In this document: piece by piece, positions 1-64,000 of the stretch
Position numbering within the stretch: the stretch's first letter is position 1
How the letters are laid out: the number at the start of each line of letters is the position of its first letter
Source of the DNA: Chaetoceros tenuissimus
Taxonomy: Eukaryota; Bacillariophyta; Thalassiosirophyceae; Chaetocerotales; Chaetocerotaceae
Assembly: GCA_021927905.1 (NCBI GenBank)
Contig: BLLK01000045.1
Location: forward strand, 3,224,001 to 3,288,000
Length of the DNA stretch: 64,000 nucleotides
Direction of reading: 5' to 3'
Notes under the pieces: generated by a model
Told to the model about the DNA's origin: nothing
The model's database searches: none
The model's input: only the letters and a program-made list of their open reading frames with translations
Program-made: the position numbers and the translations under genes

Positions 1-821
1 CAGATTCTTCCATCAGTTTTACATACATTGTTGGTGTAAGTTTTTTATGATTGACAACTCCTTTTCGCTTTAGAAACATGGAGCAATTGTGTAGTTTGCA
101 TGTTGTATGTATGGTAAAATTATGTTGTACTAAGGAATCAATAACTCGTAATGCCTGTTCATCGAAAAAATCTCCATCTTTACTCAGTACAAGTCCTATA
201 CGTTCCTTCTTCAACGGCAGTGTGTCTTCTGTTGCATCATTTGTAGAATTTTGTGTAATATGAAAATGAGGGAAAAAGCCAAGAAATGTATTGGACTTTT
301 GCCAATCAAACGGAGTGAGTACCTGCTTAGGAGTAAAGAAATCATCTCCCAAGTACCCTGGTACCTCATCTTCTTCATGGTCCCACCAGTAGAACGATCC
401 AACTTTGGCTTTGATGGGACGAAGTTTCTGTGACAACTTTATCAGATACTCTTCATCGTTATGAAGTGAGCACTTTGTCTTCCAATCTTTGTACGCACAT
501 CCTAATACAATCCTATGATACTCATGTAAGAGTGTTTCTGGTATCTCAAGGACCTCTTCAAAGGTAACTTCATCAACTAAGAATCCATTTTGTCGAATCG
601 CATGTTCCCAAGAAGCCATTGCATAGTATTCTCCAGACATGTATTTTTGTTCCAAGTTTGTGGCGTATTTTTCTATTCCTATTGCATTAATGTAGAGAAC
701 TTTTCTCTTTTCTTTGGGTATTTGAGGTGCACATGTGAAATTGTTGCTATCCTCAACTATTATTGTTTTTCCTCGAAGTGCACGGAGTGATGGTTCTCTA
801 CCCTTTTTCGGAAGTAGAGAG
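1..821. repeat. Direct duplication, first copy (partner 3339-4159)
   Basis: Bases 1-821 match 3339-4159 with a constant offset of 3338, and I saw no mismatch in the parts compared; all translated stretches are identical. Similarity stops abruptly at 821/4159, which in the partner is the boundary with the retrotransposon. The left limit is outside the window. Confidence 0.9.
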
Positions 822-901
822 AGACCGAAAAGAGGTAGAAAATTAAATAAGCATAATATCTGCAGCGACAGGATGATTATACTGTACTTCATTTCTCTCA
901 T
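1..901 (-). CDS. GT18 (MGAT5-like) glycosyltransferase, copy 1, 3' end outside window
   Basis: Minus-strand reading frame open from ATG at 901 (second in-frame ATG at 892) to the left edge, so the C-terminus is missing. The N-terminus has a short cytoplasmic start and one hydrophobic segment (IIILSLQILCLFNFLPLF), as expected of a Golgi type II enzyme. From about residue 25 it is the same protein as the copy at 3040-4170, whose C-terminal part carries the GT18 signature. GT18 enzymes add beta-1,6 GlcNAc to N-glycans; that role is inferred from family resemblance only. This copy keeps the membrane anchor that the second copy has lost. Confidence 0.72.
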   Translation of the reverse strand, partial: MREMKYSIIILSLQILCLFNFLPLFGLSLLPKKGREPSLRALRGKTIIVEDSNNFTCAPQIPKEKRKVLYINAIGIEKYATNLEQKYMSGEYYAMASWEHAIRQNGFLVDEVTFEEVLEIPETLLHEYHRIVLGCAYKDWKTKCSLHNDEEYLIKLSQKLRPIKAKVGSFYWWDHEEDEVPGYLGDDFFTPKQVLTPFDWQKSNTFLGFFPHFHITQNSTNDATEDTLPLKKERIGLVLSKDGDFFDEQALRVIDSLVQHNFTIHTTCKLHNCSMFLKRKGVVNHKKLTPTMYVKLMEES

Positions 902-1505
902 GATGAATGAGAATTCTTGTAGGAGATGTTATATATTTATACATACAAAAGCATTTTGCAGAAGAATTCATTTCATAAAAAAGTTTAACAAAAATGTTCG
1001 TTTTAGGTATGTGCCGCTGTTTACTTTCCCATTTAAATCTGTACTTTTGTGACCTATAATTTTTGCAGACAAAATGTTTTCCAAGACTTACTCATATAAA
1101 GATGAATTTAGCTTTTGAACCGATCATTGTATAAAAAAAAGGAAAAAGATGATATGAATATTAAATATTGTATCTGTAGAATTGCACAGTTGGAATTCAA
1201 TAACATCAGTATTTTATAAAGTCAATCATAAAGAGAGGGTAATAATATGACCGTGGGTAAGGTATTCATTCTACGTCTATCGTCATTATTATCATCGCAT
1301 ATTGCTTTGTAACATTGCAACAGAAATGGATGAAAAGAAAAAGAACAGAGTGACGATTCTCGGTGAATAATACTCAATCGATAAATATATAAAAGCTCGC
1401 CCAGAACCAATCTGAACACTTTTGAACTTATGCTCATCAGACCAATTAAGTTATATAAAATGAATGAGTTGTTACAATAATTTATGAAGTATATCAGCTT
1501 CTTTC
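902..1505. other. Intergenic, no gene seen
   Basis: AT-rich spacer between the start of GT18 copy 1 and the 3' end of the sulfotransferase gene. It should hold the copy 1 promoter. The short open frames lack family resemblance or start context. Confidence 0.5.
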
Positions 1506-2624
1506 TTACAGCAACGTTTTGGTTTGCTGCTCTTTACTCGTTATTTCTGTTCCCACAATTTCATAAAAGGAACAATCCATATCGATCAAACGTGTTGCAT
1601 ACTCATACAACTCTATATCTAAAGCATTCATACTCTTTAGATGTGACTTATGGAAATCTTTCGTATATGAACTCCCACCTCCACCACCGGCAGAGTTATC
1701 ATGTCCAATCTCATTCTCAATTTTCAAATATCGTAATAACTTTGCTCGACATGACGTATTCTCATGACTCAAATCTAATATGTAATCCATTTGCATCAGC
1801 CTACGCTTGGCAATGATGAGATCTTTCTCACTTGGCTCGTAATGCCTGACATCAACAGACTTATCCTTCTTAAAAGCTGGATACACACTCAAGCTCCAAG
1901 TCAAATAATTGGCCTGCACAAGAGATAATAGCATGTTTTTGGTTCCTTTCATATGACCCTTGTTCACAAAATCCAAGAAGTGGTTGGTATGACTCATTGC
2001 TCGTTTCACCGGCTCACGAATCAGTACACTGTAACTTCTATCAGCACAAAAGTCATCCAAGTAGTTTTCATTCATTAGAAAGTCTTCATCCCATTGTTCA
2101 ATCTTTGAACATGTTGTAGGTTTCACGCTCGTACAACCACACCAAAGCGGACAAAACGAATCTTTCCAACAATTTTCTTCACGTGCTTCCTTTGATAATG
2201 AGAGTTTATTTTCCTTCTTTACTTGTCGACATACTGATGTTCCTCCTGCTTTTGGAATATGAAGCATGATATGTTGCAAGCCAATTCGTTCTTCAAATGC
2301 ATTCACAAATTTCGATATATGTTTCTTGTAGCATTTAGCATCATGCATCATGAGCGATCTTCGTAGGTGGTTGATTTGTGGGTATGATAGTGTATCAAAG
2401 GATTTCATCATATCACATGTGTATTTGGGCGGTACATTATTACTTGGAAATGACTTTATGTTCGTTGCGACTCTGGTCAAGGATCCTTTTGTTTCAATTT
2501 CTGCAGTAGGTGAATAGAAGTAGAACAAGTAGACGTTGAGAAGGGCTATACATATAAGTGCCGCACTGTTATGGCTTGTTCTGGAGAAGATCATGGTTCT
2601 GGTAGCATTTATTTTTAGAAGCAT
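1506..2624 (-). CDS. Golgi-type sulfotransferase, paralog A (372 aa)
   Basis: Probable PAPS-dependent carbohydrate sulfotransferase. The N-terminus has a signal anchor (hydrophobic AALICIALLNVYLFYF near residues 22-37). The PAPS 5'-phosphosulfate loop is seen as IPKAGGTSVCRQ (about residues 124-135) and the 3'-phosphate motif as SVLIREPVKRAMSH (about 198-211), both typical of the membrane-bound sulfotransferase superfamily. Many cysteines lie between them (CWKDSFCPLWCGC). It is a close paralog of the plus-strand gene at 16671-17705. With the GT18 genes next to it, a role in sulfation of glycans in the Golgi is a reasonable inference; the substrate is unknown. Confidence 0.82.
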   Translation of the reverse strand: MLLKINATRTMIFSRTSHNSAALICIALLNVYLFYFYSPTAEIETKGSLTRVATNIKSFPSNNVPPKYTCDMMKSFDTLSYPQINHLRRSLMMHDAKCYKKHISKFVNAFEERIGLQHIMLHIPKAGGTSVCRQVKKENKLSLSKEAREENCWKDSFCPLWCGCTSVKPTTCSKIEQWDEDFLMNENYLDDFCADRSYSVLIREPVKRAMSHTNHFLDFVNKGHMKGTKNMLLSLVQANYLTWSLSVYPAFKKDKSVDVRHYEPSEKDLIIAKRRLMQMDYILDLSHENTSCRAKLLRYLKIENEIGHDNSAGGGGGSSYTKDFHKSHLKSMNALDIELYEYATRLIDMDCSFYEIVGTEITSKEQQTKTLL

Positions 2625-3039
2625 AGAGTTATTTGTTTACACAGTATTACAAGATGAAGATAGACATCATGTCGCATGCTAGCATGAAACAGAAAGAGAA
2701 AAATTCAAAAATATAAAATGTGGCAAAGCATCCTAACGGTGAAAAACAGTTTGTGAGATAGCCTAGCCATAGGACAAATCAAAACTAGCCGAATAGAATG
2801 AAATTTATTGCAGACATAAACTCTTCGGAAACCAGTCGTGTAATGATGATTTTAGCTTATGAAAAATATTCATTTGCAATTCGATCACAAGAATGGGAGC
2901 TGGAGCAGCTCACAAATGTCTCAACCACGTGTATAATACATTGTAAGATATAATAAAGATATATTCAGTACAAAAGTAGGCGTTTAGCTATGGGATTGTA
3001 TTATTTACAAATGTATAAATAACCCTGAAAGATACTTCT
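2625..3039. other. Intergenic, no gene seen
   Basis: About 415 bp between the sulfotransferase start and the 3' end of GT18 copy 2. It should contain the sulfotransferase promoter; no clear motif was recognised. Confidence 0.45.
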
Positions 3040-3338
3040 CTAAATAAAAGTTTCTCTCTGAAGCATCCTACAAGTACGTTCTATTACATTTGCTTTGTCA
3101 AAATCTGAAGGAACAAATAGCTTGATTGGATTCTCAACGGCCTTTTCTGCCTTATCAATTATATCTGCAATATTATCAAAGTCTTCAATATTGTACACGT
3201 AAGGTTCACCAACTTTGACCAGAGGTGGATGTTGATACATATCCTCAAAACGTTTTGGGTTCAGAAATGGAACACCTTTCGCCATAGCAATGATTGGTGA
3301 TGGACTTATAATTGGATTGCCTATTCCTAGCATAAACG

Positions 3339-4159
3339 CAGATTCTTCCATCAGTTTTACATACATTGTTGGTGTAAGTTTTTTATGATTGACAACTCCT
3401 TTTCGCTTTAGAAACATGGAGCAATTGTGTAGTTTGCATGTTGTATGTATGGTAAAATTATGTTGTACTAAGGAATCAATAACTCGTAATGCCTGTTCAT
3501 CGAAAAAATCTCCATCTTTACTCAGTACAAGTCCTATACGTTCCTTCTTCAACGGCAGTGTGTCTTCTGTTGCATCATTTGTAGAATTTTGTGTAATATG
3601 AAAATGAGGGAAAAAGCCAAGAAATGTATTGGACTTTTGCCAATCAAACGGAGTGAGTACCTGCTTAGGAGTAAAGAAATCATCTCCCAAGTACCCTGGT
3701 ACCTCATCTTCTTCATGGTCCCACCAGTAGAACGATCCAACTTTGGCTTTGATGGGACGAAGTTTCTGTGACAACTTTATCAGATACTCTTCATCGTTAT
3801 GAAGTGAGCACTTTGTCTTCCAATCTTTGTACGCACATCCTAATACAATCCTATGATACTCATGTAAGAGTGTTTCTGGTATCTCAAGGACCTCTTCAAA
3901 GGTAACTTCATCAACTAAGAATCCATTTTGTCGAATCGCATGTTCCCAAGAAGCCATTGCATAGTATTCTCCAGACATGTATTTTTGTTCCAAGTTTGTG
4001 GCGTATTTTTCTATTCCTATTGCATTAATGTAGAGAACTTTTCTCTTTTCTTTGGGTATTTGAGGTGCACATGTGAAATTGTTGCTATCCTCAACTATTA
4101 TTGTTTTTCCTCGAAGTGCACGGAGTGATGGTTCTCTACCCTTTTTCGGAAGTAGAGAG
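3339..4159. repeat. Direct duplication, second copy (partner 1-821)
   Basis: Matches 1-821 with no mismatch seen. The match ends exactly where retroelement sequence begins (4160). Confidence 0.9.
4073..4130. repeat. 58-bp direct repeat flanking the retroelement, left copy
   Basis: Identical over 58 bp to 12196-12253. Beyond the repeat the two flanks remain homologous (both are GT18 gene) but differ at many bases. It may be a long target-site duplication. Confidence 0.7.
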
Positions 4160-4332
4160 TTGCTATCCATAATTTTTCCGCGAGAAGAATTCGCAACGTG
4201 TGGCGCACAACACTACAGGACGGGTAATTTGTTAGTAAAATAACACGTACACGACCAACGGAAACTAGGTTTTTCGTTAATTCAATTGAAACAAACACCA
4301 TCACTAACTCATCGAGGAACCACTCTACACCC

Positions 4333-6363
4333 ATGTCGGGCACTGTCAATACAGGGGATACTGCTGTGGATAAGGGGGCGAAGGCGGGATGGATGACTTC
4401 CGACTATAAGTTCGAATTTCGCACATCTACCTATCCAGGAGAAATGGAGGGGATGAGGAGAGCTTGTGCAATCCTCCTGAACGCTCGTTCAGAAGTGAAC
4501 ATCATTCCAGTAGAAGGTAGCAACAGAGAGATTATCGAGGTAGCTGAGAATATCCCGAAGGATCTTGACGGATGGCAGCATTTTTGGTACAACCGCAGAG
4601 TCACTAGAAAATATCTAAAATCGGAGAAGAAACATGTTGAATTTCATGAAGTGCATCTTAAGGTTAGAAGTTCTTGGAGATTGGATAGTATGCTTGCAAA
4701 TCAACAGATCGCAAATGCACTGGAGAAAGCTCGTATTAAAATTTTTGCAACCAAATTTTCTGGTACCAAACCAAGAGCATTCATTGGAAACTTTATTGGC
4801 CCCATTCCGACTATGTGTAACCGTACAGAAATTGAGAAGGCAGTGCAAGCTGCACTATTGGAGGATGGAACGATGATTGATCCTGAGTTTGAGTTGGTAC
4901 GCAACAAGGAGAGAGTATATTGTCCGGAACAAAAAATGGTCTATGTGGCTGAGGTATGGGGAGTCAACGTTCAGAAGGAGTACAGTTCAGAAGCATTTGC
5001 AGCAATCCAGCGCATGGTACTATCTGACAGACCACCACTCGGGTTAAGAGGTGCAAAGTTTGTGGAAACTCAAAAAGAGTCTAAACCAGTCAAGATGATG
5101 AGGATTGAAGTGCAAAACACTATTCATTACAACACGGTGTCTCTAGTGTGTGATCACATGTATGCAGCGGAAATTAAATTCACTGAAGGATTGGAACAAT
5201 ACTTCGACTTTATGGACTCTAGTGAAAGTGAAACTGCAATCAATATCCGTACTCTACTGGATGAAAACATTGGGAGATTCTGTAATGACAATGTTCAATC
5301 CGATGATGCCGTGAAAGATATGTATTTCTCCAGAGGCAAATTTCATATCGTGTGTGCAAAAGAACATTCCAAGGAGATCATGGCTGCATTCCAGAGGCTT
5401 GTAACTGACATTCACGAGAGAGTTTCTTCCATTACATTTCTCGAGATCTTTGGGATCCATCGCAACCTCAACCAAAAGTTCCCATTTGTGGAAGCAATCG
5501 ATTCTGTAGGAGAAAACAAAATCATCCGCAACACTCTCACCTTTGCATGTCCTGACGATATAGATCAATCTGTGTTTGATGAATTTATCTCCAACAAAGG
5601 CTTCAGTCAAGAAGTAGCCCAGGTTCCTGAGTCTATGAACAGATGCCCTAACTTTACCTTCACTAATAAGAGACAGGTAGTACCAGTAGCGATCGATCCG
5701 AAGCTTAACAGTGAAAAATTCTGGGAGAATAACAAGATTTCTAGGAAGAAAGTACCTGCTAAAATAGGCACAGGTACTGCATCCAAGACGTCAGCTTCAT
5801 CCATCACCTCAAAGACAGCACTTGATAAACTTGAGAAGAAACTACAAGTAAGCTTGAAAGAACAAGAACTCCGCCACCAAAAAGAATTGCAGAAGATAAA
5901 GTCTACCTTCGAATTACAGCTCAACCAAGTCAAATCTGAGCTTGAGGAAGCTACTACTAGATTGAACAACAAATTCACCCTTCTACAGAACGATACAGAT
6001 CAGATCAACCGCAAACTCGACCTTGGATTTGAAAACAACCACTCCCTTATCTCTCAGCTCTCTGAAGACGTCAATAGAATGGTGCAGGCTATCACCAATT
6101 CTGCTCTTAAGCCTCCTTCTCCTGATCGTGTACGAAAGAAAGCAAATAATGGAGACATGGATAGAACACAAGACATGACTATGGACGACGAACTTAGCAA
6201 TCTTGGCAGTGATGACGATATGCAGCTGTCCCAAGGTGAATTAATCACTCAACCATTACAAAATTCAGGTGCGGCTCATCCCCCATCGAATTCTCTTCCA
6301 AACCAACCCTCCCAATCCATGATGCATGATTCCATGGGACAGAGAGTTGGTGAAGGATGTTAG
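4333..6363 (+). CDS. Retrotransposon ORF1 protein (676 aa)
   Basis: First frame of the LINE-type element, in the position of an RNA-binding ORF1 protein. I recognise no named domain in the first 480 residues. A Ser/Thr-rich linker is followed by a strong coiled coil at about residues 495-585 (heptad-like KLEKKLQVSLKEQELRHQ and on), then a low-complexity Asp/Ser/Pro/Gln tail. A coiled coil for trimerisation is common in ORF1 proteins; the rest of the role is inferred from position. No CCHC knuckle was seen. Its stop codon overlaps the ORF2 start. Confidence 0.8.
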   Translation: MSGTVNTGDTAVDKGAKAGWMTSDYKFEFRTSTYPGEMEGMRRACAILLNARSEVNIIPVEGSNREIIEVAENIPKDLDGWQHFWYNRRVTRKYLKSEKKHVEFHEVHLKVRSSWRLDSMLANQQIANALEKARIKIFATKFSGTKPRAFIGNFIGPIPTMCNRTEIEKAVQAALLEDGTMIDPEFELVRNKERVYCPEQKMVYVAEVWGVNVQKEYSSEAFAAIQRMVLSDRPPLGLRGAKFVETQKESKPVKMMRIEVQNTIHYNTVSLVCDHMYAAEIKFTEGLEQYFDFMDSSESETAINIRTLLDENIGRFCNDNVQSDDAVKDMYFSRGKFHIVCAKEHSKEIMAAFQRLVTDIHERVSSITFLEIFGIHRNLNQKFPFVEAIDSVGENKIIRNTLTFACPDDIDQSVFDEFISNKGFSQEVAQVPESMNRCPNFTFTNKRQVVPVAIDPKLNSEKFWENNKISRKKVPAKIGTGTASKTSASSITSKTALDKLEKKLQVSLKEQELRHQKELQKIKSTFELQLNQVKSELEEATTRLNNKFTLLQNDTDQINRKLDLGFENNHSLISQLSEDVNRMVQAITNSALKPPSPDRVRKKANNGDMDRTQDMTMDDELSNLGSDDDMQLSQGELITQPLQNSGAAHPPSNSLPNQPSQSMMHDSMGQRVGEGC

Positions 6364-9300
6364 GTCTGAATAGGAGCAGGGAACGAGGCGGTGCATACCG
6401 ACTCAGTTCCACACAGCCATTCACAAGAAAGCTTCCACAACAACAATACTTCAAAAAGCATCAAGCCAGCTTCGAATCCGACTTTAAGAAAGTACATGGT
6501 ATCAGTTCCGACTACAGTGCGAAGAAATATGCATCTTTTCTCAAATCAAATCTATCTGATATCCAATCACACATTACAAAGCTCCAATCATGGCAAAAAG
6601 GAGAACTTGGTACCTTCATGGGACTGTCAAATGATCCAAGCAAATCTGATATATTCCGAATCAGACTTCATAATAGAAACGGATTCAATACTAAGTTTCT
6701 CCTACAGGACTTTGAGTCATTCGTCGTCTCGGAACTCGCAGCAGAATCTTCTTTCACCGGAATCACAGAGGTCAATGTCACTGCTTCCAAGTCAATTCCA
6801 TTCCATGATGTCTGTAAGAAGTTTGATCATAGCTCCAGACTTTACCAGTCTTTTCCATTGGGAAAACCCACCAAGAAAGACTCTGCTTATCACAAAGGCG
6901 GCCAATTGTGTTTCATTCCATCCTTCACATATGGTAGAAAGCATTCTATGGAGAGAGACAGTCATGGGAGATGGACGGTAGTACGTCTGAATGGCGCAGA
7001 CAAAGTAGTTAGCATCATTACAGCATATCGAGTGTGCTCCAATTCTTTCAATCTAGCAGGAAATACAATAGTAGATAGAGAAGTTCGCTCTCTCCTCTCT
7101 GCCAAGCATCCACAATGGGAAAGACCTAGAGATGCATTCCTTACGGATCTCGGGGAGTTTGTAAAAAACGAGAGGAAGGCAAATAGAGCTGTGTTTCTTG
7201 GGGGAGATCTCAATAGTTCCATTCATGACGAGGATATTCAACAATTCATGGACAGCTGTGGCTTCTACAATCTGTTAGAAGGAGACGAGTTGGAGACAGG
7301 TACCTCGTGTACCAGGTCACAGGAGGATAGTGGACTTATAGATCTTGCAATGGGGACTATCGAACTTGCAGTGGCTCTTCTGAGTGCAGGTGCTCGAGGA
7401 TTTTACAATGATAGTAATAGCGATCACAGACTTCTGGAGCTGAGCTTCTCTAAGGAATCATTATTCAAGCATAATGCAATGGACAAAAGTCAGGAAAGAC
7501 ACTTCAATATCAAAAACCGAAAGCAGAGAGAATTGTATTTAAAAACTTTGGCTGATCTCCATAGAGCAAGCAATACTGCAGAAGCTATCCAATCATGCAA
7601 AGATGCATTTGAGGGCAAGGGTAACATGTCAAGGGAGGAGGCTATCAATAAAATGAAAAATATTGAACAGCGATCGACAGAGTACATGCAACTTGCTAAC
7701 AAAGCTGCCGCTCCACCTGTATCACTCTTTCGCTATCATCACTCTGACTCTCTATCCAATGCAGGCAAAGCCCTACGTCATGCAAACCACCTTCTTCAGA
7801 ACGACCCTGACAGCCTTGGGCTGAAAGAGGCAAAGGATGCGGCTGTGAAAAATCTCCTCGAAGTGAAGACTCACTCTGATAAATACCGCGAAGAAATGGC
7901 AAACGGGCGTAGCTTGGATGCAATGGACAAGTATAAGTGTGAGGAGAAGTCTGCTATAAGACAAATTGTTAATCACGAGAAGATTTCAAAGCAACATGCA
8001 TCGGTTAAGAAGTCACTTGCAACTGAAAGACGTGGAGCACTAGATAGAATTGTTGTCCCTCAACCTACAGAGACTACCAAGAAAGATCCTGAAAAGATTA
8101 CATGGTGTCCTGTCGTAGATCCAAAGGATATCGAAGATGTACTATTTCGCCAGAACCACCGCCACCTACTTCAGTCTACTATATCAGTATTTGCTCGAGG
8201 ACCCATATCTGATTTACTTGGTGAGGAATGCAGTAATGCAGATGACATCCTGGATGGCAATATTGACATCGCTGAAATTGCTAAGGCATATGGTCACCTG
8301 GAAGAAGCTACGACTCTTCTTCTAAAGGAAATGCAGCGCAGAAGAGATGATGGGGGTGAAGCAGTAGTCATGGACTGGCAGTTTGGAAGAGAAGAATTTC
8401 GTGCAGCATTCAGTAGAGCAAGAAACAACACAGCACCTGGGTTCTCTGGACTCCCTATGACTTACTGGAAAGCAATCTGCGAGGACGATGCTCTTTGTGA
8501 TATCTATGCAGCACTTCTCGAGACAGCGTTCAAACAAGGCTTTACATACGATCGGTGGCTCAAGTCAATTCAGGCGATGTTACAGAAAAAGGATCTTCCG
8601 TATTACATGAAACTGCGTATCATTGAACTGTTTGAACTAGATTATAATGCAGTCCTAAAGTTCCTGTTTGGAAAAGTCTTTGCTCGCTATGAACAAGCTG
8701 CTGGGTTCCAAAACAATGAAAGCTATGGAGCAGTTCAAGGACGTTCAGCTCACCAGGCTCTTAATAGTGCTCTCATCGTCTATGAACACAGCAGGGTTAC
8801 AGCTTCACCAATGGCAGCTTCCCCACAGGACGCCACTGGCTGCTTTGACCTGATCAGACCTGAACAGACTGGCATCATACAGCAAGCAAAAGGACTCAAC
8901 AAGGAAGCTACAATGTGCAATATGCAAGTCTTGCATGGAATGGAAAGACATATTCGAACTGCAGCAGGGGTGACTGAGAGGAGCCTCAAATTCGACAAGA
9001 AGAACAGGAACTATGGTGGCATAGGACAAGGCTCGGGGAATGGTCCACAGCATGGAAACGATACCAACGGTTTGAATAAGGATATTCTTGCAAGGGAAAC
9101 TCAGTCATATGAATTCAAACACCCGAACGGAAGTGACACAATCTCTAGAGATGGAAATGCATTCATCGACGACATCATTCATTTTGTACTACTGTCAAGT
9201 AACTGTTTTATTGCAGCGGTGCCTACTGTGACGAGGAAACTCCAACTCTGGCAGAACTTACTCAATGCATCAGGAGGAGACTTGGCTATTGACAAATGTG

Positions 9301-12035
9301 TTATTGTCTTCTTACTTTACAAAACTATATTTGAAAACGGGAAAAGTAAGGTTGTGCTGAAGCCGATCGAGGAAGAACCAGGTGATATCAGCTTACAACC
9401 TTTCGATCAAGAGGCAGCTAGAATTAATATCCGTAGAATAGAGCATTATGAAGGAGAAAGATATCTCGGTGCTAGAGCAGCAGGTAATGGGAATTGGAGA
9501 GACGAGTACAAGTATAGAGTAAAGCAAATGAAAAGCATGGCATCCAAGGTTCACACTTGCACGTTGGACAGGAATGATTCCCATCTACTATATTCAACGC
9601 GCTACAAGCCTACTATCAGTTATCCATTACATCACACAACATTCACGGATAAAGAGTGTGATAAACTGCAAAGCCCATTCCTAAGAGCGATACTTCCTAA
9701 GATGGGATTCAATCGAAATTTTCCAAGAGCCGTGGTTAACGGCCCATACGCTCTCGGAGGCAATCAAATCATTGATGTGAAAGTAGAACAATTCGTATTG
9801 CAACTAGTAGACATGATGACATCGATTCGCAAAATGGATATAATTGGTGAACAGCTCGTGCACTTAATAGCAGCACATCAGAGATTCCTCGGCACTTCAA
9901 CTCATTTCTTCGCACTCCCTCCATCTGACTTTGACTACCGCATGCAGAATTCAAGAATTATGTTCCTTTGGGAGAAGGTACATAAGTATGGCATCGAACT
10001 GCGGAGCAAACATTTTTGGGTTCCTATGTCATCGAAAGCCAATGATCAATCACTCATGGACGCATTCATTTCCCTTCGTAAGAGGAGAAGAAACACGCCT
10101 CAAAGAATCACATCAAATGAATTGCACAATGCCAACGAGGTACGACTGTTCCTTCAATGTACGTTCCTTAGTGACATTATAGATGAGGATGGAAGGATTG
10201 ATAAGAGTATTTTTGACGCAGACCAGAGATGTGAGACCACGGAGTCTTACCCGATGCGAGAAAGACCAAATGAAATAGCGATTGATGCTTGGAAGAAATG
10301 CCTTCAGGGAGCATTCATCACTGGTGACAGAGAAGTACTCCCTTCACTCAAGCCGACTGATCAACCTATTCCAACCACAGAACCAGATGGTGTACCCTCC
10401 TCGGTTGAAGAATACTTGTCAAGACAGCCACAGCACATCAAAGATATTCTGGGCAAAGAGATAACGGAGTGGAACGAAAGCGACATCAATAGCATTCGTG
10501 TATGTCTGGAGAACGATCAGGATATTGAAATATTCGGCGATGGTACAGTCAAGAATGGTACAGGTGCACACTACTACGCGATCAAACCAGCAATTTGTGA
10601 GAACTCAAAGTCATTGGGGATCCATGGCGGGGCTAAGACCAGTAGCAACAGCAGTGGCCTCGTGTCACTTAGACCTGAAAGCTTTTCGATAGTGGCAGCC
10701 CTGAATATCCTCAAAGCAGCAATAGTGGTATACAACATACAATCATCAGACTCCCGACTCATTTTCAGATACGACAATACGGAAAGTCTCCGTCGGTTAT
10801 CCCTCACCCCCTCCTTCCCAGCATCTGCTGGTTCAGATGCTACAGACAGAGACTCTTGGGAATTAATGGCTATGGCGAGGAAGGACATTCCTTTGGAGAT
10901 TGTCACAGCACATGTCAAGTCTCATCAGGATGACAAGACTCCTTTTCATTTACTTCCATATGAGGCACAGATGAATGTACGAATGGACAAACAAGCTGAT
11001 GCAGTTAGAGATGGACCAAGTGCAATACCTCCTGTCCCTGAGTTTGAAGATCAAGATTTCCAGATAAAGATAGACGGTGTGATTGCCTACTCCAACGTGG
11101 CAGCCACGCTTAGAAAATCAATTACTGGAAAACCACTGAAGAGATATCTACTTGATAAGTATGAATGGACGGATTATGTTTTCTCCAAAATCGACTGGGA
11201 TTCGCTGGAGGCTTATCTCAAGGGACTCTCCCAGCAAGTACGCACAAATGTCCTCAAGCTGCGGTATGGATGGCAGTACACAAGAGAGCGCAGAAATATA
11301 TTCGAATCAAATGGAAAGGAGGACTTCGAATTGGAGGACGACAGCTGCCCACTTGGTTGTGGAGATATAGATGACAAACACCACTTCCTCCATTGCACTT
11401 GCCAACCTGGATATTCTAAAACCAACACTGAACTCCGTCGGCTCGATAGATTCTTACTGAGGTACAAGACTCCACAGCCAATTTGTCATATGATTCTGCT
11501 GGGGCTTCGCTCGGTACTCTGCCATGGTAACCCAATAGTCTTCTGCGGCGAATCTGTACAAGAAGAACTTGCATTCGAAGCATTTTGTGATCAAGAAGAG
11601 ATCGGCTGGAATCACTTCTTGCTGGGCAATCTGAGTAACAAATGGAAAGCAGCAATGGAATCGCACTACGCACAGCTTGCAGCAGCCTCTGATGAGAAGC
11701 TACCAAAGCATCTTTCTGCTAAAGTGTGGACCAAGAAATTGCTATGTCATGTTCTCCACATTAGTTTAAACCGATGGCAGATCAGAAATGAGTGCCACCA
11801 TGCATTGAAAGAGGACTCCGACTATCGTGCTGCCAGGGAAAATCTACTTGACAAACTGGAAGTAATCTTCGCAAAGCGCCATCCCTCTATCCAAGCATTC
11901 CGAACATTATTCACTCACACATACCACTCTTTAGCGAGTCTTCCGAACTCCGGAATTCGGAACTGGCTAAAATCATATGGACTGGTTTGTAAATTTGTAG
12001 GACCATCGCTTATCACATCACATTTCTCTCAGTAA
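6357..12035 (+). CDS. Retrotransposon ORF2: endonuclease, reverse transcriptase, RNase H (1892 aa)
   Basis: Starts at ATG 6357, which overlaps the ORF1 stop in the heptamer ATGTTAG, so translation by termination and restart is likely. APE-type endonuclease: FLGGDLNSS (about residue 282) and SDHR (about 355). Reverse transcriptase: motif A DATGCFD (about 824), motif B GIGQGSGNGPQ (about 888), motif C FIDDI (about 935, Ile in place of the usual Ala/Val before DD). RNase H: FGDGTVKNG (about 1393), RYDNTESL, HVKSHQDD (about 1517) and MDKQADA. A cysteine/histidine knuckle CPLGCG...HHFLHC is at about 1663-1680. All catalytic motifs are present and the frame has no stops, so the element may be competent. 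Confidence 0.92.
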   Translation: MLGLNRSRERGGAYRLSSTQPFTRKLPQQQYFKKHQASFESDFKKVHGISSDYSAKKYASFLKSNLSDIQSHITKLQSWQKGELGTFMGLSNDPSKSDIFRIRLHNRNGFNTKFLLQDFESFVVSELAAESSFTGITEVNVTASKSIPFHDVCKKFDHSSRLYQSFPLGKPTKKDSAYHKGGQLCFIPSFTYGRKHSMERDSHGRWTVVRLNGADKVVSIITAYRVCSNSFNLAGNTIVDREVRSLLSAKHPQWERPRDAFLTDLGEFVKNERKANRAVFLGGDLNSSIHDEDIQQFMDSCGFYNLLEGDELETGTSCTRSQEDSGLIDLAMGTIELAVALLSAGARGFYNDSNSDHRLLELSFSKESLFKHNAMDKSQERHFNIKNRKQRELYLKTLADLHRASNTAEAIQSCKDAFEGKGNMSREEAINKMKNIEQRSTEYMQLANKAAAPPVSLFRYHHSDSLSNAGKALRHANHLLQNDPDSLGLKEAKDAAVKNLLEVKTHSDKYREEMANGRSLDAMDKYKCEEKSAIRQIVNHEKISKQHASVKKSLATERRGALDRIVVPQPTETTKKDPEKITWCPVVDPKDIEDVLFRQNHRHLLQSTISVFARGPISDLLGEECSNADDILDGNIDIAEIAKAYGHLEEATTLLLKEMQRRRDDGGEAVVMDWQFGREEFRAAFSRARNNTAPGFSGLPMTYWKAICEDDALCDIYAALLETAFKQGFTYDRWLKSIQAMLQKKDLPYYMKLRIIELFELDYNAVLKFLFGKVFARYEQAAGFQNNESYGAVQGRSAHQALNSALIVYEHSRVTASPMAASPQDATGCFDLIRPEQTGIIQQAKGLNKEATMCNMQVLHGMERHIRTAAGVTERSLKFDKKNRNYGGIGQGSGNGPQHGNDTNGLNKDILARETQSYEFKHPNGSDTISRDGNAFIDDIIHFVLLSSNCFIAAVPTVTRKLQLWQNLLNASGGDLAIDKCVIVFLLYKTIFENGKSKVVLKPIEEEPGDISLQPFDQEAARINIRRIEHYEGERYLGARAAGNGNWRDEYKYRVKQMKSMASKVHTCTLDRNDSHLLYSTRYKPTISYPLHHTTFTDKECDKLQSPFLRAILPKMGFNRNFPRAVVNGPYALGGNQIIDVKVEQFVLQLVDMMTSIRKMDIIGEQLVHLIAAHQRFLGTSTHFFALPPSDFDYRMQNSRIMFLWEKVHKYGIELRSKHFWVPMSSKANDQSLMDAFISLRKRRRNTPQRITSNELHNANEVRLFLQCTFLSDIIDEDGRIDKSIFDADQRCETTESYPMRERPNEIAIDAWKKCLQGAFITGDREVLPSLKPTDQPIPTTEPDGVPSSVEEYLSRQPQHIKDILGKEITEWNESDINSIRVCLENDQDIEIFGDGTVKNGTGAHYYAIKPAICENSKSLGIHGGAKTSSNSSGLVSLRPESFSIVAALNILKAAIVVYNIQSSDSRLIFRYDNTESLRRLSLTPSFPASAGSDATDRDSWELMAMARKDIPLEIVTAHVKSHQDDKTPFHLLPYEAQMNVRMDKQADAVRDGPSAIPPVPEFEDQDFQIKIDGVIAYSNVAATLRKSITGKPLKRYLLDKYEWTDYVFSKIDWDSLEAYLKGLSQQVRTNVLKLRYGWQYTRERRNIFESNGKEDFELEDDSCPLGCGDIDDKHHFLHCTCQPGYSKTNTELRRLDRFLLRYKTPQPICHMILLGLRSVLCHGNPIVFCGESVQEELAFEAFCDQEEIGWNHFLLGNLSNKWKAAMESHYAQLAAASDEKLPKHLSAKVWTKKLLCHVLHISLNRWQIRNECHHALKEDSDYRAARENLLDKLEVIFAKRHPSIQAFRTLFTHTYHSLASLPNSGIRNWLKSYGLVCKFVGPSLITSHFSQ

Positions 12036-12195
12036 TCCGCCAACAATAACACTTTCCTTCCGGAACTTTTCCAATCATGCTGCGGAGCAGCAGATTACAA
12101 AATCCACTCCACTCTTTCGCGGGCCGGGTGGCAGTACTACCTACTGATCCTAGAACCGGTTCTATAGGTTAACTGTATAACGCTTATTTATTATT

Positions 12196-12253
12196 GTGAA
12201 ATTGTTGCTATCCTCAACTATTATTGTTTTTCCTCGAAGTGCACGGAGTGATG
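12196..12253. repeat. 58-bp direct repeat flanking the retroelement, right copy
   Basis: Identical to 4073-4130 and to 735-792. It lies just after the retroelement tail and continues into the severed GT18 5' fragment. Confidence 0.7.
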
Positions 12254-12356
12254 CTTCTCTACTTGTGTTGGAAATCATAGAAAGATCCTTGAACAGAGGT
12301 AGAAAACTGCATAAGCAAAAGGTCTGGAGTGCAAGGATTATAACAGTATACTTCAT
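12196..12356 (-). pseudogene. Severed 5' end of a GT18 glycosyltransferase gene
   Basis: From ATG 12356 the frame gives a start and hydrophobic anchor (MKYTVIILALQTFCLCSF) and then the LRALRGKTIIVEDSNNF stretch shared with the two GT18 copies. It then runs into retroelement tail sequence and stops at 12162. It corresponds to residues 1-50 of copy 1 but is clearly diverged from it upstream of base 12253. This is the missing N-terminal part of an interrupted gene. Confidence 0.82.
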
Positions 12357-13080
12357 ATTTACTGTTGATGAATGAGAATTCTTTGCAGAATATGTAATTA
12401 CATGACCATTGTGAACATTGTCTTCGGTACCACATAATAAGTGATGGAAAAGGGTTCGTTTCTTGAAACATCTTCCGTTAGATTTAGTCCTACCAAGCGA
12501 TAAAAATACGATTTGCTCATATAAAGATGAATTTAGCTCAACAAATTATTAGATCTTTCTTTTGGATCGCCCCTAAATCCAATCTTTTATTTTTATGAAA
12601 GAATAGAAATCACCAATTTTATATTCATATCACTAGTTTTCAAACTGAAGAGTAAAGTAATTTACTACAGGGAAGTAAAAACCATCTTCACGGTATTGTC
12701 ATATACCCTAGCCATCTGGTCATGAATAAAAGACTAGCCAAGTAAGCCAAGCTGAAGAAACAACAACAACGATCTTTTCGTCTCTCTCATTCTTTTCAAA
12801 GGAAAGGAGTGCAGTGAAAGAACTTTATCTTCAACCTTTTCTATTCTACATCTATTCAAAAGCTCATTTCTTTCATCCAGTAGCATCAATTACGAGCTAC
12901 AGATATCAGTACAATTATTGGGAAGAAGAAAGAAGGAAAATAGACTCCATTTTCAATTATATGTTGTGGGAATCAGCTGTGACTAAATATAATCAGAGGC
13001 TGCCTTTTACATATAATCTCAAGTGTATCTAAACCAAGCTAGCTCTCCACTGCAATACCTTATATTCAAAGATTCAAAAG
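12357..13080. other. Intergenic, divergent promoter region
   Basis: About 720 bp between the severed GT18 start (minus) and the TBC gene (plus). The GT18 side resembles the upstream region of copy 1 for a short way (GATGAATGAGAATTC). No further gene was seen. Confidence 0.5.
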
Positions 13081-14976
13081 ATGATGAAAGCCAAGACATC
13101 AAAATTCGAGACTTGCATATTCGGCGAATCTTCCTCCGTCAACGACATCAAAGCCTCTGTGGAACCCTCGTCGACTTCATCTTTGACACAAACGTCGACA
13201 CCTCCTACTTCTCCCACCAAAGATTCACCGCCACCTCGACCAGTCAAGCCATCATCCGCATCGAAATCTCAACAAGAAGTCAATCACGTAATCAATATTC
13301 AAGAACTGAGAAGATTAAGTTCACAAGGAGTACCAGACGACTGTTCCTTTCGTTCCATAGCTTGGAGGATCCTATTGGGCTATTTACCACTTGACACCTC
13401 GAAATGGCAACAGGTACTCGATCGAGACCGAACTCTATACAGAAATCTAGTCAAAGATTTATTCGTACCGAGTGATGAACATCCATTTGAAGAAGAAGGT
13501 TACAAGTTGATAGGAAAAGGATTGAATCGCGATGGATCCACACCTCGACAAAATAAAGTTACCAAAGATGGTCCTTCACGGATAGAAGAAGCGGTGCAAG
13601 CCATGAACAAGGCTACATTGTTGGATCAAGTCACTGAAGAGGAAAATGAAGCATCGACACTTGAAATACCGGAAAATGTAAGGGAACAGTGGAAGAAATC
13701 TGGAAGAGATCCAGAGTCTTTGTCGGCGGGTATGGGTGGGAAACGATCGCGGAGTTGTTTGAATCGTCACTTTAATGCTTTACTTGTGACTACCAATGAT
13801 ACCGCTAATACAACCACGAATGATGTGCAGAAAGCACAAAAGGCTGATGAAATTTTAACCATGGGTGGTGAAGTGGAGAATGATTTTGATCCGCAATGGA
13901 GGCACTTTTTAGAAAATGCCACGCTTTTGGATGAGATTCGGAAAGATGTTGTGAGGACGCATCCTGATTTAAAGTTTTTCTTGGAGCCGGAAGATAGTCT
14001 TGGGGTTCGTCGTTATGCAGCTATTGAACGAATCCTGTTTGTTTGGGCGAAATTGAATAAAGGAGTGAGTACTACATTTATTGATTTGCTTTCCATGTTC
14101 TTGACAATTCTTTTTTCATTTCACTCATTTCTACTTCCTTTCCGCTTACTACCCTTATACTACTATATTATCATCTAGGTTCGATATGTACAGGGAATGA
14201 ATGAAATAGCTGGAACGCTTTATTTCGTACTTGCTAATGATGAAAATGAAGAATGGGCAGCTGAAGCTGAAGCAGATACATACTTTTTATTCAACACACT
14301 AATGGTGGAAATGAGAGATATTTTTGTACCAGATTTGGATGAAGCAGATACAGGAATTCATGGGAGAATGGCGAATATGCTTGCATTGCTTTCATTACAC
14401 GATCCAGAAGTCAAGTGTCATTTAGATGAAAGTGGAATCGACCCAGGATTTTATTCCATACGATGGTTGACAACTTTGCTATCGAGAGAATTCTTATTAC
14501 CGGATACTATTCGATTGTGGGATTCTATGTTTTCATCTACTCACAAGGATAACTTTATGCGATATGTTTGTGTTTGTATGGTGATGATAATACGTGAAGA
14601 GCTTTTAGAAGCAGACTTTGGTGGGTGTTTGAGGTTGCTTCAATCTTATCCCCCTACAGATGTCGAAAAGCTGTTGGAATCATCAAGAGCCCTTTGGATA
14701 TACGAATCACAAGTAACACTAGCATGCCATAAAGGTGGAATCAGTTTGAATCAGGCCTTGACTACTATAGCACCACCTCCAGCTGTTCTCATGGCGTATG
14801 GATTGAAGGGAGGATTTGCAATTGACCAAATAGAAAAAATGAGAGAGCACATGATGAGAGCTACGAATACTAGATCCAGAGTGGCAGGTTTACGAAGAAA
14901 TAATAGCAACGCGACTAATGGCAGTGCTTCAAATGGAAAATCATATTTCCGCGGCCTTTTCACAAACAAGAAGTAG
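13081..14976 (+). CDS. TBC-domain Rab GTPase-activating protein (TBC1D13-like), 2 exons, 593 aa
   Basis: Exons 13081-14064 and 14179-14976; the 114-bp intron begins GTGAGT and ends CTAG. Splicing joins ...LNKG to VRYVQGMNEI, exactly as in TBC1D13. The TBC domain fills most of the protein after a Ser/Pro-rich N-terminal 65 residues. The arginine finger is in IRKDVVRTHP (about residue 290) and the glutamine finger in YVQGM (about 333). The domain order and the WLTTLLSREFLLPDTIRLWD stretch fit TBC1D13 better than other TBC proteins. The predicted role is GTP hydrolysis on a Rab in membrane traffic. The tail is Asn/Ser-rich and ends in basic residues. Confidence 0.9.
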
Positions 14977-15481
14977 AATACAAATTCAAATAAAGGATTC
15001 TTACTCGTAGGTACTCTTCAAGTTATTTTTTGTATGAAAAGGAAACATGAGCAGGCCTACGTATTGAAAAGAATGGAAATTTCAAAGAAAAAATATTCTT
15101 TTCCACAAAACTTGATGATCCTCCACATCAGAGAAGATTTTTAAAGGTTCTCCCCTTCCCTCATTCTCACTACTAGAAAAAGCCGCACTTTGTCAAGCCT
15201 TGTGTCCAAAGGAAAGTTGACGGGTCATACAAAGGTCATAGTATCCACGTCAGTGATTCGTTATAAGATTTCTAGCATTTCTACAAAGGAAGATCAAACA
15301 TTAAATTTCCTATAACGAGGTATGAGGCCCAATGTAGGATTCTTCTTCTACAAACATCTAATTCTAGCTGCAGTGTGGTACACCTCTGTTGTCAAACTTT
15401 TTCCTCCATTCGATTTTTATCACAAATTCAGGAGAACCCAATAGCCTCTATCACTAGAAATAAACTACTCAATCTGAAATA
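14977..15481. other. Intergenic, no gene seen
   Basis: About 500 bp between the TBC gene and the next small-protein gene, both on the plus strand. It contains terminator/promoter sequence only, as far as can be seen. Confidence 0.45.
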
Positions 15482-16108
15482 ATGATGTCGAGCCGCCGCT
15501 TATCTGTATCGAATTCATTGCACTCTCTGAATAATTCTAGAAGATCTAGCTTAGAATCTTCTATTAGCAGCGGGCAAGAACCCCTAGAACTGAGAAGGAT
15601 TGGAACTGATGGTGAATTCATGCTAAGAAAAAGGGGAACTTTAAGAAGATCAACTTTGGATACCTCTGGACTTCGTAACCAATCATGGCATAGTCTACCA
15701 GAAGTTAATACATCACATAGAAGATCTACAATGGACATGGTGATGGGGTTGAGAAAGATGAAAGAAAACGAGGACAAAGGAACACATGAACATGGAAAGA
15801 AAAACTTCGAAAATCATGCTCAACATAGTTCCATTGAAAATAGGACCAGTACCACTGCCAACGTTCCAATTCTTCCAAGGGAATTGGATATATGTAATAT
15901 GATGGAAAAACAAATGAGCCTAAGAAGTTTGGAGGATAGAAGAGTTCTTGAAGCGCAACAAGAGCACCATCATGATATAAAAACAAAAATTAGAGATTTA
16001 GATGCAACGTTCCATTCTGTTGAAGAGAAGTATTCTCTAAAAATTGATGATGCTACTTTGGACTCTCTCATCAAAGATGTGGAGCTAAGAATGAAAAGAA
16101 CATCGTAA
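15482..16108 (+). CDS. Ser/Arg-rich protein with C-terminal DD-LxSLIxDVE motif (208 aa)
   Basis: No named domain. The N-terminal half is rich in RRSS/RRST sites (RRSSLESS, LRRSTLD, HRRSTMDM), which look like basophilic kinase targets. A short NQSWHSL element lies between them. The C-terminus is a predicted amphipathic helix, KIDDATLDSLIKDVELRMKR. The same three elements occur in the same order in the frameshifted gene at 18756-19254, so this is a real family. The C-terminal helix also resembles the LDERSIEELLDFIG end of the small proteins at 31-37 kb. Function unknown. Confidence 0.62.
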   Translation: MMSSRRLSVSNSLHSLNNSRRSSLESSISSGQEPLELRRIGTDGEFMLRKRGTLRRSTLDTSGLRNQSWHSLPEVNTSHRRSTMDMVMGLRKMKENEDKGTHEHGKKNFENHAQHSSIENRTSTTANVPILPRELDICNMMEKQMSLRSLEDRRVLEAQQEHHHDIKTKIRDLDATFHSVEEKYSLKIDDATLDSLIKDVELRMKRTS

Positions 16109-16670
16109 CAACAGGCTGATAGTGTGGTTGACAGTGCACAAGTAGATAAGTATAGAAAGAAAAGAGCAGAAATACGCGACCAAGTACAGTTGACGAATAA
16201 AAACAATTTCAAAACATATAGAAACATAATCTTTACAACGATAATTTATAGTTGACCCTAAACATAACTTCATTACATTTATTTGTAAAATGCATGCATT
16301 CAGGTAGTACCATACAGAAAATTCGCTCATTCCTTACCTTTTTCCTCTTTGGGGTTCAAAAGTTCAAGTTAGAAGGAGCATGAACCAATGATAATCCTTC
16401 TGTTTTGCAAGGATCCTAATGAAGACGGCAGTGGTAGCATGACGTCGTGCGTAAATAAAACGGTTAATATGCAATGTCCAAATAAGCTAAAATGGATGTA
16501 TAGACATCGCCAACGTCTTCAGCTTTTCTTCTGCAACGCATAGGTAATAGGTAAGTATCTATTCTCAAATCAAACATGAGCCCTTTTCACTCTATTATCA
16601 ATGGCAATTTGTAATCCTTTCGATTAGAGAACTCTTTGCAAAACTCCTTACAACAAATGTTACTGAAACT
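16109..16670. other. Intergenic, no gene seen
   Basis: About 560 bp; a partial CRE-like TGACGTCG lies near 16440. No coding frame with support. Confidence 0.45.
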
Positions 16671-17705
16671 ATGTTCTTTACCAGAATAAGCCACAACAGT
16701 GCGGCACTTGTATGCATAGTCCTTCTCAATGTCTACTTGTTCTACTTCTATTCACCTTCTGCAGAAAAAGGATCCTCGACAGTCGCAACCAAGTTAAAAG
16801 AATCTTCTACAAGTAGTAGTAATGTATCGCCCAAATACACATGTGACATGATGGAATCCTTTGATACGCTATCATATCCGCAAATCAACCAGCTACGAAG
16901 ATCGCTCATGATGAATGATACTACATGCTACAAGAATCATAAAACGAAATTTGTCAAGGCCTTTGAAGAACGAATAGGATTGCAACATATAATGCTTCAT
17001 ATTCCAAAAGCAGGAGGAACATCAGTCTGTCAGCAAGTGAAGAAAGAAAATAAACTCACAAACTCTGGTCATAATTGTTGGAAAGATTCGTTTTGTCCGC
17101 TTTGGTGTGGATGTACGAGTGTGCAGCCTACAACATGTTCAAAGATTGAACATTGGAAGGAGGACTTTGTCATGAATGAAAATTACTTGGATGACTTTTG
17201 TGCTGATAGAAGCTACAGTATACTTATTCGTGAGCCGGTGAAGCGAGCAATTAGTCATATCAACCACCTTTTGGAGGCAGTTGCATACAGAGATGGTAAT
17301 TTGGAAGGTACAAGGAACTGGCGATTGTCTCTTGTACAGGCAAACTATTTGACATGGAGCTTGAGTGTATACCCCGCTTTGAAGAAGGATAAGTCTCTTG
17401 ATATCAGGCATTACGAGCCAAGTGAGAAAGATCTCATCATTGCTAAGCGTAGACTGATGCAAATGGATTATATATTGGATTTGAGTCATGAGAATACATC
17501 ATGTCGAGCAAAATTATTGCGATATTTGAATATTGGGAATGAAATAGGACATGATAACTCTGCTGGTGGTAATTCATATCGTAATGACTTTCGAAAAATG
17601 GATCTAAATGGCATGAATGCTTTAGATGTAGAGTTGTATGAATATGCAACACGTTTGATCGATATGGATTGTGACTTTTACAAGAAAATAGGGAGGAAGA
17701 ATTGA
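16671..17705 (+). CDS. Golgi-type sulfotransferase, paralog B (344 aa)
   Basis: Close paralog of 1506-2624 but on the opposite strand. It has the same signal anchor (AALVCIVLLNVYLFYF), the same PAPS loop IPKAGGTSVCQQ and the same 3'-phosphate motif ILIREPVKRAISH. It lacks about 11 residues at the N-terminus: an upstream ATG at 16658, where paralog A starts, is out of frame here, so ATG 16671 is used. Small internal length changes also separate the two (for example before the first CWKDSFC). All motifs needed for activity are present. Substrate unknown. Confidence 0.82.
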   Translation: MFFTRISHNSAALVCIVLLNVYLFYFYSPSAEKGSSTVATKLKESSTSSSNVSPKYTCDMMESFDTLSYPQINQLRRSLMMNDTTCYKNHKTKFVKAFEERIGLQHIMLHIPKAGGTSVCQQVKKENKLTNSGHNCWKDSFCPLWCGCTSVQPTTCSKIEHWKEDFVMNENYLDDFCADRSYSILIREPVKRAISHINHLLEAVAYRDGNLEGTRNWRLSLVQANYLTWSLSVYPALKKDKSLDIRHYEPSEKDLIIAKRRLMQMDYILDLSHENTSCRAKLLRYLNIGNEIGHDNSAGGNSYRNDFRKMDLNGMNALDVELYEYATRLIDMDCDFYKKIGRKN

Positions 17706-18755
17706 ATCTAGCTGTCAGTATTTTAAAAGATACAAAGTTTTTTTGTCTACGTTTACTTCAATTGAAAAAAGACAAATAAATACCAATTCAACCTATGAAA
17801 AATGGTAGAAAACTACGATCATATCATGGAAGGGTTTGACTTACATTTTTCTCTAGACTTTTACTCAAAGGTTCTTCACAATACAGAAATACGCAATATT
17901 CATTCATATTTTACCTGTTTTCTAATTTATTTCTATAAAGATCAAGTTATAGGAAATGAATTCAAGATAATCTTATGGATATTCACAGTAACTACAATAT
18001 TGCGGCATATTACAAATTGAAATAGAATAGATACGATCTCACAGATGATGATTGCTCTTTTCAATCAGAGATGATCTTTCTATGAAAGGATCGAATTTTA
18101 AAAAATATCAACAGAGTTGTCCATAAGTACAAAGAAATAATTTCATTGGCCAAGAAATAATTTCATTCTTTTCTCGCTCAATGTCTCGTCAATTCCAAAA
18201 CGGGAGGAAAACCCTATATTCCCATTGAGACATTCAATCGTTTAGCAGCCATGATACCTAATCCAGACATTGACTGTTGTATAGTTTAGTAATTTGAACC
18301 TGTTATAATCATAATCCACATACCGTACATACTTTTCCCAAAATTTTTATTCATAGTAGGTCCAACAAGGTAAGGCAATAGGAAACAAATGAATGAGCGG
18401 TACGTAGTAAACCATAGTTGGATGAATAAATAAATTCCCAACCAAAACAAAGTAAGCAGCTTCCGACCGTCGGAGTTACACCTTTCTCCGAAGTTTTACA
18501 ATGAAATGTGATATTTTGATCTTTCCTTGCTGACGTTCTACACCATCAGCCAAAGGATGCGTATGTACTCTTCAGTATTGGAAGGTCTGAGCTGGTGAGC
18601 TTCTCAAAGTTCCCAGGAGAGTCCGACTAAGTTCCCAGTCCCATTCCGCTTTGTTCCTGCCCAGGCTCTACTCTCCACAATCACAATCCACTTGTTCCCA
18701 AGTCACATAAATACAAAAGCTACCAATACAATCTTCTTTTCAAATTCAATCAAAT
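17706..18755. other. Intergenic, 1.05 kb, no gene seen
   Basis: No supported frame. It contains a short direct repeat near 18131-18170 (two copies of AAGAAATAATTTCATT about 20 bp apart). The last 60 bp before 18756 include a TATA-like ACATAAATAC. Confidence 0.45.
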
Positions 18756-19254
18756 ATGAATGCACCAATTTGTTTCTCTGAATCCTTAATCGACAGCCAG
18801 TTTGATACAAGATTAAGTCTCTCCGCGTCTGAAAACTACAACAGCAGTAACAGAAGAAGAAGTAGTTTTATCAAGAGAAATAGACCGAAACAGGGACAAC
18901 AACAAGCTACAGAAGGCAGACTTATTTTTCCTCGTAGTGAAAAGAAGAGAGACTCTACGTAGAAGGTCTACTCCAAATCGCCCGGTACGACAATCTTGGC
19001 ACAGTCTCACAAGTGGGAATACGCCCAATCCATCCAGGAACCTCAGACGATCTACAATGGATATGAATATTCTCAGTACAGGTACAGGTGGAACTAGTCC
19101 ACAAGATCAGGAGGAGCAGCCCATCAGTGAGGAACAAAAGAAATTTAGAAGGTCTTCCTTGATTGCTATTGAAAAATTGTATTCGTTGAACTTTGATGAT
19201 AATGCATTGAAATCTCTGATTACCGATGTCGAGAAAAGATTAGAATCCAAGTAA
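18756..19254 (+). pseudogene. Frameshifted paralog of the Ser/Arg-rich gene at 15482
   Basis: The first frame starts at ATG 18756 and stops at 18962. A second frame, shifted by one base, is open from about 18937 to 19254. Read together they follow the 15482 protein: RRSS sites, a TEGR/TDGE element, TLRRRST, RQSWHSL, LRRSTMDM and the C-terminal FDDNALKSLITDVEKRL helix. The shift falls in a purine-rich run at about 18938-18955. It is either a real one-base indel that kills the gene or a sequencing error; no plausible intron explains it. The conserved second half argues that the loss, if real, is recent. Confidence 0.6.
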
Positions 19255-19491
19255 TATGGATGAATTTTTGAGAAATAATTTTTGTATAGTCTAGTGTTTT
19301 AATGGAATAACCAATTTTTAATGTGACATTGAATGTTTCAGACAGTTCTATACGAAGTTGCTTGTCTTTGCAATATGGATAGATAGCATCCTAGATCAAG
19401 TATATTTTTAGAGCAAGATTGAAGCATGTGCACTATAAGGTCTTTAGCTTATAAATCTACGGACCTTACCTATCTAAACATCTAAACATAC

Positions 19492-20151
19492 CTATCTTTT
19501 ACGTTCACCCTTTTGTGCCCGTTTCCTCCTTTCTTCCTTTTGTTTCATTTTATCCATTTTAGCCTGTTTACTCTTGGCCTGTTCATCCTTTTTACTAGCC
19601 TTTGCAGCACCTTTTAATTGTTGAGAACGCTCTTTATTCATTTTTTCCGCCAAAGCCTTGTTCCCTATAACTTGTTCTCCAGCACCTGTATCCTCCTCAA
19701 TGATATTTCCATCATTATCATATTTCACCGATGAATCATAAGCATATTGTTCAATCAATGCCTTTTTCGCCGGATCCATTTCTGCCTCCCGCTTTTTCTG
19801 TAATTCCTTTTGCTTTTGCTCTTTTTCTAAAAGTGACGCTTCAAATTCTTGCTTTTGTTTCAATTGCATCTGTTCCAATTTTTCTTGTAAATCCTGTTCC
19901 TTTTTCAATTCCATTTCTTGCTGGAAGGCAGTGTGAAGTTGTAATATATCCTTTTTGAGTTGTTGAAAAGTATCATCATCTTCACTATATGATTCAGATG
20001 ATGCTTGTAGTAATTGTATAATTTCATCTAGTTCTTCTTCGTCTGTGGAGAGTGATCCTGTAATGTAGGAAAGGTATGTATCTGAATCCAAATCGAGAGA
20101 GGGCAGTTTTTCATTTAGAAATTCTACAAGTTTTGTGTTTTCGTCCGACAT
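19492..20151 (-). CDS. CCDC43-like coiled-coil protein (219 aa)
   Basis: Matches CCDC43 in layout. It has a folded N-terminal part with LVEFLNEKLPSLDLDSDTYLSYITG, then a long charged coiled coil with repeated Glu/Lys/Gln, an ALIEQYAYD element, and the basic end KRAQKGERKR, which is nearly the same as the animal protein's end. The length is also similar. Function in the family is poorly known. It is convergent with the small Ser/Arg-rich gene on its left and divergent from RPS26 on its right. Confidence 0.8.
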   Translation of the reverse strand: MSDENTKLVEFLNEKLPSLDLDSDTYLSYITGSLSTDEEELDEIIQLLQASSESYSEDDDTFQQLKKDILQLHTAFQQEMELKKEQDLQEKLEQMQLKQKQEFEASLLEKEQKQKELQKKREAEMDPAKKALIEQYAYDSSVKYDNDGNIIEEDTGAGEQVIGNKALAEKMNKERSQQLKGAAKASKKDEQAKSKQAKMDKMKQKEERRKRAQKGERKR

Positions 20152-20566
20152 TTTTGAATGTGAGGTTAGCTAGCTTTGCCTTTCTTTCGTAAATAAAACA
20201 AAAGAGTTCTTGATTGTAAGTGATGGGGGAAGTATCTATCTAGCAGTAATGTATTACGAATATTTCCATCAAAAAGGATATGGTCCAAGGTCTCTATTTA
20301 TCTACCTTGGTACAAAGGTACAAGTACAAGAAGAGAATGGATGTGATGGCGAAGGGCGATGGGCGTTGAAGACAGCGAGAAGATGCGTTCCAAGTTATCC
20401 CTATCGGACTTGTCGGTATTTCAAAATTTCTCAAAAAGGGGTGAAAAATATCAAAAGTGTCTCCAGCCCCTTACCCCTCTTACTAAACCGCGAACATACA
20501 CAAAGCATCGAAAGCAAAGCAAGGTTAGCAAGCAAGCTACCAAGCCTTACTCTGTTAGTCACGAAG

Positions 20567-20776
20567 GTATGTCTAGAACGTGTATTGACGCTATTGAACG
20601 AAACTGTAAGAGCAGAATGTTGGAATTAATTCTCATGCTTCCTCGTGGGGCAATTGGGAGTGATGATGGGATGATAAAGGGACATGTAATGGAAGAAGCA
20701 GCATTTGAAACAAGTACAACACATCACGACAAAAGACCTTCGAGAGTTGATTACTCACTTTTTTCTCTTTTTATAG
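20567..20776 (+). other. Probable intron in the 5' untranslated region of the RPS26 gene
   Basis: Donor ACGAAG/GTATGT at 20567 and a pyrimidine-rich acceptor CTCTTTTTATAG at 20776, with TTGATTACTCAC as a possible branch site. It ends 15 bases before the RPS26 ATG. Inferred from splice signals only. Confidence 0.4.
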
Positions 20777-20791
20777 AAGTAGATATTAACC

Positions 20792-21559
20792 ATGACCGTT
20801 AAGAGACGTAACCACGGAAGAAATAAGAAGGGACGCGGACACGTTAAGCGTGTTAGGTACGTTGAATTGAATTAGATGAAGAAGTGATTTAGTGAAAGCA
20901 AAAGCAATTGATGAATGAAGAAGGAGAGTAGACAACAGATGACATGAAAAGAAAAACTAGAGAAAAAGAACATGCATAGAAAGAAGAATGAAACTTGAAA
21001 AATTACATGAATGGAAAACGATGAAAGAAGCAAAGACATAAAACAAGTGTGAAACAAAATGATGCAAAGAAAAGATGAGATTCTCATTTCATTGGACAAA
21101 GTATAGAACAGAAGAATGGTGAACAATACATCAATACAAATCAGCACATCATTATACATTCAAAGAAAGAAGTATTGGATTTAGATTGGCTTCGGAACTT
21201 TCATTCATTGCTTTTGCAGAAACTTGATCCACATGTCCAAAATCTGAGACATAAACAAATTCAATATCCAACTTTTACTAACCATTTCTTCTTTCTTCAA
21301 CCACAGATGCGTTTCTACTGGAAAGGCTATCCCAAAGGATAAGGCTATCAAGCGTTTCATCGTACGTAACATCGTTGACGCTTCTTCCCTTCGTGATATC
21401 AAGGAGGCATCCGCTCTTGAGAACTACCAGCTTCCAAAGCTTTACCTCAAGATGTACTACTGTGTAGAGGCTGCTGTGCATCAGCGTATTGTACGTGGAC
21501 GTAGTAGAACCGACCGTCGTGTACGTACCCCACCTCCACGTTTCGGAGGACGCAAGTAA
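20792..21559 (+). CDS. RPS26: 40S ribosomal protein eS26 (RPS26), 2 exons, 105 aa
   Basis: Exons 20792-20856 and 21307-21559. The 450-bp intron starts GTACGT and ends CCACAG and splits the Arg22 codon. The protein starts [19 protein letters not shown] and continues with the family hallmarks [31 protein letters not shown] and TPPPRFGG. It is part of the small ribosomal subunit at the mRNA exit region. Oddity: animal eS26 has two CxxC pairs; here only the first cysteine of each pair remains (CVST and CVEA), so the zinc site looks lost. Confidence 0.96.
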
Positions 21560-22157
21560 ATTATAAATTTGCTAAATTAAATAAAAAAGAATCTCGATTT
21601 CTTTTGAGTTTGTCATAGTGAATTTCACAGTAATATTGCCTCATGCAAGAATTCTTTATACCTTTTGCAGTATCTCACTTTTTGGAATTCTTTGTTGAAA
21701 TTATACTCATGGCCAATGAAAGAGATCAATGGCACCTGTCTACCTCTTCGTCTCCTTGAATGTAATTTTATTGTATTGAACTGTTATTGACACATTACAA
21801 ATTATGAAAAATCATTTCATTATCCTTTTTGTATTTTGCATATACCACGCCATATTCAAATATACATGCTTTATTATAAAAATAAAAGATAGAGTGCCAT
21901 TTATGTGCATGTAGTATATGTTACTTTTACGAATAAATGAGAAATGTATTTTCAAATAATTTCGTATTTTTTCATTTTCATTCGGAATCTTTTGATGACG
22001 TCAGAGACATCTGTCTACATGTCACCTCTTGAACACATCATAGATCATATCTTTCCTTTTCTCATGAAGTCTTCATTACAACATTCCTTTTCTTATTGGC
22101 TACTTTCATCTGTTATTTCATATATTGTTATCACATATTACAATACACAATACCAAC
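21560..22157. other. Intergenic between RPS26 and the antiporter gene
   Basis: About 600 bp. It holds a perfect CRE palindrome at 21996-22003 on the antiporter side and AT-rich sequence otherwise. Confidence 0.5.
21996..22003. promoter_or_regulatory. CRE-type palindrome TGACGTCA
   Basis: Perfect 8-bp bZIP site 155 bp before the antiporter ATG. Identical palindromes lie about 195-230 bp before both LRR genes in this window. In diatoms TGACGT elements are known in CO2/cAMP-responsive promoters; use here is inferred. Confidence 0.45.
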
Positions 22158-23558
22158 ATGAAGCTCTTCAATTTAGCTGTGCTATCAGCTGCGCTCCTTT
22201 CTGTAGATGCGAAGCCATTCATTCCTTCTTCCCATGCAAAGATTTCCACTGCACCTAGAGGAAGCATCAACTTGATCGATGACATCTCTTCCTCGTCGAA
22301 AGTAACTTCGACCTCAGCAGCACTATCACTGAGAGGAGGAGCATCTCCACTATCCATGGTGACAGAGGCAGCATCTGGACTTCAGTCCTACATGAAGGGA
22401 CCTAAAACTGATACTCTCATTCTATTACTCACCACTGCACTTAATACACCAATTTGTCAAAAGTTCAATGTATCTCCTATCCTCGGATTTCTTTCCTTGG
22501 GATTACTATTTGGACCAAATGGTAAAGGACTCATTAAAGACATTCACACAACTGAAATGCTGGCTGATTTGGGTATCGTCTTGTTTCTTTTCGAAATGGG
22601 TATCCACCTCGATGTCAAAACACTCATGGCTATGAAACGTGACGTATTTGGAATTGGCCTTTCTCAATTTTCCATCACAGCAGCTGTAATCGCTTTTATT
22701 TCCAAAGCAATGGGATATTCCAATGCGGCGGGTATCATCATTGGTTGGTCGCTTGCTCTTTCTAGTAGTGCGTTCGTACTCCAGTTACTCAAGGAAAAAA
22801 ATGAAATGGGATCACAATATGGGAAATCATCTTTTGGAACTTTGTTATTGCAAGATTTGATGGTGGTGCCTCTACTCGTTATTACTCCGATTTTGGCAGG
22901 TTCTGGAAAATCACCTAGTGAAGCGGTTATGAATTCCTTGGTGCAGATTACCATGGCACTTTCCACCATTGGTCTATTTGGTAAATTTCTTTTGAATCCT
23001 ATTTTGGATTTGGTTGCTAGTTGTGGATCACAAGAGGCCATGATTGGAAGTATCCTTGGTATTGTCATGAGTATGAGTTTTCTCACAGAAGGACTTGGTT
23101 TGAGTAATACTCTTGGTGCTTTCTTGTCTGGAATGTTGATTGCAGAGACAAAGCATCGTCATCATGTGGAAGTGGAGGCATCCCCATTCCGTGGAATTCT
23201 GGTTGGTTTGTTCTTTTTCACTGTTGGTTTTGAGATTGATTTGAAAATGATTGCTGCGCAACCTGCAATGATTGCATCTACTGTTGCTGGTATCTTGGCA
23301 ATCAAGGCTATCATTGCTACTGGAGTTTGTAGAATGTTTGATTTGCCAATGAGTATTGCACAGAGAGTTGGACTTGTCTTGAGTCAAGGGGGAGAATTTG
23401 CATTCGTAGCATTTAGAACTGCTAGATCAGCTGGTATTTTGACTGATGAGCAGACAAAGATGCTCTTGACTTGTGTAAGTCTTACCATGGCTATGACTCC
23501 TACCTTGGAAGATTTCGGAGGGAAAATGGCCAAGAAATTGGAGGCAAAAAGTGACTAG
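22158..23558 (+). CDS. KEA/KefB-type (CPA2) cation/H+ antiporter with signal sequence (466 aa)
   Basis: A start at 22158 gives a clean signal peptide (MKLFNLAVLSAALLSVDA) followed by a Ser-rich stretch and SLRGG before the first helix; the frame is open further upstream, but no signal would be kept. About 12 membrane segments follow in the CPA2 pattern, with LGFLSLGLLFGPNGKGL, DLGIVLFLFEMGIHLD, LLLQDLMVVPLL and LVLSQGGEFAFVAF. The QD and GGEFAF elements are the KefB/KEA hallmarks. There is no C-terminal RCK/TrkA-N domain. The signal sequence suggests a plastid-envelope or thylakoid KEA, though the presequence lacks a clear Phe cleavage motif; another endomembrane is possible. Confidence 0.85.
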   Translation: MKLFNLAVLSAALLSVDAKPFIPSSHAKISTAPRGSINLIDDISSSSKVTSTSAALSLRGGASPLSMVTEAASGLQSYMKGPKTDTLILLLTTALNTPICQKFNVSPILGFLSLGLLFGPNGKGLIKDIHTTEMLADLGIVLFLFEMGIHLDVKTLMAMKRDVFGIGLSQFSITAAVIAFISKAMGYSNAAGIIIGWSLALSSSAFVLQLLKEKNEMGSQYGKSSFGTLLLQDLMVVPLLVITPILAGSGKSPSEAVMNSLVQITMALSTIGLFGKFLLNPILDLVASCGSQEAMIGSILGIVMSMSFLTEGLGLSNTLGAFLSGMLIAETKHRHHVEVEASPFRGILVGLFFFTVGFEIDLKMIAAQPAMIASTVAGILAIKAIIATGVCRMFDLPMSIAQRVGLVLSQGGEFAFVAFRTARSAGILTDEQTKMLLTCVSLTMAMTPTLEDFGGKMAKKLEAKSD

Positions 23559-23764
23559 ACTTTGAAAGTAGACACTTGACTCTTTTGAGTACAGTCGGAG
23601 AGATTGGGAACATTACGAGAAATATATATTATATAACAAAAGGAGATAACACTTAATCTAGCTAGCTAATTTCTGTAAACCTTTATTTCTTAGCTGTTTA
23701 CGAAAGATAGCATAAGTGCAAACAGTCCAAATATAGACTGAATCTTCCTCAAACTATTATATCT

Positions 23765-25336
23765 TCATATTAAGCCTCCAAAGACATCACTCTCGGTTAC
23801 ATCTGTTGCTGGCGGTGATGGTAACTCACCATCATTTTCAACTCCTTCACTTGTAGTAGCCGTTTCTACTTCACTATCTTCTTGATCCATATAGAGCATT
23901 CTCCAACTCTTTTCACCCTTTGGTCGATCAAGACCAATTGTATCTAGAATCAAACATAAGCAACTGACAAGTGCATCTCGTTCCAATTTATTCCGAGCAT
24001 TCAAATCAAGACTACCATTTTTTGTCAATATACTAAAACAATCATCTTCTTTGAATTCACTCTCGAGCAACAATTGCAAAGCCGAAGTAGATTTCCCAAC
24101 GTCCACATACAAGACATCACTCAGTAATATAGTATGTTTCGGTCCCATTTTCTGCTCATTTTCCGTCCTCCATTCCAATGTTTCTTGATGTACATTCAAC
24201 TGAATCCATATTTTTCTCGGTTGACATTGTGTTCCATGTGCATTCAATCGAATCCCCGGCTCACGAAGCGAAGTCAAAGTCGAACTCAAAACCATTTGCG
24301 AAGGAACACGATGATTACAATTCGGATTAGGATGAAAAGGACTAGGATCTACCGGTGCATGAATACTACTTGGAACAGGTGAAGCTTGTGAAAAACTCGC
24401 CAAAGATTCCAACTCGACCAACGAAGGAGGCGGTACATTTCTCTGTGAGATATGTTCTGGAGTGAAAAAGTCCATAGGTTGCGGACTACCATTGGCAAAA
24501 AAGAATTCAGGAGTTTGCGGTAATCTATTTGGAAATTTGTTGATTGCCGATCGAGTAGGATCCCAAGTCCCATGGCTAATTTCCGAAATCATGGGCGAGG
24601 CATGTGACACTTCTTCCGCGGATCCCATGGTGGCTAAACTTTTCCTTGATGATTCAATTCCACTGTCTACTCTAGATATCGAAGTTTCGTTGGAACTCTT
24701 TGCATATCGCGTACTGACTTCTGACTGACCACTGGTGAATCTAGATGATATCCGACTTATTCTACTACTGGAATAATCACTCATGACAGCGGAAGATACG
24801 TGTGATTTATTACTACTAAAGTGTTGTTGCTGCTGCTGCATCATGTTTTTCCGAGGCGAATCTCTTTTGAAATTTAATAAATGCATTGGAATTTCTCGTG
24901 GCTTTTTCTGCTTCAAATGTCGTCTTGGATAGGCACCGCATAATTGTTGTCGAAAGCCTTTTGGTAGAAATAAGTAAATCACAAATAGAATGACGGATGT
25001 AAACATTACTTGTGCATATATTGTAGTGAAGGACTTGTGATGATCTGCTATCGAGTTTTGGAAGCCTTGAGATGTGTATTGGTCATCTGTATTCATGTTA
25101 CTGGTGCTGCTTTGATTACTGAAGGAAACAAAGTAGCTTCCTTTATTGTGAAACATATGATATGTTGTAGGAGACGATGTGGGAGCAGCAGTTCGCTGTC
25201 GCTTTCGAAGAAGAGCTCTTGATCCCCGACCCTTTTGCTGCTGATTCATGGTAAAGTAAATTGCTAATTTTGTTACTATGGAATCACTGTGAGTACTTTT
25301 GTAATGATTCAAGCATTCATAATGATACAAGTCCAT
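23765..25336 (-). CDS. Single-pass membrane protein with C-terminal PH-like domain (523 aa)
   Basis: ATG 25336 is used; a second start at 25249 (MNQQQ) would drop a poorly conserved leader. A transmembrane helix (AQVMFTSVILFVIYLFL) lies at about residues 108-124, followed by basic and long Ser-rich low-complexity sequence. The last 150 residues look like a pleckstrin-homology fold: KIWIQLNVHQETLEWRTE, then ILLSDVLYVDVGKST, DDCFSILTKNGSLDL and RDALVSCLCLILDTI, the order of strands and final helix in PH domains of phospholipase type. Likely role: lipid- or protein-binding adaptor at a membrane. No catalytic domain seen. Confidence 0.7.
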   Translation of the reverse strand: MDLYHYECLNHYKSTHSDSIVTKLAIYFTMNQQQKGRGSRALLRKRQRTAAPTSSPTTYHMFHNKGSYFVSFSNQSSTSNMNTDDQYTSQGFQNSIADHHKSFTTIYAQVMFTSVILFVIYLFLPKGFRQQLCGAYPRRHLKQKKPREIPMHLLNFKRDSPRKNMMQQQQQHFSSNKSHVSSAVMSDYSSSRISRISSRFTSGQSEVSTRYAKSSNETSISRVDSGIESSRKSLATMGSAEEVSHASPMISEISHGTWDPTRSAINKFPNRLPQTPEFFFANGSPQPMDFFTPEHISQRNVPPPSLVELESLASFSQASPVPSSIHAPVDPSPFHPNPNCNHRVPSQMVLSSTLTSLREPGIRLNAHGTQCQPRKIWIQLNVHQETLEWRTENEQKMGPKHTILLSDVLYVDVGKSTSALQLLLESEFKEDDCFSILTKNGSLDLNARNKLERDALVSCLCLILDTIGLDRPKGEKSWRMLYMDQEDSEVETATTSEGVENDGELPSPPATDVTESDVFGGLI

Positions 25337-25755
25337 GTTGCATCGATACTAATCGATGCTCATCATTGTGTGCGCAAAGGTATGTAAGTCGTGTTTGTAT
25401 CGTGACTCGTACACGAACCGACATTCCGATCAAGTCCCATCTTCTCCAAACTTTTCTCATTTTTTTTTGAAAAAGAAATGATTTGGCAACAGTAGATACA
25501 ACATGGACTTTCTAAGCAAAGGTCAAGGGAAGGGATGTAGTATTTATACTCTAAAGAATATGAAAATTATCTTACTGCTAATAAGAATTATGATACTGCA
25601 TTCAATGTACAGTAGAGAGAATGAAAGTATGAAATAGAAATGACCCCGACATAGAGCAAATCACTTGTAAAAATATCTAGGCGACTATTCAGTAGTGCTC
25701 TTGCTTACTTTAGCTTGATTTGACTCATATTAACAAATAATTATTTCCAACATAG
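25337..25755. other. Intergenic, no gene seen
   Basis: About 420 bp between two minus-strand genes; promoter of the PH-like gene and terminator of the oxygenase gene. Confidence 0.4.
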
Positions 25756-26604
25756 TTATGTATCTATAACTTCTTTTCTTTCTCCATTTATCCACAAAGT
25801 AAGTGCATATCTGTCTTTTGTGGATGGCAGTACTTCATGTTCTACTTTCTCCGAATCAAATATTATCAATGTACCACCAGTTGGATTAACATCCGTAAAG
25901 GTTTCCCTTTCTTCAACAGTTTCCTTCCCTCGATAACAACGAAGATTGCCGCCACTGTTCCAGTCTGGGGAGTTTAGATATAAAATACATGTCACGGATC
26001 GATGTCGATAATCAGATGCACGTAACCAACCTAGTAATCCCATTTCACTTAGACTTTCCGTACATCGATCTAAATGTCTTTTGTAGCCATACAATTGCCC
26101 ATCTGAAATATACCTCGAAAGCTGACATTGCTTGGGTACATTGAAGGAAGACGATACATTGTATTGGAATCTATCGAGTAAGTAAGGCACACCACGGAGT
26201 AATTTGATACAATGTATCAAACTGTCATGTCCATGTTGAAACTTTGCATCGCTTTCTCGAATTACACATGTTGCATCTCGTCTGACATCCTCATCGTTGG
26301 AATGATTATCAGAGTCGAATATTTTACCCATCTTTTGAATGCTATTTCTTGCACCCTGTAACATGGTGGGAGTTAAAACATTATGAATGACAACCATATT
26401 GTTACGTTCCAATTCTCTGATATGATCCTTTGTCAAAATGGTTGAAGTTGGTGGGTATCGACATGCTTTGGAAGTTTCGGCATCACCCAAATCTGTTCGA
26501 AAGTAAGCTTCCATAAGCACAACAGTTCCAATTGTAGCAACGGTTCCTCCCATCACACTGTCAAATGAAAGTCTACGGGCGAATTTTGAAACGAATGAAT
26601 TCAT
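25756..26604 (-). CDS. 2-oxoglutarate/Fe(II) dioxygenase, prolyl-hydroxylase-like (282 aa)
   Basis: The N-terminus has a hydrophobic segment (GGTVATIGTVVLMEAYF) that looks like a signal anchor. The catalytic core is the double-stranded beta-helix: HLD at about residues 177-179 gives the first His and Asp iron ligands, VEHEV at about 255-257 the second His, and RYALTLWI the basic residue that binds 2-oxoglutarate. SVTCILYLN and GGNLRCYRG followed by PTGGTLIIFDS are the strands seen in P4H-type enzymes. Likely a protein hydroxylase; the substrate cannot be told. Confidence 0.84.
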   Translation of the reverse strand: MNSFVSKFARRLSFDSVMGGTVATIGTVVLMEAYFRTDLGDAETSKACRYPPTSTILTKDHIRELERNNMVVIHNVLTPTMLQGARNSIQKMGKIFDSDNHSNDEDVRRDATCVIRESDAKFQHGHDSLIHCIKLLRGVPYLLDRFQYNVSSSFNVPKQCQLSRYISDGQLYGYKRHLDRCTESLSEMGLLGWLRASDYRHRSVTCILYLNSPDWNSGGNLRCYRGKETVEERETFTDVNPTGGTLIIFDSEKVEHEVLPSTKDRYALTLWINGERKEVIDT

Positions 26605-27046
26605 ACTTGGAAATAGTGATCATTGAGAGACTTTGAATTATGTGTGATTGGTGATCTAGTGGTTTTTGTAAAATTCTCAAGAAGAACGGACGGACGGTAT
26701 TAGGATAAAATGAAAAAAAGACAAAATATGAGATATGTGATTTTGTGAAAAGCATCAAGGGCGTTAAATTAGCGGTAAAATGTCAATTAATACTCCAAAT
26801 CCCAACCTGATACAGATATTAAAACATTTCATTTCCGTTGCGATTCGATTCTCCAACGTCCCTAAAAAGTCATAATACAGCTAAATTAAAAATACACGAT
26901 GCTAAAATACACTAAAATACATATAATCAGCGATGGCTTTTTTCTTTGACACAACAGCCTCCTTTTCTTTACACTGGAATGCAATAAACATTGCATTACC
27001 AAATCCAATAGATACATTACAAATCATTATCTGATAACATTACTTC
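26605..27046. other. Divergent promoter region
   Basis: About 440 bp between the oxygenase (minus) and the ankyrin/armadillo gene (plus). It contains GGACGGACGG near 26690. No gene seen. Confidence 0.45.
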
Positions 27047-30000
27047 ATGAGTATGGCACCGAGGTATTCTCTTAATGCCCGTGCTCGCAATGGAGGAGCT
27101 CTAGATGATGAGCTCACAGCCATGACAGACTCCAAATACGATGATGAATCTACTGCAGTTCCAGGAGACTCCCTCAACGCCAAAGCACAGGGAAGAAAGC
27201 AAGCCAGAGAGCTTCACGACTCATACTCTTCTGATACATCCGATGAAGAAGATTCAAGATCTGTGGAATCGGAAGGATCCTTAGATGATGAGGTATCTGC
27301 ATACGATGAGCCTGAATTTGATGACAATCGTTCCATGTCTGCTCAATCCATCGCTGCTCAGTCCGTTGCAAGAGCTGTGTCACGTAGCATCAACAAGGGA
27401 GGATCGAGACTTTCCATGCAGGCCAATATTGCCATGAGAAGACGTAAGATGGACTCTCCAAAGTTGCGTCAAAAGCTTGAACAGGAACAACATGGAGATG
27501 CAGATTATGCCGATGGAGCTACTGAGCTCTATAAGCATTTGGAGAATCATAGATGGCGCGAGGTTTCGGAGAGATGCAGAAGTGATCCTCTTGAGACCAA
27601 GATCTGGGTATTTAGAAAGGACAGACGTGAGAAGAAAGTCTTGTGGAGAATGCTGCCAATTCATACTGCCATCCTTTACAGAGCTCCTGTCTACGTTATC
27701 TTGGACTTGTTGGCTGCGAATCCTGATGGACCGAAGGAAATGGACGATCGTAAGATGTTACCAGTACATATGGCGTGCAGAGTTTTGTGCAAAGAAGATG
27801 TTTTGAGAGTGCTCTTGAAGCATAATGTCAACACTGTTGTGTCTAGAGATGCAAAAGGACGTACTCCAAGAGATATCCTTGAGGCTTCAGGCAATCGCGA
27901 TCAGGATTCTAGAGTCTTACAAAAGGTAGCTGCCAGAAATAAGAATCAGCTCATCAAGGTTCTTACTGAATTTGAGATTGTGTATGAAAGATTGAATGCA
28001 GCCCAGTCAGTTGCTGGATCTAGATGGTCTCGTTTTGGTGCTGATGATGATAGATCCATTGCTGATGATGGATCTATTGTTTCAAAGTCTCGCCCACGCC
28101 CTGGTTCTGCTGAAAGTCTTGGAAGTAGACCTGGTTCTGCTGGAAGTAGACCTGGTTCTGCTGGAAGTAGAAGAAGTACAAGATCTAGATCTAAATCCAG
28201 ATCCCGTTCAGTTACTCGTGATAGATCTGATAGAAGTGTAGACAGTAGAAGATCAAGACGTGATGATCGCTCTGTTTCTTCTAGTAAAAGTCGTTCCCGC
28301 AGTGTATCCGTTGGGCGTCAACGTGGTGTTCCGCGTGTTCCTCGTCCTGAAGATGCAATGAGGCGCATGAACAAGCCTCGTCTTCCTCCTTCTAATGCAA
28401 AACGCGGTGGTATTCCTCAAAGAATTGGTGGTGGAACTTCCACTAGAGGATCTAGAGGATACGATGATGATATGTCACTTCGTTCTGGACGCAGTGGGAG
28501 AGTTTCTAGATCAGCAAGAAGGCAAAGAGGCGGATACAGAGACGACGATTCTGAATTTGATGATGATGATGTTTCGCGTCTCTCTGGAAAAATTAGCTTA
28601 GCTGCAAGAGGATACGATGATGACTCTGTAGCAGGAAGTGTTGGCACAAGACGTTCTCGTGTTGTTAGAAGAGTTGAAAGAAAGCCAAGAGGAGTTGTTG
28701 AGGAAACTCCAGTTGAGGAGATTGAGGATGATGACGACGACTCTGTCATTACTGATGCAAAATCCGAGGACTCTGACATTATTGTAGAGGAAGATCTTCC
28801 ACAGGGACCTTTGTACGATCTTTGGAAGGATATTGAAAACCTGTATCCAGTACCAGAGGAATATTTCGATCCGAAACTTATCGAGAAGAATGATCAAATT
28901 TTGGCAAAGAAAAAAGAAGAGAGAGAAAAAGCCATCCAAAATATTAAGTATTATGACCCACCCAAGGAACTTCAGAAGCTTCTCACCGTCATTACAGGAG
29001 GTTCGGCAGATATCAATTTCAAGAGGAAAAAGTCTGTTCCTTTACCGGAGAAAGCAAATGGTAGAAGAGCTAATGCACTTGGAGCACTTCGTGCATTGTC
29101 TAAGAACTCAAAGAATAGACTACGTCTGGGACGTACGAAGGGAGTTATATTTGGTCTTTTGAGTGTACTTCGCGATGACACTGCCAATGATGAGGAAAGA
29201 GTGCGTAGTAGCAATACTCTTATGTATCTATGTGTACCAAAGCAGAATGCTGAAGCCATCTATAACTCTGATCCTGAGATTCTTGATACTCTTCATTCAG
29301 GTATGAATGACAGTAATCCTCGTGTCAGCTTCAACTGCTGCGCAACTCTTTTCTATTTGTCCAAGGGCGAAGAAACTCGACTTGATATTGTTAAGAACAA
29401 CCCAGTTCTTGATACCTTGCAAGAAATGATTGATACCTACATCGATGATGGGGCTGATGATGATGAAATGTCAGTAGGATCAGGAGTTGGAATTCTTGGA
29501 AGTCCAAGTGGCATTCGCGCCCAAGGAGCACCAACAACCGATGAAGATAGTCTTCGTGGATGTCGTTTGAATTCACTCAAGATCTTCTTAGCAATGTCAA
29601 AATCAAAAGAAGGTGCTCAGAAAATGCTCTACAAAACTGCTTTGATTGATACGATTGTCAAGGTAGCTGGAACTATGTCACCAGAGGAGAACCTCTTCTC
29701 GATGGCAATTTTTGCAAATCTCTCTAGAAACGCAGAGAACATGAACAAGCTTCTGCTAACACCAAATCTTTTACAAGCATTGGCTAGAGGACAAAAGTCT
29801 AAGAATGACGAGTGTCGAAAATGTGCAACTTTGGCTCTTCAAAACTTGTCATGTAATAAGATTTTCCGTCGTCGTATTGGACAAGCTGAAATATGTCTAC
29901 CAGGAATTACTGGGGAAGCATTGAGCAACAAGACAAACAAAGTAGCAACTGAATCTAAGTTTGCTGCAGTCAACACAATTCGTAATCTTGCTGTTGAGCC

Positions 30001-30232
30001 GTCGAATGTGCCAGGAATGATGGGAACACCAGGACTTACAGCTAGCATAATGCTTGCAGCAACTGATACTTCCGGAGACGAAGCAACAAGATATATTGCT
30101 GCAGATGCACTTTCTGCCATGTCACAATGGCTTGATTCCGTGGCAGATACTTGTATCGAGAGAAATGGTATTGAACTAAAGGGAAGATCTCTGGCATCGA
30201 TGAGAGTATACGGCCATAAAGCTTGGGATTAA
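27047..30232 (+). CDS. Ankyrin / RS-rich / armadillo-repeat protein (1061 aa)
   Basis: One exon. The acidic N-terminal 110 residues are followed by ankyrin-like repeats at about 175-290 (LWRMLPIHTAILY, KMLPVHMACRVL, DAKGRTPRDIL). Next come tandem RPGSAGS units and an RS-rich basic stretch at about 350-430. A second acidic region follows, and then armadillo-type helices from about 650 to the end (ALGALRALSKNSKNRLRLG, FNCCATLFYLSKG, CATLALQNLSC, AVNTIRNLAVEP). The ankyrin core is paralogous to 57901-58974. Family proteins of this shape are common in diatoms, but no function is known; a scaffold role is a guess. Confidence 0.82.
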   Translation: MSMAPRYSLNARARNGGALDDELTAMTDSKYDDESTAVPGDSLNAKAQGRKQARELHDSYSSDTSDEEDSRSVESEGSLDDEVSAYDEPEFDDNRSMSAQSIAAQSVARAVSRSINKGGSRLSMQANIAMRRRKMDSPKLRQKLEQEQHGDADYADGATELYKHLENHRWREVSERCRSDPLETKIWVFRKDRREKKVLWRMLPIHTAILYRAPVYVILDLLAANPDGPKEMDDRKMLPVHMACRVLCKEDVLRVLLKHNVNTVVSRDAKGRTPRDILEASGNRDQDSRVLQKVAARNKNQLIKVLTEFEIVYERLNAAQSVAGSRWSRFGADDDRSIADDGSIVSKSRPRPGSAESLGSRPGSAGSRPGSAGSRRSTRSRSKSRSRSVTRDRSDRSVDSRRSRRDDRSVSSSKSRSRSVSVGRQRGVPRVPRPEDAMRRMNKPRLPPSNAKRGGIPQRIGGGTSTRGSRGYDDDMSLRSGRSGRVSRSARRQRGGYRDDDSEFDDDDVSRLSGKISLAARGYDDDSVAGSVGTRRSRVVRRVERKPRGVVEETPVEEIEDDDDDSVITDAKSEDSDIIVEEDLPQGPLYDLWKDIENLYPVPEEYFDPKLIEKNDQILAKKKEEREKAIQNIKYYDPPKELQKLLTVITGGSADINFKRKKSVPLPEKANGRRANALGALRALSKNSKNRLRLGRTKGVIFGLLSVLRDDTANDEERVRSSNTLMYLCVPKQNAEAIYNSDPEILDTLHSGMNDSNPRVSFNCCATLFYLSKGEETRLDIVKNNPVLDTLQEMIDTYIDDGADDDEMSVGSGVGILGSPSGIRAQGAPTTDEDSLRGCRLNSLKIFLAMSKSKEGAQKMLYKTALIDTIVKVAGTMSPEENLFSMAIFANLSRNAENMNKLLLTPNLLQALARGQKSKNDECRKCATLALQNLSCNKIFRRRIGQAEICLPGITGEALSNKTNKVATESKFAAVNTIRNLAVEPSNVPGMMGTPGLTASIMLAATDTSGDEATRYIAADALSAMSQWLDSVADTCIERNGIELKGRSLASMRVYGHKAWD

Positions 30233-30473
30233 GCAGGTAAAAGAAGGAAAGCGAAATGTTCAAATAGTGATAGTCATACTAAACAACAGACATGACTAGT
30301 TTTTAAATTTAAAAATGCATGTTACCAGATTTAAAAAAGAAGTAATGCTACTTTATATCTACTTACTTATACATGTCTTGTTGCTCTCACCCTTGCGAAT
30401 ACAGATACATTCAAGGAGATTTCTTCGTTAATGAATTCAGAAGTATAGATCTCTTTATTCTATACTTTTTCCA

Positions 30474-31020
30474 TCAGAGATTGTGACTCCCTATCGATGA
30501 TACGCTGTCATCATTAGCCAATGAAAACACTTTATTCGAATGAACTCCTCCAGCAACATCTAGTAGTTCCTGGTTTGACCTTTCGTTTACTGTTAAGTGA
30601 CTCAGACTACTGTTCGTACTTGTTGCACTTTTCATGTAATATACATTCGATGAAGAAGAGTATGCTCCTTTGTTCGAAATATGACTCATTTTTCTGCATT
30701 TCTTCTCTTGTTCTTTGCTGGTCGCTTGCAGTAGTAGTACACTACTACTGCTTCCAACAAGTTCAAGCAACTCCCGAATTGACTTCTAATCTAGTTCTAG
30801 CTCTTTTGCTGAAAAATGGCTCAGTCTACTTGTTGTACTCTTTGCTGCGCGAATAGAATTCGATAATAAGGGACAGTTCTCATGAAGATTTCTATCCTTG
30901 AAAGCAATGCAGTCAATGTAAAACAAATGACGAGCCTGAAATATCTGCATCTAGTACCTGTACCTCTAGGTTCTTGGCGATCGTATTGTATCTTTTACTT
31001 TTGTGTAAGTCGGAGATCAT
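30474..31020 (-). pseudogene. Decayed copy of the SHLSA/ELL small-protein gene (member 1)
   Basis: From ATG 31020 it reads MISDLHKSKRYNTIAKNLE, almost the same as members 2 and 3. Then a one-base insertion after the SGSSF element shifts the frame into a stop. In the shifted frame the ending RLSHFSAKELELD is followed by TAG (30786-30788) and KSIRELLELVG, so a nonsense change lies inside the key motif. The frame then continues past the old end and carries a second, weaker motif (SLSHLTVNERSNQELLDVAG) before stopping at 30474. Two independent disabling changes make this a pseudogene. Confidence 0.7.
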
Positions 31021-31725
31021 GATGGAATATTTTTTTTATTAACAGTATTTGTGGGAAAAATAAATGTGTATGGCCATCGAAGAGTTTAAAAGAACGCTTG
31101 AACTTCACTGGTTTTCACATGATCTGGGCTTCTCTCAATATTGAATTCATGGCTTCTCGGCTCGTCATTTTTCCTTGGTTCGCTTGAACATGAGTCGTTT
31201 GCAAAGTGCTTCCATCCAATATATTCGTGCATACATACTAAAAGATGAATGTACTGGCCTTCATTTGTCATTTTTTCCTTTTTTTATTGATGTGACTTTT
31301 TACATCTACCCTTCTCTTCAATGTGTTATATTCCTTGTTTCGCTTGATCAAAGGCAAGGACTATTTGGCCCGCTACTCAAAGAAAGCAAAACAAATGATG
31401 GTATATGATATCTGCACCACTAGTGATCTTTGTATGTATGATTGGATATCTTAAAAGGAGAAAAATTAAAGATGAAAAAGCCATATTTATGTTAAAACAA
31501 GGTACCAAGATACTTGTTCCAAATGCTAACCTAATCTACAATATTATACATCTCAAAAACTCTTAATCGGTGAGCATCATGCCTTGCCTATCCTGCTATA
31601 ATGTCTTTGTACAGAAGTCAGAAACCTTGAGTAATTCATGATTTCAAGAAGTTCTTCAAGATCAAGGAGTATCTACTGTATTTTTCCTCTTTGATCATCG
31701 CTGGTGGTCGCTGCTACTAAGACCA
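31021..31725. other. Spacer within the small-protein tandem array
   Basis: Repeated sequence: its parts recur upstream of member 3 (for example TAACCTAATCTACAATATTA near 31530 and near 32716). It contains the promoter box at 31124-31134. Confidence 0.55.
31124..31134 (-). promoter_or_regulatory. Shared upstream box (CTGGGCTTCTC on + strand), member 1
   Basis: 104 bp before the member 1 start. Equivalent boxes lie before all other members of the cluster. Confidence 0.4.
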
Positions 31726-32001
31726 CTACTGCTTCCCAATAAAGTCTAGTAACTCCTCAATCGACCTCTCATCTAATGCTGGCTCTTCTGCAGATAAATG
31801 ACTCAGTCTACGTGCTATGGTGGTACTCTCTGCTATGCGAATAGAGTTCGAGGAGGAAGGCCTTGAATAGGCTCTATCTTTGATATCAATGTACTCAATC
31901 CTAGCAAATGACGAGCCTGAGATTTCAACATCTGATACTGGTACCTCTAGGTTCTTGGCAATCATATTGTATCTTTTGCTCTTGTGTAAGTTGGAGATCA
32001 T
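31726..32001 (-). CDS. SHLSA/ELL small protein, member 2 (91 aa)
   Basis: ATG 32001 is chosen over an open frame starting 60 bases upstream, because the MIS start is shared by all members. Layout: MISNLHKSKRYNMIAKNLE, a variable middle (DVEISGSSFARIEYIDIKD), a Ser/Arg-rich stretch, and the end RRLSHLSAEEPALDERSIEE + LLDFIGKQ. The end is a predicted short amphipathic helix preceded by a possible phosphosite (RRLS). No named domain; function unknown. Nearly the same as member 3. Confidence 0.66.
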   Translation of the reverse strand: MISNLHKSKRYNMIAKNLEVPVSDVEISGSSFARIEYIDIKDRAYSRPSSSNSIRIAESTTIARRLSHLSAEEPALDERSIEELLDFIGKQ

Positions 32002-32101
32002 GATGGAAAATGTTTTGAAGAGTATTTGTGGGAAAGATTTAGTGCTTGAATATTGGGCCATCGAAGGTTTGAAGGAATGAACTTCTAGATTTGTTCGGGG
32101 T

Positions 32102-32112
32102 CTGGGCTTCTC
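32102..32112 (-). promoter_or_regulatory. Shared upstream box CTGGGCTTCTC, member 2
   Basis: 101 bp before the member 2 start; same sequence as for members 1 and 3. Confidence 0.42.
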
Positions 32113-32888
32113 TTAGTGTTCAATATTGAATTCATGGCTTCTCGGCTGTCATTTTTCCTTGGTTCTCTTGAAGATGAGTACTGTGAAAGTACGATCGAAG
32201 AGTTTAAAAGAACCCTTGATACTCATACGTACGTATTAAAAGATAAATGGCTCAGTAGATAAATATCCAAACAAATGATGGTCGGCAATTTGTTTTGAAC
32301 AAAATATGATATCTGCACCACTAGTGATCTTTGTATGATTGGATATCTTGTATACAGGAGAAGAAATGAAAGACGGAAAACCCCATTTTTATGTGAACAA
32401 GGTACTTCTCAAATAAGCTGCCTACTTATTCTAGCTTATATACAATGGAATATATCAGTTCTTAACCCTACGTGCCTTCTCTATTATCGTCCTGCAAAAA
32501 TTTCTTTGTCAAAATTCATCCTTCTTGAGTTTTGCAATCGAAAACGTGATCTTATCATACATCTTGAGTAATTCATGATGTCAAAAAGATTTCGATCAAG
32601 GTTTATTTCCTCTTTTGTTCGCTGGTCGCTTATACTACTTGTTTCATGATAAGGGGAAGAATCAACAAAATTTAAAAAAGCCATATCTATTTTACCAGGA
32701 TACTTGTTCCAAATGCTAACCTAATCTACAATATTATACATCTCAAAAACTCTTAATCGGTGAGCATGCCTTGTCTATCCTTTCATGATTTCAAGAAGAT
32801 TCTTCAAGATCAAGGATTATCTACTGTATTTTTCCTCTTTGATCTTCGCTGGTCGCTGGTACGACTTACAATCTTAGTAGAACAAACA

Positions 32889-33155
32889 CTACTGCTTCCC
32901 AATAAAGTCTAGTAACTCCTCAATCGACCTCTCATCTAATGCTGGCTCTTCTGCAGATAAATGACTCAGTCTACTTGTTGTGGTGGTACTCTCTGCTATG
33001 CGAATAGAGTTTGGCAAGGAATAGGCTCTATCTTTGATATCAATGTACTCAATCCTAGCAAATGACGAGCCTGAGATATCTGCATCTGATACTGGTACCT
33101 CTAGGTTCTTGGCAATCATATTGTATCTTTTGCTTTTGTGTAAGTTGGAGATCAT
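32889..33155 (-). CDS. SHLSA/ELL small protein, member 3 (88 aa)
   Basis: Very close to member 2: the N-terminal MISNLHKSKRYNMIAKNLE and the end SRLSHLSAEEPALDERSIEE + LLDFIGKQ are the same but for the Arg/Ser before RLSH. Differences sit in the middle: a three-residue deletion (PSS) and some substitutions. That pattern, with conserved ends and a drifting linker, suggests selection on both ends. ATG 33155 is chosen for the conserved MIS start. The divergent LysM gene lies upstream. Confidence 0.66.
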   Translation of the reverse strand: MISNLHKSKRYNMIAKNLEVPVSDADISGSSFARIEYIDIKDRAYSLPNSIRIAESTTTTSRLSHLSAEEPALDERSIEELLDFIGKQ

Positions 33156-33264
33156 GATGGAAAATGTTTTGAAGAGTATTTGTGGGAAAGATTTAGTGCT
33201 TGAATATTGTATGTATTGGGCCATCGAAGGTTTGAAGGAATGAACTTCTAGATTTGTTCGGGGT

Positions 33265-33275
33265 CTGGGCTTCTC
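33265..33275 (-). promoter_or_regulatory. Shared upstream box CTGGGCTTCTC, member 3
   Basis: 110 bp before the member 3 start. Confidence 0.42.
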
Positions 33276-33787
33276 TTAGTGTTCAATATTGAATTCATGG
33301 CTTCTCGTCTCGTCATTTTTCCGTGGTTCTCTTGAAGCTGAGTACTGTGATAGTACGCACGTAAGCCCTTAATTCTTGTCTTTGCTTTTGTCCTTTTTCC
33401 TTGGTTCGCAAGATATTGCGTCTGTAAACCCGTAAACCTATACAAAAGTACGTACAATCGATTGAAACTAAAACCGAAAAAGAAGAGCAAGAAAGAAAGA
33501 GGGAAGTTTTGCTCTGACTACTCTCTTACTGATATTCATATTTACTACTTCAAAACTACAGGTTCTTAGCTCCAAATTCAAATGGAAGTTGATATGTGGT
33601 GTGATAGTGATGATTGATGATGTGTGATGCGAAGAAATTCTCAAAGAACTAATACATCTCATCATCGTCATCAGCTGCAGTTGTTTTCTATTTTCTCTGC
33701 TACTGCATATCTTGATTACTCACCATCATCTAGTTCCAGACCCAGGTCTACTTTCCTTTATTCCCAAAATTAATTTAATCAGCCAAA
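33276..33787. other. Divergent intergenic region
   Basis: About 510 bp between member 3 (minus) and the LysM gene (plus); no gene seen. Confidence 0.4.
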
Positions 33788-34537
33788 ATGTCAGAAGGAG
33801 GAATGCTCGCATGGAAGCGTCAGAAGCTTCATCTTCGACCCACTGCTGACTACGATGAAATCAAGAAACCGATTCAATTGCCACAGGATAAAGCTTGGGT
33901 CAAGGATCAAAAGGGTGACTGGTCTGTAGTCGATCTCGTAGACAAGGGGGTAGCAGTTGCAATACCCGTTGCTTCTCAAGACAGTCCAAGTTCAGATGAA
34001 AAGGCCATTTCCTCTGACGGTGTTTTGAATGCAGACATCATCATCACGGAAGAAGAGATTGACCTGCAAAAAGAAAGAAATACCGAAAAGAAAGTTCCTA
34101 AAGCTGTTCAACATATAGTGCAACCAACAGATACACTCCAAGGCCTTTGTCTAAGATATAAAATCTCCCCAGTGGAGCTACGTCAATTTAATCGTTTCTC
34201 GGGGAATAATCTCATGTTGGCTCCTAGTACTCTCATCATTCCTGCTGAATATTACAGAGACAAGAATATACCTGTGCCAATGCCTCAAGTTCTGACAAAG
34301 GATCAACTTCGTTCTCAGTTAATTCATAAATTTCTTGCGCAATTCGCTGACAAACATGACCTTGATGGATCGTTAATATTTGGCCGTCAGGAAGCTGTTG
34401 CTTATTTAGAAATAAATGATTGGAATTTGGCAGTTTCAATTGATGATGCTAGATCCGACTTTGGATGGGAGACTGATTCTATTTCAGTATCTTTAGGAAA
34501 GAGCACTGATGTTGAAATGAAGTCTTTACTCAAGTAA
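33788..34537 (+). CDS. LysM-domain protein with C-terminal UBA-like helix bundle (249 aa)
   Basis: A single LysM repeat at about residues 114-157: HIVQPTDTLQGLCLRYKIS, then PVELRQFNRFSGNNLML and LIIPAE, the usual pattern of one LysM fold. No signal peptide or membrane segment, so it is probably intracellular, like the eukaryotic LYSMD-type proteins. The C-terminal part (EAVAYLEINDWNLAVSIDDA, DFGWE) looks like a UBA-type fold, which would suggest a link to ubiquitin or trafficking; this is inference. The N-terminal 110 residues are charged and contain no named domain. Confidence 0.82.
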   Translation: MSEGGMLAWKRQKLHLRPTADYDEIKKPIQLPQDKAWVKDQKGDWSVVDLVDKGVAVAIPVASQDSPSSDEKAISSDGVLNADIIITEEEIDLQKERNTEKKVPKAVQHIVQPTDTLQGLCLRYKISPVELRQFNRFSGNNLMLAPSTLIIPAEYYRDKNIPVPMPQVLTKDQLRSQLIHKFLAQFADKHDLDGSLIFGRQEAVAYLEINDWNLAVSIDDARSDFGWETDSISVSLGKSTDVEMKSLLK

Positions 34538-34823
34538 GGCCCTTTTGATCCATGTACAACAGTATAGTTTTTCATTCATCAATTGCGATACTGTCTTGAT
34601 AATTAGAAAGAAATTGTAAGCATTTTTATATATTACATCTTCTTCTAGTACACGTTTATACTGGATCGGTCATACATAGTCAGAAATAAAGAAAACTCAT
34701 TGTTATTTATATACTTATTTACAAGGCTAATTATGGGCAGCATATGTACAGACCTTGTCGGAAAATTGGCCAAAACCTTTTAAAATTGAATTAAGTCTCT
34801 TTCTTTCACTGGACAGCCATCCT

Positions 34824-35237
34824 TCATATCTCATCGAACATGATTTCATCAAGCAAGGCAGACAGAGAAGGGTCTATTGCGCCATCATCGTTGTCACGAG
34901 AAGACGCCGAAGATGAATTCCGCTCCTCTTGAGTTTGAGCGAGAATTTCTTGTCTGGAAAACAGGGAAGAAGTGACATTGGAGTTTACACTACTACTATA
35001 GCTTGTAATTCGACCCTCTCTTTGTGGTACTAAGAGAGCGATGCAATTACGATTGCGACGACGGTGATGTTCTCTGTTGACACTTCTACTAGGGGTTCTT
35101 TCAAACAAGGAACCAATAGAATCCACTCTGAGGAAATCTTCACTACGTATCATTGTGGCGATCCTTTCAGCACCAAGAGCATCAATTTGACGTTGTGGAA
35201 ATAAGTGGTTTCTTTTACAGTGCTTGGAAATATTCAT
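34824..35237 (-). CDS. Small Ser/Arg-rich protein, possible divergent relative of the SHLSA/ELL family (137 aa)
   Basis: Starts MNISKHCKRNH, has basic Ser-rich sequence (TPSRSVNREHHRRRNRN) and ends in an acidic amphipathic stretch, IDPSLSALLDEIMFDEI. It lies on the same strand within the cluster of SHLSA/ELL genes and has a similar overall plan, but the SHLSA element itself is absent. It may be a diverged member, an unrelated small gene, or chance. No upstream CTGGGCTTCTC box was found. Confidence 0.38.
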   Translation of the reverse strand: MNISKHCKRNHLFPQRQIDALGAERIATMIRSEDFLRVDSIGSLFERTPSRSVNREHHRRRNRNCIALLVPQREGRITSYSSSVNSNVTSSLFSRQEILAQTQEERNSSSASSRDNDDGAIDPSLSALLDEIMFDEI

Positions 35238-35922
35238 TGTTGGTTATAAAAATCTATCTTACTGGGTAGCAATGTAAGAAGGAGAATTACTCTTTTGTTT
35301 TGTGGGAAGTAAATAGGAAGAGGTGTATATTTTCGTTGGCAAAGGGTAAGGAAAAAGGAAATGGCCCAATCTCCTCAAATGACCCGTTCTTTATTGAGAA
35401 GCGGGAAGGTGGTTCTCCAGCCACGTCAGTCGTTTTTCGGTCGTTCTATCCTCCTGCCAAGTATGAGACCTCTTTGTTCAAATTGCCACGTTGATCGTTC
35501 CAATGAATAAATGTCAGATGGTGAAGTTTTGGAAATAATATCAGTTCTGAAGAGGAAATAGGAATGTATGACAATGCCTTCGAATATGGATTTCGAGAAG
35601 TGCTCGTGACTCTCGGCCATGCTTGAGAATCAAATAGGTGATGAAACAAGCGTTGTAGATGGATAAAGAACGTCGTTCTTCGTACATCCAGGAGAACAGT
35701 GTTCGTTGTTCGAAAAAAATACAAACATACTTTTTTGATTACTACTATTTCTGGCTGTGTAATCGAAATCTATTATATGCATCCTTATTTCTATGTACTA
35801 CCACTACTTGAAAGAGTATTGATGAAAGAGACTGTTCTCTTGCTTAGTCAATACCATTGTAGTCGTCATTCACACTTTCGCATACAAGGTAGCAAGCTGC
35901 TTTGTTCTTCACTGCTTATTGG
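35238..35922. other. Intergenic, no gene seen
   Basis: About 685 bp between two minus-strand small genes; open frames here are short and unsupported. Confidence 0.4.
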
Positions 35923-36303
35923 TCATATTTTTTCGCTGTCTGTATTGATACTCCCAACTAGATCTAATAACTCCTGTATCTTCTTCTCATCAAAAACTGG
36001 CTCAATCGCTGACAAGTGACTATTCCTTCTCAAATATCTGCTACTAGCAGTACCACCTTGCTGCTTCCTTCTTGTACTACCAGCAGCAACAGTGTGAATA
36101 CGCTGGTTCATTTGTACTAGATCGGTGGTGACTACTGACTCGTCTTCATTGAGGTCGAGCTCCTCGTCCAAGTAGGAAAGAATTGACGAGCTTGAATTAT
36201 TCATGCTATCAACTATCTCTAGATTCCTTGTACTAGAAAAGGATGATCTAGTGCTGCCATCGATCATGGTTCTACTATTGTTTCTATATAAGTGTGAAAT
36301 CAT
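35923..36303 (-). CDS. SHLSA/ELL small protein, member 4 (126 aa)
   Basis: Starts MISHLYRNN at 36303 and has the STRNLEIVDS element that matches the AKNLE element of members 2 and 3. The middle is longer and has an acidic patch (DEELDLNEDE) and basic QRIH/TRRKQQ sequence. The end RRNSHLSAIEPVFDEKKIQE + LLDLVG matches the family motif at most positions, then adds a nine-residue tail. More diverged than members 2 and 3, so the constant positions mark what matters. Confidence 0.64.
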   Translation of the reverse strand: MISHLYRNNSRTMIDGSTRSSFSSTRNLEIVDSMNNSSSSILSYLDEELDLNEDESVVTTDLVQMNQRIHTVAAGSTRRKQQGGTASSRYLRRNSHLSAIEPVFDEKKIQELLDLVGSINTDSEKI

Positions 36304-37028
36304 GTTTTGATATGATGCAAATGAAAAGGGTATTGTGAGTATTTTTATGTGCTGACGACGAATGAATGAAGAGAAAGAGGAACAAAGGAGATTGTAAAAA
36401 TGGGAATGTTCCTGGCCTTCTCACCTTCAATCTGGTCAAGGAAAGAGAAGGAAGGAAAAACGTCCGACCCTAGGTATTCTGATTGAAGTATTGAAGTTCA
36501 AGAAGCAATATTCGTGAATACAACTATGTAGAATCTCTCTATGAAATTGAATAGGAGGTTTATTTAGAGATGATGCAGTCCTCTACAGTACTAAGCGTTG
36601 TGTCCTCTGTATTGACTTCTTCGAGTAAAGTCAATTCATCATGTGGAATATTAATAAGCTTGCACCTTCGATTGCATTTGTGAACGTTGAGCATGCTTTT
36701 AGAGTCTAGGCTTAGAATCCGTTTCAATGAACAAGAGGTACTCAAGCCATAAAACAAAAAACCTTTGGTTTTAAATATATATTTGTTGATATTTAAATGA
36801 TATTCTACTTGTACAGGCCAATACTTATACATCCATTCGGTCCAATCAAATCTTAAAACCATCAAAGATAGAACCGTGTGTTTCCTTGCTTGAGTTGATA
36901 TATTTATATTCACTCTTCTTTCTCCTTTTTTCTTGTCCTTTAGGCCCAATCTACAGTACTCCTGCTTAATATCTTTGGGAGGTGTCGGGTTTAGCTAGCT
37001 ACTTCTTGCTTGTAACAATCCTTGCTTG
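36304..37028. other. Intergenic, no supported gene
   Basis: About 725 bp. The first part is the member 4 promoter. A 129-codon minus frame (36560-36949) has no recognisable feature. Confidence 0.4.
36412..36422 (-). promoter_or_regulatory. Shared upstream box variant CTGGCCTTCTC, member 4
   Basis: 109 bp before the member 4 start; one base differs from the box of members 1-3. Confidence 0.38.
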
Positions 37029-37259
37029 CTATAACTCCTCTAGTAACTCCTGGATTGACTTTTTATTTAGTTCAGGCTCGCTTGCTGATAAATGACTTTG
37101 CTTGCTATTGATACCAATCGAGTTCGGTATGGAGGAGTTGAATCTTCGCTCACCACAGAGGGCAGAAGAACCTACTTCAATACGGCTGATATCAGACATC
37201 GATGAGCGCCTTGCTTTGTCATCAATCTCTAGGTTTCTTGTAGCTCTGATGCTGATCAT
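37029..37259 (-). CDS. SHLSA/ELL small protein, member 5 (76 aa)
   Basis: Shortest member. Starts MISIRATRNLEIDDKARRSS (the NLE element again), has a Ser/Arg-rich middle and ends SKQSHLSASEPELNKKSIQE + LLEEL without the final Gly. The shared start, NLE element and SHLSAxEP...ELL end place it in the family with members 1-4. Confidence 0.62.
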   Translation of the reverse strand: MISIRATRNLEIDDKARRSSMSDISRIEVGSSALCGERRFNSSIPNSIGINSKQSHLSASEPELNKKSIQELLEEL

Positions 37260-37631
37260 AGTATGTCTTCAAAAAAAGTGTTGAAGATTACTTCACAGTG
37301 GTACATCCTTGGGCTTCTCACCAATAACATAACTTCTGTGTGCCCTTAAGAAGATTTTCGAAGTGTACGAGTAGAGCGAAGCGTGGAAAGTGGAATGTAC
37401 ATTCTTCTCTTTAAAGTATGAGTCAGAATGCCGTATTTTCCTTGCTTCTCATCGAGAAAGTTTACGTCATCAGGAATGTAGAATACATAGAGAAAAGCAA
37501 ATCAATACATGGCATGATGACGGGCAGTGCACTAACAATAGCAAACAATTATCAACTACTTATAAAATCTAAAATAGCTTTGATCTATCCTATTCAAACA
37601 TTCCAATTTGTTACTATGATTACTTTTATAA
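37260..37631. other. Intergenic, no gene seen
   Basis: About 370 bp between member 5 (minus) and the 3' end of the zinc-finger gene; holds the box at 37309. Confidence 0.4.
37309..37319 (-). promoter_or_regulatory. Shared upstream box variant TTGGGCTTCTC, member 5
   Basis: 50 bp before the member 5 start, closer than in the other members; one base differs. Confidence 0.35.
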
Positions 37632-38591
37632 TCACAAAGCTTTTCGTTTCGATTGGTCAAACTTTTTGACTGACCACCCACTTTTCTTATGCGTTTCTCC
37701 TTTGAATGCTTTCAAAGTATTTTTGATCCATTTAATAACTTTGAATGAATAATTCCATATCCAATACACAAAAATACTCAAAAAAAATATAGTAAAACCA
37801 TACCCCCATCTCCCTAACTCATGTTGATGACTATCCCACTTTTCCTTGAAGATATGCACACTTTCAATTCTCTTATGAAGCATATCTAAATGATGCCTAC
37901 ATGACTGTGTTTCACAAAGTACCTGAGTCATTTCTTCCAAAACATCTTCCATACCTGCAAAACATTCTTCCAACGCTTCTCTACAGAATTGCTTACTATC
38001 CTCCAACTCATCCATGTTACAAGGATGCAAATTAATCTCTCGTTGAAATTTCTTTTGAACAGATGTAGCATACAACGTCCGTGTAGTTGCTTCATCATAT
38101 ATATTGGGTGCATAATACGGTTCTACCTCCAGTGCATATCGGTCACACAATGAGCTTCCTAGTAAATGACACCATTGATCCGCTGGACAAATCTTTTCAT
38201 GATTTGTACGAAAGGAGTGTTTTCGCATGTGTAAATCTAGATAATATCTCGATCGAAAGGTTTTACCACATTCACCACATTTATGTAATCTTGTCCGTTT
38301 CATAAATCTCGCCTTGACGACAGAGTGATGAAGTTCTTCTTTCCAATAGATATCATTTGAGGGGTTGAGTATACATTTCTCTGGGTTCGATATGAGGTCC
38401 GTCATTAATATTTTGTACGTTTGCAAATTATCATGAATAGAATCTAATGAAGAAGATGATGGCGGTATTGGATAATCTGAATAATGTTGTAATATTGGGA
38501 GCGTCTTGTTCATTAAAAGAGACCGTGCTGCTCGACTCCTTCGACGGTCGCAAGTATTGCTAGTGGTAGCATGATCTGATATTGAAGACAT
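37632..38591 (-). CDS. C2H2 zinc-finger protein with C-terminal membrane helix (319 aa)
   Basis: ATG 38591 (MSSISDHATTSN) is chosen, because the frame further upstream opens only with a non-ATG codon. One C2H2 finger at about residues 102-125: CGECGKTFRSRYYLDLHMRKH, with both Cys and both His at standard spacing. Cys-rich sequence follows (CREALEECFAGMEDVLEEM, CETQSCRHH), then a helix FTIFFLSIFVYWIWNYSF at about 260-280 that would anchor the protein, and a basic end. One finger plus a tail anchor points to a membrane-tethered regulator or a non-DNA-binding adaptor. Confidence 0.75.
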   Translation of the reverse strand: MSSISDHATTSNTCDRRRSRAARSLLMNKTLPILQHYSDYPIPPSSSSLDSIHDNLQTYKILMTDLISNPEKCILNPSNDIYWKEELHHSVVKARFMKRTRLHKCGECGKTFRSRYYLDLHMRKHSFRTNHEKICPADQWCHLLGSSLCDRYALEVEPYYAPNIYDEATTRTLYATSVQKKFQREINLHPCNMDELEDSKQFCREALEECFAGMEDVLEEMTQVLCETQSCRHHLDMLHKRIESVHIFKEKWDSHQHELGRWGYGFTIFFLSIFVYWIWNYSFKVIKWIKNTLKAFKGETHKKSGWSVKKFDQSKRKAL

Positions 38592-39412
38592 GAAGATGAG
38601 ATATATTTTGGAGATGCAGACTGTGCCTAGAGTTTTATGTTGCACTACTTTCTCTGAGAGCTATAAATACTGAAAAGTACTTTATTCAAACAAAGTAAAG
38701 GAATAAAACATGCAGAATGGCTGGTGTAGTGTTGAGAGATTAGAAGTGGGCATGTTTCCAGTTTCTGTTTCTGTTTTCGTTCATTTTTACTCTTTTTATC
38801 TTTTGGCATAAACTTGATCACAGGGGGATAAGAGAAGGGTGACTGAAAAAAAGATTCGCATTATTCAGTAGATTACTTGAATACCCTCTATGAAAAGAAA
38901 GGGGTTGAAGTCAAATGTCTATTTATGGCTAATATAGAGTGATTGAGTGACGTAATTCAACAGGTTCATCGGTCAGCAGCTGACATGAAACTGCAACCTA
39001 AAAGTTGTCACCAAAAGCCGATCAAAAGAGTATCTTTTGTTTCGCTTGAATGGTGATTCAGTTTCTACCCCTTCTTCCTCCATCAAGAAGAAGAACAACC
39101 GCTTTAGTTCTTCAACTTCATTGGAATTGTGAAAAGGAGGAAGAGTCCGAAATAAAACTAGGAAAGAAAAAAGAAAACACTTTAGTTTCCAACGATAACA
39201 TGGTTTTTAAATCTAATTACACCTATTGCTTTTAAGATTTTGGAAAGTAGTGTGTGTGTTTGTGTGTTTTGTTTTGTATCGTAGGTACCCATATAAAGTA
39301 TACATCAAGTACAAAATTTCGTAGTTTTGCATTTCCCAACATCAGTTTCAAGCAAGTTGTATGAAACATCTATATTCATAAGATGAATTCATTCTCGTCT
39401 CCGTTCCAATTC
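38592..39412. other. Intergenic, 0.8 kb
   Basis: Spacer between the zinc-finger promoter and the 3' end of the beta-rich secreted gene. It contains a TATA-like CTATAAATA near 38660 and a GT-rich simple repeat near 39250-39275. Confidence 0.45.
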
Positions 39413-40560
39413 TTAGAAGCTAACTTCTCTCTTGATGCTAACATTGGTTCCGGTAACCTCGGTTCCATCAAGTGGAAGATTGATGCTTGCAGTCCATGCA
39501 GAGTCCTTCCACTCAATATCAACAGAATCGTCTGGGGTAAGAGTGGTGGTGATGGAGTTGTCATCTCCAAGAGAACGCTCCCAAGCTACAGAGACATCTC
39601 CATTGGAGCCAATAGTTGGAGCAACTCTGTTCTCATCATCAAGCTGTCTAGAGATGGTTACAGATTGAGCATCCTGGGAAGCAGTAAGCTCAACATCAGT
39701 TCCATCCTTGCTGTAGTTTACTACAACATCAGCCTCCTCGGTCTCAACGTTGTAACGTGGGTTCACGGTGATTCTAGCTCCATCAGAGTCAATTCCCTTT
39801 ACAGCAGAAACTCTTCTTACAGCGAATCCATCTCCAGCATTAGCCTCAAGGTGGATGTCAAGGTCTGCTCCTTCGTTGGATGCATCGATATCAACATCAG
39901 CAGCAGTGAAGTCGGTTCCTGTAAAGGTTGCCTTTGCAGATACTCCCCAGTCTCCTAGAGAGGTGGAAGCCTTTCCCCAAATGTTCTTTGGAAGGGAAGC
40001 AATGTCAGTGGTTGGACGAGCAGAAGCTTCAATTCCGTATTCGATATCAAGGTCTCCAGAAGTGGTGGATGCAGACCAAGAAAGGGATGGGTCAAGTCCT
40101 CCAAGATCAGCAAAGTTTCCATCTTGTACGTTGATCTATAAAAGAAAAAGAGATGTGTTTTTGTAAGAAGACATGTTTGAGAATGAGATATTAGAGAATG
40201 CTCGGTGATTACAGTAAACCATGAGACAGCCTTTGGCTTCTTTTTGTTCGATATATAACTGCAAAGCACATAAATCATTGAAATGTTCCTCCAATGACCA
40301 ATGCATTTCATTTTCTTGTGTAGTCTAGAGAACACAAACGATTGCATCGCCATATCTTGTTTGAACAATGGAATAGATGCAATATATTGCCAAGCATAGC
40401 TCAATGACAATGCAAAGATATGTATTGACCAAAACATATAATCCAATAGGTGTCACAACATGCGAACAATGTTTTCAACTGAAATACTTACGGTAAGGGA
40501 TGGCTTGTTTGCAGCAGCAGATCCTACAACAGCGAGAAGAGTAACAGCAGAGAGCTTCAT
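39413..40560 (-). CDS. Secreted beta-strand-rich protein, family copy 1, 2 exons, 263 aa
   Basis: Exons 40492-40560 and 39413-40135; the 356-bp intron starts GTAAGT and ends TATAG. Exon 1 encodes a clean signal peptide (MKLSAVTLLAVVGSAAA). The mature protein is a run of alternating polar/hydrophobic strands with LGGLDPSLSWSASTTSGDLD, LPKNIWGKASTSLGDWGVSA, VNPRYNVE, NGDVSVAWERSL, DDSVDIEWKDSAWTA and an ending Phe. It aligns along its whole length with 46912-48035, which also encodes exactly 263 residues. The pattern resembles a beta-barrel or beta-sandwich; I recognise no named family. Location after signal cleavage is open: secreted, wall or plastid envelope. Confidence 0.82.
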
Positions 40561-40997
40561 TTTAGAAAGTAGAGTAAGAAGAGAGAACTTGAAAGTTTTG
40601 TGCAGTTTGCGAAATTATGAGCAAAGTTGGAGTTGAAAAGCTTGGCAAAAGATAGGTTTGCTTGAAGAAAAAAGATCTGATTCAGGGAAAGGTGTCAAGG
40701 GATTGTAAAAAAACGTTGCGTTGCAGGCAATTTTTGGCCAATGAAGTTCGCAGTTGGTGACATAAAAGGCCTAGAGGCGTCAACTGCTGTCAAACCACGT
40801 CAGAAGGTATGAAAAGATCCAGTGAAGAAAGAGATAAGAAAGAGAAGTGAAGGAAATGAAAAACTGTATTTCAACCGCCACAAAGTGACGGAGAAACGAC
40901 GCTTTTTCCCTGATTCTCTATTTTTTCTCGATGCAATTGCAGCCCATCTCATAAAGTATTTATCACTTTTCCTCTATTCCTAGCTATTCCTTCAACT
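40561..40997. other. Divergent intergenic region
   Basis: About 440 bp upstream of the beta-rich gene; no gene seen. Confidence 0.45.
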
Positions 40998-41262
40998 ATG
41001 AAGACCTATCAGTGCCTTTCCTTCGTAACTTGCCTACTTTGTGTTTACACGTCTCAAGCTTTCTCACCTGCATTCGGATCCAATCGTAATGTAAAACATT
41101 GTTCTCAATATTGTACAAGCTGCAAAAGGTATGGAACTTGTAGGTGTTTCTCATGAAGTAGGAAAAGGAAAAGATGTGATTGAAGGGCATCAAATATGGA
41201 GAATGACGGGAGGGATCATTGAATTCAACGATTTTGACTACAGGGATGCTACAGGATGGTAA
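40998..41262 (+). pseudogene. Broken short gene with plastid-type presequence
   Basis: From ATG 40998 a frame of 52 codons encodes a signal peptide followed by SQAFSPAFGSNRN, the kind of Ala-Phe cleavage site used for diatom plastid import, and stops at 41156. A frame shifted by one base is open from 41095 to 41262 and reads like protein (NIVLNIVQAAKGMELVGVSH to DFDYRDATGW). Joined, they would be a plastid-directed peptide of about 88 residues. A shift or unrecognised splice is needed. I do not recognise the mature part. Confidence 0.4.
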
Positions 41263-41858
41263 CTTCTCGTCATCTCTTCTATAGATTGTAGCTAGGTATA
41301 CTTGTTTATGAATACTTTGTTTCAAGAACAAAGAACATAAAGGCTTTTTCCAAGAAATATTGTGATGAACGAGAGGATAAGGAAGCTTTCACCAACACAT
41401 GGTTGACGGTAACCATTATTTTGGTGAAGCTTATCTTTCAGTAAAGCCAATTTCATAAGAAGTGCGCCTTTATATTCGTAGCTTCAAAAAGATGTGAACA
41501 GTTTCAAATCAACACTACAAAGACTACCACAAAATTAAAATGATCAACGAAAATACTTTACTCGAGGTAGATAGCAATCATATATATCCGATATATATAT
41601 AATTGCGTTCATAGTTCTATTGTTATTTGTTGAGGTTGACAAAATAGAGTGAAGATGCATAGAAGAAATCATTTTTTACTTTTTGCAAAAAGGAAAACAT
41701 ACTTACAGAACTGTTTGTAGTTAAAAAAGGCCTAAATGACTCGTTTGCCTTCGTATCTTTTGATGTGAGTGTTTCTTTTGTACAGTTTTGTGATGGTGCA
41801 CCTTTTCCTCTCTTTCCTATGCAAAAGTCGACTGACTATCATTAATTTATCAAACACC
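41263..41858. other. Intergenic, no gene seen
   Basis: About 600 bp of AT-rich sequence with TATATATATA near 41590; promoter of the GST gene. Confidence 0.45.
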
Positions 41859-42734
41859 ATGAGCGACGAACCAGATACAAAGAAGCCAAAAACAGAGGAA
41901 AAGAAGGAGGAAAAGCCACAATCTCTACCAGAAGGCTATGAAGTTCCAAAAGTCTGGCAGAGTCCACCTCCAATGGGAGGAAAGATAAACGCCATGAACA
42001 AACCCGAAGCAGGAGCAAGATATGAAGCAGAGCTACCAAAGGGGGACAAGCCATATCAGCTTTACTCGCTGTTCACTCCAAATGGTCAAAAGGTCTCAAT
42101 CCTGATGGAAGAACTCGGTCTCGAATACGATCCTCATGTCATCAACATTATGAAGAACGAACAGTTCTCATCTGGATTTACTCATCTTAATCCAAACTCA
42201 AAGATACCTGTACTATTAGATACAACTGTGAAGGTGCCTCATGATCCAAAAGCTGGAGGTTTACGAGTTTTTGAATCAGGTAACATCCTACTATATCTCG
42301 CTGAGAAGCATGGAAAATTCATACCTAAAGATCCAATCGGAAGAACTGAATGCCTCAATTGGCTCTTTTGGCAAATGGGTACTGCACCTTATATTGGCGG
42401 TGGGTTTGGTCATTTCTACAGATATGCACCTGTGAAAATTGAGTATTGTATCAATCGCTTTTCAATGGAAGCCAAACGAATTTTAGATGTATTGGACAAA
42501 CATCTGGCAAGTAAAAGTGTCATCACTGGAGAAGAAAATACATTTATTTGCGGAAAGGAGTATACGATCGCGGATATGGCTATATTTCCTTGGATATCCT
42601 GTATTGAGCATTACTATCAAGCAAAAGAATTTTTGGATTTAGAATCGTATAAGCATGTGGGAAGATGGTGCAAATTACTCTTGGAACGTGAGGCAGTTGC
42701 AAAGGGAATGAAGGTTTGTCCCATTTCCTTCTAG
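41859..42734 (+). CDS. Glutathione S-transferase of the YghU/GstB type (291 aa)
   Basis: ATG 41859 (MSDEPDTKKPK) gives 291 residues, close to bacterial YghU (288). The frame is open upstream, but the extra 30 residues are not family sequence. It has the long YghU N-terminal extension, then the thioredoxin-like domain: YQLYSLFTPNGQKVSILMEE, FSSGFTHLNPNSKIPVLLD, and VFESGNILLYLAEKHGKF with the glutathione-binding ES pair. The helical domain has LNWLFWQMGTAPYIGGGFGH, YAPVKIEYCINRF and TIADMAIFPW. YghU enzymes bind two glutathiones and reduce disulfides and peroxides. No targeting sequence, so cytosolic. Confidence 0.93.
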   Translation: MSDEPDTKKPKTEEKKEEKPQSLPEGYEVPKVWQSPPPMGGKINAMNKPEAGARYEAELPKGDKPYQLYSLFTPNGQKVSILMEELGLEYDPHVINIMKNEQFSSGFTHLNPNSKIPVLLDTTVKVPHDPKAGGLRVFESGNILLYLAEKHGKFIPKDPIGRTECLNWLFWQMGTAPYIGGGFGHFYRYAPVKIEYCINRFSMEAKRILDVLDKHLASKSVITGEENTFICGKEYTIADMAIFPWISCIEHYYQAKEFLDLESYKHVGRWCKLLLEREAVAKGMKVCPISF

Positions 42735-42987
42735 TTGAAATTGTATTTAACCTTCTAAGAAGGTTGATTTTGGAGATTGGAGGTATTTCCACCAAAGTGC
42801 TTACTACGTTGGGCACGGATTTTAAATATGTCATAGGGAAGATGGAAAGTTCTTATTTTGAAACGTCGCTCTGAGTGTCTTTTATTAAGCGTTTCGATTC
42901 CAAGATTAGATCAAGAAAGGAAAAATTATGACTTCAAATCTTCGTATCATATAAATACTGTAAAGAAATATGTGATAACAAAAGAGA

Positions 42988-44514
42988 ATGGATACAAAAA
43001 CTAGCAATCCTTTTAATGAAAAAAGAAGATTCTTCAGCAGTGTTCAGGTATGGTTGAAACACTTAATGAAGTGGGAAGTTTCCCATAAAAAGCTTGTTGA
43101 GACTTTCGAAGAGCAATATGTTAAGCAAAATAATACAGTCGATCCAAACGCAGAGCCTTTGAATATTCTGGTACTGGTAAGTACAGTTTATCATAGGTAG
43201 CTAGAACTTCTTACATTGTGTCTTATTTCCCTTATTCGCCCAAAGGATGGAGGAGGCATGAAAGGCTATGGCGGAATGCAAATGCTGCTGACCATACAAG
43301 AAGTCTACTTCAAAGAGAGAGGACGAGATCTTTTCCAGCAATTTGATTTCATCGCAGGTACTTCTGTGGGAGGTATAACTGCTTTAGGTGCTGCAGATTT
43401 GAATGCAAATGGCTGGTCCACGGATGAAATTCTATCCATGAAGTGTAGAGTTATGATTGATGAGGCTAGAGAAAAGTGCTTCAAAAGCATGTCTCTCAAA
43501 AATATTGTATTTTCAAATCAAATGGTCCGGCAAGATAGTCAAGCCATTTATGTATTGTAACCAGATTTCGACAAACCTCTTCGACAAAAGCATTGTATTC
43601 CAACAACGGTGTGTATTGCAGCAGTGAAAGAGCGTCTGGCATTTATCGAAAAGGAAGAGACTTTGGATGAAATAGCCTCAAGGGAATTAGAACCTTTAAT
43701 TGCAAGGACCTATGACTACCCAAAAACTTTCAATTCTAATATTCCGCTCGCATCTAGCAGTAGTGATATGAGACTCTATCAAGCAATGGCTGCAACATCT
43801 GTAGCACCAGTAGTATTTGACTCAGTTAAGACTGAAGTTGATGGCAAGGAAAGAATACTAGGTGATGGTGGACTTTTTCAAAATTGCCCAATGTCCCTTG
43901 CTTTGGATGAAGTCAGTAGGCTTTATCCAACACGACCTCTGGGAGTGATATTGAATATAGGCTATGGACCTGAGGAAGAAGCACTGATTCATAGAACTAT
44001 AGATACTGCAAGGTTAGTCCATCCGAATCTTCATTATCAGCGCATTGCGCCTCATGACGTCTTCAAGGATTTTTCGCCAGCCGAAACAGACATTCAAGTG
44101 ATAACTGATATGGAGAGAAAAGTTGAAGAATTCATTCGAACTACTCCTCGAGTACAAAATGCGCTCAAGGTATCAAAAAAGTTACTTCAGTCCAAGCCGA
44201 GGTGTTTTGGAAACAGAAGTGATGATTCAAATTTAAAACATGGAAAAGATTTGCAGTCTTTAAACGCAAACACGATAGATGAACAGAAACTATTAGAGGA
44301 ACGGCGACAATCATGCAATCGAAAATTTAAAGGCAGTGATACTGTATCAACTGATTCTAAAGAATCAAAGTCTAAACAACATACAACTGCACGAAGCTAC
44401 AACAAGATATATGCCAACGTCAAATCATCAGGATATGGATATGGTGGTAGTTACCAACCGATGTGTTTACGAAAAAATATTCGAGTAAAGAATCACAGTA
44501 GTACTGCCGCCTAA
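42988..44514 (+). CDS. Patatin-like phospholipase with an in-frame stop, 2 exons
   Basis: Exons 42988-43176 and 43246-44514; the 69-bp intron starts GTAAGT and ends CAAAG, joining NILVL to DGGGMKGYGG. The oxyanion loop DGGGMKG, the nucleophile elbow GTSVGG and the second dyad residue in LGDGGLFQNCP are all present. The frame is broken by TAA at 43558-43560 between QAIYVL and PDFDKPLRQKHC, yet sequence on both sides is in the same frame and looks like patatin. A GT-AG pair could remove 39 bases in frame, but that is very short and would take out family-like sequence. Nonsense allele or recent pseudogene is likelier. A TATA-like CATATAAATA lies 35 bp before the ATG. Confidence 0.72.
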
Positions 44515-45036
44515 ATTCGAAAAATACATATGACAGCTCTCTTCGGACAGAAACATCTCGTACTATTACTAGAAAAGCATTTGTCAGAAAAAGCGATAAA
44601 ATTGATACATCTCTTTCTCCGTTTATTGTGGGTACTATTTCAGATGAAGTCAACATCAATATGATGCAATCTATTTTCATTTGCTCTAATTAGTAATATG
44701 ACATATACAAATTTCGAACGACTTGTTTCGAAAGTGATTTCGTTCACATGGGAAAGTGCGTGAGAGGTGAAGTTTTTTCTTTGGAATATGAAGAACCCTT
44801 TTGCCTAATTTCAGTTGAGATTTATCCAAACGCCCAAGGATTCACCATCCAATCTTCGCGTCACTTTCACTTAATATTTGAGAGTGAACGGGATCTGATA
44901 TAAACATTATAGACTTCATTCTTTACTTTAGTACTATACGTGCCTTCACAACCAACGCGCATAACATTATGTAACGAACAGTGTTAGTTTAAAAAGTGTC
45001 AAAACATAATAACAGTATAAAGTATACCTCTCAACA
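44515..45036. other. Intergenic between convergent genes, no gene seen
   Basis: About 520 bp between the patatin and receptor 3' ends. Confidence 0.4.
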
Positions 45037-46308
45037 CTACTCTTGAACAAAATTATACCATTCCTCAGAACGTGATACTGCAAGCATAGATCTTCTTAGC
45101 CCCTCATAGTATTCACCATTTGTACTTCTATCGTCATAGGAAACAAAAGACTCGGAATCAGAATCTCCACGGTGACGATGAACCTCTCCTGACATGACAG
45201 GTAGAGCTTGAGGAGTTGGTGGTACCTCACCTCCTGAAGTAACCACTATGGAGAAACAGTAACTCCATGATGCTTCTGGAAACATCTTAGAGAGTACTTG
45301 TACTTTTGGCCTTGTATAAATGAGTAAGAGTAGATTTCCAAACATTGGCCAAAGAGTGGAGTTGATCCAAAATAGTGCTGTTGTTTTTGAAGCTATTCTT
45401 TGACTTGCAGCCATTGCAAGAGGAGCTGCGAAAGTACAAGTAAATGCGGCGATATAGAGGATGGATTGACGAAGAGAGCTTTTTGTCAAGGTAAAGTTCC
45501 TTGCTTCATTTTCATTTAGATTTTCGTTTGCCACTGGAGTATTGTTCTCAGTAAATTCTTCACTATTTCGACGTGCATTTACCTCTTCATTATCGTTGTT
45601 GTTGTTGCTACTATTTTTCTTGGATGATTCTGATAGGTTCCTTTCAATCAAATATACATGATATGTGATGGAACATAGTAATATAAGTAGACATACAAAC
45701 ACTGTCACTATCTCAACAGCAACCAATTTCAAGGTATTTGGGGCTTTTTCTCCCCTCTCACATGGAATAAAACCTTCATCACCAATATCTCCTATTCCAC
45801 ATCCATATGGTTCGGTATGTACTGAGCAGAGAGGACCATACTTTACTGTATTCATTTCCTTTTTGGCGACAGCAATACTTGGCAAAATCAAGCTACCAAG
45901 CCAAATCGAAAGATGTAGGTATTTCTCTTCCCCTTTTGCGAATTTTTGTGGGGATGTGCCATGATTAACCCTTCTCCAGAAGAAGTAAATCAAAAAGAGC
46001 AAATAGAAAGATGTAATTTCGACACCCAAAAAGTATACGAAACCGACATAATCACAAGACAGAGTTGTTCCAATTGCCATATGACTTGCTTCCATTGAAT
46101 CTTTAGGGACAAGAAATGGTCCTACAAATCTTGCAAAGGAAGTTATGATATCACCGATACTTAATCCAAAAATGATTCGACTGTATGAAGACTTTAGCCC
46201 TCTTGGGGACTTTCGTATCATGTGAACAATTGTAGATGACGACGTGAGTGAAAGAGATGATATGATGCATTTCACGATATTCCCTGCTACAGCTTCTTGG
46301 GTCCTCAT
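45037..46308 (-). CDS. Seven-helix G-protein-coupled-receptor-like protein (423 aa)
   Basis: ATG 46308 is used, as the upstream part of the frame starts with a non-ATG codon. Seven hydrophobic segments can be traced. The first lies just after the N-terminus, and SPRGLKSSYSRIIFGLSIGD marks the first loop and helix 2. ITSFYLLFLIYFFWRRV is helix 3 with a basic end. An extracellular loop holds several cysteines (CSVHTEPYGC, CERGEK). A long Asn/Glu-rich third intracellular loop separates helices 5 and 6, and INSTLWPMFGNLLLLIYTRP is helix 7. The tail is Ser-rich. This family is expanded in diatoms; ligands are unknown. Confidence 0.74.
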   Translation of the reverse strand: MRTQEAVAGNIVKCIISSLSLTSSSTIVHMIRKSPRGLKSSYSRIIFGLSIGDIITSFARFVGPFLVPKDSMEASHMAIGTTLSCDYVGFVYFLGVEITSFYLLFLIYFFWRRVNHGTSPQKFAKGEEKYLHLSIWLGSLILPSIAVAKKEMNTVKYGPLCSVHTEPYGCGIGDIGDEGFIPCERGEKAPNTLKLVAVEIVTVFVCLLILLCSITYHVYLIERNLSESSKKNSSNNNNDNEEVNARRNSEEFTENNTPVANENLNENEARNFTLTKSSLRQSILYIAAFTCTFAAPLAMAASQRIASKTTALFWINSTLWPMFGNLLLLIYTRPKVQVLSKMFPEASWSYCFSIVVTSGGEVPPTPQALPVMSGEVHRHRGDSDSESFVSYDDRSTNGEYYEGLRRSMLAVSRSEEWYNFVQE

Positions 46309-46911
46309 TTCTTTTATGTCTTGTTGGTTTCTTTCAAAATGTAGTGGGTGCAAGTTCTCTAGACCAAATCTTACGTGAATATGATGTATTTTATCAAATG
46401 TGAGTTTCCTGTTTCAGAGTAAAGACTTACGCCTTTGCAGTGCTTTATGTATTTATTGTATTATAAAAAATCTTGGCCTTCTCTACCATAGCGTTCGGGT
46501 TCTCTAAATCTACCAACCCGACAAATGAAGAGAAGTATTCTTCTACGTATGCTTATACTGTTGTTATGTTTTGACACTTTGAACTAACACTATTCGTTAT
46601 ATAATGCAAAAACTATATGCTTTACCAATTGAAGAGTGTATTCATTTACTTCAAGATTATAAGAATCCGTCCATCGTCAATTTCTTTAAATGGAATTTCA
46701 TTTTTGAGTCCCATATTCCAAAAGACCGTTACTTTTTCTCCCAGACCCACATGGCTAGAGAGAGGCCACCTCATCTGACAGGGGGTGTCAACTTTCTTTT
46801 TGATCATCCTCCGATGAACGCATCTTTTCATGTTCAACGTTCTATTGCACAATTTCTAATTCAATTCAATTGATCTTTCGCCTATCCTTCAAAGAATCTC
46901 AACAAGTAATA
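46309..46911. other. Divergent promoter region
   Basis: About 600 bp between the receptor (minus) and beta-rich copy 2 (plus). It contains TTGGCCTTCTC near 46473, similar to the small-protein box. Confidence 0.45.
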
Positions 46912-48035
46912 ATGAAGCTACAAATAGTATCTGCTCTTGCTCTTCTTTCAGCTGCTGAAGCTGGGGTATCCGTTCCTAGCGTATCTGTGAGTTTATAGAT
47001 GTGATCGACATGATCGGATCGTCGGGCGGCACTATTTTCTTTTTTTCTTTCTTTTTTAGACGAATCTGGAAATTGAAAGGAGAAGAAATGAAACTAAAAG
47101 CAGCAATAGAAATGTAATTGCTAATATATGACATGGCATGAACAGAAGAGCTTCCATTTCTCAGTCTTGCAATATTCTAACATATCATATGTCTCATGAA
47201 TCTAATTTCTTTTCTTTTTTTCTTTCAAAGGTGGACGTGAAAGGCATCGAAAGCGGTAGTGGACCATTTGAAGGACTCGATCCAGTTGTATCATGGGGAG
47301 CATCTACATCTGTTCTCGGCTGTGACATTGAGGTACGTAAAAATTCATATGCAATTGAAATATTCATCAAGGCTATTTTTCTCATCATTTTCTCTGATTG
47401 GATTCTATTAAATATTTTAGACTGGAGCCACTTCTTCCATCAAACCAACACTTGACGTACTTTCACTTCCAAAATCTGTATGGGGAAAAATCTCAACTCA
47501 GGCAGGAGGATGGGGTATCTCTTCGACAATAAGTGCCAAATTTGATGGTTCTAAAGGATCGAAAAATCTAGCACTCGACAATGATGATTTGGATGCAAAT
47601 CTTGAAATTGCATCGGTAGGAGGTGCACTCAAGACACAGGTTCAAAAAGGATTTGATGTACTTGGTGGTCGTCTTTCTGTGAATCCAAGATACAACCTTG
47701 CGAATTCGGAGGGAGATGTCGTTCTTGGATATGATACGGATGGAACTTCAGTCACGATTGAGGCATCTTGTCAGCAGCAGAAATTGACTGTTGCGCAGCG
47801 TATTAATGATGGGAATAGAATCACTCCTTCTGTTACTTCGAATGGAGATGTAAGTGTTGCTTGGAGAAAGAGTTTGGATGGAGGAAATTCTGTGACTACT
47901 ACTTTGAATGTGAATGATTCTGTTAGTGTTCAGTGGCAAGATGGACCTTGGACTGCTACTTTCTCTTCACCAATGGATGGAATCAAGACTGGAGACATTG
48001 ACGTCAAGATCAATAGAAAATTGAGTTTGCTATAG
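46912..48035 (+). CDS. Secreted beta-strand-rich protein, family copy 2, 3 exons, 263 aa
   Basis: Exons 46912-46986, 47231-47332 and 47421-48035; introns of 244 and 88 bp with GTGAGT/AAAG and GTACGT/TTTAG. Signal peptide MKLQIVSALALLSAAEA. The mature part aligns with copy 1: FEGLDPVVSWGASTSVLGCD, LPKSVWGKISTQAGGWGISS, VNPRYNLA, NGDVSVAWRKSLDGGNSVTT, NDSVSVQWQDGPWTATFS. The total length equals copy 1 exactly (263). The second intron is absent from copy 1, so an intron was gained or lost after duplication. Function unknown. Confidence 0.82.
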
Positions 48036-48138
48036 ATGCTGGATTGTAATGATACTTTGTTTCGATCAATTTAAAGTTTAAGATGCAATAGCGATTTTAG
48101 GGACATATATTGAATTACTTGTTACAAAAATGAATTTT

Positions 48139-49914
48139 TCATTCCTCGAATATATCAGCACAGGCATTCTTACTGGAGTAAACTATTCTTCCTGGACGTT
48201 TGCAAAGTCCTTCCTTCACAGTGATGCCTTCAATTTTTTCAACAGCCAGAATATCCAACTTCGGAACAGCATCAGAATCAGCATCAATACTTGTCAATCC
48301 AGTATTATTATCCAAGGAAAGATACGTGAGTGAATCAGGAAAGTTCTCTGAAGTAATGATGAAGTCACCTTCAAACTTGTTATCTTGAAGATAAAGGTCC
48401 TTGAGGTTGGTTAGAATCCCCCCACCAACAAATCCCGTCATTAACTTGTTCCGGCACACGTCACGTATAGATACTTGATAGATTTTGGGAAATTCATCTC
48501 ATTGATAATAAATTCACTGACGAAATCAGTATCACCAAACGAAAATTCCTCAAGACTTGTGAGAATTTGTAAACCAGCAAAGCCTGTCAACTTCTTTCTA
48601 CCAGTCAAGTGTAGAGATTCAATAGATGTTGGGAAGGTCTCCTCAGTGAAGATAAAATCACCTTCGAAGTCGCTAGAGTAAGAAAAAAACAGGGTCTCTA
48701 GATTTGTGAGAATCTGTAAACCAACAAAGCCTGTCAACTTGTTACCAGGCAAGCCTAGAGTCTTGATAGATGTCGGGAAGGTCTCTTTATTGATGATAAA
48801 ATTACCTACAATCTCATTTCTTTCAATAAAAAGACTATCAAGGTTTGTGAGAATCTGCAAACCAAAAAGGCCTTCTAAATTGTTACCAGTCAAGCTAAGA
48901 GTCTTTAGAGATGTCGGGAAGTTCTCTTCGTTGATGATAAAATCACCCTCGATCTCGTTATCGTCAAGATACAAAGTTTCTAGGGTTTTGAAAATTTGTA
49001 AACCAACAAAGCCTTCCAACTTGTTCCGAGCAAAGGATAGCAGCTTCAGAGATGTCGGGAAATTCTCTTCATTGATGATAAAATCACCTTCGAACGCATT
49101 AACAGAAAGGTAAAGAGTCGCTAGGTTCTTCAGAACGTTTCCGCCAGTAAAGGCTGTCACCTTGTTCCCCCACAGCGCTAGTCTTTTCAAATTTTCACTT
49201 GCACCTACTACAGCGAAGGTACCAGATAGGCTGTTGTCAGAGAGACAGACATCTTGTATGGAATTGAATCCAAACAACGTGAATCTTCCGGTCAAATTGA
49301 ATCGATCCATATTTAATTTTGTCACTTCCTTCGACTTGTTACAAGTAACACCTCTCCAATGACAATGATTTTTTGCCGAAAGCCAGCGACCTTTGATTAA
49401 GATGGCGCTGCAATCATCTTTGCAGTTGGCAGAATAAATTAGAGCGAGAATTAGACGTTCCTACCAATACACGATGAAGAAATGATTTGGTTGGCAAGAA
49501 ATTTCACTAACTGAGTTAAAGCAAACATACTACAATTCTTACCTTCATGTAGTTATTGTACTCCTTCATGTGGTTATTGTACTCCATCACGTACTTCTCC
49601 TTTATGTAGTTATTGTACTCTTTATCGCCTGTTGGCCACTCGGCTGATGGATGATTTGTCATATTCAAGAACCATTCTCTGGCAACATTGAAATCGTCTC
49701 TGCAGTAGGAAGAGAAATCCTGACTCTCAACCAAAGATTTAATGATACCATCAAGGAGAAGTCCTTTCGTAGCTTTGTAGCTTCTGACAATTTCACAATT
49801 GCTTGTTGCTACCAGAAACTCCAGAGATTCCTTAGTCTTTGTTGCAAAGTTGGTAAGAATACTAGCGAGGATGAGCAAAGCAAGAATGGTAAGAATTGTA
49901 TGTAGTTTCATCAT
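48139..49914 (-). CDS. Secreted LRR protein A, 2 exons, frameshifted near the C-terminus
   Basis: Exon 1 is 49543-49914: signal peptide, QDFSSYCRDDFNVAREWFL element, a small tandem repeat EYNNYIK/EYNNHMK/EYNNYMK, and an end at YMK. The 82-bp intron starts GTAAGA and ends GGTAG. Exon 2 runs from 49460 with ERLILALIYSANCKDDC, the cap NHCHWRGVTC (as in plant-type LRR caps), then leucine-rich repeats that recur with a period of about 141-144 bases. The frame stops at 48441, but a frame shifted by one base (48139-48459) continues the repeats to a natural end, so an indel lies at about 48445-48459. Paralog of the gene at 53343-56004. Confidence 0.72.
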
Positions 49915-50142
49915 GGTCAAATATATTGGCTACATTTACGGAGGCTAGAGTGAAAGTAGTTTACATGTAAGTTCCAAAAACTTTTCTCACATTTTTCTTC
50001 AATATATATAATAGGCTTGCATACAAGGGTACTCGTAAAATTTTGGAAGAGGTCTTCAATTTTTTGGGCAGGGTTCTCATCCATCATAAGAGAAAAGAAA
50101 GGGGAAAAGAAAAGAAGAAGTGTCACATAACAGTCCTGTCTA

Positions 50143-50150
50143 TGACGTCA
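50143..50150. promoter_or_regulatory. CRE-type palindrome TGACGTCA upstream of LRR gene A
   Basis: About 230 bp before the LRR A start; the same palindrome is about 195 bp before LRR B, in both cases beyond a GTTCTCATCCATCA element. Confidence 0.45.
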
Positions 50151-50510
50151 GACTAGAGTCTGAAAGAGAGGATGATTGGAAAAAAAGGCTGTACTGAAAG
50201 ACAAATAGATGCTATGGATTTTCTGTTTTAATCTAATAGTTACTTTCCTTGTGAACATTTAGTACAGAAACATTCTCTATCTTTTTTGTAAAAGAGTGTG
50301 TATGATGTGTGAATACGGTAAATTCCGTTAAATGGCAGTTTGAATTTGAGTTTTCCCTGGCATTGAAGACATTTTTCTCCGAAAAGTCTCTCATTTTTTA
50401 TCGCATCATAATAATCAAGAGTAGTATGGGATTACTCTTTTCATAACTTTGTAATATCAATTTGTTTTGCCTCTCCTTTGTTTACAAATTTTTAGGCTAT
50501 CCTAACTGCA

Positions 50511-50543
50511 CTGTTTACACCTTCTATGAAGATTTAAGTGACA
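50511..50543 (+). repeat. Micro-duplication of a coding segment of the next gene
   Basis: TTTACACCTTCTATGAAGAT plus the following bases match 51611-51643 inside the glycosyltransferase with a few changes. Here it would encode TVYTFYEDLSDNG, but in a frame different from the gene that starts at 50544. Confidence 0.6.
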
Positions 50544-52495
50544 ATGGTTTCAATCAGCAAAGAAGGTGGGGGCACCGATGGCCGTCCTTCTCGATCTGCA
50601 GTTCTTAGTTTTCTTGAATGTAGCAAACCTGCAGCATATATCTTTTTCGGTTTATTGGTCGGTACAATGATTATGAACTCGAATCAAGAAGAAAAGCTCT
50701 TGAGGGGGTCCAATATTGCACACACCAAGTATACAAACATGACTCATCATGGTCCGCCGATTCATATTGATATTAATTTTCCTTCTAATATGGGGATGGA
50801 AATGAATGAAAACCACATGCCATCTGTCAATGTTGTTCAGGGATTCGAAAATGTTGCTGTGCATTCCAGACTTGATAACAATCCAGTGGATCCTGGTTCT
50901 GATCTCATGGATACAGTTCCTCCTACCGATACTTTGCAAAGTGTAGAGCCAGAAAGTGCTTCAGCTCCAGATGCCGACAAGAGTTTCATGGGAACTTTTG
51001 GCTCTGCACAAATGAAGCAGGTGGAGAATGCACAACTCTTGAATAAGGAGTTGGAAGAAAGAACTCAGCAGATTCAGACGATGGAACCCCAAACCCAAAT
51101 GTCAAGAAAATACTACCCAGCAAGCATGATGAAGAACCAACAAGTTGGCTTTGATGATAATATGGTTAATGGATTGAAAAAATCTAACGTGGCTAATACT
51201 TTGGAACAGCAGCCAATGGCTCAAGGACAATTCCCACAGACTGTACAATACGGTAATAACGAAATGAATATGCAGCAGCCACTTACTATGCAATCTTCCA
51301 GTCAGTATGCTAATCAGTATCCACAAACCATGGAAATGAGCGGTATGCAGCAGCCCACAAATATGCAAGCATCGAGTCAAACGTCGATGCTAAATCCTAT
51401 GCAAATGGAGCAACCAGCATCAACGCAATTGTCCAGTCAGATACCTCAGATGCAAGGGTTGAGTGGTTCTTTAGCGCATCCATATGGCAATATGATGGAA
51501 AGTCAAACTGAAACTACTAACGTTGACGGAGCTGCAAAATCGAATCTGATGATGCAGGAATCTATGCAGAATGATGCCATGCCAATTACAAGTGAAGCAA
51601 AACCCATCATTTACACCTTCTATGATGATTTAAGTGATAAAGGGAACAATGATAATAAAGATTCGAAAAGTGACAAAAAGTTGGTGGAGATCTGGACGGA
51701 GTCATGGAAAAGTGCAGGGTGGGAGCCAAGAGTGTTGTCTAAAGCAGATGCGATGAAGGTAAGAGCTTATGTTATGTTTGAATAAAAAGGATATCTTCTT
51801 TTCAACCGAAGTCTAAATATGATAATCCTGTTATCCAATTACATCAGCACCCGCAATATGATTTCTATCTAAATCAGTTGCAACTTCTGCCGATGGATGG
51901 AAAAGATGGAAAAGGAACAAATCGTTCTTTTTACGAGCTCTGTTTTTTGAGATGGTTGGCAATGAGTGCCGTAGGTGGAGGGTATTTGAGTGATTTTGAT
52001 GTGCTTCCTTTAGGCTATGGCACTGGTAATTTATCTACACCTCCTCATCTTGAATTGCCAAACATGGGAAAATTTACAGTTTATTCCATTGTTCCAGGAA
52101 GCGAGACTAACAGTGGAATTCCATCATTTATGTCCGGTACTAGTGATGAATGGACTAGGATGAGTTTGGAGATTCTTACCAGTGCGATCGAAATGTTGAA
52201 AGAAGGTGAGAAGCATGTCACTGACATGTTGAGTATGATACGTCTTGGATTGAGTGGAGATAAATACATTGTGCACGACAAAACAATCGATGCTGATAAG
52301 GTTCTGTTAGGAAAAGATTGGTCTGTAGAGGATTGTTCCATTACTGAGAATAAATATGCCGTTCATTTCTCCAAAAATGCGATCAGAAATGGCGATTCCT
52401 CACATTTCAAAGTAGATGTTGCAGACCGAGCGAAGCTTATTACATTGTGGTTTGATCAATGGAAGAATGCATGTATGTCCCCAAGCAGTGAATAA
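50544..52495 (+). CDS. Type II membrane glycosyltransferase with DXD motif, 2 exons, 632 aa
   Basis: Exons 50544-51758 and 51812-52495; the 53-bp intron starts GTAAGA and ends CGAAG. A signal anchor (AAYIFFGLLVGTMIM) is followed by a long Met/Gln/Ser-rich stem (about residues 150-350). The catalytic part has IYTFYDDLSD, LVEIWTESWKSAGWEPRVL, then in exon 2 FYELCFLRWLAMSAVGGGYL and SDFDVLPL, whose DFD is the DXD metal site. This layout is like GT32-type enzymes, but the family assignment is tentative. Probable Golgi sugar transferase; donor and acceptor are unknown. Confidence 0.75.
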
Positions 52496-52610
52496 ATTTA
52501 TAAAGACTTATCTTCATTCTTATATTTATATATCTTCAACTCACATGGTAATTTTGCATTGCATCAAAGAGCAAATTTTTAATCAAAGGAACCCCAGTCA
52601 TCGCTGCTGT

Positions 52611-52682
52611 AATGACAAAATTGGTATTGAATTGAATCTTTGAGTTCGACTTTGTTTTCAAATTATAATTTGATGATCGCAT
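52611..52682 (+). repeat. Dispersed 70-bp element, copy 1
   Basis: Similar over about 70 bp to 56856-56926 (AATGACAA at the start, GAATCTTTGAG in the middle, ATAATTTGATGAT at the end). Both copies lie just 3' of a coding gene. Confidence 0.5.
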
Positions 52683-52787
52683 TTTTTGTGAAGAAAGCAC
52701 CAGACAGAATCCGTGTGGAGCGGCTAAGAATATTCTATTAGAGATGAATTACGATCTACTGCTTTTACAAGGTAATATGAATTTACT

Positions 52788-53084
52788 ATGAACTTCATAC
52801 CTCGCTACTCTAAGCAAATCTTGTATCGTCAAGATGCGGATGGTACTTCCGTGACGATTGGGAATAGAATTACTCCTTCTGTTACTTCGAATGGAGATGT
52901 AAGTGTTGCTTGGAGAAAGAGCTTGGATGGAGGAAATTCTGTTACTACTACTTTGAATGTGAATGATTCTGTGAGTGTTCAGTGGCAAGATGGGCCTTGG
53001 ACTGCTACCTTCTCTTCGCCAATGGATGGAATCAAGACTGGAGATATCGATGTCAAGATTAATAGAAAATTGAGTTTGCTTTAG
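52788..53084 (+). pseudogene. Truncated copy of the secreted beta-rich gene (family copy 3)
   Basis: The last 75 codons are almost the same as in 46912-48035 (NGDVSVAWRKSLDGGNSVTT through INRKLSLL). The signal peptide and first half are missing. An in-frame deletion of about 18 codons lies after DGTSVTI, where the parent has a glutamine-rich loop. No start context or signal peptide. It is a recent, partial duplicate and probably dead. Confidence 0.75.
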
Positions 53085-53342
53085 GTATTGAATGCAATGA
53101 TGCTTATGGTGGAATTATTGTAAAGTTACGCAATAAAGAAATAATTAATACATTACCAGCTAGGCTTCTATAACTTCGATTCTTTCTTGTTCTATGCAAG
53201 AAATGAATGGAAAACAGAGAGATTGGAAGAAAGCTATGGCTTCGAAGAAACTGGATGAAACTTTTCCAAAAAAGCTCGATAAATATATTGAAAACAAGGG
53301 ACGGCTGCAGTGGTTTTCTTTGCGTGTTTTCTTTGACTTCAT

Positions 53343-56004
53343 TCAATCTCTACAAGAAATGCCACTGCGACCACAAAGCTCTTCCTTCATGATTACACCG
53401 TCGATGTCTTCAACATTTAGAGTGTTAAGATTTGGAACAGCATCAGAATCAGCATTAATACTTTTCAATCCTTTATTAGCACTCAAATCAAGCTTCAATA
53501 ATCTCTTTGGATAATCGTCCGCTGTAATAACCAAATCGCCTGCAAACTTGTTATCATTCAAATGAAGTTCCTTCAACTTTTTGAGAATGCCTCCACCAAT
53601 GAAGCCGGTCAACTCATTCTCACCTAAAAATAACAATTTTATAGTAGTAGGGAAGTTGTCCGAAGTCACGGTTAATTTTCCTTCAAACTGATTTTGGGTC
53701 AAAATCAATTTATTAAGATTTGTAAGGATCCCTCCACCTGAGATTCCTGAAAGACCGTTTTTGTTTAGCATCAGTAGAAGAAGGCTCGCTGGGTAGTCCT
53801 TGGCTGTGATGTGAATTTTACCTGTCAACTCATTATCGCTCAAGTAGAGTTGCTTTAGGTTTGGAAGAAACAATCCACCATCGACAAAGCCTGTGAGCTT
53901 ATTTCCACTCAAATGAAGGGACATGAGGCTTGATGGGAATTTATCTTCTGTTATAATCAAGTCACCTACAAACTCATTATACCCAAGTGATATAGCGCGA
54001 AGGTTTGTAAGAACCTCACCATTAATAAACCCTGTCAATCTATTTTCACTTAACATCAAATATTCGATTGATGTGGAGAAGTCATTCGTAGTGATAGTCA
54101 AGTCTCCTGAAAACTCATTACCAGAAAGATAAAGGTATTTCAAATTCATTAGAACCCCTGCACCTGCTATACTAGCAACTCTATTGTTCCCTAGGCCAAT
54201 ATTTGAAAGATATGGGCTGCCCCCAGCAACTGTGAAAGTACCTGATAACTTGTTATCCCATAGTTTAAGGATTGTTAAAGATTTGAAACCGAACATAGTG
54301 AATGATCCATTCAATCCATTCCTGGATAAATCTAGATCTTGAATTTCGTTCTCTTCATTGCATTGGACTCCTTCCCAATCAACTGCATCACAATGATCTT
54401 TAGCTGTTAGCCAAGAAGATTCTAACGTGCACTTTGTCTTGCAGTTAGCAGAGTGAATGAGAGCTAATATAAAACGCTCCTATTTCAAAACGACGAATGC
54501 AAAAAGTGAGCTAAATGTTAGTATTTATAGCTTTCCCTTTGATGATAGATCTTACCTTCATGTAGTTCGCATCATTTTGTTTGCCATCAGATGGATGGTT
54601 AGCCACATCCAAGAACCATTCCTTGGCAGTATCAAAATTATCTTGGCAGTACGAAGAAAAATCCTGTTCCTTCAACAAAGATTCAATGATACCACCAACG
54701 ACGGATCCATCGGAGGCGTAAGATTCTACCTTTTCACAAGGACAGATCTCTGATGGCGGCGATACATACATATTTCGATCACAGACCTCTTTGTTCACAG
54801 CAACATTATTTGTACCAATCAGGAAAAGATTGCGAAGATCAGGAACGGCATCATCATCAATATTGAGATATATCAAGGCATTTCTGTTTAGACCTAGACT
54901 TTCGAGACTATCTGGGAAGTTATCTTTCGTAACACTGAATTCTCCTTCAAAGCTATTGTCAGCTAGGTACAAACCCTTCAGGTTCGTGAGGAAATTGACA
55001 CCTGTAATTGTGGTCAAGTTATTCTGCTTCAAATGAAGCCATTTAATTGTAGGCGGGAAAGTTTCTTTTTTAATGACGAACCTTTCAAAGCTATTGGAAG
55101 ATAGGTCCAAACCCCTGAGGTTTGTGAGTAAGTGCACACCTGTAATTTTTGTCAACTTATTTTGCTTCAAGTTCAGCCATTGAATACTCAGTGGAAAAGT
55201 GTCTTTTGAAATGGTAAACTCTCCCTGCAATATATTCGAAAAAAGATGCAGACTTTTTAACTCTGGGAGATACTGTAAGCCTGAAACGCCTTTTAATTGA
55301 TTTCTTGACACTAGGAGTTTACGAAGAGCTTTCATAGAGAATGAAGCGACTACAAAATCGCCAGAAAGATTGTTAGAGTTTAGATTCAAAACTCGTAGGT
55401 GATCCAACTCAAACAAAGTAAATGATTGACTCAGTTTTCTATTTCGCAGATTTAATTTCGTAATCTCATTAGCACTATTGCATGCTACCCCAGACCATAA
55501 ACAATGATCGCTCGCTCTAACGAGCCAACCACTACTTCTATATTTCAATTTGCAATATTCTTTGCAATTCGCAAAATACATGAGTGCTAGAGTAAGTCGC
55601 TCCTAAGAACACAATGAGGTTTTCGAATATAGATGTTTGAGTAATTAATGAGCACGAGATTGCAGTAAGTGTTTTACCAAACATCAGCTCACCTTCATGT
55701 AATGTGGATCTTCTTCTTTTCCATCATTTGGATGATTTTCAGGAACCAGGAACCATTCCTCTGCAGCACGAAGATCATCTTCATTATAGGAAGAGAAGTC
55801 CTGATTTTCCTTCATAGATGCAACAACTTCCTCTAGAGTAGATGTAGTTATCAGGGATCGTGATGTCTTTGATAATGGTGCAACTGAATTGCCAACTTCT
55901 CTATTTGCATATGTAGCTTCGGGTTCTGGTTCAGCTACTGCTACAACAAATATGCCAAAGAAAGAGATGAGGGCAAGGACAAGAGTAGATTTAGTTTTCA
56001 TCAT
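53343..56004 (-). CDS. Secreted LRR protein B with two tandem modules, 3 exons, 831 aa
   Basis: Exons 55693-56004, 54556-55602 and 53343-54479; introns of 90 and 76 bp, both after a YMK codon triplet and both in phase 0. Exon 1: signal peptide, then QDFSSYNEDDLRAAEEWFL and an end at YMK. Exon 2: ERLTLALMYFANCKEYC, cap DHCLWSGVAC, leucine-rich repeats, then a second copy of the linker (QDFSSYCQDNFDTAKEWFL to YMK). Exon 3: ERFILALIHSANC, cap DHCDAVDWEGVQC, more repeats and the C-terminus. So the gene arose by in-frame joining of two units, each like LRR gene A. No kinase or membrane helix: a secreted recognition or wall protein. Confidence 0.85.
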
Positions 56005-56433
56005 GATGAATAGTAGTGATTGATATGTTTTGAAACAAATACTGTTTTATTTTTGTGTCGATGGGATTCCTATTGTTGACTGTAAACATCTTGTAACTTG
56101 CATTTGCATGCATAATTAATTGGTGCTTCTCAATTCTAGATTTGTGAAAGGGCTTCGCAATTTTTTTGAAGCTAGGGTTCTCATCCATCAGTCAATGACG
56201 TCATAGAGTCGTCGAAAAGGCGGATTGGATTGGATCCCTACAAAGTCCTACATCATGTTTTAAACCAACAACAGCAAACAGCAAACAATTCACTTCTCCT
56301 TCTATCATCTACGTAGAGGTACGTATCATTGACTACTGTATTTCCTATTTCATACCAAAAGGCAAATGATGCATTTCAGGTAGATATAGCTGATTCTTCG
56401 TAGGAAAGAAAGGCGTGAAGAAGAACAGCCATC
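56005..56433. other. Divergent promoter region
   Basis: About 430 bp between LRR gene B and the DUF3253 gene. It contains GGTTCTCATCCATCA near 56176 and the CRE at 56196. Confidence 0.5.
56196..56203. promoter_or_regulatory. CRE-type palindrome TGACGTCA between LRR gene B and the DUF3253 gene
   Basis: About 192 bp before the LRR B start and 231 bp before the DUF3253 start, so it could serve both. Confidence 0.45.
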
Positions 56434-56814
56434 ATGACGAAAGATGAAATGAAGCACACTACCGCAAACATAAAGGAGGAGAAGCAACAACAAGAAGAAT
56501 CTAAAAAAGATCCAGTTGATGACTCTTCGAGTTCTTCTTCAATTATTACCGAACTGAGACAAGTCACTCTTGAAATGATCGAATCTCGTGCAGAAGGAAA
56601 GACTTGCTGACCATCGGAAGTACCTCGAAGACTTGCCAAACAAGGAAAAGGAAAACAGAAGAACAATTGGAGAGACTGGATGCCTTTGACACACAGTTTG
56701 ATGAGAGACCTTGTGAAGGAAGGAATATTGGAGATTACTCAGAAAGGTGCTGTAGTAGAGAATTTATCAGAGATGAGAGGTCCTTATCGTATCCGAAAGA
56801 CGTTAGATGAATGA
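56434..56814 (+). CDS. Probable selenoprotein of the DUF3253 family, in-frame TGA as Sec59 (126 aa)
   Basis: From ATG 56434 the frame reads 58 codons to ...AEGKTC, meets TGA at 56608-56610, and continues in the same frame with PSEVPRRLAKQ, NWRDWMPLTHSLMRDLVKEG, ILEITQKGAVVENL, RGPYRIRK to a stop at 56814. The part around the TGA is the hallmark of the DUF3253 family, in which a conserved cysteine stands in T-x-C-P-S-E-V, followed by W-R-x-x-M-P, an ITQKG turn and a final RGPxRIR. The TGA replaces exactly that cysteine, the classic sign of selenocysteine. The N-terminal 45 residues are a charged Ser-rich leader. I found no convincing SECIS element by eye. Alternative: a nonsense allele of a Cys gene. 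Confidence 0.74.
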
Positions 56815-57900
56815 GTAGTATCTTCTTCGCAATGGTGTTTGTATCACATTATGAGAATGACAACATTGATACTGAGCTGAATCTTTGAGGTTTGACTTTG
56901 TTTGAAATCATAATTTGATGATGCATTTACTCTAGAGAAAGAATTAGAGTCTACTTGAAGGCCCCATCTTCCCATCTTCATTTGAAGAATTAAGAAGATT
57001 ATTCATTCGGAGATGACACACCATTATATCATATGAATTAATGAAGAACTACTACGTTCTGTATGAATTGGGAAAGAATCTTTTGTAGTCAAAAGCTCAA
57101 TCTTCGAGTGAACATAAAAATATCTTCGCCTTGACTGGAAAAATGGCAATATTCATTATTTAGAAATATGGAAAATTCTACAATTATCGTAGTAGCCAGG
57201 AGAAATCTACTAGAGCACAAAACTATCAAGAGAAAAGCACAATATAAGACGTAAATACGTACTACAGGTCTTTATTTTATTCAATGCTCTAGTTTATGTA
57301 TGTATCATAGAATGGTGATTAGTCTTGTGGACAAATACGTAATAGATTCTTGAAACTTTACAAATACTCTGCACTCACTCTACTCACAGTCATGCTATTC
57401 AAATACCATTCTCCTCTGCCAAATTACTTTTTGTCCTTGTGCCTCTAATTTACCACCACATTTTCGTGCGCCAAAGCATTGGCATCAACCATCTAAGGAC
57501 TAATGTCTGGGAGAAATCTCATGAACGGAAATCAAATTCTTTCAACGGATTGAAGAAATAAATTAACGTTTTCTTGTATCAATTAGCTCAACTTCAGACG
57601 TTTTGATGCGTTGCCAAGCTATTTAGTAACAATTTTCTCTTGATATGTGTTAGTCCCGATCCAAAAATGTCATTGGTTTCCAACTGACCAAAATTTCAAG
57701 CAGTCAGGAAAAAACTATCATCTCGAGGTGCTCCTAGAGATACTCACTGTAAAAAGTGTTCTTGAAAGGTAATAGTTTGGTAAAAGGCAAAGAAGACCGG
57801 TCAAGGATTCTTCTCCTGCGAACACACTTTGCAAGAGGAAGCTTTGCGAGACGTTCGTACAAATCACAAATAATACACAGACTCCAACCCATTTCCTACA
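56815..57900. other. Intergenic, 1.1 kb; expected place of a SECIS element
   Basis: AT-rich. It holds the dispersed element at 56856 and a 6-bp-stem hairpin at 56929-56950. No other gene was recognised; the right end is the promoter of the ankyrin gene. Confidence 0.45.
56856..56926 (+). repeat. Dispersed 70-bp element, copy 2
   Basis: Similar to 52611-52682. It lies about 40 bp after the DUF3253 stop. Confidence 0.5.
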
Positions 57901-58974
57901 ATGAGAGAAGTTAAAATTACAGATACAATTGATTCTGTTCAACACATATGGACAGATGAAGAAAGTTCCATCAAAGGTGCAAGCACCGAGGGTATGACAA
58001 CAGTTGCAACAACTGAAACTGCACAAGTCATTCCTGAAGCAGATACACGAGATGGAGACATCAAGCTACTCGTTACAGAAGATACCGACACTGGAGAGAT
58101 CAAACTTGTAGACATTGATGGACAGCAGGCTACATGTCAAGATGAATTGTTGATGGATATGAGACAATCTGCCAAAACGATTCAGAAAATTGCAAAAAAG
58201 AAATGGGATGACCTCGATAAAGAGGACATTAAAAGAAAGATGATTGTAGCTGGTACCTATGCTAGAGATTTCACTCTTGAATTGGCAGTACTTGCAAAAG
58301 ATGGAATTACTCATGTTGCAAAGAAAGGAGCAGAAGTATCGAAGAAAGGAGCAGAAGTATCGAAACAAGCGTTTGTTGAAAAGGAAGAAGAACCAGAGGA
58401 AGAAGAGGAAGACAAGCAAGTGATTGTGAATTACGCCAAGGAGAAACCAGTCCTTTACGATCTTGTTGAAAAGAAGCAATGGGATGAAGTCATGGATAGA
58501 TTAGACAGTAATCCAGAAGAGGCATCGTACATTATCGAACGATATCACAAAGGTTTCAATGGCAAGCTGATGTGGAGAATGCTTCCACTACATGCTGTAT
58601 GTTATCCCATCATGACCAATGGACCAGATGGAAAACCAGTTCGATGTGGAATAAGAGGACGCATTGATGTAGTCGTAAAGATGATTGAGACTCATCCAGA
58701 AGGATTGGAAGTAAAGGATGATCAAGGTCAGATTCCCCTTCACCATGCATGTCGCAATGGTGCAAACATAAGTATTGTCAAGCAAATGTTGGAAATCTAT
58801 CCTAGAGGTGCATCCGTTGTTGATTTCAAGGGACGCACGCCACTGATGCTGACAGAACAAACTGCTTCATTGAATAAAGAAGTCATCTTTCAACATTTAC
58901 TCAGCTGTTCCCTTCAAGAAACTGGAAAGAATGGAATAGAAGGTAGAGATGATGTATCTTCGTCAGTGTATTAA
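57901..58974 (+). CDS. Ankyrin-repeat protein, paralog of the 27047 gene (357 aa)
   Basis: N-terminal 100 residues acidic and Thr-rich. A tandem KKGAEVSKKGAEVSK repeat lies at about residues 140-156, then an acidic EEEPEEEEED patch. The ankyrin region at about 180-330 has LYDLVEKKQWDEVMDRLD, LMWRMLPLHAVCY, DDQGQIPLHHACRNG and DFKGRTPLMLTEQ. The LWRMLPLHA element with the preceding helix is shared with the long ankyrin/armadillo protein at 27047-30232, which points to common origin. No RS or armadillo part here. Function unknown; probably protein binding. Confidence 0.78.
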   Translation: MREVKITDTIDSVQHIWTDEESSIKGASTEGMTTVATTETAQVIPEADTRDGDIKLLVTEDTDTGEIKLVDIDGQQATCQDELLMDMRQSAKTIQKIAKKKWDDLDKEDIKRKMIVAGTYARDFTLELAVLAKDGITHVAKKGAEVSKKGAEVSKQAFVEKEEEPEEEEEDKQVIVNYAKEKPVLYDLVEKKQWDEVMDRLDSNPEEASYIIERYHKGFNGKLMWRMLPLHAVCYPIMTNGPDGKPVRCGIRGRIDVVVKMIETHPEGLEVKDDQGQIPLHHACRNGANISIVKQMLEIYPRGASVVDFKGRTPLMLTEQTASLNKEVIFQHLLSCSLQETGKNGIEGRDDVSSSVY

Positions 58975-59417
58975 TTATGCATTGTCGTTGAAAAAGATGC
59001 TATATTTTAGGTCAAGTTTTCTCAAACTTTTTGTGTACCACTACTCAATTAGAAAATCGTAAAAAAATACGTAATCAATTTTATTAACTTATGATTATAT
59101 ATTCAGAGAAATATCTATATCTATCTGTATATCGTATACGAAATTGTGCTGACAAGGCCATGCATTCTCAAATTGAAAACAAAAACTACAAAATGTTCTG
59201 TAAATAACTATCCGTTGCAAATGTCAGTTGAATAAAATAGCTACAATAATGAGGAAAAGAGGCCTTTTTTGATAGCCACTTCTGAGCCAATCACTTGTCT
59301 CAAAGAAAAGATATCTTTTTTTCTTTCAAAATACGTATGCAGTAGAGAAATCATCATCTAGCTCCCATTTGTTTGACTCTATTCTTCGACTCAGCAATAA
59401 CATCAAAGAACTTCTTG
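58975..59417. other. Intergenic, no gene seen
   Basis: About 440 bp between two plus-strand genes, AT-rich. Confidence 0.4.
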
Positions 59418-61106
59418 ATGTTTCTATCGCCCCTTTCTCTTTTCTTTGCCTTGACTCCAAGCAGCAAACTCGCCTCTTCTTGTATCCGATCCATCTCTTC
59501 TTCTTCTTCCAGCCTCAAAATGAACAACATTATCGTGGTAGGATCGGCAAACGTCGATCTCAACAGCTACTCCTCCTCTCTTCCTAAAAAAGGAGAAACG
59601 ATTCTCGGACATGAATTCAAAACGTCCCTTGGAGGCAAAGGAGCCAATCAATGCATTCAAGCTGCTAAACTCAATCAAAGTCATCGACAAATTCACATGG
59701 TTTGTAAAGTTGGTCAAGATGATTTTGGCAAAGAATTGATTCATAATTTCCAAAAGACCAATGTGAGGTATAGCTCGAGTGATGTGTACAGTGACAAGCA
59801 CACGGGGATTGCGACGATTAATGTAGATTCCGAGGGAGAGAATACCATTGTAGTCTGTCCTGGTTCCAATCACGATCTTACGGCTTCCGATGTGGAGAAG
59901 CAGTTGAATTCCATTTTAGAGAATGATACGGGTGGCAAGGATGGTGTAAAAAATATTGTATTGACTCAATTGGAAATTCCTTTAGAGGCTGCTTTGAAAG
60001 CTATGAAAGTTGGAAAAGAGTGTGAGGCATTGACTATTTTGAATCCAGCACCTGCACCGCAGACTTCATTGGATCCAGAATTTTACAAATTTGTAGATAT
60101 CATTATTCCTAACGAGACGGAATTGAAACAGTTGGTACCAGATTTGAGCAGTGCATCCATTGAAGATATGGCAAAGGGTCTACTTGACAAAGGATTTCAA
60201 AAGGCTGTGATTGTAACCATGGGAAAAGACGGAGCCATGATTGTTGAAAGAATGGATGGAGAAAATGTACAAGTATCTATGGTTTCTGCACCTGATGAAG
60301 TAAAGGATAATCAAGATCCAGTTGTTGATACTGTGGGTGCGGGAGATAGTTTTAGTGGAGCCTTGTCGCACTTTATCGCTTCGGGGCTTTCTATTGCAGA
60401 TTCAGCAATCAAAGCTTGTGGGGTAGCTGGATTGAGTGTTCGTAAGCAGGGAGCTCAAAATTCTTACCCTCATGCAGATGAATTACCAGAATGCCTTAGA
60501 GTATTCGCATCATCAGATGCATCCGCAGTTGACGGACCAAAAAAGGTATTTACATTTGTGACTGGAAATAAAAAGAAACTGGAGGAGGTTCAAACTATTC
60601 TTGGAGGTGAATCCATGAACTTTGAACTAACTAATAAAAAGTTGGACTTGCCTGAATTGCAAGGTAACGATCCTGTACAGGTGGCTATAGAAAAGTGTAA
60701 ACTTGCAGCTCAAGAAGTTAATGGTCCAGTATTCACTGAAGATACTTCTCTTTGCTTCAATGCGCTGAATGGGCTACCAGGACTGTACATCAAGTGGTTT
60801 TTGGAAAAGTGTGGCCATGATGGATTAAATAAAATGTTGGATGGGTTTGAAGATCGAAGTGCATATGCACAAACTGTAGTAGCATTCACAATGGGAGTAG
60901 GAGAAGAAATTCATACCTTTGATGGACGAACTGATGGAAAGATTGTTGCTGCCCGTGGTCCTTTAGACTTTGGATGGGATCCGATTTTTGAACCAAATGA
61001 AGGTGGAGGAAAGACATATGCTGAAATGACAAAGGAGGATAAAAACAAGATTTCACATAGAGGTAGGAGCTTTGAGAAATTCAGAGCTTTCTTATCGAAT
61101 ATGTAA
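59418..61106 (+). CDS. Ribokinase-ITPase fusion protein (562 aa; 528 aa from the second start)
   Basis: Two enzymes in one frame. Ribokinase part (to about residue 365): [13 protein letters not shown], substrate loop GGKGANQ, and the catalytic [11 protein letters not shown], giving ribose 5-phosphate from ribose. Inosine triphosphatase (ITPA/Ham1) part (from about 375): [45 protein letters not shown] and [11 protein letters not shown], which hydrolyses ITP, dITP and XTP. Both sets of active-site motifs are intact. The start at 59418 adds a 34-residue hydrophobic/Ser-rich leader that could target an organelle; ATG 59520 (MNNIIVVG) would give the cytosolic form. The 3' end is 36 bp from the convergent LRR gene. 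Confidence 0.92.
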
Positions 61107-61142
61107 TGGCTAAATGTTTCGGAGTGCAAGTATGATTTCTTC

Positions 61143-63701
61143 TTAATCGGTATCCTTACATTCTTCGAGTACAGAATGAAATGCACTCTTCATCTTATTA
61201 GTCTGGTGATGGAAACGTTTCTTTAGGTGGACAATCATATCCTCGGCATCGACAAGCTTAGCCTCTTTGTCGAAGAAAAAATTAGTGAAGAGGTCTAAAA
61301 GAGTAGTAATAGGATAGAAAAGTGACTATATCTAAAGACGCACCTACTTCTTTCAACTTCCTTTCCAGTTCGTACTTTTCTGACCTCATCTGTTCTAGTT
61401 TGCTCCTATTTTCATCAGCGTTTTTAATCATCATTTCCATTTCTCCAAATCTACTTTCTCGTTCTCTAGCGATCTCTTGCCTCTCTTGCTTCAACTCATT
61501 GAGAAGGTTACTGTAATCTTGTTTCATATGATCAATACGAATATCCTTTTCGTAGATCATTTTGTTTGCTTCTTGCAAAGCCAACCGTAGCTTTTTCACT
61601 TCTTGCTTGTACATTTGCTTTCGATGTTGACACTCTTTTATTTTTTCAGAGTCAGCACTGGATTTGTCTTTCAATTGAGTTGAAACAGATGATAGATTAT
61701 GCCGGAGCTGAAGATTCTCTTTTTCAATCGACGAAGTGTACTTTTTCAATTCTTTTAGCTCTTTTCCTTGTTTCCCAACCTTCTTACTTTCCTTCAGTTT
61801 CGTTTGAAGGTTTTGGATGGTGATTTGCTGCATCTGTACTTCATTGGAAAGACTTTGATATTTAGTCGAGGCTACTTCCATAGATTGTTTCATATCTGTT
61901 GCATGCCTATTCATAAAGTCAATCTGCTCGGATTTGTCTTGGATTTCTCTCTTTTGCTTGGCCAATAAACTGATTGCTTTCTGATAGTCGATCTTCTGCT
62001 TTGCAGCAAGAACTTTATTCGTCGCAGATTGCTGCGATGTTACTTCAAAGGCTTCTTTCAATTCTTCCAACATCTAGGTACACGATGAGTATATTCAATA
62101 TGGATAGGATGTAGAAAAAGAAAGCAGCACATTCATATCAAGGTTCTTACCTTGGAGTACTTTTCTTTTTCTTCCATTAGAGATCCTATATCTTGCTGAG
62201 CTCTTGTCTTTATGCTTGATTTCTCATGCTCGAAATTCTTTATAGCTTCTAGCTTTTCATTTTCCAATTCTTTGCATTTGACTTTTAGCTTCGAGTTACA
62301 CTCTTCGCATTCATTTAGCCTTTTTTGCATTTGCCTCTCTCGTTCCAAATACACAGTTTTCATAGACTCCATCTCTGAGGTTGTGATGTTTGCAATTTTG
62401 CGAATTTCGATCTCTCGTCTTTTACACCACCTTTGTTTCTCTACCTCTTGTTTCGAAAGTACTGACCTCAATTCTTCTTGAAGTCTAAGGATCAAATCAT
62501 CCCTCTCACATAATTTCGATTGAAGCAAACTAGCTGCTTCCTTTCTAGTCATTTTCAACTTTCGTTTAAGTAAAGTCGTGATGTCCTTTGCCTCTTTCTC
62601 CTCTCTCATCAGCTGCTCCCTAACACTGTTGCATTGCATCTTGTAAAGAGATAGTTGCAGATGAAGATGCTTATCCGAAGCTGATATACGGTCATCTTGA
62701 GGCATAGTTTGAACTTCGGCATCTATAGTCTCGATTTCCATACTTTTCACTTCTTCATCTGTCTCGAATGATTGGGATAAAGTATATTCATTTGCTTGAC
62801 TTTGAACTAGGTAGGAAAGTCGCTTGACTTCATCTTCTATTCGATTCATCTTATATACTGATTCCCGATTCATTGCTCTTTCAATTTTCTCTTGTCGAGA
62901 GAACCCATCCTTTTCCACTTTTAAATGTTTACGATGGCTTCCTTCCGTAGAATAATTTCTTCTCGTTACTGAACTTGTACTAATATCTTTGTTACTTTCA
63001 AATGTATCTCTTGCCTCGTTTCTTTCTTCCTCATCAATTCGATTACCGTCGAGGTATTCCAGTGATGTGAGATTAGCTAGAATGGTCGTTCTATAAGCCT
63101 TTCTTTTACAAACTGGATTGGGTGAACTGCCATCTACATCTTGAAGTACAAAAGACTTGAAAGTCCGACAAGGCTCCAAGGCAGAGATCAAATCTTTCAA
63201 TTTAGATATAGTATTCCCTTTCAAATCGAGGTCTTCCAATGAAGGTAAAATCTCATGGAGATTCTTTGGAATGGTTTCTATTCGATTGTGAGAGAGACAT
63301 AGTCTCTTTAGATTAGGGAATGATTGGACTTTGTCTTGTACATGAAACAAATGTACTAACGAAGATGAAGTCAAATTGTTTGCTGCCAAGTTGATACTTT
63401 CAAGGTTGACTAAATATGGTAGAATCGAAACTCCTCTAATTTTCTTGCCGTCTATACTTCCCAGCAAGTTTGAGGAAAGGTCGAGATGCCTCAGTCCCTT
63501 TAGAGATTCCAATTTCTCTTTCGAAGCATCTTGAGCTTCTATACTGAGGCTTGTAATTTCATTTGAATGGAGGTTCAAAGAAGTAATTCCATTGATTTCC
63601 ACGAAGCAAGTAAGAGGAAAGCAAGGTCCATATTCCTGTGCTATTCTACTAACGTGCTGTCGATTTGTATCAGAAAGGGGAGATACTAGATTTGCATTCA
63701 T
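61143..63701 (-). CDS. LRR and coiled-coil protein, 3 exons, 810 aa
   Basis: Exons 62151-63701, 61344-62073 and 61143-61294; introns of 77 and 49 bp, starting GTAAGA and GTGCGT and ending CTAG and TTTAG. The third exon is needed to reach the stop at 61143 and encodes DLFTNFFFDKEAKLVDAEDM. The N-terminal 230 residues are SDS22-type leucine-rich repeats (GLRHLDLSSNLLGSI, NLESINLAANNLTSS, NLKRLCLSHNRIETI, SLEDLDLKGNTISKL) with the typical LRR cap (LTSLEYLDGNRID). Then a long coiled coil (about 270-780). This is the layout of centrosome/cilium proteins such as LRRCC1 and centriolin; the role is inferred. Confidence 0.85.
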
Positions 63702-64000
63702 TTTATGCGAAAAGTATTTCTCAGATATAATTGAAATTGCACTATGAGTTTCAAATTTACTTTAAAAAAATACGTGGTAGCTAACGATGGCAGTGATACT
63801 TTTCAACATCTATTTCTCCTCCAGTCACTTCATCTTTGAAGATGTCGTGAATAGTACAATAATAATTACGAATGAAACATTACAATTAATATAAATGGAG
63901 TCGTTCCTTGTGTCTGAAATCCAATTACTCTTTCAGAGTCATCCTTCATTCGGAACTCATACCACGCGTGAAGATTCTGACCTTCAGACTCTGTCATTAC
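63702..64000. other. Upstream region at the right edge
   Basis: About 300 bp upstream of the LRR/coiled-coil gene; no gene seen. Confidence 0.4.

Follow-up and report, generated by a model that had tools for sequence, protein, structure and literature searches.

Selenocysteine (Sec) nearly always stands in for a cysteine with a chemical role, and the families in which it does so are partly catalogued for diatoms and other algae. The accessible part of the T. pseudonana selenoprotein list (PMC2375036) includes GPX, SelT, SelM, SELENOU and MsrA types, and DUF3253 is not named there. A catalogue of algal selenoproteomes, with 42 families (PMC7539508), rests in its main text on the same kind of evidence as that used here; DUF3253 is absent from its abbreviation list and its main text contains no 'DUF' words, the label 'Hypo' being undefined there. 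Neither DUF3253 nor PF11625 is named in the literature searched, which covers the main texts of openly available journal papers. The statement of an earlier note on this DNA, that no description of DUF3253 as a selenoprotein was known to it, thus holds within the literature searched, including the available parts of these two lists.

The locus studied here lies in a 64,000-nucleotide stretch of the Chaetoceros tenuissimus genome, referred to as the window. A reading frame opens with an ATG at 56434, meets a TGA as codon 59 (56608-56610) in the context TC(TGA)PSEV, and continues for 67 sense codons to a second TGA at 56812-56814. The features of the coding part are as follows.

56434 to 56814, plus strand: reading frame, stop included, encoding a DUF3253 protein of 126 residues, the 59th being the putative Sec (translation)
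56551 to 56799, plus strand: DUF3253 domain, residues 40-122, predicted winged helix (Pfam, 69.7 bits; 2ns0 by sequence and by fold)
56605 to 56607, plus strand: Cys58, codon TGC, adjoining the putative Sec59 (translation)
56608 to 56610, plus strand: TGA taken as selenocysteine, residue 59, in the conserved Cys column (frame and alignment)
56812 to 56814, plus strand: terminal TGA stop, 42 nt before the A of the SECIS core ATGA

The read-through protein matches the Pfam model of DUF3253 (PF11625) over residues 40-122 with an E-value of 2.5e-19 and 69.7 bits, against a curated cut-off of 22.1 bits. Conservation therefore extends well past the TGA, to residue 122 in the Pfam match and to residue 123 in the alignment with PDB entry 2ns0. 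A six-frame scan of the genome (41,027,912 bases in 68 contigs) recovered the same match (E 1.8e-16, flagged as containing one TGA) at this locus only, and no second copy was found. Since two other frames of 56611-56814 likewise carry one stop each, an open run of 67 codons says little by itself, and it is the DUF3253 match that counts. The earlier note had reported an in-frame TGA with 67 further codons in a DUF3253 protein, and frame reading and the Pfam match bear this out. It had also named an intron that removes the TGA, or other disabling changes, as what would speak against its reading. By eye no plausible intron covers the TGA, and the frame from 56434 to 56814 contains neither a further stop nor a lost block. 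Elsewhere in the window, one long frame (59373-61106) reads by eye as a ribokinase followed by an ITPase/HAM1-type pyrophosphatase, i.e. a fusion protein, and two adjacent frames on the minus strand (53343-55581) look by eye like leucine-rich repeats of similar composition.

To place the TGA within the family, a 49-row alignment was assembled from the target, nine plasmid homologues and 39 of 80 loci from the genome_contigs collection. In the column of the TGA, each of the 48 other rows has a Cys. The 39 genome_contigs rows are no test of the column, since they were picked with a pattern that includes this Cys (87 stretches fitted the pattern, 83 were confirmed and 80 kept). The nine plasmid homologues were recovered by tblastn, seven with the target as query and two with bacterial queries, and all have Cys at this position, as does 2ns0. 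The claim that the TGA falls on an invariant Cys is therefore sustained, among the 48 rows, by the nine chosen without this motif, and by the PDB structure. Six positions are invariant over the 49 rows when the TGA of the target is read as C, namely R52, C59, P60, S61, G116 and R119. Across the 80 bacterial loci, picked as they were through a Cys-containing pattern, the codon at the column is TGC in 63 and TGT in 17; the comparison with relatives proposed in the earlier note thus sets Cys codons in bacteria against TGA in the diatom. The residue in front of the conserved Cys is Ile in 56 and Val in 24 of these loci, and Cys in none, even though the pattern permitted it. Scans with the single protein gave no relatives in genome_contigs or in viral_contigs. 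The Cys of the family motif C-P-S-[DE] is thus missing from the diatom sequence, which has a TGA in its place; Sec, if the codon is so read, would be its chemical analogue. Since the rest of the match is complete and its score exceeds the cut-off, we consider the target a Sec variant of DUF3253 rather than a plain member.

A TGA can be read as Sec only in a genome that decodes Sec. The Rfam tRNA-Sec model matched ten times in this genome, five times over the cut-off, and because all 14 control genomes match it too, 5 of them over the cut-off, that model alone is not specific. ARAGORN recognised a tRNA-Sec with anticodon TCA in three of the four loci it was given. The five Rfam matches over the cut-off (L002, L003, L004, L005 and L014, the last at 63 bits by Rfam alone) also represent multiple tRNA-Sec genes in a single diatom genome. 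Family searches then returned TGA-bearing matches for GPX (3), Rdx/SelT (1), SelM (1), thioredoxin (1), AhpC (1) and MsrA (3). Three were dropped as controls, a thioredoxin domain (L059), an AhpC (L062) and an MsrA (L162), their TGA lying by eye in a probable intron. Seven loci served as initial selenoprotein controls (L015, L016, L017, L018, L030, L163 and L164). Three loci from the SELENOU search (L027, L028 and L026) had first been placed among the contrasts because their matched segments contain no TGA; the TGA lies just 5' of the matched segment, in a U-x-x-C motif (FGUFLC, RSLGUPFC and PGUVLC, with U-P-F-C in L028). The final sets comprised ten selenoprotein genes, of GPX, SelT, SelM, MsrA and SELENOU types, and 47 contrast genes. 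A search for thioredoxin reductase in the genome did not lead to a recognisable Sec copy. The tRNA-Sec genes and the ten TGA-bearing selenoprotein genes confirm that this genome decodes Sec, as the earlier note had supposed for diatoms in general.

The Rfam SECIS_1 model found no match in the whole genome, and a SECIS test specific to this genome was built for that reason. Rfam SECIS models were equally blank in the target region and in four control selenoprotein loci, which makes their miss at the target uninformative. In the 3' flanks of the seven initial controls, AATGAC follows a G or T in seven of seven. As contrasts, 51 other loci were taken from this genome, of which one was excluded for an open frame shorter than 240 nt, leaving 50; some of their ends possibly mark the end of an exon, and the set includes a few loci from a shared gene. 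AATGAC was present 30-85 nt from the stop in four of these 50. While L026, L027 and L028 were still counted among the 50, an energy scan that demands a good helix 2 put them at ranks 7, 1 and 2, respectively. As their TGAs were recognised only afterwards, the scan found selenoprotein genes without using their TGA. With the final sets, and with motif and energy cut-offs fixed after controls and target had been inspected, [GT]AATGAC 30-95 nt from the stop is present in all ten selenoprotein genes and in the target, and in 0 of 47 contrasts. The A of ATGA stands, reckoned from the stop codon's first base, at a distance of 43-91 nt in the ten controls (shortest in L017, longest in L027) and 45 nt in the target. 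A hairpin accompanies the motif in ten of the ten selenoprotein genes. A search for a hairpin with [GT]AATGAC, at 43-91 nt after the stop, may thus serve as a simple finder for more selenoproteins in this diatom, where Rfam SECIS_1 gives none. Two further SECIS-like sites with the core motif were seen without an assigned gene, near position 411 of L005 (plus strand) and near position 162 of L164 (minus strand), with energies of -15.6 and -16.3; they possibly belong to further selenoproteins.

Downstream of the DUF3253 frame, this test points to a candidate SECIS composed of the following parts.

56842 to 56924, plus strand: SECIS-like hairpin, 3' of the DUF3253 gene (the genome's own core motif and helix energies)
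56842 to 56854, plus strand: helix 1, 5' arm, TATCACATTATGA (duplex energy with the 3' arm)
56855 to 56861, plus strand: 5' core GAATGAC, with the quartet TGAC at 56858-56861 (motif in 10 of 10 against 0 of 47)
56862 to 56902, plus strand: helix 2 with the apical part, 41 nt long; weak, at -2.2 kcal/mol (energy)
56903 to 56906, plus strand: 3' core TGAA
56908 to 56924, plus strand: helix 1, 3' arm, TCATAATTTGATGATGC (duplex with the 5' arm)

Helix 1, formed by the two arms in register with both cores, has an energy of -12.2 to -13.1 kcal/mol, according to how long a duplex is permitted; when a core is planted in random sequence, -12 is attained in 3.1% of 4000 trials. Helix 2 consists of AACA/TGTT and an irregular upper stem and reaches only -2.2 kcal/mol, where the ten controls have -6.3 to -17.4. 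Taken jointly, the two helices give -14.4 in the target and -8.8 to -23.5 in the controls, and among the 47 contrasts no ATGA core in that zone does better than -10.0; planted-core random sequence attains -14.4 in 2.3% of 1500 trials. The 64-kb window contains 19 [GT]AATGAC sites on its two strands, among which the target site is the best by energy. The element therefore carries the core motif, the position and the helix 1 of a SECIS, and its joint energy is within the control range, its helix 2 being weaker than that of all ten controls. The earlier note had named the absence of a SECIS as evidence against its reading; what is found is a SECIS-like element 45 nt from the stop, with this reservation on helix 2.

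By eye, the target has neither AA nor CC on the 5' side of its apical loop, where one of them is usually seen, and the controls L018 and L163 apparently lack it too. One SECIS scanner that requires AA/CC found nothing in the target flank, and a second such scanner listed three sites there, none of them being 56842-56924. Comparison of the predicted fold with shuffled sequences gave z-scores of -0.83 and -0.68 for the target region, no better than shuffled; among four controls, L164 scored -0.80 and the other three -1.45 to -3.62. An alternative core at 57063 scored -9.5 and was dropped. By eye the target SECIS resembled the one of the SELENOU-like L028 in primary sequence, but the likeness is weak (p 0.047) and was also discarded, two unrelated contrasts, L035 and L033, scoring higher.

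The target also ends in TGA. The ten controls end in TAA or TAG and have no TGA after the Sec codon (the TAG of L017 lying behind an intron, by eye), and TGA stops occur in 11 of the 50 contrast genes. The terminal UGA precedes the core by about 43 nt and the internal one by 247 nt, and the minimum UGA-SECIS distance is given as 51-111 nt in the accessible part of PMC6163693, presumably from mammalian data. Set against this minimum, the two distances suggest that the internal UGA could be read as Sec and the terminal one as a stop.

Taken together, a TGA at the conserved Cys, intact sequence downstream of it, a Sec-decoding genome and a rightly placed SECIS-like element indicate that the DUF3253 gene very probably represents a new selenoprotein family with putative Sec insertion. 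The UGA at 56608-56610 would be decoded as selenocysteine under the direction of the hairpin at 56842-56924 in the 3' UTR, with the ordinary eukaryotic machinery of SECIS-binding protein, eEFSec and tRNA-Sec. The UGA at 56812-56814 would stay a stop because the SECIS is too near. The product would be a small winged-helix protein with Sec59 beside Cys58 at the start of helix 2, and the diatom may have upgraded a conserved thiol to a selenolate, with a resolving Cys alongside.

The same data can be approached from the side of gene decay. If a Cys codon had recently turned into a stop in a dying gene, next to a hairpin that resembles a SECIS by chance, one lone stop is the look that would be expected, and the genome has no second copy that was found. 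Helix 2 is weak, and the scan that demands a good helix 2 without requiring AA/CC, the one that put L027 and L028 first, ranked the site low: its best target site, at -5.0, is below all seven controls tested, and 21 of 50 contrasts equal or beat it. Against such a young pseudogene stands the position of the stop. Assuming TGC or TGT at codon 59, single-base changes could produce 68 nonsense mutations in this frame, 19 of them TGA, and just one of the 68 hits codon 59, exactly where Sec is expected. The sequence downstream is intact, and the flank holds the SECIS core of this genome with an in-register helix 1 at the usual distance. In 75 fetched loci (484,486 bases, with both strands and overlaps counted, a set enriched for selenoprotein genes), 62 distinct sites were found, nine of which attain -14.4, seven of the nine being known selenoprotein SECISs. 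This leaves a background of about two unexplained sites per 484 kb, or about 3e-4 per 65-nt zone. We therefore regard a young pseudogene as improbable.

The weakness of helix 2 compared with the ten controls, next to an intact core and helix 1, would also suit a gene that formerly decoded Sec and whose SECIS has since degraded, so that little protein, if any, is now produced. The coding part is without decay, and this history appears highly improbable. A wrong base in the assembly, or splicing or editing that takes the TGA out of the mRNA of an ordinary Cys protein, has a practically negligible probability, because an error would hardly coincide with both a conserved Cys position and a nearby SECIS-like element, and an intron across the TGA would also delete conserved DUF3253 residues (alignment, by eye).

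Read as a selenoprotein, the gene also bears on what DUF3253 may do. A structure model of the protein has a mean pLDDT of 82.7, with low confidence for the first ~30 residues, and contains helices at 31-51, 62-69 and 79-95 and strands at 99-103 and 119-122. The sole significant PDB match by sequence is 2ns0 (profile, E 1.3e-29), which is also the sole significant match by fold (E 5.2e-6, TM 0.85 on 2ns0); Fur, PadR and O-methyltransferases are among the weaker matches by fold, which fall short of significance. According to this model the diatom protein is a winged helix as in 2ns0, and Sec59 is placed just ahead of the helix 62-69, at the start of helix 2. Since Sec nearly always replaces a chemically active Cys, the conserved Cys of DUF3253 is suggested to be reactive and not merely structural. 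Of 80 bacterial segments, 66 carry just one Cys in the DUF3253 domain, which disfavours an internal disulfide as the normal role of the family. Most likely, the start of the helix would activate the conserved DUF3253 thiol as a reactive site for sensing or handling oxidants, electrophiles or metal. A more specific proposal, rather doubtful at this stage, is that the diatom protein acts as a selenium-based sensor with a winged helix, a fold of the nucleic-acid-binding type, in which the Cys-Sec pair reacts with oxidants, electrophiles or metal and thereby alters the binding of DNA, RNA or a partner. Were this so, DUF3253 would be a redox switch and diatoms would gain a selenium-dependent regulator. 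Bacterial DUF3253 proteins are without known function, and the idea of a reactive Cys is directly testable in these Cys forms.

The surroundings of bacterial DUF3253 genes were inspected in five plasmid contexts, with no constant neighbour. In one of the five, from Sphingobium, DUF3253 adjoins DUF2256, a small domain with C-x-x-C motifs, and the two domains are fused in 2 of the 80 loci (L089 and L091, both Myxococcota; the motif is in frame and Pfam confirms it). The diatom genome itself has three DUF2256 matches (L170, L171 and L172), apparently from two genes.

If the selenoprotein reading is right, selenoproteins gain a family outside the thioredoxin fold, which can be compared with known systems on two sides. 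On the protein side, bacterial DUF3253 (PF11625; PDB 2ns0, Rhodococcus RHA04536) has in common with the diatom protein the domain, the fold, and the R, C/U-P-S, W, M, G and R marks. It differs in the residue preceding the conserved position, Ile or Val before Cys in the 80 pattern-picked bacterial loci and Cys before the putative Sec in the diatom. On the RNA side, helix 2 of the SECIS is stronger in the known selenoprotein genes of the same genome than in the DUF3253 gene. In these GPX, SelT, SelM, SELENOU and MsrA genes, the TGA marks the Sec residue of the respective family and a SECIS with [GT]AATGAC follows on the 3' side; the DUF3253 gene described here likewise has its TGA where Sec is expected and a SECIS-like element with this core on the 3' side.
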